In this document: one piece after another, positions 1 to 64,000 of the stretch
Layout: each line of letters starts with the position of its first letter
How positions within the stretch are numbered: position 1 is the stretch's first letter
Origin: Rhizobium lentis
GTDB taxonomy: Bacteria > Pseudomonadota > Alphaproteobacteria > Rhizobiales > Rhizobiaceae
NCBI RefSeq assembly: GCF_014200175.1
Contig: NZ_JACHBD010000001.1
Location: 620,001-684,000, forward strand
Length of the DNA: 64,000 nt
Direction: 5' to 3'
The notes under the pieces: generated by a model
The model's database searches: none
What the model was told of the DNA's origin: nothing
What the model saw: the letters and a program-made list of their open reading frames with translations, nothing else
Program-made: the position numbers and the translations under genes

Positions 1-947
1 ACTTGCGACGGCTGGTCGCGATCATCCTCGCCGATCGGCGGGATCGAGATCAGCTCGCGCTCGTCGGAGGAATTCGAAAGTGCCGAGGCATGCACGACCT
101 TCAGTCGTTCCGCATCCTCGATGCGGGTCGAGAGGCCGCGCGCCAGGTCGGTGGTGACGTGATGGCCGCCGAGGCCGACGGCGTCGGTGTGAACAAGCTT
201 GCCCTCGGCAAAGACCGAGATCGTCGTCGTGCCGCCACCCATGTCGATCGCCGCGCAGCCGAGCTCGACTTCGTCATCGACGAGAGCGGCAAGCCCGGAT
301 GCATAAGGGGTAGCGACGATGCCTTCGACCGACAGATGCGCACGATTGACGCTGAGCTCCAGGTTCTTCAGCGCCGAGCGCTCTGCGGTGACGACATGCA
401 TGTCGACGCCGAGCGCGTCGCCATACATCGCCAGCGGATCGCGGATGCCGCGCTCGCCATCGAGCGAGAAGCCGGTCGCCAGCGAATGTAGCACCGAGCG
501 GTCCTGGCGCAGCGACTGCTGGCAGGCGGCCGACAGCACTTTTTTGAGATCGTTGAGCTCGACTTCCTGGCCGCCGAGATCGATGGTCGCCGTGTAAATG
601 TCGCTGCCGAGGCGGCCGGCCGTCAGGTTGACGATCAGGCTCTCGACGGTCAGCCCCGCCATGCGCTCGGCCGCATCGACGGCGAGCCGGATGACGCCTT
701 CCAGCGCGTCGAGGTCGGCAATGACGCCGGTCTTGATGCCGCGGGACCGCTGGTGGCCGATGCCGATGATCTCGATATTGTGCGTGCGGCCCGGCAGGAT
801 CTGGCTTTCCTCGCGCGGCGTCAGCCGGCCGATCATGCAGACCACCTTGGTCGAGCCGATGTCGAGCACCGAAACGATATGCGACCGCTTCGACGAAAGC
901 GGCTTCAGGCGCGGCAATCCGAAATGGGATGAACCGAACAAGCTCAT
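1..947 (-). CDS. ftsA: Cell division protein FtsA (3' part beyond the window)
   Basis: Actin-like ATPase that tethers the FtsZ ring to the inner membrane and recruits later division proteins. The reading frame starts at the ATG at 947-945 and stays open to the left edge, giving about 315 residues, so the C-terminal part is missing. Near residue 29 it reads VLDIGSTKVVCMIGRL, the phosphate-1 loop of the actin/Hsp70 ATPase fold. The start overlaps the ftsQ stop as ATGA (947-944), indicating translational coupling. Position after ddl-ftsQ matches the usual ftsQ-ftsA-ftsZ order, so ftsZ is expected further left. The identification is firm. Confidence 0.95.
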   Translation of the reverse strand, partial: MSLFGSSHFGLPRLKPLSSKRSHIVSVLDIGSTKVVCMIGRLTPREESQILPGRTHNIEIIGIGHQRSRGIKTGVIADLDALEGVIRLAVDAAERMAGLTVESLIVNLTAGRLGSDIYTATIDLGGQEVELNDLKKVLSAACQQSLRQDRSVLHSLATGFSLDGERGIRDPLAMYGDALGVDMHVVTAERSALKNLELSVNRAHLSVEGIVATPYASGLAALVDDEVELGCAAIDMGGGTTTISVFAEGKLVHTDAVGLGGHHVTTDLARGLSTRIEDAERLKVVHASALSNSSDERELISIPPIGEDDRDQPSQ

Positions 948-1876
948 ATATTCTGCCCCGCCTTCTTCAATTCTTTCGTACGCTCCGTTACTGCCGCCTG
1001 CCGGCGAACCGCCGCTTCCGGCGTCAGCTGGACGGCGGTTCTGTCCGGCAATCTCAGGTCGACCGCAGCGATGTCGCGCTCCAGCAGCTGATGCTGCTTG
1101 TCGAAGGCCGACAGCGTCGCTAGCGCCTGGTCGATGCCGTCTTCCGGCAGCTTGACGACGACGCCGTTGTCCATGTGCAGGTCCCAACGACGACCCGATA
1201 TCCAGACATAGGCCTTCACGCGGGCCTTCACGTCGGGCCACTTCGCGAAGGCGTCGTCGAGCGAAGCCGCAGCCGTTTCCGCATCGCGGCCGACGACGAG
1301 CGGCAGCGACGAAAACTTGTTGTCGCGCAGCGGCGCAATGACGCTGCCGTTCTTTTCGATCAGCGAAAGCTCCTGCCCGTGCTGCCAGATTGCATAGGCC
1401 TGGCGCTCCTTGAGCTTCACTTCGATCGTCTTGGGATAGACCTTGCGGACCTCGACGCTTTCGACCCAGGGAAGATGGGCGATCTTCCGGCGAGCGGCAT
1501 CGACGTCGAGCGCGACCAGCGAGGTCGTGCCGTCGAGGCCGATCAGCTGCAGGATTTCGATTTCGGAAGTTTCGGAATTGCCGGAGACCTTGACGTCCTC
1601 GATCGCAAAACCCGCCGCCGTCGTCGTCGCCTGGGCGACGGCTTCCGTGTGACCGCCGAGCGACATGCCGTAAAGTCCGGTCGCGCCTAAAAAAGCCAGC
1701 GCCGAAACTGTGCCCGTATGGGCCGGGATGTAGATGCGGCCGCTGCCGAGGCTAATCAGGAAACGAGTGACGCGGCGCAGCGGACGCGGCAGGACGAATC
1801 GCTCTTCGGCTTCCACGGTCGGAAGCACGGCATGATGGCTGGGACGCCCTATCCTCTTGACCGTCAACGCAAACAA
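944..1876 (-). CDS. ftsQ: Cell division protein FtsQ
   Basis: Bitopic inner-membrane divisome protein linking cytoplasmic and periplasmic division proteins. A basic N-terminal tail is followed by a hydrophobic segment near residues 60-75, a POTRA domain ([20 protein letters not shown]) and the FtsQ/DivIB beta domain ([19 protein letters not shown]). Two non-ATG starts are possible. GTG at 1897 lacks a good ribosome site. TTG at 1876 has GGAGGA six bases upstream and gives 310 residues, so I chose it. Its ribosome site lies inside the end of ddl, and the two genes overlap. The stop overlaps the ftsA start. Confidence 0.93.
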
Positions 1877-2790
1877 GACGCGTCCTCCACCATCCACCGG
1901 AGAAACTCACCAAAGGAATAGCCGGCATGGCCGGCCATTTCGGGCACGAGCGAGGTTGGAGTCATGCCAGGCTGGGTATTGACCTCCAGCCAGATGATTT
2001 CGCCGTCTTCGGAGAAACGATCGTCGTAACGAAAGTCGGACCGACTGACGCCGCGACAACCGATTGCCTGATGCGCCCTTAGGGCCAATGTTTGTATTTT
2101 TTGGTAAATATTCGGTGAAATTTTCGCCGGGATGACGTGTTTTGAACCGCCCGCCGCATATTTGGAATCGTAATCATAGAAATTGTGTCCCTGCGGCACC
2201 ACCTCGGTGACACCAAGCGCCGTCTCGCCCATGACACCGCAGGTGAGCTCGCGGCCATAGACATAGCGCTCGACGAGAACGTCCTCGCCATAACGCCACT
2301 CGGTCGAGCTGACGACCTGGGGAGGATGCGCTTGATCTTCCGTGACGATGACGACGCCGAAGCTCGACCCCTCGCGAACCGGCTTCACCACATAGGGCGG
2401 CTTCATCGGATGCACGGAGGGAAAGGCGAAACGGTTGACGACCTGCGATTCGGCAACCGGAATGCCGGCAGCGGCTGCGACAAGCTTCGCCTTGTCCTTG
2501 TCCATCGCCAGCGCCGAGGCAAGCACACCCGAATGCGTATAGGGAATTTCGAGATATTCAAGGATGCCCTGGATGGTGCCGTCCTCGCCAAAAGGTCCGT
2601 GAAGTGCGTTGAAGGCGACATCGGGCTTCAGCGCCGCAAGCCTCTCGGAAACGTCGCGCGCCACATCGATGCACGTCACCTGGAAGCCTTCGGCTTCGAG
2701 GGCTGCTGCGCAAGCCTTTCCCGAGGAAAGGCTGACGGGCCGTTCCGAGGAAAATCCGCCCATCAGGACAGCCACATGCTTGCGACTCAT
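1864..2790 (-). CDS. ddl: D-alanine--D-alanine ligase
   Basis: Cytoplasmic ATP-grasp enzyme joining two D-alanines for the MurF step. The 308-residue product begins [20 protein letters not shown], the Ddl N-terminal nucleotide loop. It continues with [14 protein letters not shown], the ATP-grasp lysine region ([15 protein letters not shown]) and the metal/ATP motif [15 protein letters not shown]. An in-frame extension to 2877 is possible, but the start at 2790 matches the family N-terminus. It heads a ddl-ftsQ-ftsA unit separated from murB by a plus-strand gene, so it probably has its own promoter. A CtrA-like site lies about 105-120 bp upstream. Confidence 0.95.
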
Positions 2791-3214
2791 CAACACCCCC
2801 AAAAATAACTTCCACTTTTGAAAACGACGCTTGCGTGAGCCTGTCTGCGCCGTTTCGGGCCTTTGTCCGATCTGCATGCATTAGAGCATCATTATGGTTA
2901 ATGAAGTGTTTACTTTCGTTAACTCCTGCCCCGGAAATTCGCGATCTTTTACCCTTTGCTCATTTCGCTATCATTCCCCCGCCGTCCGGGGATGACGCGA
3001 ACAGAGGAGAAAAATCCTATGTTTTCAAAAAGATATCGTGCCGCGCTGAACCGCGATGGGCTCAGTCAAGGGACCGGGATGTTATCCGTCAAAGGCGGCC
3101 GGCGGCTTGATTGATTAATGCGGAGAGCGGCAACGCTCGGTCAGCCCTGCTTTTCTATTGATGCGGATCTGACTTCCGGTTAGCGAAGGCTCATGGATAA
3201 GCAGGGAGAAGATC
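2791..3214. other. Divergent intergenic region between ddl and the epimerase gene
   Basis: This 424-bp spacer should carry both divergent promoters. It holds the CtrA-like sites. It also holds a 31-codon open frame on the plus strand (3019-3114, MFSKRYRAALNRDG...) with AGGAG nine bases before its ATG. I see no conserved features in that peptide and do not call it a gene. No RNA gene or terminator is evident. Confidence 0.5.
2894..2922 (-). promoter_or_regulatory. Candidate CtrA-binding region upstream of ddl
   Basis: The minus strand carries TTAACCAT (2894-2901), the half-site typical of alphaproteobacterial CtrA. On the plus strand the same bases form TTAA (2898-2901), seven bases, then TTTA (2909-2912), one mismatch from the full TTAA-N7-TTAA box. 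Another TTAA follows at 2919-2922. The site lies about 100 bp before the ddl ATG. CtrA control of ftsQA-type promoters is known in Caulobacter; here it is inference from the motif. Confidence 0.45.
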
Positions 3215-4144
3215 ATGCGATGCCTCGTCACCGGCGCTGCCGGCTTCGTCGGTAGTCCACTTGTCGAGCGGCTGCGCGCAGAGAAGATTTGCGATCTCGT
3301 CGTCACCACCAGATCGGTAATCTCTGCCTTTCCTGATGATGTCAGGCATTTTCCAAGTGACATAACCGACAGGACCGACTGGGCGGCGGCACTTGCAGGC
3401 GTCGACGTCATCCTCCATCTTGCCGCCCGCGTTCACATCATGAACGATCGCGCAGCCGATCCGCTGGCGGAATTCCGCCGGACCAACACCGCCGCTACTC
3501 TCAACCTTGCCGAACAGGCGGCCCGCGCGGGCGTGAAGAGATTCGTCTTCGTCAGCACCATCAAGGTCAATGGCGAAGATAACGATCGGCCGTTCCGGCA
3601 TGACGACACGCCGAAGCCGATCGACCCCTACGGCATTTCGAAACTGGAAAGCGAAATCGGTCTGCGCGAAATCGCCGCCCGCACCGGCATGGAAATCGTC
3701 ATCATCCGGCCGCCGCTGGTCTATGGCCCCGGCGCCAGAGGCAACTTCGCTCTTCTCCTCGGGCTCATCCGCAAGCGGATACCGCTCCCTTTCGCTTCGC
3801 TGGAGAACCGCCGCACACTGGTGGCGGTGCAAAATCTCGTCGATCTGATCATCACCTGCGCGGCGCATCCCGCCGCCGGCGGTGAGATTTTCCTCGCCGG
3901 AGATGGTGAGGACCTGTCGACTCCGGAGCTCATCCGGGGAATTGCCGCGGGGCTCGGCATCAAGCCGATACTGGTCCCCTTCCCCTCCGCATTGCTGCAC
4001 ATGGCGGCGAAGGCAGTCGGGAAGGAAGCCGTCTATCAACGCCTGTGCGGTTCGCTGCAGGTCGACATCTCCCAGGCGCACAAGGTTCTCGGCTGGACGC
4101 CGGTCGTCACGCCGCGCGAAGGCCTGAAACTGGCGGTGAAGTAA
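3215..4144 (+). CDS. NAD-dependent epimerase/dehydratase (extended SDR)
   Basis: Probable nucleotide-sugar epimerase or dehydratase of the extended short-chain dehydrogenase family, 309 residues. The Rossmann motif is GAAGFVG (residues 7-13), followed by DVILHLAA near residue 66, a catalytic serine region (FVSTIKVNGE) and the YGISK active-site Tyr/Lys. The later PPLVYGPGARGNF segment is typical of UDP-sugar epimerases of polysaccharide clusters. The substrate cannot be read from sequence. It is the only plus-strand gene inside the dcw block and separates murB (ends 4148) from ddl. The 3' ends of this gene and murB nearly touch. Confidence 0.85.
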   Translation: MRCLVTGAAGFVGSPLVERLRAEKICDLVVTTRSVISAFPDDVRHFPSDITDRTDWAAALAGVDVILHLAARVHIMNDRAADPLAEFRRTNTAATLNLAEQAARAGVKRFVFVSTIKVNGEDNDRPFRHDDTPKPIDPYGISKLESEIGLREIAARTGMEIVIIRPPLVYGPGARGNFALLLGLIRKRIPLPFASLENRRTLVAVQNLVDLIITCAAHPAAGGEIFLAGDGEDLSTPELIRGIAAGLGIKPILVPFPSALLHMAAKAVGKEAVYQRLCGSLQVDISQAHKVLGWTPVVTPREGLKLAVK

Positions 4145-4147
4145 TCG

Positions 4148-5122
4148 TTATTCGCTGGTCACACCCTGGAACGGGCGCACTTCGCGGCCGGGCATGAAGA
4201 CGCCGAGGCGCTTGATTTCCCATTCGAGCTTGATGCCCTCTTTCTCGAAAACCTCGCGACGCACCTGCTCGCCGAGATATTCGAGATCGTAGCCGGTCGC
4301 CTGCCCCATATTGATCATGAAATTGCAGTGAAGCGACGACATCTGGGCGCCTCCGATGACGAGGCCGCGGCAGCCCGCCTCGTCGATCAGCTTCCAGGCC
4401 GAATGGCCCGGCGGGTTCTTGAAGGTCGAGCCGCCGGTCTTTTCACGCACCGGCTGCACCGTCTCCCGGTGATTGCGCACGGCGTCCATTTCGGCGCGGA
4501 TCTGGGCGCGATCTTCAGGATAGCCCTCGAACAGCACCGAGGTGAAGATCAGATCGCCGGGTGCTTTTGAATGCCGGTAGGAATACCCCATCTCCGCATT
4601 GGAAAGCACATGCTTGTTGCCCTTGCGGTCGACGGCGTTGACCTCGATCAGCCGCTCGCGCGTCTCGACGCCGTTAGCGCCGGCATTCATGCGCGCCGCG
4701 CCGCCGATACCGCCTGGAATGCCATAGAAAAAATGAAAACCGCCGATGCCGTTGTCCATCGCCATCGCCGCGACATGCTTGTCGGGGCAGATTGCGCCAG
4801 CGAGGATGCGGTTTTCGCCGGCCAACTCGACGAAGCCGAAGCCCTTGGCCGACAGGCGCAGCACGACTCCGGGAATGCCGCCGTCGCGCACGAGGATATT
4901 GGAGCCGACGCCGACCACCGTCAGCGGCACCTCTCCCGGCAGTATCTTCAGGAAGGCGATGAGATCGTCGACGTCATGCGGCTGGAACATCAGTTCAGCC
5001 AGACCGCCGGCCCGGAACCAGGTGACGCGATCCATGGGGGCATCCGGCGTGATACGGCCGCGGATATCCTTTACACCGTCTCCGAGAGACGCGAGAAGCT
5101 TTTCCCCATTCACCTGTTTCAT
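4148..5122 (-). CDS. murB: UDP-N-acetylenolpyruvoylglucosamine reductase MurB
   Basis: FAD- and NADPH-dependent cytoplasmic enzyme that reduces UDP-GlcNAc-enolpyruvate to UDP-MurNAc. The 324-residue protein shows the FAD motif [14 protein letters not shown], the flavin-contacting [18 protein letters not shown] segment, and GGSTFKNP with the proton-donor serine near the C-terminal domain. The frame stays open upstream, but the ATG at 5122 is chosen because it overlaps the murC stop (ATGA, 5122-5119) and gives the family N-terminus. It is the last gene of the run from mraZ. No strong terminator separates it from the convergent epimerase gene. Confidence 0.96.
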
Positions 5123-6534
5123 GCGGACTTTCCCGATAGGCCTTCCAGTTGTCTGGGCAGTGCGGCTGCCCAGGATGTGATGCTTCCAGCCCCCAACAAA
5201 ACCACGAAATCGCCAGGCTTTGCAACCTCTGCAACCATCTGCGGCAGAAGCTCGGCCGAAGACAGGAAGCGGGCGTCGCGATGGCCGCCGGATTTGATGC
5301 GCGAGACGAGCGACGTGGAGTCGGCGCCTTCGATTGCATCCTCGCCTGCCGCATAGACGGGCGCCAGAAAAATGCTGTCGGCATCGTTGAAGCAGGCCGC
5401 GAATTCCTCGAATAGGCTTGCGAGACGGCTGTACCGGTGCGGCTGGTGGACGGCGATGATGCGGCCCTTGCAGGCCTCGCGGGCCGCGCGCAGCACCGCC
5501 TTGATCTCGACCGGATGGTGGCCGTAATCGTCGAAGATCTGCACTCCGTTCCATTCGCCCGTCAAGGTAAAGCGGCGCTTGACGCCGCCGAAGGAGGCAA
5601 GCCCCTTGGCGATATCTTCACTCGATATGCCAAGCCGGTTGGCGACGGCGATCGCCGCCGTCGCGTTGGAAATATTGTGCCGCCCGGGCATCGGCATGAC
5701 CAGCCCCTTGAGCTCGGTCACCTGGCCGGTGCGGCGGCGGCGGATCTCGACATCGAAGATCGAGCGCGTGCCGTCGATTCGCACATTCTTGAAGCGCACG
5801 TCGGCCTGCGGGTTCTCGCCATAGGTGATGATCTTGCGGTCCTCGATGCGGCCGACCAGCGATTGTACTTCGGGGTGGTCGAGGCACATGACGCCGAAAC
5901 CGTAAAACGGCACGTTCTCGACGAACTGCCGGAAGGCGGCGCGCACCGCATCGAAATTGCCGTAATGGTCGAGATGTTCGGGGTCGATGTTGGTGATGAC
6001 GGCAACATCGGCCGGAAGCTTCAGGAAGGTGCCGTCAGATTCGTCGGCCTCCACCACCATCCACTCGCCCTCGCCCATCCGGGCATTGGTGCCGTAGGCA
6101 TTGATGATGCCGCCGTTGATGACGGTCGGGTCGAGCCCGCCGGCTTCGAGCAGGGTCGCCACCAGCGAGGTCGTCGTCGTCTTGCCGTGGGTGCCGCCGA
6201 TGGCAATTGCATTGCGAAAGCGCATCAGTTCGGCAAGCATTTCGGCGCGGCGCACCACCGGCAGCAGCTTTTCACGGGCGGCGATAAGTTCCGGATTGCT
6301 CTTCTTGATCGCCGTCGAGACGACGACGACTTCGGCATCGCCCAGATTTTCGGCGCGATGGCCGACGAAGACCTCAATGCCTTTGTCGCGCAGGCGCTGC
6401 ACATTGGCGCTGTCGGCCTGATCCGATCCCTGCACCTTGTGGCCGAGATTGTGCAGCACTTCGGCAATGCCGCTCATGCCGATGCCGCCAATGCCGATGA
6501 AATGGACGAGACCGATCGCCTTCGGCAGTTTCAT
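5119..6534 (-). CDS. murC: UDP-N-acetylmuramate--L-alanine ligase MurC
   Basis: ATP-dependent ligase adding L-alanine to UDP-MurNAc, the first residue of the stem peptide; cytoplasmic. The 471-residue product has the N-terminal UDP-binding loop GIGGIGMSG (residues 14-22), the Mur-ligase P-loop [13 protein letters not shown] near residue 112, the [12 protein letters not shown] motif, and [11 protein letters not shown] in the central domain. [14 protein letters not shown] in the C-terminal region is characteristic of MurC. The start overlaps the murG stop (ATGA, 6534-6531) and the stop overlaps the murB start. Confidence 0.97.
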
Positions 6535-7655
6535 GCGCGTGTCCTCTTGAATTCTGAGACCGTCTTACCGGCGGCAATAGCCTCAACCATGTCGGCAAGC
6601 AAGTTTGCCGCATCCGGTTTCCCGGCAAGCTTCGCCGCCGCCGCCATGTGCGACAGCTTTTCCGGATCGTTCATCACATGGCTCAGTATAGAGGCGATAC
6701 GTTCCGGCGAAAGCTCGGATTGAGTGATTACCTTTGCCCCGCCGGTCGCAGCCAGTGCGGCGGCGTTCGCCGCCTGATCGTGGTCGAGCGCATGCGGATA
6801 AGGCACCAGGATGGCCGGGCGGCCGATGACGGAGATTTCCGAAACCGTGGACGCGCCGGAGCGGCAGATCACCAGATGCGCTTTGGCAAGACGCTCCGCC
6901 ATATCATTGAAAAACGGCGCGATATCGGCACCCATCTGCAGCTGCGCCACGCAGCCGCGGACCATCTCCATATCCTCCGGCCGAACCTGTTGCGTCACCC
7001 TGAGCCGCGCCCGCAGCTCTTCGTCGAGCAAGCTGATCGCCGTCGGCATGGCCTTGGAGAAATATTGCGCGCCCTGGCTGCCGCCGAAGACGACGAGATG
7101 GAAAGGTTCGCCGGAAAGCGAGGGATGATAGGGCTGTTCGGCCGCGGCAAGGATAGCCGGGCGCACGGGATTGCCGGTCGCAACTGTCTTGTCGGAAAAA
7201 GCATCGCCGCTTTCCGGTAGAAAGCCGCCGGCAATCGCCTTGACGCGCGGGGCCAACGCCTTGTTGGCGCGCCCCATGACGGCGTTCTGTTCATGCAGCA
7301 TCGAGGCGACACCGAGCCGCGTGGCGGCCAGCAGCGGCGGCACCGTGGGATAGCCGCCGAAACCGACGACGATGACAGGCTTCAGCCGCTGGATCAGCTT
7401 TTTGGCCGCCCGCATGCCGCTCCACAGCGTCCACAGCGAGCGGGCGACGGCGACCGGGTTCTTCGAACCGATCGTCGCCGACGGTACGACATGGATCTCC
7501 TCGGCCGGGAATTTGCCGGCATAGCGCTCGGCCCGGCTGTCGGTGACGAGATGTACCGAATAGCCGCGTTCCTTCAGCTTGAAGGCCAGCGCCTCCGCCG
7601 GGAACACATGGCCGCCGGTCCCCCCGGCGGCAAGCAGCACGATGCCTTTGCTCAT
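6531..7655 (-). CDS. murG: UDP-GlcNAc:lipid I N-acetylglucosaminyltransferase MurG
   Basis: Membrane-associated GT28 glycosyltransferase that converts lipid I to lipid II on the inner face of the cytoplasmic membrane. The 374-residue protein has the N-terminal [10 protein letters not shown] loop (residues 11-20), a second glycine-rich loop [13 protein letters not shown], and the donor-binding segment [15 protein letters not shown] near residue 265. Its start is five bases from the ftsW stop, and its end overlaps murC. Length and motif order are normal for the family. Confidence 0.97.
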
Positions 7656-7660
7656 GATCG

Positions 7661-8815
7661 TTACTCCGCCGGCATGCCGTGCGGGACGCGGAAGAGGCTT
7701 CGGTCCTGCGCGCGCTTTTCCGGCCGATGGCGCGTCAGCGCCAGAATGAAGCCGGCGGTGACGCAGATCGCCACCATGGACGAACCTCCGTAGGAAATCA
7801 GCGGCAGCGTCATGCCCTTTGCCGGCAGCAGTTCGAGGTTGACGCCGATATTGATGATTGACTGGATGCCCATCTGCAGCACCAGACCGGCGACGGCAAA
7901 GCGGTTGAAGTCGTTGCGCTCACGATACGCATGCGACAGGCCGCGCAGCACCAGCACGGTGAACAGCGCCACGAGCGCCATGCAGAAGACGATGCCGAAT
8001 TCCTCGGCCGCAACCGAGAAGATGAAGTCGGTATGGGCGTCGGGGATGATCCGCTTGACGATGCCCTCTCCCGGTCCCTGGCCGAACCAGCTGCCGCGGA
8101 TGATCGCTTCGCGCGCCGTGTCGATCTGGAACGTGTCGCCCTCGCCGGTCATGAACTTGTCGATACGCAACGCCACATGCGGGAAAACGTAATAGGCGCT
8201 GAGCAAGCCGCCAGCGCCGCCGATGCCGAGCAGCATGATCCAGATCCATGGCATGCCGGCCATGAAGAACATGCCGCCCCAGACGGCCGTGGTCAGGATG
8301 GTCTGGCCGAGGTCCGGCTGCGCGACGAGAAGGGCCGCGACGATGCCGAACAGAATGATGGCGAAGAGATTGCCGGGGATCTCCGGCTGGCGCGCATGTT
8401 CGGCAAAAAGCCAGGCGCAGACCACGACGAAGGCGGGCTTCATGAATTCCGACGGCTGGATCGAAAGACCGGCGATCCAGATCCACCGCCTGCCGCCCTT
8501 GACCTCCTGCCCGACGAACAGCACCAGCACCATCATGGCAAGCGAGATGATCAATAGCAGGATCGCGGTCCGCCGCACCTGGCGCGGTGTCAGGAAGGAC
8601 AGCCCGAGCATGACGGCGATCGACGGGATCATGAAGGCCGCATGGCGCTTGACGAAGTGGAAAGGTTCCAACCCGATGCGCTCGGCAACCGCGGGAGAAG
8701 CGGCGAAGGACAGCATGAAGCCGATGCCCATCAGGAAAATGAACATTGCCAGGAAGAAGCGGTCGATGGTCCAGAACCAATCGGCCAGAGGCCCACGTTC
8801 CGCGCGGCTTACCAT
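7661..8815 (-). CDS. ftsW: SEDS-family peptidoglycan glycosyltransferase FtsW
   Basis: Polytopic inner-membrane glycan polymerase of the divisome, partner of FtsI. The 384 residues contain about ten hydrophobic segments. SEDS signatures are visible: [20 protein letters not shown] near residue 107, VAQPDLGQT near residue 165, and [12 protein letters not shown] near the C-terminus. The start lies one base from the murD stop (8817). The gene sits between murD and murG, as in most dcw clusters. Confidence 0.96.
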
Positions 8816-8816
8816 G

Positions 8817-10229
8817 TCATTTCTCTCCTGCTACAGGACCGATCAGCATCGTCATTCCGTCAAGTGCGGCCACGTGGGCGACGAAGGCATCGCCCCTGAC
8901 TTCGAAGTTCTTATACTGGTCGAAGCTTGCGCAAGCCGGGGATAACATCACGGCCGAAGCAGCCGCCTCGTCGCAATCCGCGTCGGCTGCAGCATGCGCG
9001 ACCGCGCGCTCCAGCGTGCCCGAAATTTCGTAGGGCACGGCCTCGCCCAGCGTCGCCGCGAATTCCGCCGCCGCCTCACCGATCAGATAGGCCTTGGCGA
9101 TGCGCGGAAAATGAGGGGCGAGCGTCGTGATGCCGCCGGATTTCGCCAGACCGCCAGCAATCCAGTAGATACGGTCGTAGCTCGAAAGGGCGGGTGCTGC
9201 CGCATCGGCATTGGTGGCCTTGGAATCGTTAACGAAGACGACACGGCCGCGGCGGCCGACCGGCTGCATGCGATGTTTGAGGCCGGGGAACGAGGCAAGG
9301 CCGGCACGGATGTCGTCAGCGGAAACGCCGACCGCAAGGCAGGCGGCGATGGCGGCAGCGGCATTCTGCGCATTGTGGCTGCCGCGCAGCGTCTGAATGC
9401 CGTCGAGATCGACGAAGGGCAACATTGCGCCGCCGGCGGCCTGGACGAGTTTCGTGCCCTCGGCATAGATGCCTTCGGCCACCACGTTGCGGCGGGAGAT
9501 GCGGACCACCTTGACGCCTGCCCGCTGGACGCGGTCGGCGATCAGCGCCGAGTGGCTGTCGTCGACGCCGACGACCGCGACGTCGCTGCCGGCGACCAGC
9601 CGTTCCTTGACCTCGGCATAATGCTGCATCGTGCCGTGACGGTCGAGGTGGTCGGGCGTCAGGTTGAGCAGAATGCCAGCCGAGGGGTTCAGCGTCGGCG
9701 CCAGATCGATCTGGTAGGACGAGCATTCGACGACGAAATAACGCCCCGCTTTCGGGGGGTCGAGCGTCAGCACCGCCGTGCCGATATTGCCGCCGAGCTG
9801 CGTGTCGTAGCCTGAGGATTTCAGGATATGGGCAATCAGCGCCGTCGTCGTCGACTTGCCGTTGGTGCCCGTGATGGCGATGAACGGGCAGTCTGGTGCA
9901 TGGGCGCGGCGCTCGCGCACGAAAAGCTCGACGTCGCCGACGACGTCGACGCCGGCCGCGCGCGCAAGATCAACAGTCCAGTGCGGCTTGGGATGGGTGA
10001 GCGGCACGCCGGGCGACAGCACGAAAAGCGCCTGCTGACCCCAGTCGATGCTGTGCAGGTCCTCTGTCCGGATGCCTTCGGCGGAAGCCTTGGCGACGCT
10101 GTCGGGATTGTCGTCCCAGGCAGTGACTTCGGCGCCGCCCGCAATCAGCGCCCGGGCGGTGGCGAAACCCGAGCCGCCGAGCCCGAAGAGCGCAACCTTC
10201 TTGTCCTTGAGCGTCGTGACCGGGATCAT
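8817..10229 (-). CDS. murD: UDP-MurNAc-L-alanine--D-glutamate ligase MurD
   Basis: Cytoplasmic ATP-dependent ligase adding D-glutamate to UDP-MurNAc-L-Ala. The 470-residue product has the N-terminal nucleotide-sugar loop [13 protein letters not shown], the P-loop [15 protein letters not shown] near residue 118, the central [12 protein letters not shown] segment and [13 protein letters not shown] in the C-terminal domain, all typical of MurD. The ATG at 10229 follows the mraY stop by four bases, so the genes are probably co-translated. Confidence 0.96.
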
Positions 10230-10233
10230 CGCC

Positions 10234-11334
10234 TCACCGCAGCTTCAGCGTCGAGAGGCCGAGCATGGCAAGGCCGACGGCGATGATCCAGAAGCGGATC
10301 ACCACCTGGCTTTCGGTCCAACCCTTCTTCTCGAAGTGATGGTGGATCGGCGCCATCAGGAAGACGCGCCGGCCGGTCATCTTGAAGAAGCCGACCTGGA
10401 TGATGACCGACAGCGTCTCCATGACGAAGAGGCCGCCGATGATTGCCATGACGATCTCATGCTTGGTGGCGACGGCGACGGTACCGATCGTGCCGCCAAG
10501 CGCCAGCGAGCCGGTGTCGCCCATGAAGATGGCGGCCGGCGGCGCGTTGAACCAGAGAAAGCCGAGACCGGCCCCGATGACGGCGCCGAGCACGACAGCA
10601 AGCTCGCCGGTGCCGGGCACGAAATTGATCTGCAGGTAGTTCGCAAACACCACGTTGCCGGCGAGATAGGCGATGACGCCGAAGGAGGCGGCTGCGATCA
10701 TCACAGGCACGATGGCGAGGCCGTCGAGCCCGTCCGTCAGGTTGACGGCGTTGCCGGCGCCGACGATGACGAAACCGCCGAAGACGACGAACATGATGCC
10801 GATATTGATCAGGAAGTCCTTGAAGAAGGGAAAAGCGATCGAGGAGCCGAAGGTCGAGCCGGCGGTCCCCGAGGCAAGAGCCGTGCGCATCATAAAGTAG
10901 ACGGCGATGCCGGCGATGACGAACTCGATGCCGAGGCGGGCCTTGCCGGAAAAGCCCTTATGGCTCTGCTTCGTCACCTTGAGATAATCGTCGTAGAAGC
11001 CGATCGCGCCGAAACCCAGCGTCACCAGCAGGGTGGCGACGACATAGACGTTCGAAAGGTCGGCCCAGAGGAGCGAGGCCCCAACGATGCCGGCCAGGAT
11101 CATCAGTCCGCCCATGGTCGGCGTGCCGGCCTTCTTGAAATGCGTCTGCGGCCCATCGGCGCGGATCGGCTGGCCCTTGCCTTGCCGGATGCGCAGCGAA
11201 TTGATGATCGTCGGCCCGAACAGGAAGACGATCAGTGCGGAGGTGAAAAGAGCGGCGCCCGTGCGGAAGGTGATATATCTGAACAGATTCAGAAACTTGA
11301 AATATTCCGACAGTTCGACAAGCCAGATCAGCAT
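10234..11334 (-). CDS. mraY: Phospho-MurNAc-pentapeptide transferase MraY
   Basis: Integral membrane enzyme transferring phospho-MurNAc-pentapeptide to undecaprenyl phosphate to form lipid I. The 366-residue protein has about ten membrane segments. It carries the catalytic Asp pair in GFYDDYLKV near residue 134, the aspartate motif of [31 protein letters not shown], and the cytoplasmic [12 protein letters not shown] motif near residue 330. The gap from murF is 21 bases. Confidence 0.97.
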
Positions 11335-11355
11335 TCAGGGCCCCTTGTTACCCGA

Positions 11356-12795
11356 TCAAAGTTCGCGTTGCGTGTCGGCAAATGCCGGGAACTTGTCAAG
11401 AAGCGCGGCGACGATCTTGCCGAAACCGATGCCCAGAGACGATTTCACCATCAACACATCGCCCGGGACGACCGAGTTCAACACGTAGTCCGTCAATTCG
11501 TCCGTCTTTGCCCGGTATTCAACATGGACGCTTTCCGGCAGTGATTCCTTGAGCGCAGTCATGTCGGCGCCTGCAAGCCAGACATGTTCGATGCCGGCAG
11601 CAAGCAGCGGTCCGGCGAGATCGGCATGAACCTTCTCGGCATATTCGCCCATCTCGAGCATGTCGCCGAGCACGGCGATGCGGCGGCCGCGGCCGGTCGG
11701 CTCGGCGGCCGCCAGCAGCGCGATCGCCGCCCGCATCGAGGCGGGATTGGCATTGTAGCTCTCGTCGATCAGCGTGAAGCCGTCGTTGCCGCCGCCGATC
11801 GACAGGCGGTGACGCTTGCCCCTGCCCTTTTCCGGCTTCAGCGTCGCAAGCGCTTCGATTGCCTTGCCCATGTCCGCGCCGACGATCCTGACGACGCCGA
11901 GTGCTGCCAGCGCATTCTCCGCGATATGGCGGCCGGGCGCGCCGAGCGCGACCTCCAGCGTCTCGCCGCCGATCGTCAGCCACAGGGTTGAATTTTCGTC
12001 CGAGCCGTTGAATTCCGCCAGCCGAAATTCGGCCTTGGCATGCTGGCCGAAGGAATGAATATGCTCGATGCCGAGCGACTGCGCCGTGCGGTCGAGGAAA
12101 TTGAACTGATCATTGTCGCGGTTGAGCACGACATGACCGCCGGGTTCTAGCCCCTCGAAAATCTCCGCCTTGGCGGCGGCGATCTCCTTGATGCTCTTGA
12201 AATTGCCGAGATGGGCCGGTGCGATCGTCGTGATCACGGCAATATCGGGGCGGATCATCGCCACCAGCGGCCGGATCTCACCCGGATGGTTCATGCCGAC
12301 TTCGAAGACGCCGTAGTCCGTATCGTCAGGCATGCGCGCCAGCGTCAGGGGAACGCCCCAATGATTGTTGAACGAGGCAACAGACGCATGCACCTTGCCG
12401 GAAGGCGACAAAACCTGCCGCAGCATTTCCTTGGTGGTGGTCTTGCCGACCGATCCCGTCACCGCGATGATCCGGGCCTGCGAGCGCTCGCGCGACGCAA
12501 GGCCGAGTTTCCCAAGAGCCGCAAGCACGTCTTCCACGACGATCATCGGCACCGTCAGGCGGCCCATGGCGGGGAGCCTTGCCTCGCTGACGACAAGCAG
12601 GGAGGCGCCGTTCGCCATCGCCATCGACGCGTAGTCGTGACCGTCGACTCGGTCACCCTTGATGGCGAAGAAAGCTTCGCCTGATGTGATCGATCGGCTG
12701 TCGATGGAGATACCGGTGATGCCTTCGGGCAGCGTGCCGAAAGGGCGCCCCGCCATCGCTGCGATCATGTCGTCGGTCGTCCAGAGCCAGCTCAC
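11356..12795 (-). CDS. murF: UDP-MurNAc-tripeptide--D-Ala-D-Ala ligase MurF
   Basis: Adds the D-Ala-D-Ala dipeptide made by Ddl to UDP-MurNAc-tripeptide. The 479-residue protein has the P-loop [15 protein letters not shown] near residue 113, [13 protein letters not shown] and the C-terminal [15 protein letters not shown] motif diagnostic of MurF. It starts with GTG at 12795; GTGA (12795-12792) overlaps the murE stop, which supports this start and tight coupling. It supplies the substrate for mraY, the next gene. Confidence 0.96.
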
Positions 12796-14252
12796 GATTT
12801 CAGTTCCTCCAACGCCTTGCGCACCTCCGCATGATCGGAGAACGGCAAGGTGACGGCGCCAATCGTCTGCCCTTCCTCATGTCCCTTGCCGGCAACGATC
12901 AGCGTATCGCCCGATTTCAGCATGGCGACCGCCTCGCGGATGGCGGTGGCGCGGTCAGCGATTTCCGAGGCGCAGGGCGCTGCTGCCATGATCTCGGCCC
13001 GGATCGCGGCCGGCTCCTCCGAACGGGGATTGTCGTCGGTGACGATCACGACATCGGCAAGACGGCAGGCTATTTCGCCCATGATCGGCCGCTTGCCGCG
13101 GTCGCGGTCGCCGCCGCAACCGAAGACGACGATGACGCGGCCGGTCGTGAATGGCCGGACCGAGTTCAACACGTTTTCCAGCGCATCCGGCTTATGGGCA
13201 TAATCGACATAGGCGAGCGCGCCGTCCTTGGTATGCCCGACGAGCTCGAGCCGGCCGGAAGCTCCGACGAGTTTCTCGAGCGCGGCCATCGCAGCTTTCG
13301 GCTCGACGCCCGTCGACATGGCAAGGCCTGCGGCGACCAGTGCATTGGCGACCTGGAAATCGCCGGCCAGCGGAATGTCCACCTCGAAGATCTCGTCGCC
13401 GATATGGATCTCGGCAGTCTGCTTGTGACGGAAATGCTCGACGCGTTTCAGCGTGAGGTAATCGCCCTTGCGGCCGACGGTGCGCACATCGTGACCGGCA
13501 TCGGCAGCGGCCCTGACCGCCTGCGCCGACCAGGCATCGTCGGCGAATATCACCGCCGGCGCACCCTTCGGCAGCAGCCTATCGAAAAGCCGCATCTTGG
13601 CGGCCATATAGGCCTCGACGGTCGGATGATAATCCATGTGGTCGCGGCCGAGATTGGTGAAGGCGGCGGCGGCAAGCTTCACGCCATCGAGCCGGCTCTG
13701 GTCGAGACCGTGGCTGGAAGCCTCCATCGACGCATGCGTGACGCCTTCGTCGGCAAGTTCGGCCAGGAGCTTGTGCAACGACACAGGATCCGGCGTCGTC
13801 AGCGCACCATATTCGTTGCGCGTCGGCGAAACCACGCCCGTTGTGCCGATCATCGCGGCCGCATGGCCTGCATGCGCCCAGATCTGCCGGGTGAACGAGG
13901 CGACGGAGGTCTTGCCCGCCGTGCCGGTCACTGCAACCATGGTATCGGGCTGGCTGCCGTAGAACCGCGCGGCGGCGATCGACAGGAAGCGGCGCGGCTC
14001 TTTAACCGCAAGCACCGGAATGGGAGCATCGACCGGCTGGGAGGCGATCACGACGGCAGCGCCGCGGCCGGCGGCATCGACGATGAAGCCCGCGCCGTCC
14101 GCCTTTGTGCCGGCGACCGCGATGAAGGCGTTGCCCGGCGCCACATGACGGCTGTCCGAAGACAGGCCTGAAATATCAAGCAGGCCTGCCGGGCCTTCGA
14201 GCTGTGCTTCAAGTTCCGGAAACTGATCTCCGGCCAGGTCTCGCAATTTCAT
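12792..14252 (-). CDS. murE: UDP-MurNAc-L-Ala-D-Glu--2,6-diaminopimelate ligase MurE
   Basis: Adds the third stem-peptide residue. The 486-residue product begins [17 protein letters not shown]. It has the P-loop [14 protein letters not shown] near residue 98 and [16 protein letters not shown] in the centre. The C-terminal [13 protein letters not shown] carries the DNPR motif that marks meso-diaminopimelate specificity, as expected for a Gram-negative. A GTG nine bases upstream (14261) is closer to an AGAGGG ribosome site and could be the true start, adding three residues. An extension to 14312 is unlikely. Confidence 0.95.
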
Positions 14253-14318
14253 CGAATGCACTTTTCCCTCTTGAAGCCGGTCCGCCCCTCGCGAATCGGC
14301 GTCGATATTCATTCACGC

Positions 14319-16076
14319 TCAATAAGACACCAGCAAGGCCGAACCACCTTCTCCGAATTTCGGCTCGATGCCGAGAATGGGAGCGGCGCGGCTGATGATC
14401 TCGCGGGCAATTGGGCCGGCGGTACCGGCGGAGATCGTTCCGCCATATTGTTTCTCGCCGGTCTTCGGCTCGTCGCAGAAGGTGATCACCGCATATTTGG
14501 GATCGTTGATCGGGAAGGCAGCGATGAAGGAGTTGAAGTTCAGCGTCGAGGAATAACGCCCGTTCACCACCTTGTCGGCCGTGCCGGTCTTGCTGCCGAC
14601 GGCGAAACCGGGCACGCGCGCGACGCGCCCCGAGCCCTTGTAGCCGTTGAAATCAAGGAGATAGCGGACGGCGTCGCTGGTCGACTTCTTGAGGACCTGC
14701 GTGGCGATCTGATCGGCCTCTTCGCGCGTGCGCGGCAGGAATGTCGGCTCGATCAGCTTGCCGCCGTTAACGAGGGCGGCCGCCGCCACGCCGGTCTGCA
14801 GCGCCGTCGTCGAAACCCCGTGACCGAAGGAAATCGTGATCGAATTGATCTTCTTCCAGACGCGCGGCTGGCTCGGCATCTTCACTTCGGGCAGTTCGGT
14901 CTGCATCTTCGTCAGCAGGCCGAGCTTGGTAAGATAATCCTTCTGCGCGTCGATGCCGACAATGTCGATCACGCGCGCCGTGCCGATATTCGACGAATAC
15001 TGGAAAATTTCAGGCACGGTCAACCAGCGGCGCTGCCCATGAAAATCGTGGATGGTGAAGCCGCCGATATAGATCGGCTTGCTGGCATCGAACGTATCGG
15101 TCATCTTCACCTTGCCGGTGTCGAGCGCCATTGCCAGCGAAAAGGTTTTGAAGGTCGACCCCATTTCGAAGGTGCCGTTGGTCATCCGGTTGAGCCAGCC
15201 CTCCTTGGCGCCCTCCTGCGGATCGTTCGGATCGAAATCCGGCGCCGATGCCATTGCCAGCACTTCTCCGGTATGCACGTCGATGACAGCTGCACCCGCA
15301 CCCTTGGACTGGAAATTGTTTACGGCGTTGACGACCGCGTCCCGGACGATGTTCTGGACGCGCAGATCGATCGACAGCCGCACCGGCTCGAGCGGCTGAT
15401 CGCTGGTCATGCCGACCGAGGCGAGATCGGCGAGCCCCTGGTCGTCGATGAACTTCTCCATGCCGGCAACACCGCGGTTGTCGATGTTGACGTAACCAAG
15501 AATGTGCGCGGCGGTCGATCCGCCCGGATAGAAGCGGCGCTTCTCCGGCCGGAAGCCGATGCCGGGAATACCGAGCGCCAGGATCTGGCTCTGCTGCTTT
15601 GGCGTCAGCTGCCGGCGCAGCCAGGCGAAATGCGATGTCTTGACCGAGAGTTTCTTGTAGGTGTCCTTGACGTCGAGCTCGGGCAGAACCGTTGCAAGCT
15701 TCTCGACCGCCTCGTCGGGATCGACGATCTTGTTCGGCTCGGCAAACAGCGAGACGGTGCGGATATCGGTCGCCAGCACCTCGCCGTTGCGGTCGAGAAT
15801 GTCGGGGCGCGAGGCCATCAGCCGGTCGGGAGGCAGGATGCTGGAGACGACCTCCTGATCCTTCATCGCATATTCGACGAGGCGGCCGCCGATGACGACA
15901 TAGACACCCATGAAACCGAGGATCAGCAGGCCGACACGGCTCTTCGCCTGTCCCGACTTCTTCTTGCGCGTCCCCTCGATCGCCACGCCGGCGGAGGGGC
16001 CGCCGAAACGATTATAGACGCCGGCGGAGAAATGCGCCTGGCTCTTCAAAACCATGATGCGGGAAAGAAACGACAT
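14319..16076 (-). CDS. ftsI: Peptidoglycan D,D-transpeptidase FtsI (PBP3)
   Basis: Septal class B penicillin-binding protein that cross-links new peptidoglycan with FtsW. The 585-residue protein has a cytoplasmic N-terminus, one membrane anchor at about residues 48-64, a pedestal domain and a transpeptidase domain. The catalytic motifs are complete: S307-TFK310, S361-S-N363 and K496-TG498. The start overlaps the ftsL stop as TAATG. About 65 bases separate its end from the preferred murE start. Confidence 0.97.
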   Translation of the reverse strand: MSFLSRIMVLKSQAHFSAGVYNRFGGPSAGVAIEGTRKKKSGQAKSRVGLLILGFMGVYVVIGGRLVEYAMKDQEVVSSILPPDRLMASRPDILDRNGEVLATDIRTVSLFAEPNKIVDPDEAVEKLATVLPELDVKDTYKKLSVKTSHFAWLRRQLTPKQQSQILALGIPGIGFRPEKRRFYPGGSTAAHILGYVNIDNRGVAGMEKFIDDQGLADLASVGMTSDQPLEPVRLSIDLRVQNIVRDAVVNAVNNFQSKGAGAAVIDVHTGEVLAMASAPDFDPNDPQEGAKEGWLNRMTNGTFEMGSTFKTFSLAMALDTGKVKMTDTFDASKPIYIGGFTIHDFHGQRRWLTVPEIFQYSSNIGTARVIDIVGIDAQKDYLTKLGLLTKMQTELPEVKMPSQPRVWKKINSITISFGHGVSTTALQTGVAAAALVNGGKLIEPTFLPRTREEADQIATQVLKKSTSDAVRYLLDFNGYKGSGRVARVPGFAVGSKTGTADKVVNGRYSSTLNFNSFIAAFPINDPKYAVITFCDEPKTGEKQYGGTISAGTAGPIAREIISRAAPILGIEPKFGEGGSALLVSY

Positions 16077-16549
16077 TATTCCACCGACCCCGTTTCGATC
16101 TCCTCTGCTTCATCCTCGGCCTCGCCGCGCGGCGCGGCCTTTGGAACGGGCTGACCCTTGGCCGCCACGGTCGCGCCCTTGGCGCTGGCCGCGGTAGCGC
16201 TGGCCCCGGTCGCGCCTTTCGCGCCGGCTTTGGCCTCCGTCACATCAGGCACGGGAACCTCGGATTTCAGCATCGGCAATTCCTTGGCATGCACCAGCGC
16301 CGTCGATTCCGTCGGCTGCAGTTGCAGCTCGTCATTATAGGCTTTGACCAGCCGCTCCAGCCGGTTCGGCTGCGATTGCAGCGCCCAGTCGGCCTTGAGA
16401 AGGTCGATCGTATCCTTCTCCAGTTTGATTTCGGCTTCGAGGCGATGAACCTCCTCGAGCTTCAATTCGGCGCGGTGCTTGATCGTGTAGGTGATGGCGG
16501 CAGTTGCCGTCATGACGCCGATAAGCACGAGATCGAACGTTTTCAGCAT
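16076..16549 (-). CDS. ftsL: Cell division protein FtsL (alphaproteobacterial type)
   Basis: Small bitopic divisome protein. The 157-residue product begins MLKTFDLVLIGVMTATAAI, a single membrane segment, then a charged coiled-coil-like helix at roughly residues 25-60 (LEEVHRLEAEIKLEKDTIDL). It ends in an Ala/Gly/Lys-rich low-complexity tail of about 60 residues that is unlikely to be folded. The frame is open upstream to 16855, but the ATG at 16549 has GGAGG five bases upstream and begins just after the rsmH stop. Position and topology support FtsL; primary sequence conservation in this family is always weak. Confidence 0.88.
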   Translation of the reverse strand: MLKTFDLVLIGVMTATAAITYTIKHRAELKLEEVHRLEAEIKLEKDTIDLLKADWALQSQPNRLERLVKAYNDELQLQPTESTALVHAKELPMLKSEVPVPDVTEAKAGAKGATGASATAASAKGATVAAKGQPVPKAAPRGEAEDEAEEIETGSVE

Positions 16550-16550
16550 A

Positions 16551-17576
16551 TCAACCTCCAAGCTTTCCAAGGCTGGCAAGATTGGGAAAACCGAAGAGCG
16601 ACATATCCGCAGCCTCCGCGGCGGCGTCCGTTCTTCGGCCGGCGCGCAACTTGGCAGAGCGGGCGCGCGGATTGGCCTCAGCCTCCGCCTCGCTTGCCGA
16701 AACCATCGACTTGCCCACAGCCGTAAAGGTTGCCGCCCGCTCAAGTGCGGCCGGCAGGTGCCGCGAACCCGATGCCTTGCCGGCGCGATCGGAAAAGAAC
16801 TTCTTGACGATGCGATCTTCGAGCGAATGGAAGGTGACGACGACGAGCCGCCCACCGGGCTTCAACACCGCTTCTGCCGCAAACAATGCCTGCGCGAGTT
16901 CGGCGAGTTCATCATTGACAAAGATGCGAAGTGCCTGAAAGACGCGCGTCGCCGGATGGATTTTGTCTTTCATCTTGCGCGGCGTGACCTGTTCGATGAG
17001 GCCGGCGAGATCGCGTGTCGTCTCAAATGGCTTTTCGACGCGGCGCTTCTCGATCGCATGTGCGATGCGCGGCGCCTGACTCTCCTCACCGAGAAAATGG
17101 AAAATGCGGATGAGATCGGAGACCTTGGCGCGGTTGACCACATCGGCGGCCGAAACACCTGTCGCCGACATGCGCATGTCGAGCGGACCGTTCTTCTGAA
17201 AGGAGAAGCCGCGCTCGGCCTCGTCGATCTGCATCGAGGAAACGCCGATATCGAGCACGACGCCGTCGAGGCCGCCTTTCGGCGCATGATCGGCCAGATG
17301 CGAGAACTGCGAATGAACGAGCTTGAGATGGCCGCCATGGGCGGCAACCATCGCCTGGCCCGCCGCAATCGCCGTCGGATCGCGGTCGAGCGCAATCACC
17401 TCGGCGCCGGCAGCAAGAATGGCCGACGTATAGCCGCCCGCACCGAATGTACCGTCGAGGATGAGTTTGCCGGGCGCCGGCGCCAGCGCCGCGAGAACCT
17501 CATCAAGAAGAACCGGAATGTGACGAACCGGTCCGCCGCCGGCATCAGTTGAACCTCCGCCAGGATTCGCCGCCAT
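16551..17576 (-). CDS. rsmH: 16S rRNA (cytosine1402-N4)-methyltransferase RsmH (MraW)
   Basis: SAM-dependent methyltransferase that N4-methylates C1402 of 16S rRNA. The 341-residue product has [11 protein letters not shown] near residue 18, the SAM loop [15 protein letters not shown] near residue 40, [20 protein letters not shown] near residue 105 and the C-terminal [13 protein letters not shown] signature. The start at 17576 is chosen over a long upstream extension because it begins 17 bases after the mraZ stop and fits the family N-terminus. Confidence 0.96.
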
Positions 17577-17593
17577 TCCGTTCCCTCGCTCTT

Positions 17594-18031
17594 TCAGGAA
17601 CGCTTGCCCGCCAGCTTGCGCTCCCCTCGTGCCTGCGTCTGCGCAGCCATAAAAGCCTGCGGCTGCCAGAGCTGAAAATGATCTGCCCGACCGACGAAGG
17701 TCACTTCGTCCGAGATACCGGTGAAGCCGCGGATGAAATCCGTGACCATCAACCGCCCCTCGGCATCGAGCCGCATGAAGACCCCGCCCCCGTGAATTAG
17801 AAGCGACATCTCGTTCGCATCCGGCGAAAACGGATCCTCCGCAGCAATCTGCCGTTCGAATCTTTCGAGAAGATCCGGACCGCCGACACTGATCGCCGGA
17901 AACACAAAGTCCTGGAAGCAATAGAGCTCCCGGACATTGCGCTGCGCCAGCACGGAACGAAACGCCGAAGGCACGGAAACCCTGCTCTTGGCATCGATCC
18001 TGTTGGTCGCATTCGAGAGGAAGCGGCTCAT
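17594..18031 (-). CDS. mraZ: Transcriptional regulator MraZ
   Basis: DNA-binding regulator at the head of dcw clusters, which in E. coli represses its own operon. The 145-residue product has two SpoVT/AbrB-like half-domains, each with the DxxxR signature: [16 protein letters not shown] near residue 10 and [16 protein letters not shown] near residue 90. An in-frame ATG at 18043 would add four residues. A set of four TGGGN repeats lies 174 bp upstream (18205-18239), so autoregulation is likely, with an unusually long leader between box and gene. Confidence 0.95.
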
Positions 18032-18204
18032 CACACGAAACATCCGTTCCCGCAGGGATCCGGACCAAAAGACGCCCGAAACCCCCAATATCAGGCACAG
18101 CTTCGCAAGCCGGATGAGTAAAAACCCCTCCGACGTTTCCAGAGAGGAAGACGCCTTTGCTTTGCGATGAATGGGCAGGTGATTGCCCTGATGCAGTGCA
18201 TGTT

Positions 18205-18239
18205 TGGGATAGCATGGGACCATATGGGCGTCAATGGGA
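18205..18239. promoter_or_regulatory. MraZ box: four TGGGN repeats at 10-bp spacing
   Basis: TGGG begins at 18205, 18215, 18225 and 18235 on the plus strand, each followed by one base and a five-base spacer. This is the arrangement bound by MraZ in E. coli (TGGGN repeats, five-base spacers), with four copies instead of three. The regularity is seen directly; binding is inferred. The repeats read as CCCA on the mraZ coding strand. Confidence 0.8.
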
Positions 18240-18290
18240 TGCGCCTGTTTTGCAATAGACGCATGATCAAAAATTTATAAGCCGTTAAGT

Positions 18291-18305
18291 TTAACAAAGG
18301 GTTAG
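18291..18305. promoter_or_regulatory. Candidate CtrA box upstream of mraZ
   Basis: TTAA (18291-18294), seven bases, then TTAG (18302-18305) is one mismatch from TTAA-N7-TTAA, and a further TTAA sits at 18285-18288. It lies upstream of the MraZ box, where a dcw promoter would be expected. The AT-rich stretch around it contrasts with the GC-rich surroundings. Confidence 0.35.
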
Positions 18306-18462
18306 GATCACCCTCCCGCAAGAGACGCGCGACGGTGCTTTCGCAAAAGCAATTTTCGCGCAGAGGATTACATGAGCATCCGCTTGAAAACTGTCGATTT
18401 CAGCGGCTTACCTGAGATGATTCGTCAAATCGGAGGTTTTCGCGCCACGAAAGTTAATCGCC

Positions 18463-18860
18463 AGTTGGCCTGTAAGCCGGGTTCTGTATGGCTCCGGCGT
18501 GAACCGGAACGTGGCAGCCATTCCTCTGGGACAGCGTTCGCACGCTGCCTCGCGCAACCCACCCGGATGACTGGCCTGGAAACCGGCCGGAAGGCCTTTC
18601 GGCCCGCCACGTCATCCCTATTCGGTCTTGCTCCCGGTGGGGTTTACCGTGCCATATCCGTTGCCGGAAATGCGGTGGGCTCTTACCCCACCCTTTCACC
18701 CTTACCTGTCATGACAGGCGGTTTGCTTTCTGTGGCACTTTCCCTGAGGTCGCCCTCGCCGGACGTTATCCGGCACCGTGTCTCCGTGGAGCCCGGACTT
18801 TCCTCACCCTACCGCCTTTCGGCATTGGTAAAGCGCGGCTGCCCGGCCAACTGGCAGGGC
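18463..18860 (-). ncRNA. rnpB: RNase P RNA, bacterial type A
   Basis: Catalytic RNA of RNase P, which removes 5' leaders from tRNA precursors. On the minus strand the universally conserved 5' block GAGGAAAGTCCGGGCTCCAC is at 18806-18787 and the 3' block ACAGAACCCGGCTTACAGG at 18487-18469; these form the P4 core region. The terminal arms AGTTGGCC and GGCCAACT pair to form P1. Length of about 400 nt fits the alphaproteobacterial form. Exact ends are estimated from P1. A long plus-strand open frame over it is coincidental. Confidence 0.95.
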
Positions 18861-18905
18861 TCCCATAAACGAGAGAGAGCGCAATTTCCATCAAAAATGA
18901 TAGTT

Positions 18906-20081
18906 TCAGGAAAATTGCGGTGTGAAATCCGTGGAATAGCCCTGCTGGCTGATCCTGCCTGACAAAAGCAGCTCCGCCCCGAGCCGTCCGATTTCGTCCG
19001 AACTCTTGGCCGACGTGCCGGCACAACCCGTCAGCACGGCAATGGCAGGCGACGAGGTGTAGCCGATCATTGGGTAGCCGCTTTCCGTATAGGACACCAC
19101 GCAGGCGGCCGTCGAAATCGAAAGCGGCGCCAGCTCGGGTACCAAGTCGGCAGCGATGCGCTGAAGATGCGTCCGCACGGTTGCGCGCCCCTCCGTTCTG
19201 AACCAGGCGCGTATCTCCGCCTCGTCACCGAGCACCAGATCGTCCGGATCGCCGCCGATCTTCAGATAGAATTTGCCGTCGGGATAACGGATCGGCGGCA
19301 GCAGATAGATATGGATGCCGGGCATATCGAGAATGAGCGACGGCATGGTTGCGAGACGCTCGGCATCGGCCTCGCTCACCTCGAAAAGCGTGACCGTCCG
19401 GCCATAAACCGTCATAGCAACGGGACGCGGCAACAGATTCTCCGCAATGGAAAATCCGCCCGCGGCGAGCAGCACCTTTTCAGCGCGATAGGTCAGGCCA
19501 CCGGCAGTTCTGACGACAGCCGACCCGCCCTCCTCGCGGATGGAAACGGCATGGTCGGGGATGACGGCGGCACCCGCCTTTTCCGCCAGCAGCGACTGCG
19601 CCTTGACCAGCTTGCGCGGGCTGATATGTCCGGCACCCCTCGCCTCGAAAACCCCGGCGCAGTCATCGGGAAAGGCAAAGAAAGGAAAGGCGGCCTTCAG
19701 CCCCGCCTGGTCGAGAAGGCTGGTTTCGATGCTGAGCGAAACGGCGGCCTGCCGCGTCTCCTCGAGGTATTCGCTTCCACCAAGCGCGGCGACGACGCAG
19801 CCGACCTCGCGATAAAAATCGATGCCGCTGTCGCGAGCGATCTCGCCATAACGGCCGATCGAGCGGTTGGCGAGCAGAGCCCAGTTGCCGTTGGGATCGA
19901 TGGTGCGGGTGATGCGTCCCTCGTCGTAATGGCTGGCGAAGACGCCCTGATGTGCCTTGCGATCGGCCGGCTCGTCCGGGCCGATCACCGCCACGCCATC
20001 CACTTGGCGCGCCAGATGCCGCGCGGCTGCAGCTCCCATCAACCCGCGGCCGACGACAATATATTTGAAATCGACTGCCAT
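18906..20081 (-). CDS. FAD-dependent amine/amino-acid oxidoreductase, copy 1
   Basis: DAO-superfamily flavoprotein of 391 residues, probably oxidising a secondary amine or amino acid. It begins MAVDFKYIVVGRGLMGAAAARHL, a dinucleotide fold with GRGLMG. FASHYDEGRITR near residue 50 resembles the flavin region of monomeric sarcosine and N-methyltryptophan oxidases. Cys327, in CVVSYTESGYPMIG, aligns by context with the cysteine that binds FAD covalently in those enzymes. AGGGAG precedes the ATG. It follows a paralogue (20093-21277) by 11 bases, so the two likely form an operon. The substrate is unknown. Confidence 0.82.
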   Translation of the reverse strand: MAVDFKYIVVGRGLMGAAAARHLARQVDGVAVIGPDEPADRKAHQGVFASHYDEGRITRTIDPNGNWALLANRSIGRYGEIARDSGIDFYREVGCVVAALGGSEYLEETRQAAVSLSIETSLLDQAGLKAAFPFFAFPDDCAGVFEARGAGHISPRKLVKAQSLLAEKAGAAVIPDHAVSIREEGGSAVVRTAGGLTYRAEKVLLAAGGFSIAENLLPRPVAMTVYGRTVTLFEVSEADAERLATMPSLILDMPGIHIYLLPPIRYPDGKFYLKIGGDPDDLVLGDEAEIRAWFRTEGRATVRTHLQRIAADLVPELAPLSISTAACVVSYTESGYPMIGYTSSPAIAVLTGCAGTSAKSSDEIGRLGAELLLSGRISQQGYSTDFTPQFS

Positions 20082-20092
20082 GATGCTCCCTT

Positions 20093-21277
20093 TCAGGCAA
20101 AGACCGGCGTCAGTTCGCCGCCGAAATCCGTGTCGCCAAGCCGCCCTTCAGTCAGAAGCACCGCTCCCAATCGTCCAAGCTCGTCGGAGGATTTGGCGGC
20201 GACGAAATTGCCGCCGGTCAGTACCGCGATGCGCGGCGACTGCGTATACCCGACGTACGGATAACCGGTCGGCGTGAAATTCGCCACGCACGGCCCTGAT
20301 GTCACCGGGCAGCCGGCAAGCGCCGGCATCAGTTGCAGGGCGATGCGGCAGAGATGATCGCGCTCGGCAGCGCTGCCGTCGGAACGGAACCACGCGCCGG
20401 CATCCTCCAGCCGATTGATGGAAAGCATCTCGGTATCGCCGCCGAGCTTCAGATAGATTTTGCCGTCGGGATAACGCACCGGCGGCAGAATATAAATGTG
20501 ATCCTCTTCGCGGTCGCCGAGCACGATCGTCGACGGCATGTCCCCGAAGACCGCCATCTCGCGCTCACCGATTTCATAGAAAACGACGGTGCGCGCCATC
20601 ACCTTGGTGTCGACGGGACGCGGCAGCAGCGCATGGAAATTGCTGAAGCCGCCAGCCGCCACCAGCACCCTCTCGGCGCTGTAGCGTCTTCCGTCGATCG
20701 TCACCTCGACATGGGTACCGGTGTCGCGCACGGATGTCGCGGTTGCCTCGATCAGCGTAACACCACCCTGTTCCGCGAGCATAGCCTGGGCGCAAACGAG
20801 CGCCCGCGGATTGATATAGCCGGCGCGCTTGCGTTCGAAATAGCCGCTGAAATCGGCACCGACGGCAAGATAGGGAAAGCGCCGCGAAAGGTCCGACGAT
20901 GCGATGGTCTCGATGTCACTGCCGAGCGTCCGGCTGACGGTCAACGCCCGATCGATATAATCCTGCTCGCTCTTGTCAGGGGCCGCAAAGAGGCAGCCGA
21001 CTTCCGAAAAGAAGGAAATGCCGCTCCTTGCCTCGATCGCACGGTAGCGGTCGAGCGCGCGGGCGGCGAAACTTCCCCAGGCCAGATTGCCGTCGAATGT
21101 CCGCGTGATGCGCGCCTCGTCGTAATGGCTGGCGAAAACGCCCTCATGCGATTTGCGCTCAGCCGGCTCTCGCGGACCAATCAGCGCGATGCCGTCGGCC
21201 ATTGAAGAGAGATGTCGCGCGGCCGCGGCACCCATCATGCCGCGTCCGATGATGATGAACCTGAAATCGACTGCCAT
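20093..21277 (-). CDS. FAD-dependent amine/amino-acid oxidoreductase, copy 2
   Basis: Paralogue of the next gene, 394 residues, opening with MAVDFRFIIIGRGMMGAAAARHL. It shares the FASHYDEARITR block, the GYINPRALVCAQAMLAEQG region and a putative covalent-flavin Cys330 (CVANFTPTGYPYVG). The longer frame to 21313 is rejected because GAGGTGGGAT lies directly before the ATG at 21277. Middle regions differ much more than the flavin sites, suggesting an old tandem duplication with different substrates or heteromer formation. No transporter or regulator adjoins to indicate the substrate. Confidence 0.82.
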   Translation of the reverse strand: MAVDFRFIIIGRGMMGAAAARHLSSMADGIALIGPREPAERKSHEGVFASHYDEARITRTFDGNLAWGSFAARALDRYRAIEARSGISFFSEVGCLFAAPDKSEQDYIDRALTVSRTLGSDIETIASSDLSRRFPYLAVGADFSGYFERKRAGYINPRALVCAQAMLAEQGGVTLIEATATSVRDTGTHVEVTIDGRRYSAERVLVAAGGFSNFHALLPRPVDTKVMARTVVFYEIGEREMAVFGDMPSTIVLGDREEDHIYILPPVRYPDGKIYLKLGGDTEMLSINRLEDAGAWFRSDGSAAERDHLCRIALQLMPALAGCPVTSGPCVANFTPTGYPYVGYTQSPRIAVLTGGNFVAAKSSDELGRLGAVLLTEGRLGDTDFGGELTPVFA

Positions 21278-21359
21278 ATCCCACCTCGCTAAATCCCAGC
21301 GATACCATGGCAATCATCTTGAATCATCCAGCTCTTTGTCAGGGATAAGCGCTTCAGGC

Positions 21360-21980
21360 TTAGAGCATTGCGAGAACCTTGCCGCAATAGGACTTGGACA
21401 CCGGGTTCATGCGCGTGGCGCCATGACCGGCATTGTATTTGAGGATGGTGTTGCAGGTCTCGCCACCACCGAGATCATGGGCGGCAGCCAGATATTTCAT
21501 GCCGTACTTGATGTTGGTTTCCGGATCGAACAGGCCCTTGGCGCTCCCGGAATAGCCCATCATGCGGGCAGTTGCAGGCTTTATCTGCATCAGGCCGATT
21601 TCACCGTGGCTGCCGCGCGCATTCGGATTGAAATTGCTTTCGATACGGATGACAGCGGTCGCAAGCGCAACCGGTACATCATATTGATTCGCATATTTGC
21701 TGATCAGTGCGGAATAGGAATTGCCGGAAACATCGGCGACGGGATAACCGCTCTGGCGCTCGACCGTCTTCAGTGTGCGTTCAGCCGTCTTGAGCGGACG
21801 CTTCGCCGGCTTGACCGAACGCTCCGCTTTCTTCAACGGGCGCTCTATCTTCTTCGAAGGTCGCTCGACTTTCTTCACCGGCGCATCAGCTCGCACACCC
21901 CAATCATTCGCAAAGGCAAAGCTATTTCCGGCCAGCACCATGCCAACGCATGTTGCAGCAACAACAATCAGTTTTCTCAT
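21360..21980 (-). CDS. Lytic transglycosylase (SLT domain) with heptad repeat linker
   Basis: Exported peptidoglycan-cleaving enzyme of 206 residues. MRKLIVVAATCVGMVLAGNSFAFA is a signal peptide with cleavage after about residue 24. Residues 35-76 are six consecutive seven-residue repeats of the type KKxERP (VKKVERP, SKKIERP, LKKAERS, VKPAKRP, LKTAERT, LKTVERQ), highly basic and probably an extended or cell-wall-binding linker. The SLT domain follows: AVIRIESNFNPNA with the catalytic Glu, GEIGLMQIKPATARMMG, and a C-terminal YNAGHGATR. The ATG at 21980 is chosen because it gives a clean signal peptide. Confidence 0.9.
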   Translation of the reverse strand: MRKLIVVAATCVGMVLAGNSFAFANDWGVRADAPVKKVERPSKKIERPLKKAERSVKPAKRPLKTAERTLKTVERQSGYPVADVSGNSYSALISKYANQYDVPVALATAVIRIESNFNPNARGSHGEIGLMQIKPATARMMGYSGSAKGLFDPETNIKYGMKYLAAAHDLGGGETCNTILKYNAGHGATRMNPVSKSYCGKVLAML

Positions 21981-22043
21981 GTAGTCTTGAACACTCCGAC
22001 CCAAAGAATTTCCGGACGGCGCGCCTCGCTGTCATAATGAATA

Positions 22044-22064
22044 CCAGATCAATGACCGATCTGG
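22044..22064. repeat. Inverted repeat upstream of the transglycosylase gene
   Basis: CCAGATC, seven bases, then GATCTGG: a perfect seven-base inverted repeat 64 bp before the transglycosylase start at 21980. The position suggests an operator or part of the promoter; no regulator is identified. Confidence 0.35.
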
Positions 22065-22189
22065 ATTCGCGGCAATTCTTATCGTTTCACATAGCGCCCG
22101 TGGTTTAACTCGAAAACAACCCCGAGTACCGCTTGGCGGAGGTTCTTAGACCATCGCAATGAGGAGATAATAGGGAAATGATGTGGCAG

Positions 22190-22221
22190 GCCGAATTTCG
22201 CGCTGCAGTGCGAAATTCGGC
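22190..22221 (-). terminator. Hairpin downstream of the amidase gene
   Basis: GCCGAATTTCGC (22190-22201) and its exact complement (22210-22221) form a 12-bp stem with an eight-base loop, 22 bases beyond the amidase stop. There is no long T run on either side, so it may end transcription inefficiently or stabilise the 3' end. Confidence 0.5.
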
Positions 22222-22242
22222 GTTTCATCAATTGTCGAGGAA

Positions 22243-23004
22243 TCAGGAATAACGCGGCAAAGCTGACAATAGCCGGTGCAACGTGTCGATCGTTGAGAAA
22301 TCGGCGATGCCATCTATCCGTTCGGGCCGAAAATGCCGCTGGAAGGCTTCCACGTCGCCTGCCGTCTTTTCTGAAAATTGCCCTGTGATTTCAGTGTTAT
22401 AACCATAGAGCGACAGCATCGACTGCAGTGCTTCGACGGGTTGGCCGGCATCGCCGCGCTGGAAGAAGCGTCCGCCGGTGATCGTTGCCGGCTCGACCCA
22501 GTGCCCGATACCTGCCCGGTGGAGCTCCGCCCAGGGGAACTTTTCACCCGGATCGACCTTGCGAATCGGGGCGACATCGGAATGCCCAAGCACCCGTTCC
22601 GGCGCGATCGACCAACGTTTGACACAGTCCCGACACAATTCGATCACCGCCGCGATCTGCTCTTTCGGATAGTCGGGTAGGCCGCCGGGATGGCCGGCAT
22701 TGGCGATCTCAATTCCGATCGACAGCGAATTGATGTCGCTCTCCCCATGCCAGCTGCTCTTCCCGGCATGCCACGCCCGCCTGCCCTCCGGCACGAGTTG
22801 GATTACCTCGCCGCCCTCATGCACGAAATAGTGGCTGGAGACCTGGCTTTCGGCGCAACAGAGCCAGTCGAGCGCGCCATCCGGTGTCGGCATGCCGGTA
22901 TAGTGCAGCAAGATCATATCCGGGAGACGCCCGTCGGCCCGCTCTCCGTGATTGGGCGACGGCCGGACGCAAGCTCCCGCGTAATCCGCCTCGAAGGAGG
23001 TCAT
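22243..23004 (-). CDS. N-acetylmuramoyl-L-alanine amidase (Amidase_2) with peptidoglycan-binding domain
   Basis: AmpD-family zinc amidase of 253 residues, cleaving MurNAc-L-Ala bonds in muropeptide recycling or remodelling. The Amidase_2 domain shows LLHYTGMP with the first zinc His near residue 34, VSSHYFVHEGGEVIQLV, SIGIEIANAGHPGG, and VLGHSDVAPIRKVDPG with later zinc and catalytic residues. The C-terminal 70 residues (QRGDAGQPVEALQSMLSLYGY) form a PGBD_1-type domain. No signal peptide is seen, so a cytoplasmic recycling role is likely. The start overlaps the stop of the TerB/DnaJ gene (ATGA). Confidence 0.92.
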   Translation of the reverse strand: MTSFEADYAGACVRPSPNHGERADGRLPDMILLHYTGMPTPDGALDWLCCAESQVSSHYFVHEGGEVIQLVPEGRRAWHAGKSSWHGESDINSLSIGIEIANAGHPGGLPDYPKEQIAAVIELCRDCVKRWSIAPERVLGHSDVAPIRKVDPGEKFPWAELHRAGIGHWVEPATITGGRFFQRGDAGQPVEALQSMLSLYGYNTEITGQFSEKTAGDVEAFQRHFRPERIDGIADFSTIDTLHRLLSALPRYS

Positions 23005-23708
23005 GCGGCGCGGCGTTCCTTCTCGATTGCCGCATAGGCTGCGTTGAGTGCCGCCATGCGCTCATTGGCAATCACATGGAATTCCTTCGGCACGCCGCGC
23101 GAAATCAGTCGATCTGGATGATGTTCGCTGACGAGACCGCGGTAACGGCGGCGGATCGTCGGAAAGTCGTCGGAAGGCGACACGCCGAGCACCTTGTAGG
23201 GATCACCACCGGACGAGACATGGCGAGCGGCGATCTGCTCGAAGCGGGTCTCGCTCATCTGGAAGATCGCGCCGATGTGATTGAGGAAATTCAATTCCTT
23301 CTCATGAATCAGTCCGTCGGCCTTGGCGATATGAAAGAGGCCGTCGAGCACGTCTTCCAGCACCGTGCAATTGGCCGCACAGGTAATGCAGAGCGTCGAG
23401 AGACGTTCGGCATAGGCCTCATAACCGGCGACATCCTGACGCGCGAGATTATAAAGTCTGGCGACGTTCTTTGCTTGATCCTGCGGAAACTCGAAGATTT
23501 CCCGGAAAGCCTCGACCTCCTTCTCGCTGACGATACCGTCGGCCTTGGCCATCTTCGCCGAGAGCGCGATGATCGCCACCGAGAAAGCGACCTTCCGTCG
23601 TGTCTCCGGATCGCCTTCGAAAACCGTGCGGATGGCCTCGACCACCGCGGACAGCGCATTGCCCGCAGTGTTGCCAATGGCATTCACCAGCTTTTCCCAA
23701 AAGGACAT
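23001..23708 (-). CDS. TerB-like and DnaJ-domain protein (DjlA-like)
   Basis: Probable co-chaperone of 235 residues. A TerB-type helical domain spans about residues 25-150, with two related blocks (KMAKADGIVSEKEVEAF and HIAKADGLIHEKELNF) carrying acidic KADGxxxEKE motifs. A C-terminal J domain (PYKVLGVSPSDDFPTIRRRY) contains the HPD tripeptide in VSEHHPDRL near residue 200, needed to stimulate DnaK. The classical N-terminal membrane anchor of DjlA is absent. It is the first gene of a two-gene unit with the amidase, a pairing I recall as common in Rhizobiales. Confidence 0.88.
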   Translation of the reverse strand: MSFWEKLVNAIGNTAGNALSAVVEAIRTVFEGDPETRRKVAFSVAIIALSAKMAKADGIVSEKEVEAFREIFEFPQDQAKNVARLYNLARQDVAGYEAYAERLSTLCITCAANCTVLEDVLDGLFHIAKADGLIHEKELNFLNHIGAIFQMSETRFEQIAARHVSSGGDPYKVLGVSPSDDFPTIRRRYRGLVSEHHPDRLISRGVPKEFHVIANERMAALNAAYAAIEKERRAA

Positions 23709-24187
23709 CGAAAATCTCGCGTACTTATCAACCTATAAGAAACAGCTTGACCAAAGAATCGTAGCCTTTGCAAGGCGACGATTGGTCCCAAGCGCGAACA
23801 CAGTTTTCACGATTTGGTAATTGTCGCACCGCAACAAACGCTTCCCCCCTTCGATTGGGGAATGGCGCCCCCTGCCCCACCGGTCTCACCTGGCTCCCGA
23901 CGCGACGCCGAAATTTCCACAACAGTTCTCGGTCCGCGTATCGGGCTTGAAACGATTATATCAGCTCTTCCGCCCACAAAGCGTGAAAAGGCGTCGTTTT
24001 TCGTAAATTCTTTACTTTACAGGCCCCTTTCCCTGCCGCATCCATGCGCTGATGCATGTCGCCCGGAACTCTACGGCGGCACCGGGACACGGCATGCACA
24101 AGCAACAGGCAAACGCATCGCATGAACGAAGGTCGATGCGATGCGCCTTAGCCAGCGCCGCCGCATCGAAACGCCATAGGAGGAATC
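23709..24187. other. Divergent intergenic region upstream of pfp
   Basis: This 479-bp spacer separates the minus-strand TerB/DnaJ gene from plus-strand pfp. I see no convincing gene: the open frames here lack ribosome sites and family motifs. The only clear structure is a 10-bp inverted repeat at 24114-24145 near pfp. Confidence 0.5.
24114..24145 (+). promoter_or_regulatory. 10-bp inverted repeat upstream of pfp
   Basis: CGCATCGCAT (24114-24123) and its exact complement ATGCGATGCG (24136-24145) flank a 12-base loop, 42 bp before the pfp ATG. It could be an operator or a 5' leader hairpin. No T run follows, so a terminator is unlikely. Confidence 0.4.
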
Positions 24188-25399
24188 ATGGCCAAGCAGA
24201 AAGTTGCAATGCTGACCGCCGGAGGCCTCGCACCCTGTCTTTCCTCCGCCGTCGGCGGCCTCATCGAACGCTACAGCGACGTTGCGCCCGAGCTCGATAT
24301 CGTCGCCTATAAGTCCGGCTACCAGGGCGTACTGCTCGGCGACAGCATCGAGATCACCCGTCAGATGCGTGAACAGGCGCCGCTGCTGCACCGCTATGGC
24401 GGCTCGCCGATCGGGAACAGCCGCGTCAAGCTCACCAATGCCGCCGATTGCGTCAAGCGCGGCCTCGTTAAGGAAGGCGAGAACCCGCTGAGGGTCGCCG
24501 CCGAACGCCTTGCCGATGACGGGATCACCATTCTCCACACGATCGGCGGCGACGACACCAACACCACAGCCGCCGACCTTGCGGCCTACCTCGCCGCCAA
24601 CGGCTACGATCTGACCGTCGTCGGCTTGCCGAAGACCGTCGACAACGATGTCGTGCCGATCCGCCAGTCGCTGGGTGCCTGGACGGCCGCCGAAGTTGGC
24701 GCCCATTTCTTCGACAACGTCGGCAACGAGCAGACCGCCGCCCCACGCACCCTCGTCATCCACGAGGTCATGGGACGCCATTGCGGCTGGCTGACGGCCG
24801 CCACCGCTCGCGCCTATCTCCAGCGCACCAGCCGCAATCAATATGTCGACGGCCTGATGATGGATGCGCAGCTGAAGGGTATCGACGCGGTCTATCTGCC
24901 CGAAATGGCGTTCGATCTCGATGCCGAGGCCGCCCGGTTGAAGGAGGTCATGGATCGCACCGGCCATGCCACCGTCTTCGTGTCGGAAGGCGCTTGCCTC
25001 GACGCCATTGTCGCCGAGCGCGAAGCCGCCGGCGAGACCGTTAAACGTGATGCCTTCGGCCACGTAAAGATCGACACGATCAACGTCGGCGCATGGTTCC
25101 AGAAGCAGTTTGCCAGCCTCCTGAACGCCGAGCGTTCCCTCGTGCAGAAATCGGGCTATTTCGCCCGGTCGGCGCCGGCGAACGGCGACGACCTCAGGCT
25201 GATCCAGAGCATGGTCGATCTTGCCGTCGAAAGCGCACTCAATAAAGTGTCCGGCGTCACCGGCCATGATGAATCGCAGAATGGTAAATTGCGCACTATA
25301 GAATTCCCACGCATCAAGGGCGGGAAGGCTTTTGACCTTTCGACGGCATGGTTTGCCGAAGTCATGGACAATATAGGCCAGAAATACAAAGAAGCATGA
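24188..25399 (+). CDS. pfp: Pyrophosphate--fructose-6-phosphate 1-phosphotransferase (PPi-PFK)
   Basis: Reversible phosphorylation of fructose 6-phosphate with pyrophosphate, in glycolysis or gluconeogenesis; cytoplasmic. The 403-residue protein has the phosphofructokinase fold. The two positions separating PPi from ATP users are visible: GGDD at 120-123 (ATP enzymes have GGDG) and Lys149 in PKTVDND (148-154). Other motifs are VGLPKTVDNDVVP and EVMGRHCGWLTA. AGGAGGAATC precedes the ATG. It appears monocistronic, as a LysE gene follows after 57 bases with its own ribosome site. Confidence 0.94.
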   Translation: MAKQKVAMLTAGGLAPCLSSAVGGLIERYSDVAPELDIVAYKSGYQGVLLGDSIEITRQMREQAPLLHRYGGSPIGNSRVKLTNAADCVKRGLVKEGENPLRVAAERLADDGITILHTIGGDDTNTTAADLAAYLAANGYDLTVVGLPKTVDNDVVPIRQSLGAWTAAEVGAHFFDNVGNEQTAAPRTLVIHEVMGRHCGWLTAATARAYLQRTSRNQYVDGLMMDAQLKGIDAVYLPEMAFDLDAEAARLKEVMDRTGHATVFVSEGACLDAIVAEREAAGETVKRDAFGHVKIDTINVGAWFQKQFASLLNAERSLVQKSGYFARSAPANGDDLRLIQSMVDLAVESALNKVSGVTGHDESQNGKLRTIEFPRIKGGKAFDLSTAWFAEVMDNIGQKYKEA

Positions 25400-25456
25400 T
25401 TGACGGACGGTTAATAAGGTGTCTTTGCTTGTCCCTGAGGAATGGGAGGAGACACC

Positions 25457-26092
25457 ATGTCGTTTGAAGCCTGGCTCGCTTTTGCAGCCGCATCCGCCAT
25501 TATGCTGGCCATACCGGGACCGACGATACTGCTCGTCGTCTCATATGCGCTTGGCCATGGACGCAGGATGGCGTTTGCGACGGTGAGCGGCGTGGCGCTC
25601 GGCGACTTCACCGCGATGACGGCTTCACTCTTCGGTCTCGGCGCCGTCCTTGCCGCCTCTGCCGCTCTTTTCACTGTCCTCAAGTGGATCGGCGGCGCCT
25701 ACCTGATATGGCTCGGAATCAAGCTCTGGCGGGCTCCCGTCATCGGTGAGCCGGTTGCCGACAACGACAATCTTCCGGAGGAAAGATCGCTCAGGATTTT
25801 CCTCCACGCCTACGTCGTCACCGCACTCAATCCGAAGAGCATCGTCTTCTTTGTCGCCTTCGTGCCGCAGTTTCTCAACCCGGCCCTTCCCTTCTTCGGG
25901 CAGATGGCAATCATGGAAGCGACCTTCCTCGTGCTGGCAATCCTCAACGCTTCCACCTACGCATTCCTCGCCCATAGCGCGCGCGGACTGATTCGCAAGG
26001 CGAGCGTCCAGCGCGCCGTAAACCGAACAGGCGGCACCCTGCTGATCGCTGCCGGCGCCGTGACGGCCGGCTATCGCCGTATTGCGGCTTAG
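25457..26092 (+). CDS. LysE/RhtB-family amino-acid exporter
   Basis: Inner-membrane exporter of 211 residues with about six hydrophobic segments. The N-terminal AIMLAIPGPTILLVVSYALGHG is the LysE-family signature with the GPT/N motif, followed by GVALGDFTAM and VTALNPKSIVFFVAFVPQFL. The substrate, an amino acid or derivative, cannot be deduced. GGGAGGAG precedes the ATG at 25457. Its TAG stop is formed by the first bases of the RIME-like repeat that follows, so the original C-terminus may have been slightly different. Confidence 0.9.
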   Translation: MSFEAWLAFAAASAIMLAIPGPTILLVVSYALGHGRRMAFATVSGVALGDFTAMTASLFGLGAVLAASAALFTVLKWIGGAYLIWLGIKLWRAPVIGEPVADNDNLPEERSLRIFLHAYVVTALNPKSIVFFVAFVPQFLNPALPFFGQMAIMEATFLVLAILNASTYAFLAHSARGLIRKASVQRAVNRTGGTLLIAAGAVTAGYRRIAA

Positions 26093-26309
26093 AGCCTTTC
26101 CCAGTCAGATTACAGCATTCTGCCGGAGCAGGTTTTTGTCAGGGCAGAGGCGATTGGCGATGGGCATCCCCTGGTATGTGCGAGCCGATCGCCTCTGATC
26201 CTGGCGAAGATGCCTGACCCTTCAGGTTGGCTGATACGAGCCGGGGCCGGTCGCATCCGCCTCCCTTTGAGCCAACAGAGTGATGCAATCTGACCGGGAA
26301 CGGCTCTAA
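26089..26309. repeat. RIME-like mosaic palindromic element
   Basis: A 221-bp element bounded by 29-base inverted ends (26089-26117 and 26281-26309) that match at 25 of 29 positions. Inside are further palindromes: CAGAGGCGATTGGC against GCCGATCGCCTCTG, and GTTGGCT against AGCCAAC. Size, multiple palindromes and intergenic location match the Rhizobium-specific intergenic mosaic elements. It encodes nothing convincing. It fills nearly the whole 333-bp spacer between the LysE and transglycosylase genes. Confidence 0.75.
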
Positions 26310-26425
26310 AAATTTTCCGTGGTTGCCGGAATGCCACGAATACGTTAATGGGGTCGGCAGGGTTTAAGCTTTTTAGTAACTTTTATAACGCTGCTGGGGC
26401 GGCGCGATTTCACGAAAGTGACGGA

Positions 26426-27376
26426 ATGGTAGCGATCGGATTGTCCGGCCTGAAACGCAGTCTTGTCGTTGCTACGGTGCTCTGCTGCGGCGTGATGACC
26501 GGCTGCACGAGCGTCGAATACACCTCTCAGGCCGAATTGACCGCCGCTCAGACTGTCGTGCCGACACCCAAACCCGGCGAAGACGCCACACTGGCCGCAA
26601 TCCCGACGGCCGAGGGTGCAGTTGGCCAGGCGGTCGCGGGCGCCATGCTTCCGCAAACGCAGACATCCCCCTCGCTGACCGCAGCGGCAATGCCGACGGT
26701 TACGGCGTCTCAGCCCGCCGATCTCACTATGCAGGCAGGTATACAGCCGGCAGCCTATGCGCAAATCCCGCTGACGCCCGAGATGACGGCGATCCAATCC
26801 GTCGTGCCAACGCCGCGTCCGGTGACCCCGGCACAGCCGGCGACGCAGCTTGCCTTTGCCGCGACGCCACAGAACAATGCGCTTGCAGCGCTTGCGGCAG
26901 TCGACACGACGCCGCGTTCCAGCATGGATTACGGCTTCGACGAGTCAGGGCCGATCGATCCGCCGACGGCTCCGCCAATGTTCAGCGATGACGATAAGGA
27001 CGACGCGCCGACCGTCGAGAAGAGTTTCGTCACCAAGCTCATCCAGAAATATTCGAAGATTTATGCAATTCCCGAGACGCTGCTCCACCGCATCGTCCAT
27101 CGCGAGAGCCGCTACAATCCGAAGGCTTACAACAGGCGCGGCTATTTCGGCCTTATGCAGATCAAGTATAATACTGCCAAATCGATGGGCTATGACGGTG
27201 CGCCGGGCGGCCTCTTCGATGCCGAGACCAACATCAAATATGCCGCGAAATATCTGCGTGGCGCCTGGCTCGTCTCCGACAACAAGGAAGATGATGCCGT
27301 CCGCCTCTATGCGCGGGGCTATTATTATGACGCCAAGCGCAAGGGGATGAACGACATTGCCCAGGGCAATTACTAA
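26426..27376 (+). CDS. Lipoprotein lytic transglycosylase (SLT domain)
   Basis: Envelope muramidase of 316 residues. The N-terminus RSLVVATVLCCGVMTGC is a lipoprotein signal with lipobox MTGC. A long Ala/Pro/Thr-rich region of about 170 residues follows, probably disordered, in which TAAQTVVPTPKP and TAIQSVVPTPRP look like an internal repeat. The SLT domain begins near residue 220: IVHRESRYNPKAYN with the catalytic Glu, RGYFGLMQIKYNTAKSMGYDG, and AAKYLRGAW. The upstream frame to 26348 is not used because the ATG at 26426 gives the signal peptide. Confidence 0.88.
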   Translation: MVAIGLSGLKRSLVVATVLCCGVMTGCTSVEYTSQAELTAAQTVVPTPKPGEDATLAAIPTAEGAVGQAVAGAMLPQTQTSPSLTAAAMPTVTASQPADLTMQAGIQPAAYAQIPLTPEMTAIQSVVPTPRPVTPAQPATQLAFAATPQNNALAALAAVDTTPRSSMDYGFDESGPIDPPTAPPMFSDDDKDDAPTVEKSFVTKLIQKYSKIYAIPETLLHRIVHRESRYNPKAYNRRGYFGLMQIKYNTAKSMGYDGAPGGLFDAETNIKYAAKYLRGAWLVSDNKEDDAVRLYARGYYYDAKRKGMNDIAQGNY

Positions 27377-27406
27377 TAACCACAAAAACGGATTCGATGC
27401 TGCCGC

Positions 27407-28831
27407 CTATGGCTGCGTCTCGACCTGCCGCTCTGATCCGGCCTGCTGTTGCGGCACCCGCGATTGCGGCGACGCCCCCAGGACCGCCTTGAGAAGCGCC
27501 TGCGGCTGATAGCCGAGCCAGCCCGGCGTCAGGCCCAGCCGGACGACGACCAGATTGGCGGAAGGCACGATCGCCATGCTTTGCCCGTCATGCCCCGTCA
27601 GCCAGAACGTATCCTCCGGCAGCCCGAACGCGGCGTTCGAGCTGCCGGGCGCAAGCCACGCCTGGCCTTGCGTATAGCGGCCGTTCGACGCTGCCGTCGG
27701 CGTCCGCATGGCGCCGACGAACCCCTCCGGCAGCAGTCGCCGGCCATTCCAGACACCATCCTGCAGCAGGAACTGTCCGAAGCGCGCCCAGTCATGCGCC
27801 GTCGCGTAGAGATAGGAGCTTCCGACAAAGGTGCCGCGCGCGTCGAGTTCGAAGACGGCGCTGCTCATGCCGAGCGGGAAGAAGAGCGCGTCATGCGGAT
27901 AAGAAAGGGCTGCTTGCGCATTGCCGACCTTGTTCATCCAGATGCGTGACAAGAGTACCGCCGTGCCGCTCGAATAGCGGAAGCGCTGACCGGGTGCCGC
28001 CTCCATCGGCGCATTGGCCGGCAGCGATACCATGTCGGGATCGAGATAAAGCATACGCGTCACATCGGCGACGCTGCCATAATCCTCATTGAAGGCAAGG
28101 CCGCTCTCCATGCCGAGCAGGTCGGAGACCTTGATCCTGGAGCGCTGATCGTCCTTCCATTGCGCCATCAAGTGATCGTCGTCGAAGGAAACCTTTCCAT
28201 CGAGCATCAGCCGGCCGAGGATGGCTGCGTTCACCGTCTTCGTCATCGACCAGCCGATTAGCGGCGTCTTCGCCGAAAATCCGCGGCCATAGGCTTCGGC
28301 GACGATACGGCCGTCGCGCACCACCACGATCGCCCGCATCGCCGGGCCGGCAAAGCGGGCATTGGCCAGCACCGCGGCGATCTTGGCATCCGGCTGATTG
28401 CCGCTGCCCTCGCCTTGCGGCCATACCGCGTCGCTCGCCTGCATCTTGGCCGGTGCATCGAACGGCACCGCGTTCATCGCCGCCTCGAAATTGCCATCCG
28501 GCACGCTGGTGCAGCCGAGACTGCCGCGATAGAGCGCATAACTCGATGCGAACAGCCCCATGAAGCGCGCCGTCACCCGGCCGCTGTCGCGCTCGACACT
28601 GACGCGCACCAGCCTCAGCAGCGGATTTCCCGGCGCCTGGACGTCGTCATGCAGCACATCGTCGGCATCCCGGCCAGCAATGAAGACATTCGAGCAGACG
28701 ATCTTGGCGGCGTAGCCATCCCCGACGCGCAACAGCTCCGGCGGCCGGGCGACGAGCCAGCCGGTCCCGGCGGCGATGATGAGAACCACAAGGAGAGCAA
28801 GCGCCTTCAGGATACGCAGCACAAATCGCAT
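27407..28831 (-). CDS. Serine hydrolase of the beta-lactamase (class C / 6-aminohexanoate-dimer hydrolase) family
   Basis: Membrane-anchored or exported serine hydrolase, 474 residues. Residues 8-28 are hydrophobic (a signal or anchor). The penicillin-recognising fold begins after about residue 140. The nucleophile motif is S195-MTK198 (GWSMTKTVN), the second motif is Y286-SSG and the third is H414-DG (LTGHDGQSM). The Tyr-Ser-Ser and HDG forms favour a NylB-like esterase/amidase over a true beta-lactamase. GGAGGAATGCC precedes the ATG at 28831. The substrate is unknown. It is divergent from btaA. Confidence 0.85.
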   Translation of the reverse strand: MRFVLRILKALALLVVLIIAAGTGWLVARPPELLRVGDGYAAKIVCSNVFIAGRDADDVLHDDVQAPGNPLLRLVRVSVERDSGRVTARFMGLFASSYALYRGSLGCTSVPDGNFEAAMNAVPFDAPAKMQASDAVWPQGEGSGNQPDAKIAAVLANARFAGPAMRAIVVVRDGRIVAEAYGRGFSAKTPLIGWSMTKTVNAAILGRLMLDGKVSFDDDHLMAQWKDDQRSRIKVSDLLGMESGLAFNEDYGSVADVTRMLYLDPDMVSLPANAPMEAAPGQRFRYSSGTAVLLSRIWMNKVGNAQAALSYPHDALFFPLGMSSAVFELDARGTFVGSSYLYATAHDWARFGQFLLQDGVWNGRRLLPEGFVGAMRTPTAASNGRYTQGQAWLAPGSSNAAFGLPEDTFWLTGHDGQSMAIVPSANLVVVRLGLTPGWLGYQPQALLKAVLGASPQSRVPQQQAGSERQVETQP

Positions 28832-28959
28832 GGCATTCCTCCATGACGGGAGAGAAGCAGGAATTGCGCCGGTCGGAAAGGGGCCGGCGCGAAGAAGGAG
28901 CGCCATTCCGATCACTCTTCATTGATGCCGGAGGCCTCCCGAACCGGCGCCCACAGCCC

Positions 28960-28977
28960 GCGTCATCAAACTGTAGC
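28960..28977 (+). promoter_or_regulatory. Possible Pho box upstream of btaA
   Basis: GCGTCAT, four bases, then CTGTAGC resembles the PhoB site CTGTCAT-N4-CTGTCAT, matching 9 of 14 positions, 44 bp before the btaA ATG. Betaine-lipid synthesis is phosphate-controlled through PhoB in Sinorhizobium, which makes the position suggestive, but the match is weak. Confidence 0.3.
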
Positions 28978-29021
28978 AGTGGCGCGCTACACGCCCTGAA
29001 CGCTAAAAAGGTGACAGACTC

Positions 29022-30266
29022 ATGTCAGAATTTGCACCGGATGCCGGCTTCCGCAAGAACCGGAAACTTAAGGACGCCCTTCTCCGCCACAAGGCTTTTT
29101 CGAAGGAAGGTTTTTCCGAGCGTCTCTTCGGCCTCCTCTTCTCCGGCCTCGTCTACCCGCAGATCTGGGAAGATCCGGATCTCGACATGCAGGCGATGGA
29201 GCTGAAGCCCAACCATCACATCGTCACCATCGGCTCCGGCGGCTGCAACATGCTCGCCTATCTCTCCAAGGCGCCGGCCTCGATCGACGTCGTCGATCTC
29301 AACCCGCACCATATCGCGCTGAACCGTCTGAAGCTTGCCGCCTTCAAGCATCTGCCGGACCATGCCGACCTCGTCCGCTTCCTGGCGATGCCGAACGAAA
29401 AGTCGAACAGCCGCGCCTACGACCGGCATCTTGCCGCCAGGCTCGACGAGGCGACCCGCAGCTACTGGAACGGCCGCAAGTTCGGCCGCCGCCGCGTCAC
29501 CGTCTTCGACCGCAACATCTATGAAACCGGCCTGCTCGGCCGCTTCATCGGCGCAGCCCACCTTCTTGCCCGCCTGCACGGCGTCAAGCTGCGCGATATG
29601 ACCAAGACGCGCTCGATCCGCGAGCAGCGCCAGTTCTTCGATGAGCAGATCGCGCCGCTTTTCGAAAAGCCAGTCGTTCGCTGGATTACCGGCCGCAAGA
29701 GTTCGCTCTTCGGCCTCGGCATTCCGCCGCAGCAATATGACGAACTTGCAAGCCTCGCCGCCGATCATTCGATCGCGCCGGTGCTGAAGCACCGCCTGGA
29801 AAAGCTCGCCTGTCACTTCCCGATGCGCGATAACTATTTCGCCTGGCAGGCCTTTGGCCGCCGCTACGGCATGCAAGAAGAAGGCCCGCTGCCGACCTAT
29901 CTGAGGCCGGAGCACTATGAGGTAATCCGCGCCAATGTTGACCGCGTCAACGTTCACCACGCAAGCTTCACCGAGCTTCTGGCCCGCGAACCTGCCGCCT
30001 CGCGCGACCGCTACATCCTGCTCGACGCGCAGGACTGGATGACCGACGGGCAGTTGAACGACGTCTGGCGGGAAATCACCCGCACGGCGCGCGACGGCGC
30101 CCGGGTAATCTTCCGTACCGCCGCCGAAAAGAGCGTCATTGAAGGCCGCGTGTCTCCGTCGATCCGCGACCAGTGGGACTATTTCGAAGAGAAGTCCCGC
30201 GAACTGACCGCGCTCGATCGCTCGGCGATCTATGGCGGCTTCCACATTTACGGGAAAAAGGCGTGA
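29022..30266 (+). CDS. btaA: BtaA: SAM:diacylglycerol 3-amino-3-carboxypropyltransferase
   Basis: First enzyme of diacylglyceryl-trimethylhomoserine (DGTS) betaine-lipid synthesis: it transfers the aminocarboxypropyl group of SAM to diacylglycerol at the membrane. The 414-residue protein has the BtaA N-terminal block FSGLVYPQIWEDPDLDMQAM near residue 41, the SAM loop VTIGSGGCNMLAYL near residue 68, and VVDLNPHHIALNRLKL. The C-terminal part includes RYILLDAQDWMTD. The frame overlaps btaB by four bases (GTGA). DGTS replaces phospholipids in phosphate-starved rhizobia. Confidence 0.94.
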   Translation: MSEFAPDAGFRKNRKLKDALLRHKAFSKEGFSERLFGLLFSGLVYPQIWEDPDLDMQAMELKPNHHIVTIGSGGCNMLAYLSKAPASIDVVDLNPHHIALNRLKLAAFKHLPDHADLVRFLAMPNEKSNSRAYDRHLAARLDEATRSYWNGRKFGRRRVTVFDRNIYETGLLGRFIGAAHLLARLHGVKLRDMTKTRSIREQRQFFDEQIAPLFEKPVVRWITGRKSSLFGLGIPPQQYDELASLAADHSIAPVLKHRLEKLACHFPMRDNYFAWQAFGRRYGMQEEGPLPTYLRPEHYEVIRANVDRVNVHHASFTELLAREPAASRDRYILLDAQDWMTDGQLNDVWREITRTARDGARVIFRTAAEKSVIEGRVSPSIRDQWDYFEEKSRELTALDRSAIYGGFHIYGKKA

Positions 30267-30937
30267 GCGAGATCGGCACCGAGACGGCGGGAATGAGCGA
30301 CGAACATGCCAGCCTGATGGATGGCATGTACCGCTACCAGCGCCATATCTACGACCTGACGCGCAAGTATTACCTTCTCGGCCGCGACAGCACGATCCGC
30401 AATCTTGACGTGCCCGAGGGCGGCACCATGCTCGAAGTCGGCTGCGGCACCGGCCGCAACATGGCCTTCGCTCACAGGCATTTTCCGGCCGCCAAGCTGT
30501 TCGGCCTCGACATTTCCCAGGAAATGCTGATTTCGGCCCGCAAGACCTTCGCCACCAAGTCGACGATTCCGGAATTCCGCGTCGCCGACGCCACGGCCTT
30601 TACGCCGCGCGAATTCGGCGTCAGCGGTTTCGACCGCATCCTGATCTCCTATGCCCTGTCGATGATCCCGGACTGGGAGCGCGCCCTCGATGCGTCGATC
30701 GCCGCGCTCAATCCCGGCGGCCAGCTTCATATCGTCGATTTCGGCCAACAGGAAGGTCTGCCGCGCTGGTTCCGCCGCATGCTGCAGTCCTGGCTTCCAA
30801 AATTCCACGTCACCCCGCGCTCCGATCTGCGGGAGGTTCTGGAAGCGCTGGCTGAGGAGCACAATGCGCGGTTGTCGTTCGAAACCGTCGGCGGCGGTTA
30901 TGCCTGGCGGGCGGCTATTATCAGCAAGCGCGCATAA
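30263..30937 (+). CDS. btaB: BtaB: diacylglycerylhomoserine N-methyltransferase
   Basis: Trimethylates diacylglycerylhomoserine to DGTS using SAM. The protein has YRYQRHIYDLTRKYYLLGRD, the conserved BtaB N-terminal block, then the methyltransferase motif MLEVGCGTGRNMAFA and LFGLDISQEML. The GTG at 30263 overlaps the btaA stop and gives 224 residues. The ATG at 30293 (MSDEHASLMDG) fits the known BtaB N-terminus better and may be the real start. Either way translation is coupled to btaA. Confidence 0.93.
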   Translation: MSEIGTETAGMSDEHASLMDGMYRYQRHIYDLTRKYYLLGRDSTIRNLDVPEGGTMLEVGCGTGRNMAFAHRHFPAAKLFGLDISQEMLISARKTFATKSTIPEFRVADATAFTPREFGVSGFDRILISYALSMIPDWERALDASIAALNPGGQLHIVDFGQQEGLPRWFRRMLQSWLPKFHVTPRSDLREVLEALAEEHNARLSFETVGGGYAWRAAIISKRA

Positions 30938-31065
30938 TTCGCTTGAAACTAACCGATTTTTTACGTTGATATGGTGAAAAGAGGGTTATTCCCTCTGCGG
31001 GACTCGTCTTTTTCGAAGGTCAGGCTGTGGGGCAAAGAGATCATTCGGTTCACGACGGGATACCC

Positions 31066-31863
31066 ATGCGCCGGCTTTTGTTTTGCGTTGTGCCCCTGGC
31101 CATCCTCCTGGCGGGCTGCTCCTCTTCCGGCCACGACTATCTTGAAACCGCTTCAATCAAGCCGAAGACGCGCTTCCAGGACACCGATCCGCAGGATTTT
31201 GGCCCTAAGCATCCACAGCAGAACGCGATCCACGGCATCGACATTTCCAAATGGCAGGGCGATATCGACTGGGCGACGGTGAAGAATTCCGGCGTCGCCT
31301 TTGCCTTCATCAAGGCGACGGAGGGCAAGGACAGGGTCGATCCCCGATTCGACGAATACTGGCGCGAAGCCCGCAATGCCGGCATTCCGCATGCCCCCTA
31401 TCATTTCTACTATTTCTGCTCTTCGGCCGATGAGCAGGCCGACTGGTTCATCCGCAACGTGCCGAAGGAGGCCATGCGGCTGCCGCCGGTGCTCGACGTC
31501 GAATGGAACGCCGAATCGAAGACCTGCCGCTACCGCCCCGACGCGGAAACCGTGCGCGCCGAAATGCAGCGCTTCATGGACCGGCTGGAGGCCTATTACG
31601 GCAAGCGCCCAATCATCTACACCTCGGTCGATTTCCACCGCGAGAATCTTGCCGGCTATTTCCAGGATTATCATTTCTGGGTCCGATCGGTGGCGAAACA
31701 TCCCGAGGTGACCTATTCCGACCGCCGCTGGGCCTTCTGGCAATATACCTCGACCGGCGTCATTCCCGGCATCAAGGGACCGACCGACATCAACGTCTTT
31801 GCCGGCAGCGCAAAGAACTGGAACAATTGGGTCGCCGCCGTTTCCAAGGATAGAAATTCTTAG
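31066..31863 (+). CDS. GH25 lysozyme-like lipoprotein
   Basis: Predicted muramidase of glycoside hydrolase family 25, 265 residues, anchored as a lipoprotein. The signal is MRRLLFCVVPLAILLAGC with lipobox LAGC. The GH25 barrel opens with HGIDISKWQGDIDWATVK near residue 57, continues with AFIKATEGKD and has the catalytic acidic cluster VLDVEWNAES near residue 145. It ends with RWAFWQYTSTGVIPGIKG and DINVFAG, all family signatures. The ATG at 31066 is preferred over an upstream GTG because it begins the signal peptide. About 80 bases separate it from the next transglycosylase gene. Confidence 0.92.
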   Translation: MRRLLFCVVPLAILLAGCSSSGHDYLETASIKPKTRFQDTDPQDFGPKHPQQNAIHGIDISKWQGDIDWATVKNSGVAFAFIKATEGKDRVDPRFDEYWREARNAGIPHAPYHFYYFCSSADEQADWFIRNVPKEAMRLPPVLDVEWNAESKTCRYRPDAETVRAEMQRFMDRLEAYYGKRPIIYTSVDFHRENLAGYFQDYHFWVRSVAKHPEVTYSDRRWAFWQYTSTGVIPGIKGPTDINVFAGSAKNWNNWVAAVSKDRNS

Positions 31864-31944
31864 TAACGTCTTTCAATGTTTCTTGCTTCCGTCACATTCC
31901 TCTGGGAAAGCGGCGGACATCCATTTGCTATAAGGACCGCATTC

Positions 31945-33168
31945 ATGCACCGCTCGCTCACAAGCCGCTCTGCACTCGCCCTCCTGTTTGCCCTTACTTT
32001 TGCCGGCGGCGCGGCCGCCCAGCAGGCGCCTGCTGCCTCCACCCCCTCGGCAGCGCCCTGCGGCGGCGATCTGTCCACCTTCCTTGAGGGCGTCAAGACC
32101 GATGCGATTGCCGCCGGCGCCAGCGCCGCGGCCGCTGACGAGGCGCTTGCCGGCGCCGAGATTGATCCCAAAGTGCTCAGCCGGGATCGCGCCCAGGGCG
32201 TCTTCAAGCAGACCTTCCTCGAATTCTCCCAGCGCACCGTCAGCCAGGCCCGCCTCGACATCGGCCGCCAGAAGATGAAGCAATATGCCGACGTCTTTGC
32301 CCGGGCCGAGCAGGAATTCGGCGTTCCCGCAGGCGTCATCACCGCCTTCTGGGCTATGGAGACCGATTTCGGCGCAGTCCAGGGCGATTTCAATACCCGC
32401 AACGCGCTGGTGACGCTGTCACACGATTGCCGTCGCCCGGAGCTCTTCCGCCCGCAGCTGATCGCTCTCATCGAGATGGTCCAGCACGGCGACCTCGATC
32501 CCGCCACCAACACCGGCGCCTGGGCTGGCGAGATCGGCCAGGTGCAGATGCTGCCGCGCGACATCATCGCCTACGGCATGGATGGCGACGGCGACGGCCA
32601 TATCCGCCTGAAGCAGAGCAGCCCGGACGCCATCCTGACGGCGGCGAAATTCATCGAGCATCTCGGCTTCGAGCGCGGCCAGCCCTGGCTGCAGGAAGTC
32701 ACCGTGCCCGATAACCTGCCCTGGGAGAAGTCCGGCCTCGGCGGCACGATGAAGGCCGGCGAATGGTTCGCGCTCGGCGTCAAGCCGCGCGACGGCAACA
32801 CCGGCTTCGGTGATCTCGAAGGCGACCTCATCCTGCCGCAGGGCCGCATGGGACCGGCCTTCATCGCCTATCCGAATTTCAAGATCTATCTCGAATGGAA
32901 CAAGTCGTTCATCTACACGACGTCGGCCGCCTATTTCGCGACCCGGCTCTCCGGCGCCCCGACCTATCTCAAGGGCACGCCTGAACAGGGTCTTGCCAGT
33001 GACCAGATGAAGACGCTGCAGACCAAGCTCCAGTCACTCGGGCACGATGTCGGCGAGATCGACGGCATCCTCGGCTCCGGCACGCGTATCGCAATCCAGA
33101 AGGAACAGCAGCGCCTCGGCATACCGGCCGACGGCTGGGCAACGCCGGCGCTTCTCAACGCTCTCTGA
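31945..33168 (+). CDS. Lytic murein transglycosylase, MltB type, with peptidoglycan-binding domain
   Basis: Periplasmic GH103 enzyme of 407 residues. The signal peptide is MHRSLTSRSALALLFALTFAGGAAA, cleaved near residue 25. The SLT_2 domain has FGVPAGVITAFWAMETDFGA with the catalytic Glu near residue 130, the GEIGQVQMLPRDIIAYG block, and GPAFIAYPNFKIYLEWN. The last 60 residues (MKTLQTKLQSLGHDVGEIDG) are a PGBD_1 peptidoglycan-binding repeat. AAGGA stands nine bases before the ATG at 31945. Together with the adjacent lysozyme it suggests a local set of cell-wall-cleaving genes. Confidence 0.92.
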   Translation: MHRSLTSRSALALLFALTFAGGAAAQQAPAASTPSAAPCGGDLSTFLEGVKTDAIAAGASAAAADEALAGAEIDPKVLSRDRAQGVFKQTFLEFSQRTVSQARLDIGRQKMKQYADVFARAEQEFGVPAGVITAFWAMETDFGAVQGDFNTRNALVTLSHDCRRPELFRPQLIALIEMVQHGDLDPATNTGAWAGEIGQVQMLPRDIIAYGMDGDGDGHIRLKQSSPDAILTAAKFIEHLGFERGQPWLQEVTVPDNLPWEKSGLGGTMKAGEWFALGVKPRDGNTGFGDLEGDLILPQGRMGPAFIAYPNFKIYLEWNKSFIYTTSAAYFATRLSGAPTYLKGTPEQGLASDQMKTLQTKLQSLGHDVGEIDGILGSGTRIAIQKEQQRLGIPADGWATPALLNAL

Positions 33169-33306
33169 TCGCCGCTGCCGCTCCGCCGCTCGCTTCGCAA
33201 GAAACGGGTGGCGTCACGCGCCGTCGGCGTTAAAGCTGATGATGAGGATCCGCGATCGAGTTTCGACGCGACGGCGGCGACGCGGCTCGGGATGGAGGAA
33301 GGCGGC

Positions 33307-34212
33307 ATGGACAACAGAATGAATGCCTGGACCTGGAGCCTGCTGCTCCTGCTCGGTCTCATCTGGGGCGGCTCTTTCTTCTTTGCCAGCATCGCCGTCC
33401 AGCATGTCCCGCCATTGACCCTCGTCTTCCTCCGTCTGCTGCTGGCCGCGATTGCGCTGCACATCTACATCGCCAGTCGTTTCGGCATCTATCCGATCCT
33501 GAAGGCCCGCTGGCGCGAATTCCTGATCCTCGGCCTTATCAACAATGCCCTGCCGCACGCTCTGATCTTCTTCGGCCAGACCCGCATCGGCGCCGGACTT
33601 GCGGCGATCCTGAACGCGACGACGCCGATTTGGACCGTGTTGATCGCCAACTACGTCACATCAGACGAGAAGCTGACATCTGCCAAGATTGCCGGCTGCC
33701 TCGTCGGCCTGGCCGGAACGATCGTGCTGATCAGCCCCAGCCTGTCGGCCAGTGGCGAAGCGCCGCTCTGGGCGCTGCTGCTTCCAGTACTTGCCGCCGT
33801 CTCCTATGGGCTTGCAGCCACCTACGGCAAGCGGTTCAAGAATATTCCGGCCCCTGTCACCGCAGCCGGCCAGCTGACGGCGTCCTCGTTGATCACTTTG
33901 CCGTTGTCGCTCTTGGCCGATCGCCCCTGGACACTCCCCATGCCGTTGCTCAATATCGTCGTCGCCGTGCTGGCGCTGGCGCTGGTATCGACCGCCTTCG
34001 CCTATATTCTCTATTTCCGGATCATGGCGGCGGCCGGCGCCACCAACGCCTCGCTCGTCACGCTGCTGGTGCCGCCGAGCGCAATCCTTCTCGGCGTGCT
34101 TTTCCTCGGCGAGCGGCTCACACTTGCCGAATTCGCCGGGATGGCGCTGATCGGTTTCGGCCTCGTCATTCTCGATGGCCGTGCTTATCGCCTTTTGGCC
34201 AGGGCAGCGTGA
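33307..34212 (+). CDS. EamA/DMT-family permease
   Basis: Inner-membrane drug/metabolite transporter of 301 residues with ten predicted membrane segments in two EamA repeats. The first opens SLLLLLGLIWGGSFFFASIAV; the second begins near residue 150 with LWALLLPVLAAVSYGLAATYGKRF. VPPSAILLGVLFLGERL is the typical second-repeat motif. GGAGGAAGGCGGC precedes the ATG at 33307; an extension to 33208 has no such support. The substrate is unknown. A short hairpin with a T/A-rich end follows at 34279-34299. Confidence 0.88.
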   Translation: MDNRMNAWTWSLLLLLGLIWGGSFFFASIAVQHVPPLTLVFLRLLLAAIALHIYIASRFGIYPILKARWREFLILGLINNALPHALIFFGQTRIGAGLAAILNATTPIWTVLIANYVTSDEKLTSAKIAGCLVGLAGTIVLISPSLSASGEAPLWALLLPVLAAVSYGLAATYGKRFKNIPAPVTAAGQLTASSLITLPLSLLADRPWTLPMPLLNIVVAVLALALVSTAFAYILYFRIMAAAGATNASLVTLLVPPSAILLGVLFLGERLTLAEFAGMALIGFGLVILDGRAYRLLARAA

Positions 34213-34278
34213 AGAATGGTTGCAAATCCCGCGTGATTTCAACCGCTTGGCTGCGCGCCATGTTTCAGGCGCATAGGT

Positions 34279-34299
34279 AAATCGGCATTCGCCCGATTT
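34279..34299 (+). terminator. Small hairpin after the DMT permease gene
   Basis: AAATCGG, seven bases, CCGATTT: a perfect seven-bp stem 66 bases after the permease stop, ending in TTT. Its end merges with the CtrA-like box starting at 34298. Confidence 0.4.
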
Positions 34300-34312
34300 A
34301 ACCACATGTTAA
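34298..34312 (+). promoter_or_regulatory. Perfect CtrA box TTAA-N7-TTAA
   Basis: TTAA (34298-34301), CCACATG, TTAA (34309-34312) matches the full CtrA consensus exactly and lies in a wider imperfect palindrome (ATTTAAC...GTTAAAT). It is 165 bp upstream of the small membrane peptide gene at 34477, with only AT-rich DNA between. Function is inferred from the motif. Confidence 0.5.
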
Positions 34313-34476
34313 ATTCTGTGAATAAGATTTTGTGGCAAATAGGCCTTGAACTTCAACAGTTTGCGGATTCACTGTTCGATTTAGCCACCGCCTCGTTCTG
34401 CGGTGCAGCATAGATTCCGCTTCCCAACCGACACATTTCCGACATATTATTGGCAGGTTAACGCGAGGAGACAGAC

Positions 34477-34554
34477 ATGGGACTCACGCAATCCTTGAAT
34501 GTTCTGTTGGTCAGTGCAGCGTTTGTCTTCGTCCTGTCCATGCTCTTTATCTGA
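34477..34554 (+). CDS. Small single-span membrane peptide, 25 residues
   Basis: A very short gene with strong translation signals: GAGGAG six bases before an ATG, then 25 codons and TGA. The peptide MGLTQSLNVLLVSAAFVFVL plus SMLFI is almost wholly hydrophobic from residue 8, enough for one membrane span. It has its own upstream region with a perfect CtrA box and is followed by a strong terminator (34615-34646), so it looks like a complete small transcription unit. I do not recognise the family. Small regulatory membrane peptides of this size exist in many bacteria; a function here would be a guess. Confidence 0.6.
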   Translation: MGLTQSLNVLLVSAAFVFVLSMLFI

Positions 34555-34614
34555 GCTGGCCGGCGGGGTTGACGACTGGTAGTACCTGAACTCCCCTGAT
34601 CAATCCGCCAATGA

Positions 34615-34646
34615 AAAAGCGCATGTCCCGCCCGACATGCGCTTTT
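34615..34646. terminator. Strong bidirectional Rho-independent terminator
   Basis: AAAAGCGCATGTC, loop CCGCCC, GACATGCGCTTTT: a 13-bp perfect stem ending in TTTT in both directions. It separates the plus-strand small membrane peptide gene from convergent minus-strand metF (ends 34668). Confidence 0.85.
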
Positions 34647-34667
34647 CACTTTGATGGACGCGGAAAA

Positions 34668-35570
34668 TCAGGCAGCTGCGCCGGCGTTTTTTGCCGCCCG
34701 GCGGGAGAGGCCGAGATTGTCGAGCACGGCGGAAACCAGCGGCGAACGGTTCATCGTATAGAGATGGAAATCGCGGATGCCGCGCCGGACGAGATCTTCG
34801 ATCTGCTCGGCGGCGACATCGGCTGCCACCTTCGCCCGCTCTTCGGGTTTGTCGTCAAAGCCCGCAAAACGCTCGTCGAGGAAGCCGGGGATGATCGCGC
34901 CGCAGGCGCCGGCGAAACGCTTGAGCTGCGTCAGGTTCTGGATCGGCATGATGCCCGGTATGATCGGGATCGAGATGCCGGCCCGGCGCACCCGCTCCAG
35001 GTAACGCTCGAAATTGTCGTTGTCGAAGAAGAACTGCGTCAGCGCGCGGTCGGCGCCGTTGTCGGCCTTACGTTTCAGCATGTCGATATCGGCGGCTGTA
35101 TCGCGGCTCTCCGGATGCTTTTCCGGATAGGCGGAGACTGAGATTTCGAAATCGCCAATCGCCTTGAGGCCGGCCACGAGCTCGGCCGCATTCGCGTAAC
35201 CGCCCGGATGCGGCTGGTAGGGCGCGCCGGCGCCGCCCGGCGCATCGCCGCGCAGCGCCACGAAATGCGTCACGCCGACCTTGCGGAAGGTCTCGATCAT
35301 CTGATGCGTCTCTTCCTTCGTCGCACCGACGCAGGTCAGGTGCGAAGCGGTTGCAAGCGGCGTCTGCGACAGGAAACGCGTGACGGCGGTCAGCGTCGGC
35401 GCCTTGGTGGTGCCGCCGGCGCCATAAGTCACCGAGACGAAATCCGGATCCCAGTCCTGCAGCTCGCTGACGGTATTCCAGAGCTGGCCTTCCATCTCTT
35501 CCGATTTCGGCGGGAAGAATTCGAAGGAGATCCCGATGTCGCGCGCCTGCGCTTCGTTTTTCAAAGCCAT
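34668..35570 (-). CDS. metF: 5,10-methylenetetrahydrofolate reductase
   Basis: FAD enzyme that makes 5-methyltetrahydrofolate for methionine synthesis. The 300-residue TIM-barrel protein begins ARDIGISFEFFPPKSEEMEG with the catalytic Glu of the MetF N-terminus. It continues with FVSVTYGAGG, HLTCVGATKEE, FVALRGDAP, and the QFFFDNDNF flavin/folate segment near residue 178. GGGAGAG precedes the ATG at 35570. It begins one base after the stop of the SahR-type regulator gene, so the two are one operon, presumably under SahR control. Confidence 0.95.
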   Translation of the reverse strand: MALKNEAQARDIGISFEFFPPKSEEMEGQLWNTVSELQDWDPDFVSVTYGAGGTTKAPTLTAVTRFLSQTPLATASHLTCVGATKEETHQMIETFRKVGVTHFVALRGDAPGGAGAPYQPHPGGYANAAELVAGLKAIGDFEISVSAYPEKHPESRDTAADIDMLKRKADNGADRALTQFFFDNDNFERYLERVRRAGISIPIIPGIMPIQNLTQLKRFAGACGAIIPGFLDERFAGFDDKPEERAKVAADVAAEQIEDLVRRGIRDFHLYTMNRSPLVSAVLDNLGLSRRAAKNAGAAA

Positions 35571-35571
35571 G

Positions 35572-36597
35572 TCATACTCTCCCGGCAAATGTAGGTTCGG
35601 CGCCTTCGCTCGTCTGCGAAGCCATGAGGCGCCTCGGATCGCGCGCGAGCCAGACGGTGACCGTCAGCCCCTGCCCGCTCTGCTGACCCGGATGAAGATC
35701 GACGACCTGCTCGACATCGAGCCCGGCCTTGCGCAGCCAGTCGGACATCGTCTGGTGCGAAAAGCCGAGACGCACATGCGCATGCTCGTCGCGGAGATAT
35801 TCGAGCGTATGCGGTGCAAGGTCGATGACCACAAGCCGGCCGCCCGGCCGCAGCATGCGCGCCGCTTCGGTGATGGCAATCTCCGGCTGATCGAAGAAAT
35901 GCAGTACCTGATGGATCGTCACCAGGTCGAAATCCTGTCCCTCGAACGGCAGGTTCAGAATATCGGCGTGGCGCACAGTGGCTTTGGTGATGCGGGACTT
36001 GTCGAGATTGGCGCGCGCCACGCTCAGCATGTCGCGGCTGGCGTCGACGCCGATCGCCCGGCGGTAGAGCCCGGACAGAAGTTCGAGGATGCGGCCTGTG
36101 CCGGTGCCGAGATCGAGCAGCGAATCGATCGGCTGGCTGCCGAGCAGCCGAATGACCGCCGCATCGACTTCCTCGTCGGCCGCATGCAGGCGGCGAAGCT
36201 CGTCCCATTCTGCCGCGTTGCGGCTGAAATAGGCCTGTGCCCGCTCGGCCCGTTGGCGTTTGACCGCCGACAGCCGCTCGCCGTCGCGCAGGACGGTTGG
36301 ATCGTTCTCAGAGACATGCTTCAGCAGCGCTCGCACGAGCATTGCCGCCTTGCCGTCCTGCTTGAGGCGGAAATAGGCCCAGGCGCCCTCCTGGTAGCGT
36401 TCTATCAGCTCGGCTTCGCCGAGCAGCTTCAGATGGCGGGAGATACGCGGCTGGGACTGGCCGAGAATTTCGGTCAGATCGGTCACCGTCAGATCGCCGG
36501 CGTCGAGAAGCGCCAGAAGACGCAGGCGCGTCGGTTCGCCGGCCGCCTTCAATACGTCCACCAGGCCATCCAGTCCAAGCTTCAGGGGTTCACTCAT
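35572..36597 (-). CDS. sahR: ArsR-family regulator fused to a SAM-dependent methyltransferase domain (SahR type)
   Basis: 341-residue regulator. Residues 10-80 are a winged helix of ArsR type (GEPTRLRLLALL, SQPRISRHLKLL). Residues 145-300 are a class I methyltransferase-like domain with SLLDLGTGTGRILELL near residue 160 and HADILNLPFEGQDFDLV. This architecture next to metF matches SahR, the S-adenosylhomocysteine-responsive regulator of methionine genes in Proteobacteria. A 16-bp perfect palindrome lies 18 bases before the chosen ATG (36597). A second in-frame ATG at 36615 abuts the palindrome and is less likely. Calling the ligand SAH is inference from family and context. Confidence 0.85.
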   Translation of the reverse strand: MSEPLKLGLDGLVDVLKAAGEPTRLRLLALLDAGDLTVTDLTEILGQSQPRISRHLKLLGEAELIERYQEGAWAYFRLKQDGKAAMLVRALLKHVSENDPTVLRDGERLSAVKRQRAERAQAYFSRNAAEWDELRRLHAADEEVDAAVIRLLGSQPIDSLLDLGTGTGRILELLSGLYRRAIGVDASRDMLSVARANLDKSRITKATVRHADILNLPFEGQDFDLVTIHQVLHFFDQPEIAITEAARMLRPGGRLVVIDLAPHTLEYLRDEHAHVRLGFSHQTMSDWLRKAGLDVEQVVDLHPGQQSGQGLTVTVWLARDPRRLMASQTSEGAEPTFAGRV

Positions 36598-36615
36598 CAC
36601 TCGCCCAATCAACAT

Positions 36616-36631
36616 ATAAAGATATCTTTAT
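36616..36631. promoter_or_regulatory. Palindromic operator of the SahR-type regulator
   Basis: ATAAAGATATCTTTAT is a perfect 16-bp palindrome directly upstream of the regulator-metF operon. It fits the AT-rich, AAGATATCTT-type operators of ArsR-family SahR proteins and suggests autoregulation of sahR-metF. Confidence 0.75.
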
Positions 36632-36713
36632 GTGATTTGAAAAGCGGTGGCAAGCGTCAATTCGCACTCTCCGCGAAATTGCCTGCTCAAATTGCGACAG
36701 AGCCTGATACGAA

Positions 36714-36787
36714 GAAGCCCCAGCCGAATGAACTGACCCCCGAAAGTTGGACATCAACCTTCGGGGGTCAGTTCAGAACCGGGGCTT
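36714..36787 (-). terminator. Terminator stem carrying an inserted palindromic mini-element
   Basis: AAGCCCC (36714-36720) pairs with GGGGCTT (36781-36787), just beyond the 3' end of the ABC-F gene (36809). Between the arms is the 47-bp IS-end-like palindrome (36729-36775). The outer stem alone resembles a transcription terminator for the minus-strand gene. Confidence 0.45.
36729..36775. mobile_element. 47-bp palindrome resembling paired insertion-sequence ends
   Basis: TGAACTGACCCCCGAA at 36729-36744 is matched by its exact complement at 36760-36775. The next bases (AGTTGGAC versus GGTTGATG on the other arm) are nearly matched too. TGA-ACTG-CCCC-AGTTGGAC resembles the terminal inverted repeats of IS3-family elements of proteobacteria. 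There is no transposase, so this is a minimal remnant or MITE-like element. The family assignment is from memory and needs a database check. Confidence 0.5.
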
Positions 36788-36808
36788 TCGCAATCGAAAA
36801 AGGGACGA

Positions 36809-38458
36809 TCAGCGCGTCAGACGCTTATGGGCCTGGCTGCCGGGGTTGAGGGCGTCCGGGCCGAGGCGGCGGACCTTATCCTCTTCATAATCCTCGAAGT
36901 TGCCTTCGAACCATTCGACATGGCCTTCGCCTTCGAAAGCGAGAATGTGCGTCGCCAGACGGTCGAGGAACATGCGGTCGTGGCTGATGATGATGGCGCA
37001 GCCGGCAAAATTCTCCAGCGCGTTTTCAAGCGCGCCCAGCGTTTCCGTGTCGAGGTCGTTGGTCGGTTCGTCGAGCAGCAGGACATTGCCGCCCGCCTTC
37101 AGCATCTTGGCGAGATGAACGCGGTTGCGCTGACCGCCAGAGAGATTGCCGACCTTCTGCTGCTGATCGCCGCCCTTGAAGTTGAAGGCGCCGCAATAGG
37201 CACGAGAGTTCATGTCGAACTTGCCGAGCTTGATGATTTCGGCGCCGCCGGAGATTTCCTCCCAGACCGTCTTGTCGCCGGCAAGCGCGTCACGGCTCTG
37301 GTCGACATAGCCGAGATGCACGGTCTCGCCGATGCGGATCGTACCGCTGTCCGGCTTTTCCTGGCCGGTGATCATCTTGAACAGCGTCGTCTTGCCGGCG
37401 CCGTTCGGGCCGATGACGCCGACGATGCCGCCCGGCGGCAGCTTGATCGACAGGTCGTTGATCAGCGTGCGGCCCTCGAAGCCCTTGGTGATGCCTTCCA
37501 TCTCGATGACCACCTGGCCGAGCCGTTCGCTGACCGGGATGATGATCTGCGCGTCGCCGGGACGCTGCTTCTCGGCGGCATCCACCAGCTGCTCGTAAGA
37601 CTTGATGCGGGCCTTCGACTTGGCCTGGCGGGCCTTAGGGCTGGAGGCGATCCATTCCCGTTCGCGGCTGATCGCCTTCTGACGCGAGGCCTCCTCGCGA
37701 CCCTCCTGCTCCATGCGCTTGGCCTTCGCCAGCAGATAGGCCGAATAGTTGCCTTCGTAGGGGATGCCGCGGCCGCGGTCGAGTTCGAGGATCCATCCGG
37801 TGACGTTGTCGAGGAAGTAGCGATCATGGGTGATCATCATCACCGCGCCGGGATAGTCGCGCAGATGCTTTTCGAGCCAGGCGATGGTTTCGGCGTCGAG
37901 ATGGTTGGTCGGTTCGTCGAGCAACAGCAGATCCGGCTGCGAAAGCAGCAGGCGGCAGAGCGCGATGCGGCGGCGTTCACCACCAGACAGGCTGGTGACA
38001 TCGGCGTCGCGCGGCGGGCAGCGCAGCGCTTCCATCGCCATCTCGACCTGGCTTTCCAGGTCCCAGAGGTTCTGGCTATCGATGATGTCCTGCAGCTTGG
38101 CGCCCTCTTCCGCGGTCTCGTCGGAATAGTTCATCATCAATTCGTTATAGCGATCGAGGATCGCCGTCTTCGAGGCAACGCCTTCCATGACGTTTTCGAA
38201 CACCGTCTTGTTCGGGTCGAGACGCGGTTCCTGCTCGAGATAGCCGACCGTGGCACCCTCGGCCAGCCAGGCTTCGCCGGTATACTCCTTGTCCTGGCCG
38301 GCAATGATGCGCAACACAGTGGATTTACCGGCGCCGTTCGGCCCGAGGATGCCGATCTTGGCATCCGGGTAGAAGGAAAGGTGGATGTTCTCCAGGATCT
38401 TCTTGTTGCCATAGGCCTTGTTGAGGCCGGACATATGATAGATGAATTGACGTGCCAT
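36809..38458 (-). CDS. ettA: ABC-F ATPase, EttA type (translational throttle)
   Basis: Soluble ribosome-associated ABC-F protein of 549 residues. Two ATPase cassettes are visible: Walker A GILGPNGAGKST near residue 37 with signature SLSGGERRRIAL and Walker B DLLLLDEPTNHLD, then GVIGPNGAGKTT near residue 345 with NLSGGQRNRVHL and VLLLDEPTNDLD. The linker (residues 240-300) is rich in Arg/Lys/Glu, as in ABC-F proteins. The N-terminus MARQFIYHMSGLNKAYGNKK and overall length match EttA, which gates early elongation by ATP/ADP ratio. No membrane segments are present. Confidence 0.93.
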   Translation of the reverse strand: MARQFIYHMSGLNKAYGNKKILENIHLSFYPDAKIGILGPNGAGKSTVLRIIAGQDKEYTGEAWLAEGATVGYLEQEPRLDPNKTVFENVMEGVASKTAILDRYNELMMNYSDETAEEGAKLQDIIDSQNLWDLESQVEMAMEALRCPPRDADVTSLSGGERRRIALCRLLLSQPDLLLLDEPTNHLDAETIAWLEKHLRDYPGAVMMITHDRYFLDNVTGWILELDRGRGIPYEGNYSAYLLAKAKRMEQEGREEASRQKAISREREWIASSPKARQAKSKARIKSYEQLVDAAEKQRPGDAQIIIPVSERLGQVVIEMEGITKGFEGRTLINDLSIKLPPGGIVGVIGPNGAGKTTLFKMITGQEKPDSGTIRIGETVHLGYVDQSRDALAGDKTVWEEISGGAEIIKLGKFDMNSRAYCGAFNFKGGDQQQKVGNLSGGQRNRVHLAKMLKAGGNVLLLDEPTNDLDTETLGALENALENFAGCAIIISHDRMFLDRLATHILAFEGEGHVEWFEGNFEDYEEDKVRRLGPDALNPGSQAHKRLTR

Positions 38459-38556
38459 GCTGCGCTGCTCCGGGCGGGAAACTTCGTTTCGTGCCGCTAT
38501 GTAGGCGAAACAGCGCCTGTGGGCAACGCCGAAACCCGGTTTAGGCCGGATTCCGG

Positions 38557-39297
38557 TCAGAAGCCCGCCGCATCGACGACACCTTCATCGCAGCCGAAAG
38601 AGGTTTTTCCCGCCCCCTGGATCAGATCGCCGAGGCTGGCGCCTTTCGCCGACGCCGATCCGGCAGCCTCCGAAAGCCCGATCGTCAGGCCGCTGATCAT
38701 CTTGACATTGCCGGCCCGCCGGCAGCTCATCTTGACGCGGTCGCCGGCGCCCTGCCCGAAGCTCTTGTCGAAAGCCGCCTTGATCGCCTCGGCCTTGACC
38801 GGTTTGCCGATATTAGCAGCGAAAAGCTCGCGCACCGCCGACGCGTTGAGCCCACCCAAGAGATGCACGCCGACGCCAAAATAATCCTCGGCGCTCATTT
38901 TCGTGCAGGTGCCATGCTTCGTCCATTCATGCCGTTCCAGGCCGGATTGCGTGCCTGGCATCGCCTTTAGCAGCGCCGCCTGTGTCTCAGCCGAAAGCGT
39001 GACCTGAGGCAAGCTAGCCCATTTGCCGTCCTTGTCAGCGGCCTTCTGATCGTCGCTGACGCCGCAATAGTTCTGCCGCATCGGCTAAAGCCCGTGCAGC
39101 GAGAAGTTGGTAGCGTCATGGCGTTCGCCGGTCTGGCTTGCGCATTCGGCCTTCTTCTGGTTCGTCTGGCAGAAGGCGGGCTGCCAGCTCGCCGCCAGAA
39201 TGAAACGGGTGCGCCCGTCGGCCTCCTGCGCCATGGAGGCGCCAGCAAGGGCCATGGATACGGCGAATGTCAAGGAACGCAACTGCATGCTGCTCAT
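38557..39297 (-). pseudogene. Ribonuclease T2 family gene with an in-frame nonsense codon
   Basis: A secreted RNase T2 family protein interrupted at codon 71. The 5' part encodes a signal peptide (MQLRSLTFAVSMALAGASMA) and the start of the RNase fold (FILAASWQPAFCQ), then reads NFSLHGL, TAG, PMRQNYCG. The family motif at this place is HGLWP, so TGG has become TAG at 39087-39085. The second catalytic block HEWTKHGTC (about residues 123-131) is intact in the same frame, and the frame ends normally at 38557. A recent nonsense mutation or a sequencing error are both possible. Without read-through the product lacks the active site. Confidence 0.85.
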
Positions 39298-39402
39298 TTC
39301 AACCCCCATAGAAGAACAATGCGGGAACAGATAAGCACAAAGAGTAAACGGCCGCAACCCTGAATCGCAATACTCCTGTAATTTGTTATCGGTTGTTTCA
39401 AA

Positions 39403-39414
39403 GGCTTTAAAGCC
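39403..39414. promoter_or_regulatory. 12-bp palindrome between the RNase T2 pseudogene and the lipase gene
   Basis: GGCTTTAAAGCC is a perfect palindrome in the 224-bp divergent spacer, about 110 bp from either start. It could be an operator. A seven-base inverted repeat (GCATAAT/ATTATGC, 39448-39487) lies nearer to the lipase gene. Confidence 0.3.
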
Positions 39415-39521
39415 ACACCAAGGGACGCTCTGTCACTTTGAGTTGAAGCATAATACCTCAAATCGATTTCGCTTTGCGGAATTATGCGGTAGCGATCTGC
39501 TGTGCGGCTGGGAGAATCCGG

Positions 39522-40472
39522 ATGTTTTCTGAAACGCAATGGCTCTCCGTGCCGGGAGCATCGCTGGCCTATCACCATGCCGAGGCCACCGGTCTCGCAT
39601 GCGGCATTCTGTTGATATCGCACGGCCTGGCGGAGCACTCGAAGCGGTATCGCCGCTTTGCCGAGGCGATGGCGGCGCGTGGCTATCACGTCTATGCCCA
39701 TGATCACCGCGGCCATGGCGAGACGACGGCGCCCGACGCTCCGATCGGCCGCTTCGCACGGCGGGACGGCGTCGAACGGGTGATCGGCGACATCATCGCC
39801 ATGCGCACTCATGCAACCTCGCGCCATCCCGGCCTGAAGGTGATCCTCTTCGGCCATTCGATGGGCGGCCTCATCGCGCTCAATGCCGCCGTCGCCGCAC
39901 CGGCCGAATTCGATGCGGTCGCCGTCTGGAATGCCAATTTCGCCGTCGGTCTTGCCGGCCGCGCCGCCCAGGCGATCCTCATCGGCGAACGGATGCTGAA
40001 AGGTTCGGACGTGCCGAGCGGTCTCCTGCCGAAACTCACCTTCGCCGCCTGGGGCCGGTCCATTGCCGACCGCCGCACGGAATTCGACTGGCTTTCGCAT
40101 ATTCCCGACGAAGTCGACAAATATGTCGCCGATCCTCTTTGCGGCTTCGACGCCTCGGTTTCACTCTGGCTCGATGTCTTCGAACTGACCTTCCGAGCAC
40201 CGCAAAAGGTCCATCTCGACAGGCTGCGGCGCGACCTGCCGATCCATCTGATCGGCGGCGCAGAAGATCCGGCGACCGAGCGTGGAAAAGCCGTGCTGTG
40301 GCTCTCAAACCATTTGAAACGTCAGGGCTTCTCCCGTATCAGCACGAAGATATATCAGGACATGCGGCACGAAACGCTGAATGACATCGGCGCAGAGGCA
40401 GCCGTTGCCGCCTTCGCGGACTGGTGCGATGGCGCGGTCGCCAAGAGCGGGAACGGCCAAAATCCCCGATGA
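39522..40472 (+). CDS. Alpha/beta hydrolase, lysophospholipase/monoacylglycerol lipase type
   Basis: Probable cytoplasmic lipase of 316 residues, serine hydrolase family 33 type. LLISHGLAEHSKRYRRFAEAM near residue 31 holds the oxyanion HG motif. The nucleophile elbow is GHSMGG near residue 107, preceded by AHDHRGHGET. The acid and His are expected in GGAEDPATERG and DMRHETLND near the end. GGGAGAATCCGG precedes the ATG at 39522. It is followed after 14 bases by an EamA permease gene, suggesting co-transcription. Confidence 0.88.
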   Translation: MFSETQWLSVPGASLAYHHAEATGLACGILLISHGLAEHSKRYRRFAEAMAARGYHVYAHDHRGHGETTAPDAPIGRFARRDGVERVIGDIIAMRTHATSRHPGLKVILFGHSMGGLIALNAAVAAPAEFDAVAVWNANFAVGLAGRAAQAILIGERMLKGSDVPSGLLPKLTFAAWGRSIADRRTEFDWLSHIPDEVDKYVADPLCGFDASVSLWLDVFELTFRAPQKVHLDRLRRDLPIHLIGGAEDPATERGKAVLWLSNHLKRQGFSRISTKIYQDMRHETLNDIGAEAAVAAFADWCDGAVAKSGNGQNPR

Positions 40473-40485
40473 CGAGAATTCCACC

Positions 40486-41442
40486 ATGAGCAGCACCTCC
40501 ACCCGGCCCGTTTCATCCCCCTCCGACGTGACGATGGGGCTTGCGCTGATGTTTCTTTCGGTGATGTTCTCGCCGCTCATCGATATCTTCGCCAAGCTTG
40601 CCGTGGTCACCGTGCCCTCCGCCGAGGTCACCGCCGGCCGCTTTGCGGTGCAGGCGCTCTGCATGCTGCCGATCGTCATCTGGAGGCGCAGCTTTGCCGA
40701 TTTTTCCTGGCGCCAGAGCCTGTTCCACGCCATCCGCGGCGTGATCATCACCATTTCGATGATTTCCTTCGTCACCACGCTGAAATACATGGCGGTAGCC
40801 GACGCGATCGCGATCTTCTTCGTCGAGCCGATCATTGTGACGATCCTCGGCGGCATTTTCTTGAAGGAAACGATCGGCTGGCGGCGTTACACCGCTTGCG
40901 GCGTCGGCTTCTTCGGGGCGATGCTGATCATTCAGCCCAGTTTCAACGAAGTCGGCTATGTCGCGCTCCTGCCCGTCCTCACCGCCTTCTGCATCGCCAT
41001 TTTCGTTCTGATGACCCGCGTCCTGTCCCACAAGGAAGATCCTTGGGCGATGCAGTTCCAGATGGGTATCTGGGGCCTGATTTTCTGCGCCGTCCTGCTT
41101 TTTGCCGGCGATGGCAGCGGCTCGGATGTCTTCGATCCCGTCATGCCCCAAGGCAACGCCTGGTTCTATGTCGCCGGCGTCGGCGCCATGGCCGCGATAG
41201 CCGGCATCTTCGGCGTCTACGCCTATCGCGCCGCACCGGCGTCGACGCTGGCGCCGCTGCAATATTTCGAGATCGTCTCGGCCACGATCTTCGCCTGGCT
41301 TGTTTTCGGCGACTTTCCGGGTGCGATCAAATGGCTCGGCATCATGATCATCATCGCCTCCGGCATCTACATCCTGTGGCGCGAGCGCCGCTTTGCTTCC
41401 AAACCCGTATCCGATACATCTGAGGCGACGCTGGCGCCGTAG
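40486..41442 (+). CDS. EamA/DMT-family permease
   Basis: Inner-membrane transporter of 318 residues with about ten membrane segments. GLALMFLSVMFSPLIDIFAKLAV starts the first EamA repeat and WFYVAGVGAMAAIAGIFGVYAYRAA lies in the second. The ATG at 40486 was chosen because it gives a short cytoplasmic tail and follows the lipase gene by 14 bases; longer frames overlap that gene. It precedes the CoA-transferase gene by 17 bases, so lipase, permease, CoA-transferase and thiamine enzyme may be one transcript. The substrate is unknown. Confidence 0.85.
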   Translation: MSSTSTRPVSSPSDVTMGLALMFLSVMFSPLIDIFAKLAVVTVPSAEVTAGRFAVQALCMLPIVIWRRSFADFSWRQSLFHAIRGVIITISMISFVTTLKYMAVADAIAIFFVEPIIVTILGGIFLKETIGWRRYTACGVGFFGAMLIIQPSFNEVGYVALLPVLTAFCIAIFVLMTRVLSHKEDPWAMQFQMGIWGLIFCAVLLFAGDGSGSDVFDPVMPQGNAWFYVAGVGAMAAIAGIFGVYAYRAAPASTLAPLQYFEIVSATIFAWLVFGDFPGAIKWLGIMIIIASGIYILWRERRFASKPVSDTSEATLAP

Positions 41443-41458
41443 ATTGCCTGGGAGGACC

Positions 41459-42661
41459 ATGACCGAGAGCCTGACGAAAAAACCGCCGCTTGCCGGAATC
41501 CGGGTGATCGAGCTCGCCCGCGTACTGGCCGGCCCTTGGGCGGGACAGATGCTCGCTGATCTCGGCGCCGATGTCATCAAGGTCGAAAATCCCGACGGCG
41601 GAGACGATACGCGCCAATGGGGCCCGCCCTTTGTCGAAGGTGCCGACGGCGAAAATCTCTCGGCCGCCTATTACCACGCCGCCAATCGCGGCAAACGCTC
41701 CATTGCCGCAGACCTGAAAAGCCCCGAAGGCCAGGATCTCGTCCGCCGCCTGGTATCCACTGCCGACGTGGTGATCGAGAACTTCAAGCTCGGCGGTCTC
41801 GTCAAATACGGGCTCGATTACGAGAGCCTGCGCGGATTGAACCCGAAGCTCGTCTATTGCTCGATTACCGGCTTCGGCCAGACCGGCCCCTATGCAAGCC
41901 GCGCCGGCTACGATTACATCGTTCAGGGCATGTCCGGCTTCATGTCGATCACCGGCGAGCCGAACGGCCAGCCGATGAAGGCCGGGGTGGCGATCGCCGA
42001 TATCTTCACCGGCATCTATGCCGTCTCGGCAATCGAGGCCGCCCTGATCCATGCCTTGAACACCGGCGAGGGTCAGCTCGTCGACATGGCGCTGCTCGAT
42101 GTGCAATCGGCCGTGCTCGCCAATCAGAACATGAACTACCTCGTCTCCGGCGCTGCACCGACCCGGCTCGGCAACGCCCATCCGAATATCTCGCCCTATG
42201 AGGTCGTGCCGGCGGCCGATGGCTACCTCATTCTTGCCGTCGGCAATGACGGCCAGTTCGCTCGCCTCTGCACCATTCTCGGCCTAGAGACGATCGCCGG
42301 CGACGACCGCTTCGCCACCAACAAGGCCCGGGTCGGCAATCGGGCCGAGCTGCGCCGGCTCGTTTCGACCGAGACGCTGAAATGGCAGAAGGCGGGCCTG
42401 TTGAAGGCCTGCGAAGAGAACGGCGTACCTGCCGGCGCGATCAATACGATCGAGGAGATGTTCGCCGATCCGCAGGTACGCGCCCGCGGTCTGCGCATCG
42501 ACCTTGCCGATGCCGCCGGCACGCTCATCCCCGGGGTCAGGACGCCAGTGGTGCTGTCCGAGACGCCGCTGCATTACGTCCGGCCGAGCCCGCGCCTCGA
42601 CGAACACAGGGAAGAAATTCTGGCGGAGCTCGCCGAGCGCGAGAGGGAGGCATCGTCATGA
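41459..42661 (+). CDS. CaiB/BaiF family (class III) CoA-transferase
   Basis: 400-residue class III acyl-CoA transferase moving CoA between carboxylic acids. The N-terminus IRVIELARVLAGPWAGQMLADLGADVIKVE is the family signature. YHAANRGKRSIAADLKSPEG follows, and the aspartate nucleophile lies in AGYDYIVQGMSGFMSITGE near residue 160. GGGAGGACC precedes the ATG at 41459. Translation is coupled (ATGA) to the thiamine-diphosphate enzyme gene. Formyl-CoA/oxalate transferases are relatives, but the partner lacks the usual oxalyl-CoA decarboxylase N-terminus, so an oxalate role is not claimed. Confidence 0.88.
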   Translation: MTESLTKKPPLAGIRVIELARVLAGPWAGQMLADLGADVIKVENPDGGDDTRQWGPPFVEGADGENLSAAYYHAANRGKRSIAADLKSPEGQDLVRRLVSTADVVIENFKLGGLVKYGLDYESLRGLNPKLVYCSITGFGQTGPYASRAGYDYIVQGMSGFMSITGEPNGQPMKAGVAIADIFTGIYAVSAIEAALIHALNTGEGQLVDMALLDVQSAVLANQNMNYLVSGAAPTRLGNAHPNISPYEVVPAADGYLILAVGNDGQFARLCTILGLETIAGDDRFATNKARVGNRAELRRLVSTETLKWQKAGLLKACEENGVPAGAINTIEEMFADPQVRARGLRIDLADAAGTLIPGVRTPVVLSETPLHYVRPSPRLDEHREEILAELAEREREASS

Positions 42662-44316
42662 AGAAGACCGGTGGAGAACTGATCGTCGAGGCGCTGAAGG
42701 CCAATGGCGTCAAACGCCTCTCCTGCGTGCCCGGCGAGAGTTTCCTCGCCGTTCTCGATGCCCTGCGTGACAGCGATATCGATGTCCTCGTCTGCCGCCA
42801 GGAGGGCGGAGCGGCGATGATGGCGGATTGCTGGGGCAGGCTGACCGGTGAACCCGGTATCTGCATGGTCACCCGCGGCCCCGGCGCCACCAATGCTTCC
42901 GCCGGCCTGCATATATCAAGACAGGATTCGATCCCGATGATCCTCTTCATCGGCCAGGTGCAACGCGAAGCCCGCGAGCGCGAAGCCTTCCAGGAAGTCG
43001 AATTCCGCCGCGCCTTCACCGAATTCGCCAAATGGGTGGGTGAGATCGACGATGCCGCCCGCATTCCCGAGTTCGTCACCCGCGCCTTTGCGATCGCAAC
43101 CTCCGGCCGCCCCGGTCCCGTCGTGTTGACGCTGCCGGAGGATATGCTGCGCGACGAAGTCGAGGCGCCCCGCCCCAAGCGTTACGTCAGCGTCGAGGCG
43201 CATCCCGGCCGCAGCCAGATCGACGATCTCTATGTCAGACTGCTGAAGGCCGAGCGGCCGATGGTGATCCTCGGCGGCACGCGCTGGGATGCCGATGCCG
43301 TCGCCGATTTTGCAGGCTTTGCCAAGCGTTTTCAGCTTCCTGTCGGCTGCTCGTTCCGCCGGCAGATGCTGTTCGATCATCTCCATCCCTGTTACGCCGG
43401 CGATGTCGGCATCGGCATCAACCCTGTCCTCGCCAAGGAAATAAGGGAAAGCGACCTGCTGATCCTTCTTGGCGGCCGCATGTCGGAAATGCCGTCCTCG
43501 TCCTATACGCTGATCGATATCCCCTACCCCCAGCAATCGCTGGTGCATGTCTATCCCGATCCTTCCGAACTGGGACGCGTCTACCGCCCGGATCTCGCCA
43601 TCTGCGCCGCTCCTTCCGATTTCGTCGCCGCACTCGCCGATCTCGAAGCACCGGCCGAGCCGCACTGGGCGGAGCGCACACAGCGCCTGCACCAGGCCTA
43701 TCTTTCCTGGTCGAAGCCGCCTACGACAGGTCCGGGCGCCGTCCATATGGGCCTGATCATGGAATGGCTGGAAGCCAATACCGGGCCAGAGACGATCTTC
43801 ACCAATGGCGCCGGTAACTACGCCACCTGGCTGCACCGCTTCCATCGTTTCCGTCGTTTCAACACCCAGGCCGCTCCCACCTCGGGCTCGATGGGCTACG
43901 GCCTGCCGGCGGCGGTGGCCGCCAAGCGGCTCTTTCCCGAGCGCGAGGTGATCTGCTTTGCCGGCGACGGCTGTTTCCTGATGCATGGCCAGGAATTCGC
44001 CACCGCCATCCGCTACGGCCTGCCGATCATCGCAATCGTCGTCAACAACGGCATGTACGGCACCATCCGCATGCATCAGGAACGCGAATATCCCGGCCGC
44101 GTCAGCAGCACCGATCTGACCAATCCCGATTTCGCCGCCCTTGCCCGCGCCTATGGCGGCCATGGCGAGTCGGTGGAGCGTACGGAGGAATTCGCCACAG
44201 CCTTCCAGCGGGCGCGCGATAGCGGCAAGCCGGCGATCATCGAGGTCAAACTCGATCCCGAGGCGATCACGCCGACCCGCACGCTCTCGGAAATCGCGCA
44301 AACAAAAAGCCGGTAG
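42658..44316 (+). CDS. Thiamine-diphosphate-dependent enzyme, acetolactate-synthase-like
   Basis: 552-residue ThDP enzyme of the pyruvate-oxidase/acetolactate-synthase group. The catalytic Glu is E49 in VLVCRQEGGAAMMADCWGR. The middle domain runs from about residue 190. The ThDP/Mg motif starts at GDG (436-438) and ends IVVNNGMYGTIRMH. The reaction is unknown; decarboxylation or ligation of a 2-keto acid or acyl-CoA is likely given the coupled CoA-transferase. The ATG overlaps the upstream stop. The TAG stop lies inside a long terminator hairpin. Confidence 0.87.
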   Translation: MKKTGGELIVEALKANGVKRLSCVPGESFLAVLDALRDSDIDVLVCRQEGGAAMMADCWGRLTGEPGICMVTRGPGATNASAGLHISRQDSIPMILFIGQVQREAREREAFQEVEFRRAFTEFAKWVGEIDDAARIPEFVTRAFAIATSGRPGPVVLTLPEDMLRDEVEAPRPKRYVSVEAHPGRSQIDDLYVRLLKAERPMVILGGTRWDADAVADFAGFAKRFQLPVGCSFRRQMLFDHLHPCYAGDVGIGINPVLAKEIRESDLLILLGGRMSEMPSSSYTLIDIPYPQQSLVHVYPDPSELGRVYRPDLAICAAPSDFVAALADLEAPAEPHWAERTQRLHQAYLSWSKPPTTGPGAVHMGLIMEWLEANTGPETIFTNGAGNYATWLHRFHRFRRFNTQAAPTSGSMGYGLPAAVAAKRLFPEREVICFAGDGCFLMHGQEFATAIRYGLPIIAIVVNNGMYGTIRMHQEREYPGRVSSTDLTNPDFAALARAYGGHGESVERTEEFATAFQRARDSGKPAIIEVKLDPEAITPTRTLSEIAQTKSR

Positions 44317-44362
44317 GCGGGTGACCGACCCCATTCGGGTTGGTCACGCACTTACCGGCTTT
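44306..44362. terminator. Long bidirectional terminator overlapping a stop codon
   Basis: AAAGCCGGTA (44306-44315) pairs with TACCGGCTTT (44353-44362), and inside GTGACC pairs with GGTCAC. The stem includes the stop codon of the thiamine enzyme gene and lies 20 bases from the end of the convergent ridA gene, serving both strands. Confidence 0.75.
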
Positions 44363-44381
44363 CACACATCCTGCGGCGACC

Positions 44382-44726
44382 TTAGTCGATCGCGGCCGTG
44401 ACGATGAACTCGACTTTGTATTTCGGCGCAGCGAGCTTGGCTTCGCTGGTGGCACGGGCCGGCGGATTGGCCGGATCGATCCAGGCTTCCCAGGCGGCGT
44501 TCATCTCCGCGAAATAAGCAATGTCGGAGAGATAGACGAGGGTCTGGAGGATCTTCGACTTGTTGCTGCCTGATGCAGCCAGCAGGCGATCGACTTCGGC
44601 AAGCGCGGATTTGCACTGATCGGTGACGCTTTCGCCCTCGCCGACCTGGCCTGCGAGATAAACCGTGTTACCGTGAATGACGGCGCCGCTCATGCGCGCG
44701 CCGACGTCGATACGCTTAATGCTCAT
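44382..44726 (-). CDS. ridA: RidA-family reactive enamine/imine deaminase
   Basis: 114-residue YjgF/RidA protein that hydrolyses reactive 2-aminoacrylate-type enamines, cytoplasmic trimer. It begins MSIKRIDVGARMSGAVIHGNTVYLAGQV and has the conserved C-terminal block PARATSEAKLAAPKYKVEFIVTA with the substrate-binding Arg. The second of two adjacent ATGs is preferred because AGGAG is then six bases upstream. It faces the thiamine enzyme gene across a terminator. Its substrate range could differ from canonical RidA, as this is one of several subfamilies. Confidence 0.9.
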   Translation of the reverse strand: MSIKRIDVGARMSGAVIHGNTVYLAGQVGEGESVTDQCKSALAEVDRLLAASGSNKSKILQTLVYLSDIAYFAEMNAAWEAWIDPANPPARATSEAKLAAPKYKVEFIVTAAID

Positions 44727-44800
44727 CATAGTCTCCTAAGTGAATGGAAGGTGACGGCGCTGCGGTGCAGCGCCGGAAAATCGGCAGGCCGGACCGGGGC

Positions 44801-45139
44801 CTAGCTGCGGATATGGTGGGTCTTCTGATAGATCGCCGTCGAGCGGGCGCCGGAGCGGCAATAGCCGAGCATCGGCCGGGGGAATTCATCGAGCGCGTCG
44901 ACCATGCCCTGCACCGCCTCCTCGGTTACGCCCATCGGTCCAACCGGCACATGGGTGATCTCGAGGCCGAGTTCTCGCGCGCGCGCCTCGATGACTGAGA
45001 ACGAGGTCTGATCCGGGCTCTCATGGTCGGGGCGGTGGCAGACGATCGATTTGAACCCCAGCGCCTTGATCTCGTCGATATCCTCGAGCGTGATCTGCCC
45101 CGAAACCGAATATTCATCGTCGATCTGGCGAATATCCAT
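44801..45139 (-). CDS. DUF442 / TIGR01244-type phosphatase-like protein
   Basis: 112-residue protein of the family related to the N-terminal domain of beta-lactamase-like hydrolases (Blh), with a tyrosine-phosphatase-like fold. The likely active site is C94-RSGAR99-S, a Cys-x4-Arg loop. Upstream, SIVCHRPDHESPDQ near residue 31 is also family-typical. In relatives it accompanies sulfide-metabolism genes, but no persulfide dioxygenase is nearby. The gene ends 74 bases before ridA starts, so they may be co-transcribed. Confidence 0.8.
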   Translation of the reverse strand: MDIRQIDDEYSVSGQITLEDIDEIKALGFKSIVCHRPDHESPDQTSFSVIEARARELGLEITHVPVGPMGVTEEAVQGMVDALDEFPRPMLGYCRSGARSTAIYQKTHHIRS

Positions 45140-45210
45140 CGTGCTGTCTCCTCATAAATCCTGGGCTGAAGGTCTACGCCGGAGGCCGGCGAGCGTCAAC
45201 AAGACTTCAC

Positions 45211-46050
45211 TCACAGGAAGGCGAAGGTCAGCACGTAGCTACGGCGTTCGCCGGGCGCCAGCATATTGAATTCGCCGGCCGCCTCGAGCTCGTCACGCAA
45301 CACCCAGCGATGCGAGACCGGCTCTATTCCGATGATATGGGCCGGCGCCTTCTGGTTCCGCCAGACCTGCAGATAGGGCAGCGTATCGGTACGGAAACGC
45401 ACACTCAGTGTCCTGTCGCCGATCGCGGCGATCGGTCCGAGACGGACTTCCGCCAGGCCCGCCTCCGTCGCCGGCGCCGACACGCAGAAGATACCGCCCG
45501 GCTCGTCGCCGAATGCCCAGGGGAAACCGCCATTTTCCAGCATTCGCCCTTCGAGCCGCGTGCCCGCGTCCAGCCATCTGCCGCCGGTGTTGATGTGATA
45601 CATCAGGAAGGTCGGCACCGTCCGGTCGCTGATATTGACGACCCGGTCCTCGAGCCGCACTTCGCCGGTTGCCCCGTCGATCCGCCATAGCCGTTCGATG
45701 CGCTGCGGCAGTCCCTCGACGGTTACAATATCGATATCGGCGCGGCATTCGGCATTGCCGTTTTCGTATTTCGTCCACAGCACCTTGGCCGGATGGCCGG
45801 AGGCCGATCCGTGCAGCGGATAGACCTTGCCGTCGGCCCGATCGGCAATCGGCTGGCGATGGCGGATATGATCCGGCCCGCAGGTGAAGAGGAAGCCTTC
45901 GAGCGAGTGATCGATTCGCGGATCGCCGTCATCGGGAATAGCGCGCTTCGGCGCGATGTCGACGCCTTCGACGATGCATCCTGCGATATCCAGCACCGAT
46001 GTTTCATCGAGCATCAAACGTGGCCCGCTTGCGGCGGCAAATTCGATCAT
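45211..46050 (-). CDS. DUF4432 family aldose-1-epimerase-like protein
   Basis: 279-residue beta-rich protein resembling the galactose mutarotase superfamily. Features are DHSLEGFLFTCGPDHIRHRQPI with candidate His residues, KVYPLHGSASGHPAKVLW near residue 75, LMYHINTGGRWLDAG near 150, and GIEPVSHRWVLRDE near 240. The order of His and Glu positions resembles sugar mutarotases, but the sugar is unknown. Its start faces the L,D-transpeptidase gene across 257 bp in which I see no clear element. Confidence 0.8.
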   Translation of the reverse strand: MIEFAAASGPRLMLDETSVLDIAGCIVEGVDIAPKRAIPDDGDPRIDHSLEGFLFTCGPDHIRHRQPIADRADGKVYPLHGSASGHPAKVLWTKYENGNAECRADIDIVTVEGLPQRIERLWRIDGATGEVRLEDRVVNISDRTVPTFLMYHINTGGRWLDAGTRLEGRMLENGGFPWAFGDEPGGIFCVSAPATEAGLAEVRLGPIAAIGDRTLSVRFRTDTLPYLQVWRNQKAPAHIIGIEPVSHRWVLRDELEAAGEFNMLAPGERRSYVLTFAFL

Positions 46051-46307
46051 CTTGGGGTCTCCTCAGGGATTTATCGGCCGCCGTAGGGTTAGGTTTCGCA
46101 CCACCATTCGTCAATCCGCGCCGTTTCCATCTTGTGTTTTTGCCGCAACCATGGATTTTGCGGAACTGACGCAGAGACGCAAACGTTTATGAGTAAAAGG
46201 AAATCTTAGTGATTTTCATATTTTGTTCAGCACGGCTTCATAAATTCCACACTAGCGTCAAAATTCGCGGGTGTGTGTCGGCCCAGTCACTGTTCGAGGT
46301 GTGAGAC

Positions 46308-47708
46308 GTGAATCGCTTTTTGAAATCGGCATTTTCGCTTGCGGCCGTGCTGGCAGCCTTTGCCGTTACAGCGCCTGAGGCAGGCGCACAGCAGTTCCGC
46401 GACCGCCGCCAGAGCGATATCGTGCTGGTCACGCCGAACGGCGAAATCCTCGATTATGTCCCCCCCGGCTTTGCCTATGCCCGCGATCGCAGCGGCAACC
46501 GTGTGTTGATCGACGCCTACGGCAACGTCGTCGCCACCGAGATGCGCGCCCGCGGCTACTATCCGCCCCGGCCCGGCCCGCGCGAGGTCTATGCCGACCA
46601 GGGTGGCAACGATCCCTATTATGCCGATGACAACCCCTATGGCGACACACGTTATTCCGAGCGCGGCGCCGTCACCGGCGGTATCCCGCGCGATGCAGCG
46701 ATCGAGCGTCTGCCGCTCGGCGAGGAGCCCTATCCGGACGACAACAGTATCGGCAATCCGCAATCGGGAGACGATTACGCCTCGATCGATCCCGATCAGC
46801 AGATCCCGCCCGCCGATGCGCCGAAGTCCGCGCCTGACGAGCCCGTGATCACGCTGAAGAACAAGTCGAAGCCCGAGATCGTCGCGCTGCAGGTCTTCCT
46901 CGACCGCGCCGGCATTTCTCCCGGCGTCATCGATGGGCATATGGGCTCGAACGTCACCAAGGGCATTTATGCTTACAACCAGATGACGGGGTCAAAACTC
47001 GACCCCAACGACACCGATGCGATTCTCGAAGAGCTGCGCATGAACGGCGGTCTGCCCGTTGTCAGCTATACGATCACGCCGGCCGATGCCGCTGGTCCCT
47101 TCGTCGCGGAGATTCCGGAAGATTATTCGCATAAGGCGCTGCTGCCGTCGCTCGCCTATACCTCGATTACGGAAATGCTGGCCGAGCGTTTCCATATGGA
47201 CGAGGCCTTCCTCAAGGAGATGAACCCCGGCGCCGATTTCAGCGTTCCCGGCACGGTGATCAAGGTCGTCAATCCCGGCGAAGCGAAGACCGGGGAGGTC
47301 GCCCGCATCATCGCCGACAAGGGGCGCAAACAGGTTTTCGCCTATGACGGCGCCGGCAATCTCATCGCAGCCTACCCGGCTTCGATCGGCTCAACCGACA
47401 CCCCTTCGCCGTCCGGTACGGTGACGGTCGAGCGCGTCGCGTTCAATCCGGGTTACACCTATAACCCGAAGATCAACTTTCAGCAGGGTGCCAACGACAA
47501 GATCCTCAACATTCCGCCCGGCCCGAACGGCCCGGTCGGCACCGTCTGGATGGCGCTTTCCAAGCCGACCTACGGCATCCACGGCACGCCCGAGCCCTCC
47601 AAGATCGGCCGCACCCAGAGCCACGGCTGCATCCGCCTGACCAACTGGGACGCGACAGAGCTGGCCAAGATGGTCAAGCCGGGCGTGACGGTCGAATTCG
47701 TCGACTGA
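46308..47708 (+). CDS. L,D-transpeptidase (YkuD) with peptidoglycan-binding region
   Basis: Periplasmic cell-wall cross-linking enzyme of 466 residues that makes 3-3 peptide bonds or attaches proteins. Signal peptide: NRFLKSAFSLAAVLAAFAVTAPEAGA. A Tyr/Pro/Asp-rich region of about 150 residues precedes a PGBD-type segment (IVALQVFLDRAGISPGVIDG near residue 190). The YkuD domain ends with YGIHGTPEPSKIGRTQSHGC, catalytic Cys441, then IRLTNWDA. It starts with GTG; GAGG is eight bases upstream. L,D-transpeptidases are numerous in Rhizobiales, which grow from the pole with much 3-3 cross-linking. Confidence 0.93.
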   Translation: MNRFLKSAFSLAAVLAAFAVTAPEAGAQQFRDRRQSDIVLVTPNGEILDYVPPGFAYARDRSGNRVLIDAYGNVVATEMRARGYYPPRPGPREVYADQGGNDPYYADDNPYGDTRYSERGAVTGGIPRDAAIERLPLGEEPYPDDNSIGNPQSGDDYASIDPDQQIPPADAPKSAPDEPVITLKNKSKPEIVALQVFLDRAGISPGVIDGHMGSNVTKGIYAYNQMTGSKLDPNDTDAILEELRMNGGLPVVSYTITPADAAGPFVAEIPEDYSHKALLPSLAYTSITEMLAERFHMDEAFLKEMNPGADFSVPGTVIKVVNPGEAKTGEVARIIADKGRKQVFAYDGAGNLIAAYPASIGSTDTPSPSGTVTVERVAFNPGYTYNPKINFQQGANDKILNIPPGPNGPVGTVWMALSKPTYGIHGTPEPSKIGRTQSHGCIRLTNWDATELAKMVKPGVTVEFVD

Positions 47709-47727
47709 ACCACAGTGCAGCCATATG

Positions 47728-47760
47728 AAAAGGCCGTCGGATCGCTCCGGCGGCCTTTTT
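47728..47760. terminator. Bidirectional Rho-independent terminator
   Basis: AAAAGGCCG-T-CGG, loop ATCGCT, CCG-G-CGGCCTTTTT: a 12-bp stem with one mismatch and T runs on both strands, between the L,D-transpeptidase gene and the convergent ParA-like gene. Confidence 0.85.
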
Positions 47761-47780
47761 CGTTTCATCACAGGGGATAG

Positions 47781-48479
47781 TCAGGCGGCCGTCGCCATGC
47801 GGGCCGAGGCCGTCAGCCGGACCGGCAGTTTGCGCATCATTTCCTCGGCAAAACAGGTTGCGTTCTCACGCGCCTTGTCGAGATTGCTGACGCGCGCCGG
47901 GTCGATCGTGTGCAGCGTGCCGCCGCAGTCGAAGATGTCGCGGAAGGCCGAGCGTTCTATGATCGCGGTGTCGAGCACCGGCACGTGCCGCTCGCTGAGC
48001 AGCGACTTGACGAGTTGCAGCGCCCGGGTTGTCACCATCGAATTGACGCGGGTCAGCACCACCGAATGGCCGATCTTGATGCCTGCCTTCTCATCCAGGT
48101 ACTGGAGCAGTTCAAGCACCTGCGCGCCGCCGCGCGCATCCATCGCACAGCCCTGGATCGGGATCAGTACGTGGTCGGAAAGGCCGACGGCGGTGGCGAG
48201 CAGCGGATTGCGCGCACCCGGCAGGTCGACGATGAAGTAGTCGGTATTGTGCTTGTTCTCGCTGATATGCTGAGGCAGTGAGGCGGTGGTCACGAAATCG
48301 ATCACCGAAACATTCGGCACGTGACCTGAGATCTCGTGCCACCGCGAAATCCAGTGCTGCGGGTCGGCGTCGAGAATGGTGACTCGGAAATCCTTGCGGG
48401 CAAGCTCGGTCGCGAGCAGCAGAACAGCGGTCGTCTTGCCGGCGCCGCCCTTGGTATTTGCGAATGTGATGACAGGCAT
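47781..48479 (-). CDS. Orphan ParA/MinD-family ATPase
   Basis: 232-residue deviant Walker P-loop ATPase. MPVITFANTKGGAGKTT places the motif KGGAGKTT at residues 10-17; Walker A' is TILDADPQHWISRW, and VDLPGARN follows near residue 96. No ParB-like gene or parS site adjoins, so it is not an obvious chromosome-segregation pair. Relatives position cell-pole or envelope cargo, or control plasmid copies. GAGGACC precedes the ATG at 48479. A GTTAACCAT CtrA half-site lies about 90 bp upstream (48569-48577). Confidence 0.87.
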   Translation of the reverse strand: MPVITFANTKGGAGKTTAVLLLATELARKDFRVTILDADPQHWISRWHEISGHVPNVSVIDFVTTASLPQHISENKHNTDYFIVDLPGARNPLLATAVGLSDHVLIPIQGCAMDARGGAQVLELLQYLDEKAGIKIGHSVVLTRVNSMVTTRALQLVKSLLSERHVPVLDTAIIERSAFRDIFDCGGTLHTIDPARVSNLDKARENATCFAEEMMRKLPVRLTASARMATAA

Positions 48480-48568
48480 GTTCGGTCCTCGGAAGGAAAT
48501 GGTGCGAGCCGGAATTGCTCTTTTACGCACCATCGGAGCATCGTGCGGTTAATCCATCCTTTCTAATC

Positions 48569-48577
48569 ATGGTTAAC
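48569..48577 (-). promoter_or_regulatory. CtrA half-site upstream of the ParA-like gene
   Basis: The minus strand reads GTTAACCAT, the CtrA half-site, 90 bp before the ParA-like ATG at 48479. A second TTAA lies at 48549-48552. The full spaced box is not present. Confidence 0.35.
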
Positions 48578-48652
48578 AAATTCCAAACACACGCGGCGAA
48601 ATTGCAGCCGGTATTTTTCACATCCCTAAAGTTCAGGATCTTCCCAAAACTG

Positions 48653-48684
48653 AAAAAGCCCGGAAGGCTAAAGCTCTCCGGGCT
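48653..48684 (-). terminator. Terminator of the alcohol/aldehyde dehydrogenase operon
   Basis: AGCCCGGA (48657-48664) pairs with TCCGGGCT (48677-48684), and on the minus strand the stem is followed by TTTTT. It lies 26 bases beyond the alcohol dehydrogenase stop. Confidence 0.8.
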
Positions 48685-48709
48685 AATCTGCGGGACAGCT
48701 ACTCTGATC

Positions 48710-49864
48710 TCAGAAGCAGTCCCTAAACAGCGCCTTGGTATTTTCGAGCGTCATGGCCACCGGGTTGCCACCCGCGCTCGGATCCTCGATCGCCATGGCC
48801 GACAATTCGTCAATGCGGTCGGGGGCGATTCCCATCGCCGTCAGCGTCTCCGGCACGCCGAGTTCGGCGCGAAGCTTCAGCACATAATCGTAGAAGCCGT
48901 CGAAACCACCTGAAATGCCGAGATAGGCGGCGGCGCGGCCGATCTTCTCCTCGATCGCCTTGCGGTTGAAGCGCAGCACCGCCGGCATGACAACCGCATT
49001 GGTCATGCCGTGATGGGTGTTGTAGACGGCGCCGATCGGGTGTGACAGCGCATGGATGGCACCGAGCCCCTTCTGGAAGGCGACCGCGCCCATGGCGGCG
49101 GCGGCCATCATATTGGCCCGGGCTTCGATATCCGTGCCTTCCCTGTAAGCGCGCGGCAGGAATTCCTTGACGAGCCGCATGCCTTCGAGCGCGATGCCAG
49201 CCGACATCGGGTGATAGAAGGGCGACGAATAGGCCTCCAGGCAATGGGCGAAAGCGTCCATGCCGGTGCCGGCCGTGATGATCTTCGGCATGCCGACCGT
49301 CAATTCCGGATCGGAGATCACAACGCCGGGCAGGAACTTCGGATGAAAGATAATCTTCTTCACGTGCGTGACGGAGTTGGTGATGACGCTGGCGCGGCCG
49401 ACTTCCGATCCGGTCCCGGCCGTCGTCGGCACCGCGACGATCGGCGCAATGCCCTCGAGGCTCGCCCGCGTCCACCAGTCGCCGATATCCTCGAAGTCCC
49501 AGACCGGCCGGGTCTGCCCGGCCATGAAGGCGACGCACTTGCCGAGGTCGAGGCCCGAGCCGCCGCCGAAGGCGACGACTCCGTCATGGCCGCCATCCTT
49601 GAAGGCCTTGACGCCGGCTTCGAGGTTCTTCTCGTTCGGGTTCGGATCGACATCGGCGAAGATCGCCCGGCCGAGTCCGGCATCTTCGAGGATGTCGAGT
49701 GCGTTCTTGGTAATCGCCATCGAAGCGAGACCGCGATCGGTGATCAGCAGCGGCTTTTTGATGCCGAGGCTCTTGCAGGCGTCGGCCAGTTCGCTGATGC
49801 GGCCCCGGCCGAGCTTGACGGACGTGGGATAGCTCCAATTTGCGGTGATGTTGCTGCTGCTCAT
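48710..49864 (-). CDS. Iron-containing alcohol dehydrogenase
   Basis: Group III metal-dependent alcohol dehydrogenase of 384 residues, NAD(P)-linked. The nucleotide loop is GVVAFGGGSGLDLGKC near residue 92, followed by PIVAVPTTAGTGSEVGRASVI. The metal ligands lie in GTGMDAFAHCLEAYSSP near residue 193 and HALSHPIGAVYNTHHGMTNAVVMP near residue 260. The start overlaps the aldehyde dehydrogenase stop (ATGA), so the two proteins are made together, as expected for consecutive oxidation of an alcohol to an acid. The substrate is inferred only from neighbours. Confidence 0.92.
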   Translation of the reverse strand: MSSSNITANWSYPTSVKLGRGRISELADACKSLGIKKPLLITDRGLASMAITKNALDILEDAGLGRAIFADVDPNPNEKNLEAGVKAFKDGGHDGVVAFGGGSGLDLGKCVAFMAGQTRPVWDFEDIGDWWTRASLEGIAPIVAVPTTAGTGSEVGRASVITNSVTHVKKIIFHPKFLPGVVISDPELTVGMPKIITAGTGMDAFAHCLEAYSSPFYHPMSAGIALEGMRLVKEFLPRAYREGTDIEARANMMAAAAMGAVAFQKGLGAIHALSHPIGAVYNTHHGMTNAVVMPAVLRFNRKAIEEKIGRAAAYLGISGGFDGFYDYVLKLRAELGVPETLTAMGIAPDRIDELSAMAIEDPSAGGNPVAMTLENTKALFRDCF

Positions 49865-51246
49865 GCTGTGACTTTCTTCAGGTGGAAGGATTTCGGACGG
49901 GTCAGATTCTGGAAGCCGATGATCGACAGCGAGCCACCCCGGCCGGTTTCCTTGACTCCGGTCCAGCAAAGCGCCGGATCGAGGTAGTCCGCGCGGTTCA
50001 TGAAAACGGTGCCGGTTTCGATCTCGCGGCCGAGACGCCCTGCGCGCTCGGCATCTTTGGTCCAGAGCGAGGCCGTCAGCCCGTATTGGCTGTCGTTCAT
50101 CAAGGCGAGTGCTTCCTCGTCGCTCTTCACCTTCATAATGCCGACCGCCGGGCCGAAGGTCTCTTCGCGCATGAAGCCCATGGAATGGTCGACATCGACG
50201 AGAATCTGAGGTGCAAGGTAGGCGCCGCCGTCATCCTCAGGGAAAAGCTTCGGATCGACCAGCGCCTTCGCACCCTTGGAAACTGCATCGGCGATCTGCT
50301 CGCGCACCACCTTGGCGAAGCGCTTGTTCGCCATCGGCCCCAGCGACGTCTCGGGATCGAGCGGATTGCCGAGCTTGTAGTTCGACACCCAGGCAACCGA
50401 CTTCTCGACGAAGGCATCGTAGAGGGATTCGTGCACATAGATGCGTTCGATGCCGCAGCAGCACTGGCCGGAATTGTAGGTGGCGCCGTCCATCAGTGTA
50501 TCGACGGCCGCCTCGAGATCGGCGTCCTCCATGACGTAACCGGGATCCTTGCCGCCGAGTTCGAGGCCAAGACCGGTGAAGGTACCGGCAGCCGCCCGCT
50601 CCATCGACCGCCCGCCTTCGACCGATCCGGTGAAGTTGACAAAATTGAAGCTGCCGGCGGCAATCAGCGCCGAGGTCGTTTCGTGATCCAGGAAGACGTT
50701 CTGGAACACGTCCTCGGGAACGCCGGCCTCGACAAAGGCCTGCACCAGCCGCTCGCCGACGAGCAGCGTCTGCGAGGCATGTTTCAGCACCACCGTATTG
50801 CCGGCCATCAGCGCCGGCGCGATCGTGTTGATCGCCGTCATATAGGGATAGTTCCACGGCGCGACGACGAAGACGACGCCATGCGCTTCACGCTCGATGC
50901 GACGCTCGAAACGATTGCTCTCCTCGACCACCAGCGGTGCCAGCGCATCGGCCGCAATCGAGGCGACATAGTTGGAACGCTCGTTGAAGCCCTTGTATTC
51001 GCCGCCGTACTTGACCGGCCGGCCCATCTGCCAGGCAAGTTCCGGCACGACGGTGTCGGACATCTCGTTCAACCGCGCGGCGCCCTTCAGCACCAGCTGC
51101 ACACGCTCTTCGAGCGGTCGCTTCGCCCAGGCTTTCTGCGCCTTGCGGGCTCGCGCCACCACATCCTTGGCGGCATCGAGCGAAAGCGCCGGACGCTCCG
51201 CGTAAACCGATCCATCGACCGGTGAAATACATTGGATCATTGCCAT
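49861..51246 (-). CDS. Aldehyde dehydrogenase
   Basis: NAD(P)-dependent aldehyde dehydrogenase of 461 residues. APWNYPYMTAINTIAPALMAGN near residue 129 is the cofactor-binding block. The general base is E229 in GLELGGKDPGYV. The catalytic cysteine is in YNSGQCCCGIERIYV (C262-C264, most likely C263), an unusual run of three cysteines. LGPMANKRF and EETFGPAVGIMKV complete the signatures. Its place between a glutamine-synthetase-like ligase and an alcohol dehydrogenase suggests a gamma-glutamylated aldehyde as substrate, like PuuC, but this is inference. Confidence 0.92.
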   Translation of the reverse strand: MAMIQCISPVDGSVYAERPALSLDAAKDVVARARKAQKAWAKRPLEERVQLVLKGAARLNEMSDTVVPELAWQMGRPVKYGGEYKGFNERSNYVASIAADALAPLVVEESNRFERRIEREAHGVVFVVAPWNYPYMTAINTIAPALMAGNTVVLKHASQTLLVGERLVQAFVEAGVPEDVFQNVFLDHETTSALIAAGSFNFVNFTGSVEGGRSMERAAAGTFTGLGLELGGKDPGYVMEDADLEAAVDTLMDGATYNSGQCCCGIERIYVHESLYDAFVEKSVAWVSNYKLGNPLDPETSLGPMANKRFAKVVREQIADAVSKGAKALVDPKLFPEDDGGAYLAPQILVDVDHSMGFMREETFGPAVGIMKVKSDEEALALMNDSQYGLTASLWTKDAERAGRLGREIETGTVFMNRADYLDPALCWTGVKETGRGGSLSIIGFQNLTRPKSFHLKKVTA

Positions 51247-51293
51247 GATCGATTTCCGTCCTCGTATTGATCAAAAATTCCGTCGAGGGCCAT

Positions 51294-51432
51294 AGCCCCT
51301 CATCCGCCTGCCGGCACCTTTTCAGCCCTTGCGGGTCGAAGGGGGATGGCCGCTACCTCTCCATGCTCAGCCCACCTCTCCGATGGCACGTCCCCTCTCC
51401 CCGCAAGCGGGGAGTTAGGGTGAGGGGCAGCT
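51294..51432. repeat. Rhizobial palindromic intergenic repeat
   Basis: The stretch begins AGCCCCTCATCC and ends GGGTGAGGGGCAGC, so its ends are complementary. It contains CTCCCCGC-AA-GCGGGGAG (51397-51414), a strong hairpin. Repeats of this wording (CCCTCATCCGCCTGCC..., CTCCCCG hairpin, GGGTGAGGGG) recur between genes in Rhizobiales. It sits within the presumed operon between the glutamine-synthetase-like gene and the aldehyde dehydrogenase gene and could set their relative expression. Confidence 0.65.
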
Positions 51433-51447
51433 AGCCGCAATCTCGTA

Positions 51448-52815
51448 CTAGGCTCTTTCGAACCCGCGCGCCACTTCCCAATCGGTGATGCGGCGGTCGT
51501 ATTCTTCCTGCTCCCACTCGGCGGCACGGGTGTAATGGTCGATCACATCGTCGCCGAAGGATTTGCGCAGCATCGCCGATTCCGTCATCGCCGTCGTCGC
51601 CGCGCGCAGCGTGCGCGGGATTTCGCGAATATCCTTGCCGCCATAGGCGTCGCCGACGAAGGGCGCTTCCAGCTCCATCTTGTTCTCGATCCCATCGATG
51701 CCGGCGGCAAGCAGCGCGGCGAAGGCGAGGTAGGGGTTGAGATCGGAGCCGCCGACGCGGCATTCGATGCGGATGCCCTTGGTTTCCTCGCCGCAGAGGC
51801 GGTAGCCGGCAGTGCGGTTGTCCTTGCTCCAGATCGCCTTGGTCGGCGCAAAGGTGCCGGCCATGAAGCGCTTGTAGGAATTGATGTAGGGCGCCAGGAA
51901 ATAGGTGATCTCGCTTGCATGGGCGAGAAGCCCGGCAACGTAATTATGCATCAGCGGCGACATGCCGTATTTGCCGGTATGGTCGAAGAAAAGCGGCTTT
52001 TCCTCCAGGCTCCAGAGCGACTGGTGGATATGCGAGGAACTGCCGGCGGCGTTGTAATTCCACTTCGCAAGGAAGGTGATGGCCTTGCCTTTCGACCAGG
52101 CGATCTCCTTGCAGCCGTTCTTGATGATCGCATGCCGGTCGGCCATGGCGAGCGCATCGGCATAGCGCACGTTGATCTCCTCCTGGCCGGCGGAAGCCTC
52201 GCCCTTGGAGTTCTCGACCGGAATGCCCGCACCCTGCAGCCCGGTGCGGATCGCCCGCATCACCTCTTCCTCCTTGGTGGTCTGGAAGATGTGATAGTCC
52301 TCGTTATAGGCGCTGGCGAGCTTGAGGTTGCGGTAGCCCGCCGTATGCGCCGCCTCGTAGCTTTGGTCGAACAGGAAGAATTCGAGCTCGGAGGCCATGT
52401 AGGCCTTCATGCCCATGTCCTCGAGGCGTTTCACCTGCTTCTTCAGGATCGCCCGCGGCGAATGGGCGACTTCCTCATGCGTGTGATGGTCGAGCACATC
52501 GCAGAGCACCAGCGCAGTTCCGTCAAGCCAGGGGATGCGCCGCAAGGTCGAAAGATCCGGCCTCATCGTATAGTCGCCGTAACCCTTTTCCCAACTCGTC
52601 GCCTTGTAGCCCGAGACGGTCTCCATCTCCATGTCGGTGGCGATCAGATAGTTGCAGCTGTGCGTCTCCTTCCAGGCACTCTCGACGAAATATTCCGCCT
52701 GGAAACGCTTGCCCATCAGCCGGCCCTGCATGTCCACCTGGCAGGCGAGAACCGTATCGATGCGCCCTTCGGCAACATCCGTCCTGAGATCGTCGATTGT
52801 GTAGCTGCTGCTCAT
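51448..52815 (-). CDS. Glutamine-synthetase-like gamma-glutamyl amine ligase
   Basis: 455-residue member of the glutamine synthetase superfamily, of the type that ligates glutamate to amines (PuuA, IpuC, GlnA4) rather than ammonia. Catalytic motifs are present: E143 and E145 in ASELEFFLFD, QEEINVRYADAL, H262-IHQS266 in SSSHIHQSLW, and DNRTAGYR plus GIRIECRVGGSDLNPYLA near the end. The adenylylation Tyr loop of GlnA is not seen, which argues against a nitrogen-assimilation role. Neighbours (permease, alcohol and aldehyde dehydrogenases, amidohydrolase) fit amine catabolism. The amine is unknown. Confidence 0.85.
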   Translation of the reverse strand: MSSSYTIDDLRTDVAEGRIDTVLACQVDMQGRLMGKRFQAEYFVESAWKETHSCNYLIATDMEMETVSGYKATSWEKGYGDYTMRPDLSTLRRIPWLDGTALVLCDVLDHHTHEEVAHSPRAILKKQVKRLEDMGMKAYMASELEFFLFDQSYEAAHTAGYRNLKLASAYNEDYHIFQTTKEEEVMRAIRTGLQGAGIPVENSKGEASAGQEEINVRYADALAMADRHAIIKNGCKEIAWSKGKAITFLAKWNYNAAGSSSHIHQSLWSLEEKPLFFDHTGKYGMSPLMHNYVAGLLAHASEITYFLAPYINSYKRFMAGTFAPTKAIWSKDNRTAGYRLCGEETKGIRIECRVGGSDLNPYLAFAALLAAGIDGIENKMELEAPFVGDAYGGKDIREIPRTLRAATTAMTESAMLRKSFGDDVIDHYTRAAEWEQEEYDRRITDWEVARGFERA

Positions 52816-52911
52816 GTTTGATCCGCCTGACATTGGAATTGAGAAGGTCGGGGCGACGAAAGAGCATGCGCTCGGCCGGATGGCGAGCCTGATGCCTTTT
52901 CGTCGAACCGG

Positions 52912-52939
52912 TGGCGGGGCCGCAGGAGCGGCCCCGCCA
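52912..52939. repeat. GC-rich perfect hairpin between permease and ligase genes
   Basis: TGGCGGGGCCGC, loop AGGA, GCGGCCCCGCCA: a 12-bp perfect stem in the 146-bp spacer between the permease stop (52962) and the ligase start (52815). There is no T run, so mRNA stabilisation or attenuation is more likely than full termination. Confidence 0.6.
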
Positions 52940-52961
52940 TTCGAGAGGGAAGTGTCGACGC

Positions 52962-54518
52962 CTAGTTTTCGCCGCTTTCGCCGACAGCCGCTTCGGCCGC
53001 CGCGATCACGGCTTGGCGCTTTGCCACTTCAGCACCGATCGGCGGCCCCTTGAAACGGCGGCTTTCGAAGCCGAACCAGACGATCGCCGTGACCACGAGG
53101 AAACCGACGGTGATATAGAGCGCCCACTCGTTCGGCGGCTGGATGCCGAGAACGAAGATCAGGATCATCGCGATGACGCTGAGCACTGCGAAGAGCTTGA
53201 ACATGCCTTCGCCGAGATTCCACGGTCCCATCTTGTCCCACTTCGCTGTCCCCCAGGCGAACAGACCGAGCGTGATCGGAATCGCGAAGGAGAAGAACAG
53301 GAAGATGACCGTGCACGAGACGACGATTGTATAGACCGGCGTATCACCGATCGACACCAGCGATGAGCCCCAGACGAACAGGACCGACAAGATCGAACCG
53401 GTCCAGATCGCGGCGACCGGCGTGCGGTACTGTGGGCTGACTTTCGACAGCGCCTTCGACGCCGGCAGGCCGCCGTCACGCGAGAAGGCGAAGATCATGC
53501 GGGAAACCGAAGTGACGGTCGCAAGGCCGCACAGCCACTGGCTGATGAGGATCGCGAGATAGAGGATGTCCTTGACGACAGGATTGACCTGGCTGTCCAT
53601 TGCCCAGAAGAACACGTTCCAGCCCTGTTTTGCTGCGTCGTCCATATTCGGCAGCATGAGGACGAAGGCGCACAGCATGATATAGCCGAACAGCGCCGAC
53701 CACAGCACCGAGGACACCATGCCGCGCGGCACCGATTCTGCGGCTTTGACCGTCTCCTCTGAGGTATGGGCCGAGGCGTCATAACCGGTGATGGTGTAGA
53801 TCGGCAGCAGCAGTCCGAGCAGGAAGACCCAGGCGCCCGAGGTGGAGGGCCAGACGTTGCCGCCGACCTCGCCGGAATAGTTGGCGAAGGTAAAAAGGCG
53901 GCCGATCTCGTATGAGGGCGCCGCAATGAGGCAGACGGCCGCCAGGGCGATCGACGTCGCAAAGATCAGATAACCGGAAAAGTCGGTCAGCTTCGCGGTC
54001 AGTCCGATGCCCATGTGGTTCACGAGCGCTTGAGCGCCGGTGATGATCACCAGGAAGACGATGCGTACCGTCGTCGTGTCGGTCAGCCCGAGATAGCTGG
54101 TGCCGAACGCGCCCATGAAGAAATAATAGGTGCCGACATTGATGGCGCCGAGCACGGTGACGAGACCGAGTAGGTTGAACCAGGCGGTCAACCAGCCGGT
54201 GAAGCGGTTGCCGAGGATTGAACCCCAGTGATAGAGCCCGCCGGCCGTCGGATAGGCCGAGCTGATCTGCGCCATGGCGATGGCGAAGACGAGCGAGATG
54301 AAGCATCCCACAGGCCAGCCGATACCGATCGCCGCTCCACCGGCGCCCGAAGTCGCCTGCGCCAGCGAGTTGATGCCGCCGGAGAGAATGCAGATGATGG
54401 AGAATGATACGGCGAAATTCGAGAACGAGCTCATTCGCCGTTCGAGTTCCTGGGCATAGCCCATCGAATGCAGGATGTGCACATCCTGCTTCTTGTCCAG
54501 TTCGGTATAGTCCGACAT
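52962..54518 (-). CDS. APC-family amino acid/amine permease
   Basis: 518-residue inner-membrane permease of the amino acid-polyamine-organocation superfamily with about twelve membrane segments. The first part, SSFSNFAVSFSIICILSGGINSLAQ near residue 30, resembles GABA/choline-type permeases. PTAGGLYHWGSIL near residue 90 and GYDASAHTSEET near 250 are superfamily motifs. GGGGGAAG precedes the ATG at 54518; a 25-residue extension is possible but lacks a ribosome site. Being beside the ligase gene, it probably imports that enzyme's amine substrate, like PuuP. Confidence 0.88.
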   Translation of the reverse strand: MSDYTELDKKQDVHILHSMGYAQELERRMSSFSNFAVSFSIICILSGGINSLAQATSGAGGAAIGIGWPVGCFISLVFAIAMAQISSAYPTAGGLYHWGSILGNRFTGWLTAWFNLLGLVTVLGAINVGTYYFFMGAFGTSYLGLTDTTTVRIVFLVIITGAQALVNHMGIGLTAKLTDFSGYLIFATSIALAAVCLIAAPSYEIGRLFTFANYSGEVGGNVWPSTSGAWVFLLGLLLPIYTITGYDASAHTSEETVKAAESVPRGMVSSVLWSALFGYIMLCAFVLMLPNMDDAAKQGWNVFFWAMDSQVNPVVKDILYLAILISQWLCGLATVTSVSRMIFAFSRDGGLPASKALSKVSPQYRTPVAAIWTGSILSVLFVWGSSLVSIGDTPVYTIVVSCTVIFLFFSFAIPITLGLFAWGTAKWDKMGPWNLGEGMFKLFAVLSVIAMILIFVLGIQPPNEWALYITVGFLVVTAIVWFGFESRRFKGPPIGAEVAKRQAVIAAAEAAVGESGEN

Positions 54519-54636
54519 GACTTCCCCCTGTTCACGACCGGCCGCGGAATTGCGGGCCGGTCCAGTGCCAATTGCCCGCGGCATTTTTGCCATGCGGACG
54601 TCCGCAGTTAAACTGCTCCCTCGGGTCTTCTTTTTA

Positions 54637-55416
54637 TCAGGCGTCCAGGCTTTGCTGGAGCAGCCCTTTTAGATAGTCGGCCATGACCCCTTGGCCGACA
54701 TCGTCTGAAATGAGGTCGTTGCGGACCTCGATCATTACATTGCGCAAGCCGTTCGAAAGCCCGTGCAGGATCAGCGTGTGGGTCACGCCATCCTCGGGTC
54801 CGTAAGGCTGGTTGCGTTCCGTCCTGTAGAGCGGCGCCTCGACGGCGGCGTCCAGCATGCGGTCGGCAAGCCGGCTGTCCTCGTCGTGCAATATGCCGAG
54901 CTCAACCGCGCGTTCGCGACCGTGATAAACCGGTGTGAAGCTGTGGATCGTCACGATGACGCTGTCCTGCCCCCTCGCCCGGCGATCGCGGATCAGCCCG
55001 CGAACGGCATCGTGAAAGGGCACGTAGAGCGCGTCGGTGCGCGCAAGCTTTTCCTCGGCGGTCAAATCCTTGTTGCCGGGAATGGCATAGATCTCGCTTT
55101 TCTCAGGCATGGCGCCGGGCGAGCTCGGCGGCCGGTTGCAATCGTAGATGAGCCGGGAGAAACGCTGATAGACAAGCGTCGCATCGAGCCCCTGCGATAT
55201 GCCGCGAGCGACCGAAAGAGCCCCGGGGTCCCAGGCAATATGGCTTAAGAGCGCTTCGCTGGGCAGGCCAAGATCGCCGAATTGGGTGGGAAGCGTATTC
55301 GAAGCATGCTCACAGACGAGAAGCACCGGGCTCCGGCCGCCGGCGCGTTCGATCCCGACGCAATCGCCGTCGGCTTCACTGAGGATTTTCGGCCGGGCCA
55401 GCACCAAAGGCGCCAC
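54637..55416 (-). CDS. N-formylglutamate amidohydrolase family protein
   Basis: Zinc-dependent amidohydrolase of up to 259 residues. VLLVCEHASNTLPTQFGDLG near residue 31 holds the first metal-ligand motif CEHASN, then YDCNRPPSSPGAMPE, VIVTIHSFTPVYHG and VMIEVRNDLI, all typical of the HutG2/FGase family. The start is uncertain: GTG at 55416 is too close to its AAGGAG, whereas TTG at 55407 or GTG at 55404 are correctly spaced. No histidine-utilisation genes are nearby, so cleavage of another glutamyl amide is plausible. It is the first gene of the minus-strand unit, divergent from the RpiR gene. Confidence 0.85.
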   Translation of the reverse strand: MAPLVLARPKILSEADGDCVGIERAGGRSPVLLVCEHASNTLPTQFGDLGLPSEALLSHIAWDPGALSVARGISQGLDATLVYQRFSRLIYDCNRPPSSPGAMPEKSEIYAIPGNKDLTAEEKLARTDALYVPFHDAVRGLIRDRRARGQDSVIVTIHSFTPVYHGRERAVELGILHDEDSRLADRMLDAAVEAPLYRTERNQPYGPEDGVTHTLILHGLSNGLRNVMIEVRNDLISDDVGQGVMADYLKGLLQQSLDA

Positions 55417-55440
55417 TCCTTAACAAATTCCTTATTAGAA

Positions 55441-55494
55441 AAGAATTCTTCAGGTTCCAGCGAGTGTCAAGCATCCTCTGAAAATTTCTTTTCA
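55441..55494. promoter_or_regulatory. Candidate RpiR operators in the divergent promoter
   Basis: AAGAATTCTT (55441-55450) is a perfect palindrome, and TGAAAA-TTTC-TTTTCA (55479-55494) is a perfect six-base inverted repeat with a four-base spacer. Both lie between the amidohydrolase and RpiR genes. Inverted repeats of the GAAA/TTTC type are common RpiR sites; binding is inferred. Confidence 0.45.
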
Positions 55495-55577
55495 TGACAG
55501 CAGTTGACATGGATTGTGACAGCGTTGTTAACTTCGATTGGGAAAATGGCGCCAGACCATCCCGGGGAGCGTATCAG

Positions 55578-56450
55578 GTGACAGTTGCGTCGAAGACGGT
55601 TTCGGACGTCATACACTCGCATTTCGGGGTGCTGACGCGCGCTGAAAAGCAACTGGCCGAAAGCCTTCTCGACAATTATCCGGTATCCGGTCTCGGCAGC
55701 ATCACCACCATCGCCGAGAATGCCGGCGTCTCGACGCCGACCGTGGTGCGCATGGTGCAGAAGCTCGGCTTCAAGGGCTATCCGGACTTTCAGGCGCATT
55801 TGCATCTGGAGGTCGAGGCGACGATATCGAACCCGATCGCCAAACATGACCGCTGGGCCCAGAACGCCCCGGGCACCCACATTCTCAACCGCTTCGCCGA
55901 TGCCATAATGGGCAATCTGCGCCAGACGCTGACCGATCTCGACACCGCGACCTTCGACAGCGTCGCCTCGCTGCTCTCCGACCGCAAGCGCGGCCTCTAT
56001 TTCGTCGGCGGCCGCATCACCGGCGCGCTTGCCGAATATTTCTTCACCCATATGCAGGTGATCCGGCCGGCGACGACGCTGCTGTCTTCCAATTCCAGCA
56101 GCTGGCCGCAATATGTCCTCAACATGAATGCCGGCGACATTCTGATCATCTTCGACATCCGCCGCTACGAGCAGGAGATGGTGAGCCTCGCCACCGCCGC
56201 CCGCAAGCGCGGCGCCGAAATTGTCGTCTTCACTGACCAATGGGGTTCACCCGCCGCCAAGCTCGCCCGCCACGCCTTCCGGGTCCGGATCGAAGCGCCC
56301 TCGGCCTGGGATTCCTCCGTCGTCACTCTTTTCATCGTCGAGGCGCTGATCGAGGCCGTTCAGAACTCCACATGGGACGAGACAAAGGAACGCATGAAGA
56401 CACTGGAGGGTCTGTTCGAGCAGACCAAACTCTTCCGCAAACCGGGTTAG
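55578..56450 (+). CDS. MurR/RpiR-family transcriptional regulator
   Basis: 290-residue regulator with an N-terminal RpiR helix-turn-helix (SITTIAENAGVSTPTVVRMVQKLGF near residue 42) and a C-terminal SIS phosphosugar-type domain (RGLYFVGGRITGALAEYFF near 140, GDILIIFDIRRYEQEMV near 200). The ATG at 55494 overlaps the putative operator and has no ribosome site, so I chose the GTG at 55578 with GGGGAG upstream. It separates the minus-strand catabolic unit from the plus-strand ABC transporter and may control both. The effector is unknown and need not be a sugar phosphate. Confidence 0.88.
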   Translation: MTVASKTVSDVIHSHFGVLTRAEKQLAESLLDNYPVSGLGSITTIAENAGVSTPTVVRMVQKLGFKGYPDFQAHLHLEVEATISNPIAKHDRWAQNAPGTHILNRFADAIMGNLRQTLTDLDTATFDSVASLLSDRKRGLYFVGGRITGALAEYFFTHMQVIRPATTLLSSNSSSWPQYVLNMNAGDILIIFDIRRYEQEMVSLATAARKRGAEIVVFTDQWGSPAAKLARHAFRVRIEAPSAWDSSVVTLFIVEALIEAVQNSTWDETKERMKTLEGLFEQTKLFRKPG

Positions 56451-56477
56451 GAGGGCAAGACCAAGAGGGAGAAAACA

Positions 56478-56648
56478 ATGGCGGATTTTTGCGGAAACAA
56501 ACCGCGCTGTCGCAAATGGCACATCTGTCACAAGCGCCTGCTATTCATGCAAAATCGCCGTCACGCAGCCGTCACACAAGCTTCATGTAAGCTGATTAAC
56601 AGATCGCCAGACACTGAAAACCCGAAGGAGAACAACAGTGATCTCTAA
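56478..56648 (+). CDS. Possible small Cys-rich basic peptide, 56 residues
   Basis: A short frame with a good ribosome site (GAGGGAG, seven bases before ATG) between the RpiR gene and the ABC transporter. The peptide starts MADFCGNKPRCRKWHICHK: cysteines at 5, 11 and 17 are spaced C-x5-C-x5-C amid basic and His residues, with another Cys at 37. It overlaps the start of the solute-binding protein gene (56638) by 11 bases in another frame, as a leader peptide would. No family is recognised. It may be only the 5' leader of the transporter mRNA. Confidence 0.35.
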   Translation: MADFCGNKPRCRKWHICHKRLLFMQNRRHAAVTQASCKLINRSPDTENPKENNSDL

Positions 56649-57741
56649 CATTTCTCGACTTCTGTCGCTTTCTACTGCGATGATCGTGGCTTCGACCGCG
56701 ATTGCCGCCGCAGAACCGAGCGCTGAACTGATCGCCGCCGCCAAGAAGGAAGGCACGCTGACCACAATCGCTCTCCCGCACGACTGGTGCGGCTACGGCG
56801 AGGTCATCGCCGGCTTCAAGGCCAAGTATGGCCTCGAAGTCAACGAGCTGAACCCGGATGCCGGTTCGGGCGACGAAGTCGAAGCCATCAAGGCCAACAA
56901 GGGCAACACCGGCCCGCAGGCTCCTGATGTCATCGACGTCGGCCTCTCCTTCGGCCCCTCTGCCAAGAAAGATGGCCTGATTCAGCCTTACAAGGTCTCC
57001 ACCTGGGATTCGATCCCGGATACGGCCAAGGATCCGGAAGGCTACTGGTACGGTGACTACTACGGCGTTCTCTCGTTCCTCGTGAACAAGGATCTCGTCA
57101 AGGAATCGCCGGCCGACTGGGCCGACCTGAAGAAGAGCGACTACGCAAACAGCGTCGCGCTGGCAGGTGACCCGCGCACCGCCAACCAGGCTGTCCAGGG
57201 CGTTTATGCCGCTGGTCTTTCCGCATCGGGCGGCGACGCCGCCAAGGCAGGTGAAGAAGGCCTGAAATTCTTCGCCGAACTGAACAAGAACGGCAATTTC
57301 GTGCCTGTCGTCGGCAAGGCCGCTCCCTTCGCACAGGGCTCCACGCCGATCATCGTCGCCTGGGACTACAACGCGATGTCCTGGGGTGAAAGCCTGAAGG
57401 GCAATCCGCCGTTCGAAGTCGTCGTTCCGAAGACGGGCGTCGTCGCCGGCGTTTACGTCCAGGCAATCTCCGCCTTCGCTCCGCACCCGAACGCTGCCAA
57501 GCTCTGGATGGAATATCTCTATTCCGACGAAGGTCAGCTCGGCTGGCTGAAGGGCTATTGCCACCCGATCCGCTTCAACGATCTTGCCAAGAACAACAAG
57601 ATCCCGAAGGAACTGCTCGACAAGCTGCCGCCGGCAGCAGCCTATGAAAAGGCTGTCTTCCCGACGCTCGAAGAGCAGGCCGCCGGCAAGGAAACCATCA
57701 CCAAGAACTGGGATAGCGTCGTCGGCGCCAACGTTAAGTAA
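56638..57741 (+). CDS. ABC transporter extracellular solute-binding protein
   Basis: Periplasmic substrate receptor of 367 residues. Signal peptide: ISRLLSLSTAMIVASTAIAAA, cleaved near residue 25. The mature part starts EPSAELIAAAKKEGTLTTIALP and has the two-lobe pattern of iron/polyamine/phosphonate-type family 1 binding proteins (DVIDVGLSFGPSAKKDGLI, YYGVLSFLVNKDLV). The start codon is GTG, with AAGGAG seven bases upstream. Ligand identity is not readable from sequence. A hairpin just after the stop probably makes this protein more abundant than the permeases. Confidence 0.9.
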   Translation: MISNISRLLSLSTAMIVASTAIAAAEPSAELIAAAKKEGTLTTIALPHDWCGYGEVIAGFKAKYGLEVNELNPDAGSGDEVEAIKANKGNTGPQAPDVIDVGLSFGPSAKKDGLIQPYKVSTWDSIPDTAKDPEGYWYGDYYGVLSFLVNKDLVKESPADWADLKKSDYANSVALAGDPRTANQAVQGVYAAGLSASGGDAAKAGEEGLKFFAELNKNGNFVPVVGKAAPFAQGSTPIIVAWDYNAMSWGESLKGNPPFEVVVPKTGVVAGVYVQAISAFAPHPNAAKLWMEYLYSDEGQLGWLKGYCHPIRFNDLAKNNKIPKELLDKLPPAAAYEKAVFPTLEEQAAGKETITKNWDSVVGANVK

Positions 57742-57753
57742 ACTCCGATCCGG

Positions 57754-57784
57754 CCTCCCCGCCCTTAAAGGCGGGGAGGTTTTC
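57754..57784 (+). terminator. Intercistronic hairpin after the solute-binding protein gene
   Basis: CCTCCCCGCC, loop CTTAAA, GGCGGGGAGG followed by TTTTCTC: a strong 10-bp stem 12 bases after the stop. As the downstream permease genes belong to the same transporter, it is more likely a partial terminator or 3' end stabiliser than a full stop. Confidence 0.75.
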
Positions 57785-57812
57785 TCACCCCGATGCCCAG
57801 GATGAGCTTTTC

Positions 57813-58706
57813 ATGAGTACCGTTTCAACGCCGATGGTGAGCAGCGCCCCCTTGATCAACAAAGACCGCGTGATCGACTGGCTGGGCATTGCACCCTTCA
57901 TCATTTTTTCTCTGCTGTTCCTGATCATCCCCACGCTCTATCTCGTGGCGGGCGCATTCCTGACGCCCGAGGGCGATTTCACGCTGAAGAATATCGGCGA
58001 TCTCTTTACTCCATCGATCATGAGCGCCTACTGGATCAGCATCAAGGTCTCGGTGGCGTCCGCTCTCGGCGGCGCGCTGATCGGCTTCTTCCTCGCCTGG
58101 GCCGTCGTGCTCGGCGGCCTGCCCGCCTCGGTGCGCTCGACGCTGCTGACCTTTTCCGGCGTCGCCTCGAATTTCGCCGGCGTGCCGCTTGCCTTCGCCT
58201 TCCTGGCAACGCTCGGCCGCACCGGCCTCGTGACGGTCTTCCTGCGGGAATGGTTCGGCTTCAATCTCTACGGCACCGGCTTCAACCTGCTGTCCTTCTT
58301 CGGCCTCACCATTACCTATATGTATTTCCAGATCCCGCTGATGGTACTTATCCTGACGCCGGCGCTCGACGGCATGAAGAAGGAATGGCGCGAAGCCTCT
58401 GAGATTCTCGGCGCCACCAACCGCCAATATTGGACGATGGTCGCGCTGCCGATCCTCTGGCCGAGCCTGCTCGGCACCACGCTGCTTCTCTTTGCCAACG
58501 CCTTCGGCGCCATCGCCACCGCCTTCGCGCTGACCGGCAGCTCGCTTAACATCGTGCCGATCCTGCTCTATGCGCAGATCCGTGGCGACGTTCTGCACAA
58601 TGCCAACCTCGGTTACGCCATCGCGCTCGGCATGATCGTCATCACCGGCGTCTCCAACGTCCTTTACCTCATGCTGCGCGTGCGCGCTGAGCGGTGGCAG
58701 AAATGA
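57813..58706 (+). CDS. ABC transporter permease (first)
   Basis: 297-residue inner-membrane permease with six or so membrane segments and a cytoplasmic N-terminal tail. WLGIAPFIIFSLLFLIIPTLYLV near residue 23 begins the first span. The EAA loop that docks the ATPase is DGMKKEWREASEILGATNRQYW near residue 190. The type is that of spermidine/putrescine and iron permeases (PotB-like). The stop overlaps the next permease gene (ATGA). An extension further upstream is not supported. Confidence 0.9.
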   Translation: MSTVSTPMVSSAPLINKDRVIDWLGIAPFIIFSLLFLIIPTLYLVAGAFLTPEGDFTLKNIGDLFTPSIMSAYWISIKVSVASALGGALIGFFLAWAVVLGGLPASVRSTLLTFSGVASNFAGVPLAFAFLATLGRTGLVTVFLREWFGFNLYGTGFNLLSFFGLTITYMYFQIPLMVLILTPALDGMKKEWREASEILGATNRQYWTMVALPILWPSLLGTTLLLFANAFGAIATAFALTGSSLNIVPILLYAQIRGDVLHNANLGYAIALGMIVITGVSNVLYLMLRVRAERWQK

Positions 58707-59491
58707 AAACACAACGCCTTGGAGCCTGGATCGCCATCATTCTTGGCGCATCCTATTTTGTCATTCCGCTGATCGGCACGATCGAGTTCTCACTGCGAAT
58801 GCGCCGTGGGGAATACAGCCTCGACGCCTATGAATCGGTTTTCTCGGACGCCCAGTTCCACCAGACCTTCGGCTATTCCATGCTGATGGCGCTCCTGACC
58901 ATCATCTTCGGCATGCTGCTCGTCGTACCGACGGCCTATTGGGTGCGGCTGCGCCTGCCGCAGATGCGTCCAGTCGTCGAATTCATCACGCTGCTGCCTC
59001 TGGTCATTCCGGCAATCGTCATCGTCTTCGGCTACCTCAGAATGTACAACTCGTCGTCCTACCTGCCCTTGACGGGTTCGACAACCGGCACCAATGCCCT
59101 GCTGGTCTTCTCCTATATCACGCTGTCCCTGCCCTATATGTACCGTGCCGTCGATACCGCCATGCGCGCCATTGATGTCCGCACGCTGACGGAGGCGGCC
59201 GAAAGCCTCGGCGCGCGCTGGACGACCATCATGTTCCGCTGCATCTTCCCGAATGTGATGAGCGGCGTGCTCTCCGGCGCCTTTATCACGCTGGCGATCG
59301 TCATGGGCGAATTCACTTTCGCCGCGCTTCTCAACCGCCCGGCTTTCGGCCCGTACCTGCAGCTCGTCGGCGCCAACAAGGCCTATGAGCCTTCGGCGCT
59401 CGCCGTCATCGCCTTCTCGATCACCTGGCTCAGCATGGGCCTGCTCAATCTCGTTTCCCGCTTCGGCAAAGCCCGCCCGGCAAAGGCTTAA
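58703..59491 (+). CDS. ABC transporter permease (second)
   Basis: 262-residue inner-membrane permease, PotC-like, with about six spans. It begins MKTQRLGAWIAIILGASYFVIPLIG. The EAA loop is RTLTEAAESLGARWTTIMFRCIFP near residue 155. The start at 58703 overlaps the first permease stop, so the two are translated together and form the heterodimeric channel. The ATPase gene follows after 12 bases. Confidence 0.9.
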   Translation: MKTQRLGAWIAIILGASYFVIPLIGTIEFSLRMRRGEYSLDAYESVFSDAQFHQTFGYSMLMALLTIIFGMLLVVPTAYWVRLRLPQMRPVVEFITLLPLVIPAIVIVFGYLRMYNSSSYLPLTGSTTGTNALLVFSYITLSLPYMYRAVDTAMRAIDVRTLTEAAESLGARWTTIMFRCIFPNVMSGVLSGAFITLAIVMGEFTFAALLNRPAFGPYLQLVGANKAYEPSALAVIAFSITWLSMGLLNLVSRFGKARPAKA

Positions 59492-59503
59492 GGTAACCGG
59501 CTC

Positions 59504-60565
59504 ATGTCTTTTCTCACACTGAACAATCTCCAGAAATCCTTCGGCCCGGTTCAGGTCGTCAAGAATTTCAACATGAACATCGAGAAGGGTGAATTCATCT
59601 CCTTCCTCGGGCCGTCGGGCTGCGGCAAGACGACGGTTCTGCGGATGATCGCCGGCTTCGAAACGCCGACCGGCGGCACGCTAACCATCAATGGCAAGGA
59701 CCAGAGCGCGCTGAAGCCGAACCAGCGCAATATCGGCATGGTCTTCCAGGCCTATGCCCTGTTCCCCAACATGTCCGTGCACGACAACGTCGCCTTCGGC
59801 CTCAAGGTCGCCGGCGCTCCGAAGCCCGAGATCGACGCGCGCGTCAAGGAAATGCTCGGCCTGATCAAGCTCGATCACCTGGCCGGCCGCTATCCTTACC
59901 AGCTTTCGGGCGGCCAGCAGCAGCGCGTCGCGCTTGCCCGCGCGCTTGCCGTCAAGCCGCAGGTGCTGCTGCTCGACGAGCCCCTGTCTGCCCTCGACGC
60001 CAAGATCCGTGTGTCGCTGCGCGAGGAAATCCGCCAGATCCAGCAGCAGCTCGGCATCACCACCGTTTTCGTCACCCACGACCAGGAAGAGGCTTTGTCG
60101 ATCTCCGATCGCATCGTCGTGATGAACGCCGGCAAGGCCGACCAGATCGGCTCGCCTTTCGAAATCTACAACAAGCCGGCGACCCGCTTCGTCGCCTCCT
60201 TCGTCGGCACACTGAATCTGATCGAAGCCGAGGTCGTCGATCCCGACGCCAATCTCATCCGGATCGGCGATCAGAAGATCACCCTGAAGCAGTCGGTCGC
60301 AGCTCACAAGGCCGGAGAAACCATCTCACTGGCGCTGCGCCCGGAAGCCGGCTCGCTCTCCGACACCGCCAGAAGCGATACGGCGCTGACCGGCCAAGTC
60401 GTCTCGGCCCACTTCCTGGGCTCGGTCATCCGCACCCGCATGAATGTCGGCGGCAATGTCATCTCCTTCGACATGTTCAACAGCCCCGGCGTCACCCCAC
60501 CGCAGGCCGGTGAAACCGTGACGCTGCGTTTCATGGCGGCCGACTTGCTCGTCATCAGCGATTGA
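59504..60565 (+). CDS. ABC transporter ATP-binding protein (spermidine/putrescine or iron type)
   Basis: 353-residue ATPase energising the importer. Walker A is GPSGCGKTT near residue 36, Q-loop MVFQAYALFPNMSV, signature LSGGQQQRVALARAL near residue 132, Walker B VLLLDEPLSALD, and switch His in VFVTHDQEEAL. A C-terminal TOBE domain of about 110 residues (LIEAEVVDPDANLIRIG onwards) is typical of this subfamily. It is the last gene of the four-gene unit. The following 387 bases hold only repeats. Confidence 0.93.
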   Translation: MSFLTLNNLQKSFGPVQVVKNFNMNIEKGEFISFLGPSGCGKTTVLRMIAGFETPTGGTLTINGKDQSALKPNQRNIGMVFQAYALFPNMSVHDNVAFGLKVAGAPKPEIDARVKEMLGLIKLDHLAGRYPYQLSGGQQQRVALARALAVKPQVLLLDEPLSALDAKIRVSLREEIRQIQQQLGITTVFVTHDQEEALSISDRIVVMNAGKADQIGSPFEIYNKPATRFVASFVGTLNLIEAEVVDPDANLIRIGDQKITLKQSVAAHKAGETISLALRPEAGSLSDTARSDTALTGQVVSAHFLGSVIRTRMNVGGNVISFDMFNSPGVTPPQAGETVTLRFMAADLLVISD

Positions 60566-60690
60566 ATTTGCCGATCCCGCTCATGAAAGAGGGCGCCGCG
60601 GAAACTGCGCTTTTTGTTGAATGACGGAAGAAGGTCAGCGCTGATGCATCTCGCCCGCTAGCGTCCAACGGTTGCGGGAAACGACGAGCT

Positions 60691-60729
60691 AAAGCGCGTC
60701 GTTGAGTCACGTTTCAGGCGACGCGCTTT
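60691..60729. repeat. Inverted repeat AAAGCGCGTCG ... CGACGCGCTTT
   Basis: An 11-bp perfect inverted repeat with a 17-base loop containing GTTTCAGG. It can form a stable hairpin on either strand and could also terminate the two convergent transcripts. Confidence 0.6.
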
Positions 60730-60797
60730 GTCTGACGAAGCACCGGCACGGTGCGTCTCTGTGCGCCAGGGGCGAGTTTGACAGAAACGCACCCCAA

Positions 60798-60890
60798 ACT
60801 CCGTCATCCTCGGCCTTGAGCCGAGGATCATCCCCTCCGCTGATGGATGCCTGCATGGATGCTCGGCACAGGGCTGAGCATGACGGAGGA
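60798..60890. repeat. Composite palindromic repeat with CCGTCAT/ATGACGG ends
   Basis: The ends CCGTCAT (60801-60807) and ATGACGG (60880-60886) are complementary, and inside is the hairpin ATCCTCGGC-CTTGA-GCCGAGGAT (60806-60828). Similar CGTCATCCTCGG...GAGCATGACGGAG units are dispersed in Rhizobiaceae genomes as I recall. Confidence 0.6.
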
Positions 60891-60952
60891 TGGGGCGGGC
60901 GAAAGGAGCCACAATACCAGCTCATGGCTGAGCGATTGATCCTTCATTTCCC

Positions 60953-61954
60953 TCAGCGGATCGCCCGGTCATCCACATCGAAGCGATGCACCCGCGCCTG
61001 ATCCGGCGTGGCGTAGACGATCTCGTCCGGCTCGTACTGGTGTTCGCCGAAGAGGCGGGCGGTCAGCAGGCCGCACTGGTCGGATTCGAGATAGATGATC
61101 GTATCGGCGCCGAGATGCTCGACATGCACGACCTTCGCCGCCCAGCTCCCCTGCTCGCGCGACAGCGTCATATGCTCGGGACGCACGCCGATTGTCTTGG
61201 CGCTGTGATCACCAACCTTTTCGCCCGCGATGAAATTCATCTGCGGCGAGCCGATGAAACCGGCGACGAAGACGTTGGCCGGACGGTTGTAGAGCTCCAT
61301 CGGCGAGCCGATCTGCTCGATCGTGCCGGCATTCAGCACGACGATCTTATCGGCCAGCGTCATCGCCTCGACCTGGTCATGGGTGACATAGATCATCGTC
61401 GCCTTCAGGCTGCGGTGCAGCCGGGCGATTTCGAGCCGGGTCTGGACGCGCAACGCGGCGTCGAGGTTCGACAGCGGCTCGTCGAACAGGAAGAGTTCCG
61501 GCTCGCGCACGATGGCGCGGCCGATCGCAACGCGCTGGCGCTGGCCGCCTGATAGCTCGGCCGGCCGGCGCGCCAGATACGGCGCCAGCGACAGCATGCC
61601 GGAGGCCTTGCTGACGCGCTTGTCGATCTCGCCCTTGGGCGTGCCGGCCTGCTTGAGGCCGAGGCCCATATTGTCCTTGACCGTCAGGTGCGGATAGAGC
61701 GCATAGGACTGAAACACCATCGCGATGCCGCGCTTGGCGGGCGGCGTCAGCGTCTCGTCGCGGCCATTGATGACGACGCCGCCCGAGGTGACGTCCTCGA
61801 GGCCGGCAATGCTGCGCAAGAGCGTCGACTTCCCGCAGCCCGACGGCCCGACGAAGATGACGAATTCGCCGTCTTTGACTTCAAGGTCGATGCCCTTCAG
61901 CACCTCATGCGTGCCATAGGTCTTGCGGATGGATTTGAGTTGAAGCGATCCCAC
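60953..61954 (-). CDS. Carbohydrate ABC transporter ATP-binding protein (MalK/UgpC type)
   Basis: 333-residue ATPase of the CUT1 sugar-importer class. It begins with GTG ([13 protein letters not shown] follows), chosen because AAGGA lies eight bases upstream; a longer frame to 62038 overlaps the dehydrogenase gene. Walker A is [12 protein letters not shown] near residue 38, signature [15 protein letters not shown], Walker [14 protein letters not shown], and switch [11 protein letters not shown]. The C-terminal TOBE region includes [11 protein letters not shown]. It is the last visible gene of the operon entering from the right edge. Confidence 0.92.
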
Positions 61955-61964
61955 TGATTTTTCC

Positions 61965-63026
61965 TTACAATCTGACCGGCTGGCCGGTACGCACGCTCTC
62001 GTCGGCGGCAAGGCAGATGCGCAGCGACGCCACTGCATCCGCCATATGGCGGTCGAGGTTGAGATCCTCGCGGATCGCCCTCAGCATGAAGGCCTGTTCC
62101 AGGTCGCAGAGCGCCTGATGACCGGGCTCGCCCGTCATCCTCATATCCTGGTCGGGCCGGATAAACTTGCCGTCAGGGCCGGTTTCGGCCGTGTGCAGAC
62201 GGATCACTGATGTCTTGGTGTGGGTGTCGATATCGTCGGACCTGGCGTTCGGATCCATGACGATCGACACGGCGCCCTTCGGTGACATCACGTCTTTCAC
62301 GAAGAAGGCTGTCTCCGAAATCATCGGCCCCCAGCCGGCCTCGTACCAGCCGACCGAACCGTCTTCGAATAGCACCTGCAGGTGGCCATAATTATACATG
62401 CCAGCGGCGATCTCGTCGGAGAGGCGCAGCCCCATGCCGCGCACCTCGACGGCCCTCGCATCGGTGATTTGGCACATGACGTCGACATAGTGCACGCCGC
62501 AATCGACGATCGGCGAGGTCGTGCGCATCAGCGACTTATGCGTCGCCCAGGTTGGGCCGCTGGACTGCTGGTTGAGGTTCATGCGGAAGACGTAAGGCGG
62601 GCCGAGTTTGCGCGCCTCTTCGATCAGCTTCATCCAGGACGGGTGATGGCGAAGAATATAGCCGATCACCAGTTTGCGCCCCGCCCTCTTAGCCGCCGCG
62701 ACGACCCGCTGGGCATCGGCGACGGTCGTCGCCAGCGGCTTTTCCACGAACACATGACAGCCCGCCTCGAAGGCGGCGACGGCATAATCGGCATGGCTGT
62801 CGGAATAGGTGTTTATCGAACACAGGTCCGGCTTCAGTTCGGCAAGCGCCGTCGCGAAGTCGGGATGAATGGTATAGCCCTGGAGCTCGGGCTCCAGCTC
62901 CGGCGCCGAGCGGTTGACGAGACCGACGATCTCGAAACCGGGATTGTTATGATAGGCAAGCGCGTGGCTGCGGCCCATGTTGCCGAGGCCGGCAACGAGG
63001 ACTCGGATCGGTTTTTCGTGGCTCAT
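61965..63026 (-). CDS. Gfo/Idh/MocA family oxidoreductase
   Basis: 353-residue NAD(P)-dependent dehydrogenase of the glucose-fructose oxidoreductase/inositol dehydrogenase family. The Rossmann loop is [17 protein letters not shown] near residue 9. The family motif FVEKPLA is near residue 92, and the substrate region includes [21 protein letters not shown] near 170. Overlap with the upstream permease gene (ATGA) and location before the ATPase gene suggest it oxidises the imported sugar or polyol. The exact substrate is unknown. Confidence 0.9.
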
Positions 63027-63862
63027 TTGACGGCTCCCGACGTGATGCCGCGGATCAGCTGCCGCGAGAAGATGACGTAGAGGATCAGGATCGGCAGGAT
63101 CGCGAGCGACAGCGCCGCCAGCACCGCGTTCCAGTTGGTAACGAACTGGCCGATGAATATCTGCGAACCGAGCGTCACCGTCTTGGTCGCTTCGGCGGGC
63201 GCCAGGATCAGCGGAAACCAGAGATCGTTCCAGATCGGGATCATCGTGAAGACCGCAACCGTTGCCATGGCGGGACGCACCAGCGGCAGCACCAGGCGGA
63301 AGAAGATCGCGTATTCGGATAGTCCGTCGATGCGCCCGGCATTCTTCAGATCGTCAGAAACGGTGCGCATGAACTCCGACAGGATGAAGATCGCCAGCGG
63401 TATGCCCTGCGCGGTATAGACGAGGATCAGCGCGGTCAGCGTGTTGACGAGACCGGCCTCCACCATGCCCTGCAGGATTGCCACAGTGCCGAGACGGATC
63501 GGGATCATGATGCCGATCGCCATGTAGAGCCCGAGCAGCATGTTGCCGCGGAAGCGGTATTCCGAGAGCGCGAAGGCCGCCATGGCGCCGAAGAGCAGCA
63601 CGAGCAGGATCGAGATAATCGTGACGATGAAGCTGTTCTGGAAATAGGTGGCGAAATCGCCCTGTCCCAGCACCGTCTGGTAGCCGACGAGGCTGAAGGT
63701 CGACGGCGTCGGGATCATCAGCGGCTCGCGGAAGATCGAGGCGCGATCCTTGAACGAGTTGACGATGGTCAGGAACACCGGGAACAGCGCGACCAGCGTA
63801 TAGGCGGAAAGCGCGAGATGCACGAGGCCGGTGCGGATGGGAGATGTGCGTGCCTTGGACAT
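63023..63862 (-). CDS. Carbohydrate ABC transporter permease (MalG type)
   Basis: 279-residue CUT1 permease with six membrane segments. The N-terminal LVHLALSAYTLVALFPVFLTIVNSFK and PTPSTFSLVGYQTVL are typical of MalG-like subunits. The EAA loop is DDLKNAGRIDGLSEYAIFFRLVLPL near residue 185. Its partner permease gene ends ten bases upstream. The start overlaps nothing, but GAGGAG-type sequence (AGGAGCGCGC) precedes the ATG. Confidence 0.92.
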   Translation of the reverse strand: MSKARTSPIRTGLVHLALSAYTLVALFPVFLTIVNSFKDRASIFREPLMIPTPSTFSLVGYQTVLGQGDFATYFQNSFIVTIISILLVLLFGAMAAFALSEYRFRGNMLLGLYMAIGIMIPIRLGTVAILQGMVEAGLVNTLTALILVYTAQGIPLAIFILSEFMRTVSDDLKNAGRIDGLSEYAIFFRLVLPLVRPAMATVAVFTMIPIWNDLWFPLILAPAEATKTVTLGSQIFIGQFVTNWNAVLAALSLAILPILILYVIFSRQLIRGITSGAVK

Positions 63863-63871
63863 GCGCGCTCC

Positions 63872-64000
63872 TCAGAATTGGTAGCGACGCATGCGCCGCT
63901 GGATGACGAAGAGATAAAGCGAGACGCCGGCGAGGATGATGAGGAACATCACGGTCGCAATGGTCGCGCCCATCGAGCGGTCGCCGAGCTGCAGCTGGAA
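63872..64000 (-). CDS. Carbohydrate ABC transporter permease (MalF type), C-terminal fragment
   Basis: Only the last 42 codons are in the window, running off the right edge. They encode GATIATVMFLIILAGVSLYLF, one membrane span, then VIQRRMRRYQF and TGA, the typical end of a MalF-like permease. It lies ten bases before the second permease gene, so it is the same operon, with a solute-binding protein expected further right. Confidence 0.75.
   Translation of the reverse strand, partial: FQLQLGDRSMGATIATVMFLIILAGVSLYLFVIQRRMRRYQF

Follow-up and report, generated by a model that had tools for sequence, protein, structure and literature searches.

The 64,000-nucleotide stretch of Rhizobium lentis DNA that we analysed (the window) very probably carries an RpiR-controlled operon for the catabolism of ethanolamine via gamma-glutamylation. 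Our analysis establishes its gene content and conservation, the residues of its ligase, an operator motif and the exchange of its importer among relatives.

Gene content and proposed pathway

The operon consists of five minus-strand open reading frames at about 48.7-55.4 kb, all present at these positions in the list of open reading frames of the window. A Pfam profile search matched every operon protein to a named family far over cut-off, and together with that list it bears out the families and their order (FGase, APC permease, glutamine-synthetase-like ligase, aldehyde dehydrogenase, iron-type alcohol dehydrogenase) given in a preliminary description of this DNA. A divergent RpiR gene belongs to the same unit and, like the ABC importer beside it, lies beyond the region which that description covered. 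The features are as follows.

54637-55416, minus strand: FGase-family amidohydrolase, proposed gamma-glutamylglycine amidohydrolase (Pfam FGase, 146 bits)
52962-54593, minus strand: APC-superfamily permease, ACT-type (TIGR00907-like), proposed ethanolamine importer (Pfam AA_permease_2, 166 bits)
51448-52833, minus strand: glutamine-synthetase-like ligase, proposed ethanolamine gamma-glutamylase (Gln-synt_C, 341 bits)
49861-51246, minus strand: aldehyde dehydrogenase, proposed gamma-glutamylaminoacetaldehyde dehydrogenase (Aldedh, 400 bits)
48710-49864, minus strand: iron-type alcohol dehydrogenase, proposed gamma-glutamylethanolamide dehydrogenase (Fe-ADH, 158 bits; ADH_Fe_C, 142 bits)
55494-56450, plus strand: divergent RpiR/MurR-type regulator, proposed regulator of the operon (SIS, 80 bits; HTH_6, 55 bits)
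55437-55494, no strand: putative RpiR operator, two TGAA-N8-TTCA copies (motif search)
56638-60565, plus strand: ABC importer (SBP, two permeases, ATPase) 3' of RpiR, membership uncertain (Pfam and NCBIfam search)

The two dehydrogenase genes come directly after the ligase gene; the listed TTG start of the alcohol dehydrogenase at 49969 falls within the aldehyde dehydrogenase gene, and its likely start is the ATG at 49864, overlapping the aldehyde dehydrogenase stop as ATGA. The RpiR gene possibly starts at the ATG at 55509.

In the pathway that we propose, where the substrate, each reaction and the regulation are drawn from relatives and the literature, the APC permease would import ethanolamine, the ligase would join it in an ATP-dependent reaction to the gamma-carboxyl of glutamate, the alcohol and then the aldehyde dehydrogenase would oxidise the protected hydroxyethyl group to give gamma-glutamylglycine, and the FGase-type amidohydrolase would split this product into glycine and glutamate. 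The gamma-glutamyl protection would avoid free aminoacetaldehyde. The sequence of import, gamma-glutamyl ligation, alcohol oxidation, aldehyde oxidation and amide hydrolysis had been put forward in the preliminary description and agrees with the portions of PMC10132767 and PMC6529630 that, with part of PMC9397018, make up the literature drawn on here; an amino alcohol as substrate is likewise in line with the published ethanolamine operon of the same layout (PMC10132767). The pathway idea, including an FGase-type hydrolase in place of PuuD, is already published.

As described in the part of PMC10132767 drawn on, the ethanolamine operon of Phaeobacter MED193 comprises RpiR, an FGase-type hydrolase, an importer, a glutamine-synthetase-like ligase, an aldehyde dehydrogenase and an iron-type alcohol dehydrogenase; on phosphorylethanolamine all four enzymes (ligase, hydrolase and the two dehydrogenases) increase along with EtoX, the TRAP binding protein, whose Kd for ethanolamine is 7.9 uM. 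The window has the same regulator type and enzyme functions, matched by the paper's description rather than by sequence, whereas the MED193 importer is of the TRAP type and the window has an ACT-type APC permease and the ABC importer beside RpiR. The same pages cite Chromohalobacter and Agrobacterium C58 for this layout, and Vetting et al. 2015 (PMC4310620) is cited here via that paper; the Chromohalobacter pathway is termed an in silico prediction in PMC6529630. By its description there, the S. coelicolor GlnA4 cluster SCO1610-1615 would provide the same four steps with a ligase, two dehydrogenases and a hydrolase likewise of the formylglutamate-amidohydrolase family; its regulator is EpuRI where the window has an RpiR type, and in the passages drawn on it has no permease gene, whereas the window operon has one. 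In Ruegeria sp. B32 the annotated genes belong to the same families, and the importer separates the hydrolase gene from that of the ligase.

The window hydrolase matches PDB 2odf (Atu2144) at 334 bits, and that protein is near-identical to the hydrolase of the corresponding operon in Agrobacterium L136. No NCBIfam model reaches its cut-off for the aldehyde dehydrogenase among the matches listed (25 of 44). For the iron-type alcohol dehydrogenase the top models are 4-hydroxybutyrate dehydrogenase and GbsB choline dehydrogenase, both under cut-off; the first of these names a substrate other than the proposed one and counts against the ethanolamine reading.

Other known routes share part of this chemistry. 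The E. coli Puu pathway has gamma-glutamyl protection of the amine, an aldehyde dehydrogenase step and amide hydrolysis in common with the proposed route, and uses the FAD oxidase PuuB and the class I amidotransferase-type PuuD where the window has an iron-type alcohol dehydrogenase and an FGase. Pseudomonas Ipu degrades isopropylamine by a gamma-glutamyl amide route via an amino alcohol derivative but begins with oxygenation of the alkylamine, and the Pfam search found no oxygenase among the window operon genes. The Eut system (EutBC ammonia-lyase) acts on the same proposed substrate by different chemistry, and the window genome gave no match to PF06751 (EutB) in a search whose E. coli control was positive, an absence that we count in favour of the gamma-glutamyl route.

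Conservation, regulator and putative operator

To gauge conservation we used 80 named loci retrieved via the ligase alone, counting a partner when it lay alongside on the same strand and scoring contig-edge losses as misses. The FGase accompanies the ligase in 65 of these, the aldehyde dehydrogenase in 64 and the alcohol dehydrogenase in 66, with all three in 55 and a divergent RpiR in 59. Under the same rule, 40 neighbourhoods drawn mostly class-wide (some loci being common to both sets) gave 17, 23 and 32 for the three enzymes, 15 for all three together and 17 for RpiR, and in six of them (L079, L080, L087, L090, L099 and L100) none of the three enzymes lies beside the ligase. Two loci, L075 and L144, keep RpiR, the FGase and a TRAP importer, with neither dehydrogenase seen. 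This looser grouping across the class counts against the ethanolamine reading. The co-occurrence of the three enzymes with the ligase is more than chance, and the survey of gene order that the preliminary description had proposed as a check finds the set together in close and many distant relatives, contrary to the outcome named there as refuting its reading, and more thinly across the class.

The ABC importer is linked to the operon in close relatives, its SBP being present in 34 of the 80 named loci and in three of the 40 class neighbourhoods, all three from the same genus; in Phyllobacterium (L180, L183) it sits at the opposite end of the operon. Six other genomes of the class draw hold the SBP, none of them a ligase match, and in three order-level relatives with both SBP and ligase (G028, G034, G039) the two are on different contigs. 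Elsewhere the SBP neighbours, among the matches listed, are an inositol-phosphatase family protein, a class V aminotransferase, a HAD hydrolase and a PehA-like hydrolase, which single out no substrate. Its membership in the operon is uncertain.

In the divergent promoter, TGAA-N8-TTCA occurs at 55437-55452 with one mismatch and at 55479-55494 exactly, and RpiR would probably bind these two sites, which we regard as its putative operator. Because the motif was first spotted by eye in the same, mutually related sequences that were then used for counting, a comparison with shuffled sequence overstates its independence; the better control is that the fuller operator pattern has just one match across the 6.59 Mb genome.

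Substrate and alternative readings

In a few relatives, genes flanking the operon speak for the proposed product. Those of the beta-hydroxyaspartate cycle (bhc) adjoin it on three plasmids and in L139, Salipiger has glyA, L-serine ammonia-lyase, purU and folD beside it, and SC52 has malate synthase G; 6 of 15 plasmid regions, chosen by eye among 30 listed matches, have glycine- or C2-type neighbours. In 120 other neighbourhoods the complete bhc set occurs once and the Salipiger glycine genes not at all. The bhc-associated regions share 76-87% nucleotide identity and look like one mobile island. The operon is adjoined by protocatechuate genes in P. alcaliphilus and by Pot-type polyamine importer genes in Marinovum. 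The rarity of glycine-type neighbours, the apparent single island and these other gene types count against the ethanolamine reading.

These glycine- and glyoxylate-handling neighbours fit a C2 product, which argues against the same chemistry serving mainly another small amino alcohol (L-alaninol or 1-amino-2-propanol) to give alanine or another derivative. The enzyme set would suit any small amino alcohol, and the TRAP binding protein in the importer slot of Shimia L177 matches PDB 4uab and 4xf5 (identical in sequence) at 635 bits, where 4xf5 presumably holds 2-amino-1-propanol, a point that we counted for such a substrate. Against it, the part of PMC10132767 drawn on describes binding of ethanolamine and an induction on phosphorylethanolamine, and we consider this alternative unlikely.

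Degradation of a polyamine such as putrescine by a variant of Puu, the alternative left open by the preliminary description, finds little support and seems to us very improbable. A glutamine-synthetase-like ligase and an aldehyde dehydrogenase are present, the Marinovum Pot-type genes would suit it, and the ligase scores 196 bits with NF045547 (gamma-glutamylputrescine synthetase); we rejected it because that score is far under the cut-off of 650 and because neither a PuuB-like oxidase nor a PuuD-like hydrolase is among the operon genes. To our knowledge the Puu route has no role for an alcohol dehydrogenase, which also counts against it.

The ligase itself has full-length matches to PDB 11zs (668 bits) and 5dm3 (635 bits). 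By alignment the six metal ligands are all kept, and of the five glutamate residues only N264 differs, being A263, which counts against the ethanolamine reading; E149, E151, E212, E219, H268, E357, G264, R322 and R359 are conserved; the position of Y179 is ambiguous (D179 or Y180). The ammonium site is changed, with E327 replaced by F328, as in GlnA4 (F331), and D50 by S74, the latter placement being alignment-dependent. The ligase was previously said to lack the adenylylation loop; the loop is indeed shorter than that of the GlnA encoded in this genome, although the aligned Y397 is still a tyrosine. These residues, together with scores of 260 bits for the GlnA model (cut-off 429) and 234 bits for GSIII (cut-off 470), led us to reject a canonical glutamine synthetase. 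We find it hardly credible that this protein serves as an auxiliary glutamine synthetase amid unrelated dehydrogenases: the metal ligands, the tyrosine at position 397 and the larger part of the residues for glutamate and ATP are retained, which would allow it, but the two ammonium-site replacements, the far sub-cut-off scores, a separate GlnA and GSIII in the same genome (each above its own cut-off) and the conservation of the neighbours with the ligase across the 80 named loci speak against it.

The importer slot

The part of the operon that varies is its importer, treated here as such because among relatives one and the same enzyme set is found with different importers: of the 80 named loci, 23 have a TRAP system in the slot, 27 an ACT-type APC permease and 9 an EAT-type permease, and the other 21 have none of the three. 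The window slot is without the EtoVWX TRAP importer of the Phaeobacter form and has the ACT-type permease instead, which scores 202 bits with TIGR00907, under the cut-off of 598, and for which a search of solved structures found none. The Agrobacterium loci L131, L136 and L137, likewise without TRAP in the slot, share with the window the flanks (ABC genes, ParA, L,D-transpeptidase) and the enzymes, and have there an EAT-type (TIGR00908-like) permease, which is of a different family but, like the ACT type, matches PF13520 and belongs to the APC superfamily. EAT-type slot permeases of relatives score 359 and 374 bits with TIGR00908, 'ethanolamine permease', just below its cut-off of 381.75; these scores and the match of the Shimia L177 TRAP binding protein to PDB 4uab and 4xf5 count in favour of ethanolamine as the substrate.

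A quick ligase tree gives at least eight type changes of the slot, and in one close relative ten other proteins are 93-98% identical to those of the window, the permease just 66%. The window-type permease adjoins the ligase in 25 of 26 matches (41 relatives, compared by eye). Its distant relatives adjoin a different glutamine-synthetase-like gene, so ACT permeases are not ethanolamine-specific; in L275, a single case read by eye, a PuuB-looking oxidoreductase lies between the two. On balance we lean towards a model where the importer is a swap slot, in which TRAP, EAT-APC and ACT-APC types have repeatedly been exchanged in place while regulator, enzymes and chromosomal flanks stay constant, and where the Rhizobium ACT-type APC permease adds one more family to the bacterial ethanolamine importers.

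This often exchanged importer gene is the less usual aspect of the operon, and the natural series of exchanges within one operon can be used to deduce the cargo of ACT-type permeases. The locus also supplies a testable candidate operator and suggests names for genes that NCBIfam, among the matches listed, does not cover at cut-off. The glyoxylate-cycle genes that adjoin the operon in a small number of relatives suggest a route for the assimilation of glycine carbon. Root-associated bacteria probably encounter ethanolamine, since it is a head group of phospholipids, and here a Rhizobium without EutB carries the genes of a gamma-glutamyl route.

The operon and its ligase

All five families of the minus-strand gene set noted in the preliminary description were found in the order given there, and its reading of them as a gamma-glutamylation pathway holds in substance, matching the published scheme for relatives; that reading is already in print for relatives and is not new.

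48710-55416, minus strand: FGase-family amidohydrolase, APC permease, GS-like ligase, aldehyde dehydrogenase (ALDH) and iron alcohol dehydrogenase (Fe-ADH), in that order
55437-55494: probable RpiR operator, two TGAA-N8-TTCA sites
56638-60565: ABC importer, 2-aminoethylphosphonate-transporter-like scores, below cut-offs

The RpiR regulator and the ABC importer are divergent from the operon, and Fe-ADH probably starts at 49864, which gives an ATGA overlap with ALDH. Among the models shown (25 of 44 for ALDH), none of the five proteins reaches an NCBIfam cut-off. According to PMC10132767, a single operon of Phaeobacter MED193, raised on phosphorylethanolamine, carries an RpiR regulator, a gamma-glutamylglycine amidohydrolase, the EtoVWX TRAP importer, whose EtoX binds ethanolamine, an ethanolamine gamma-glutamylase and two dehydrogenases; the paper also names C. 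salexigens and A. tumefaciens C58, after Vetting et al. 2015. The window differs from this form in its importer, an ACT-type APC permease. For Streptomyces, PMC6529630 presents the ligase step as shown and the same later steps as proposed, assigning the hydrolysis to a protein of the formylglutamate amidohydrolase family, and describes the Chromohalobacter route as an in silico prediction. No Rhizobium form of the operon was found in titles and abstract openings among the matches listed from the open-licence literature.

Aligned with GlnA of the same genome, the ligase keeps the six metal ligands, G265, R321, R339, R344, R359 and H271, and differs at E327 (F328), D50 (S74) and N264 (A263). Phenylalanine replaces E327 in the six relatives aligned and, like the window ligase, in Streptomyces GlnA4 (F331), which has E at the place of N264 (PMC6529630); around D50 the residues are S, E, D or P (E, E, D, P, P and P in the six relatives). 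The pattern fits an amine larger than ammonia. The adenylylation loop, previously described as lacking, is shortened, but retains a tyrosine at the adenylylation position.

Conservation of the gene set and its promoter

With the window ligase alone as bait, matches were obtained in 30 of 241 genomes of a class-wide draw (E <= 1e-140, own genome counted) and in 32 of 41 genomes at E <= 1e-150 (own, 24 of the same genus and 16 others of the order). Partners were counted on the same strand, within about 5 kb and at 35% identity or more, in 40 class neighbourhoods (29 other class matches, 8 order-level matches outside the genus and 3 of 23 same-genus ones) and in the best 80 named loci out of 592 confirmed candidates, a set weighted to close relatives and sharing some loci with the 40. 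The FGase-family gene, ALDH and Fe-ADH accompany the ligase in 17, 23 and 32 of the 40 neighbourhoods, with all three in 15, none in 6 and a divergent RpiR gene in 17 (some contigs end early); the corresponding counts among the best 80 of 592 are 65, 64 and 66, with all three in 55 and RpiR in 59. The closest ligase among these 80 is from Rhizobium bangladeshense (98% identity). Within the same best 80 of 592, the ParA-like and L,D-transpeptidase flanks occur only where the ligase is at least 78% identical; the enzymes stay grouped well below that level, so conservation of the set goes further than general synteny would explain, though it is strongest close to the window. Two loci, L075 and L144 (Kiloniella spongiae), have RpiR, FGase, TRAP importer and ligase, with no ALDH or Fe-ADH detectable alongside the ligase.

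The RpiR-FGase gap contains TGAA-N8-TTCA, twice in the window, 42 bases apart. An exact site is present in 43 of 60 such gaps (the window and 59 of the best 80 named loci), against 0.5 expected and at most 3 in shuffled gaps, and spacings of 6, 7, 9 or 10 occur in none of the 60. By importer type, exact sites are found in 25/27 gaps for ACT-APC, 7/8 for EAT (a TIGR00908-like APC), 6/20 for TRAP and 5/5 without importer; eight of the 60 gaps (2 ACT-APC, 6 TRAP) are siteless even at one mismatch. The fuller pattern TGAARANNNNTTTTCA occurs at a single place in the whole 6.59 Mb genome, the window operator, which suggests that the RpiR regulon may be this promoter alone. The exact one of the two window sites overlaps the RpiR start as listed, and translation may instead begin at ATG 55509.

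Ethanolamine as the probable substrate

Three lines point to ethanolamine: published work treats the same layout, the importer slots of relatives hold ethanolamine-type importers and, more weakly than these two, glycine-related neighbours fit the product. The slot permeases of two loci (L069, L078) score 359 and 374 bits against an 'ethanolamine permease' model (cut-off 381.75), and most of the TRAP binding protein of a Shimia locus (L177) is covered by its match to PDB 4uab/4xf5, the ethanolamine-binding protein of C. salexigens. Among 15 plasmid regions, chosen by eye from 30 listed of 257 records, the operon is adjoined by beta-hydroxyaspartate cycle (bhc) genes in three (Aminobacter NyZ550, A. 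aminovorans, Paracoccus pantotrophus), by serine hydroxymethyltransferase and L-serine ammonia-lyase in one (Salipiger) and by malate synthase G in one (SC52); one further region has sarcosine oxidase genes (Mesorhizobium sp. 131-2-5). Of 120 other neighbourhoods, one (L139) has a complete bhc set and none the Salipiger glycine genes. Against ethanolamine, Pot-type genes adjoin the operon in Marinovum. The genome of the window lacks EutB.

The loci with bhc genes beside an ethanolamine-type operon (L245 3499-13702, L250, L246, L139) are carried by conjugative or mobilizable Aminobacter and Paracoccus plasmids or by a Rhizobiaceae MAG. They resemble a single mobile island, apparently leading from ethanolamine to oxaloacetate, with no permease between hydrolase and ligase; a bhc-ethanolamine link seems untreated, by titles and abstract openings, among the papers listed on both subjects. 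The Mesorhizobium plasmid (L252 7961-11284) has FGase, ALDH and Fe-ADH genes without ligase beside its sarcosine oxidase genes. Two further operons (L259 11765-16017, L254 14939-19807) lie beside GlpR-type regulators, an inositol-monophosphatase-family protein, a sulfatase-like hydrolase or a carbohydrate kinase, neighbours that could indicate a glycerophospho-ethanolamine source. In close relatives the ABC importer accompanies the operon, and in Phyllobacterium (L180, L183) it stands at the opposite end; elsewhere (L237, L238) the ABC binding protein has a PehA-like sulfatase/phosphoesterase gene nearby, which was scored in L237.

Exchange of the importer

The permease (E <= 1e-60) is present in 26 of the 41 genomes and, compared by eye, adjoins the ligase in 25; the other, G003, gave no ligase match, and its assembly is incomplete. 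Five other class genomes encode more distant relatives (48-60%), each near another GS-like gene (30-33% identical), with ALDH (54-59% identical) in four of the five loci and Fe-ADH in two. These neighbours tie ACT permeases to gamma-glutamylating ligases in general. In appearance L275, one of these loci, is closer to a polyamine type; the permease family therefore does not fix the substrate. The loci L274, L276, L277 and L278 form a second operon type, keeping an ACT permease and ALDH, and Fe-ADH in two, with a different GS-like ligase of about 32% identity.

Of the best 80 named loci, 27 have ACT-APC in the importer slot, 23 TRAP, 9 EAT and 21 none of the three; in the 40 class neighbourhoods the slot holds TRAP in 13, ACT-APC in 4 and EAT in 2 (some contigs end early). 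EAT and ACT permeases are separate families within a single superfamily, and both match PF13520; TRAP is unrelated to either. A quick ligase tree (60 rows; 17 of 56 inner branches open) needs at least 8 changes of importer type, and sister rows differ (for example L123 EAT versus L133 APC, SH-aLRT 99; L124 TRAP versus L135 APC, SH-aLRT 97). This exchange is the part that we did not meet in the literature on the operon, in the portions examined. Within the genus, permease identity to the window is 66% in G017 (L279), against 93-98% for the other proteins found from the operon and its flanks, ten in all, and 78% in G009 (L280), against 94-98% for eleven others; in L281 and L282, of the same genus and compared likewise, the permease does not stand out. 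Far less identical than its neighbours in these two genomes, the permease is thus exchanged in situ, by local gene replacement.
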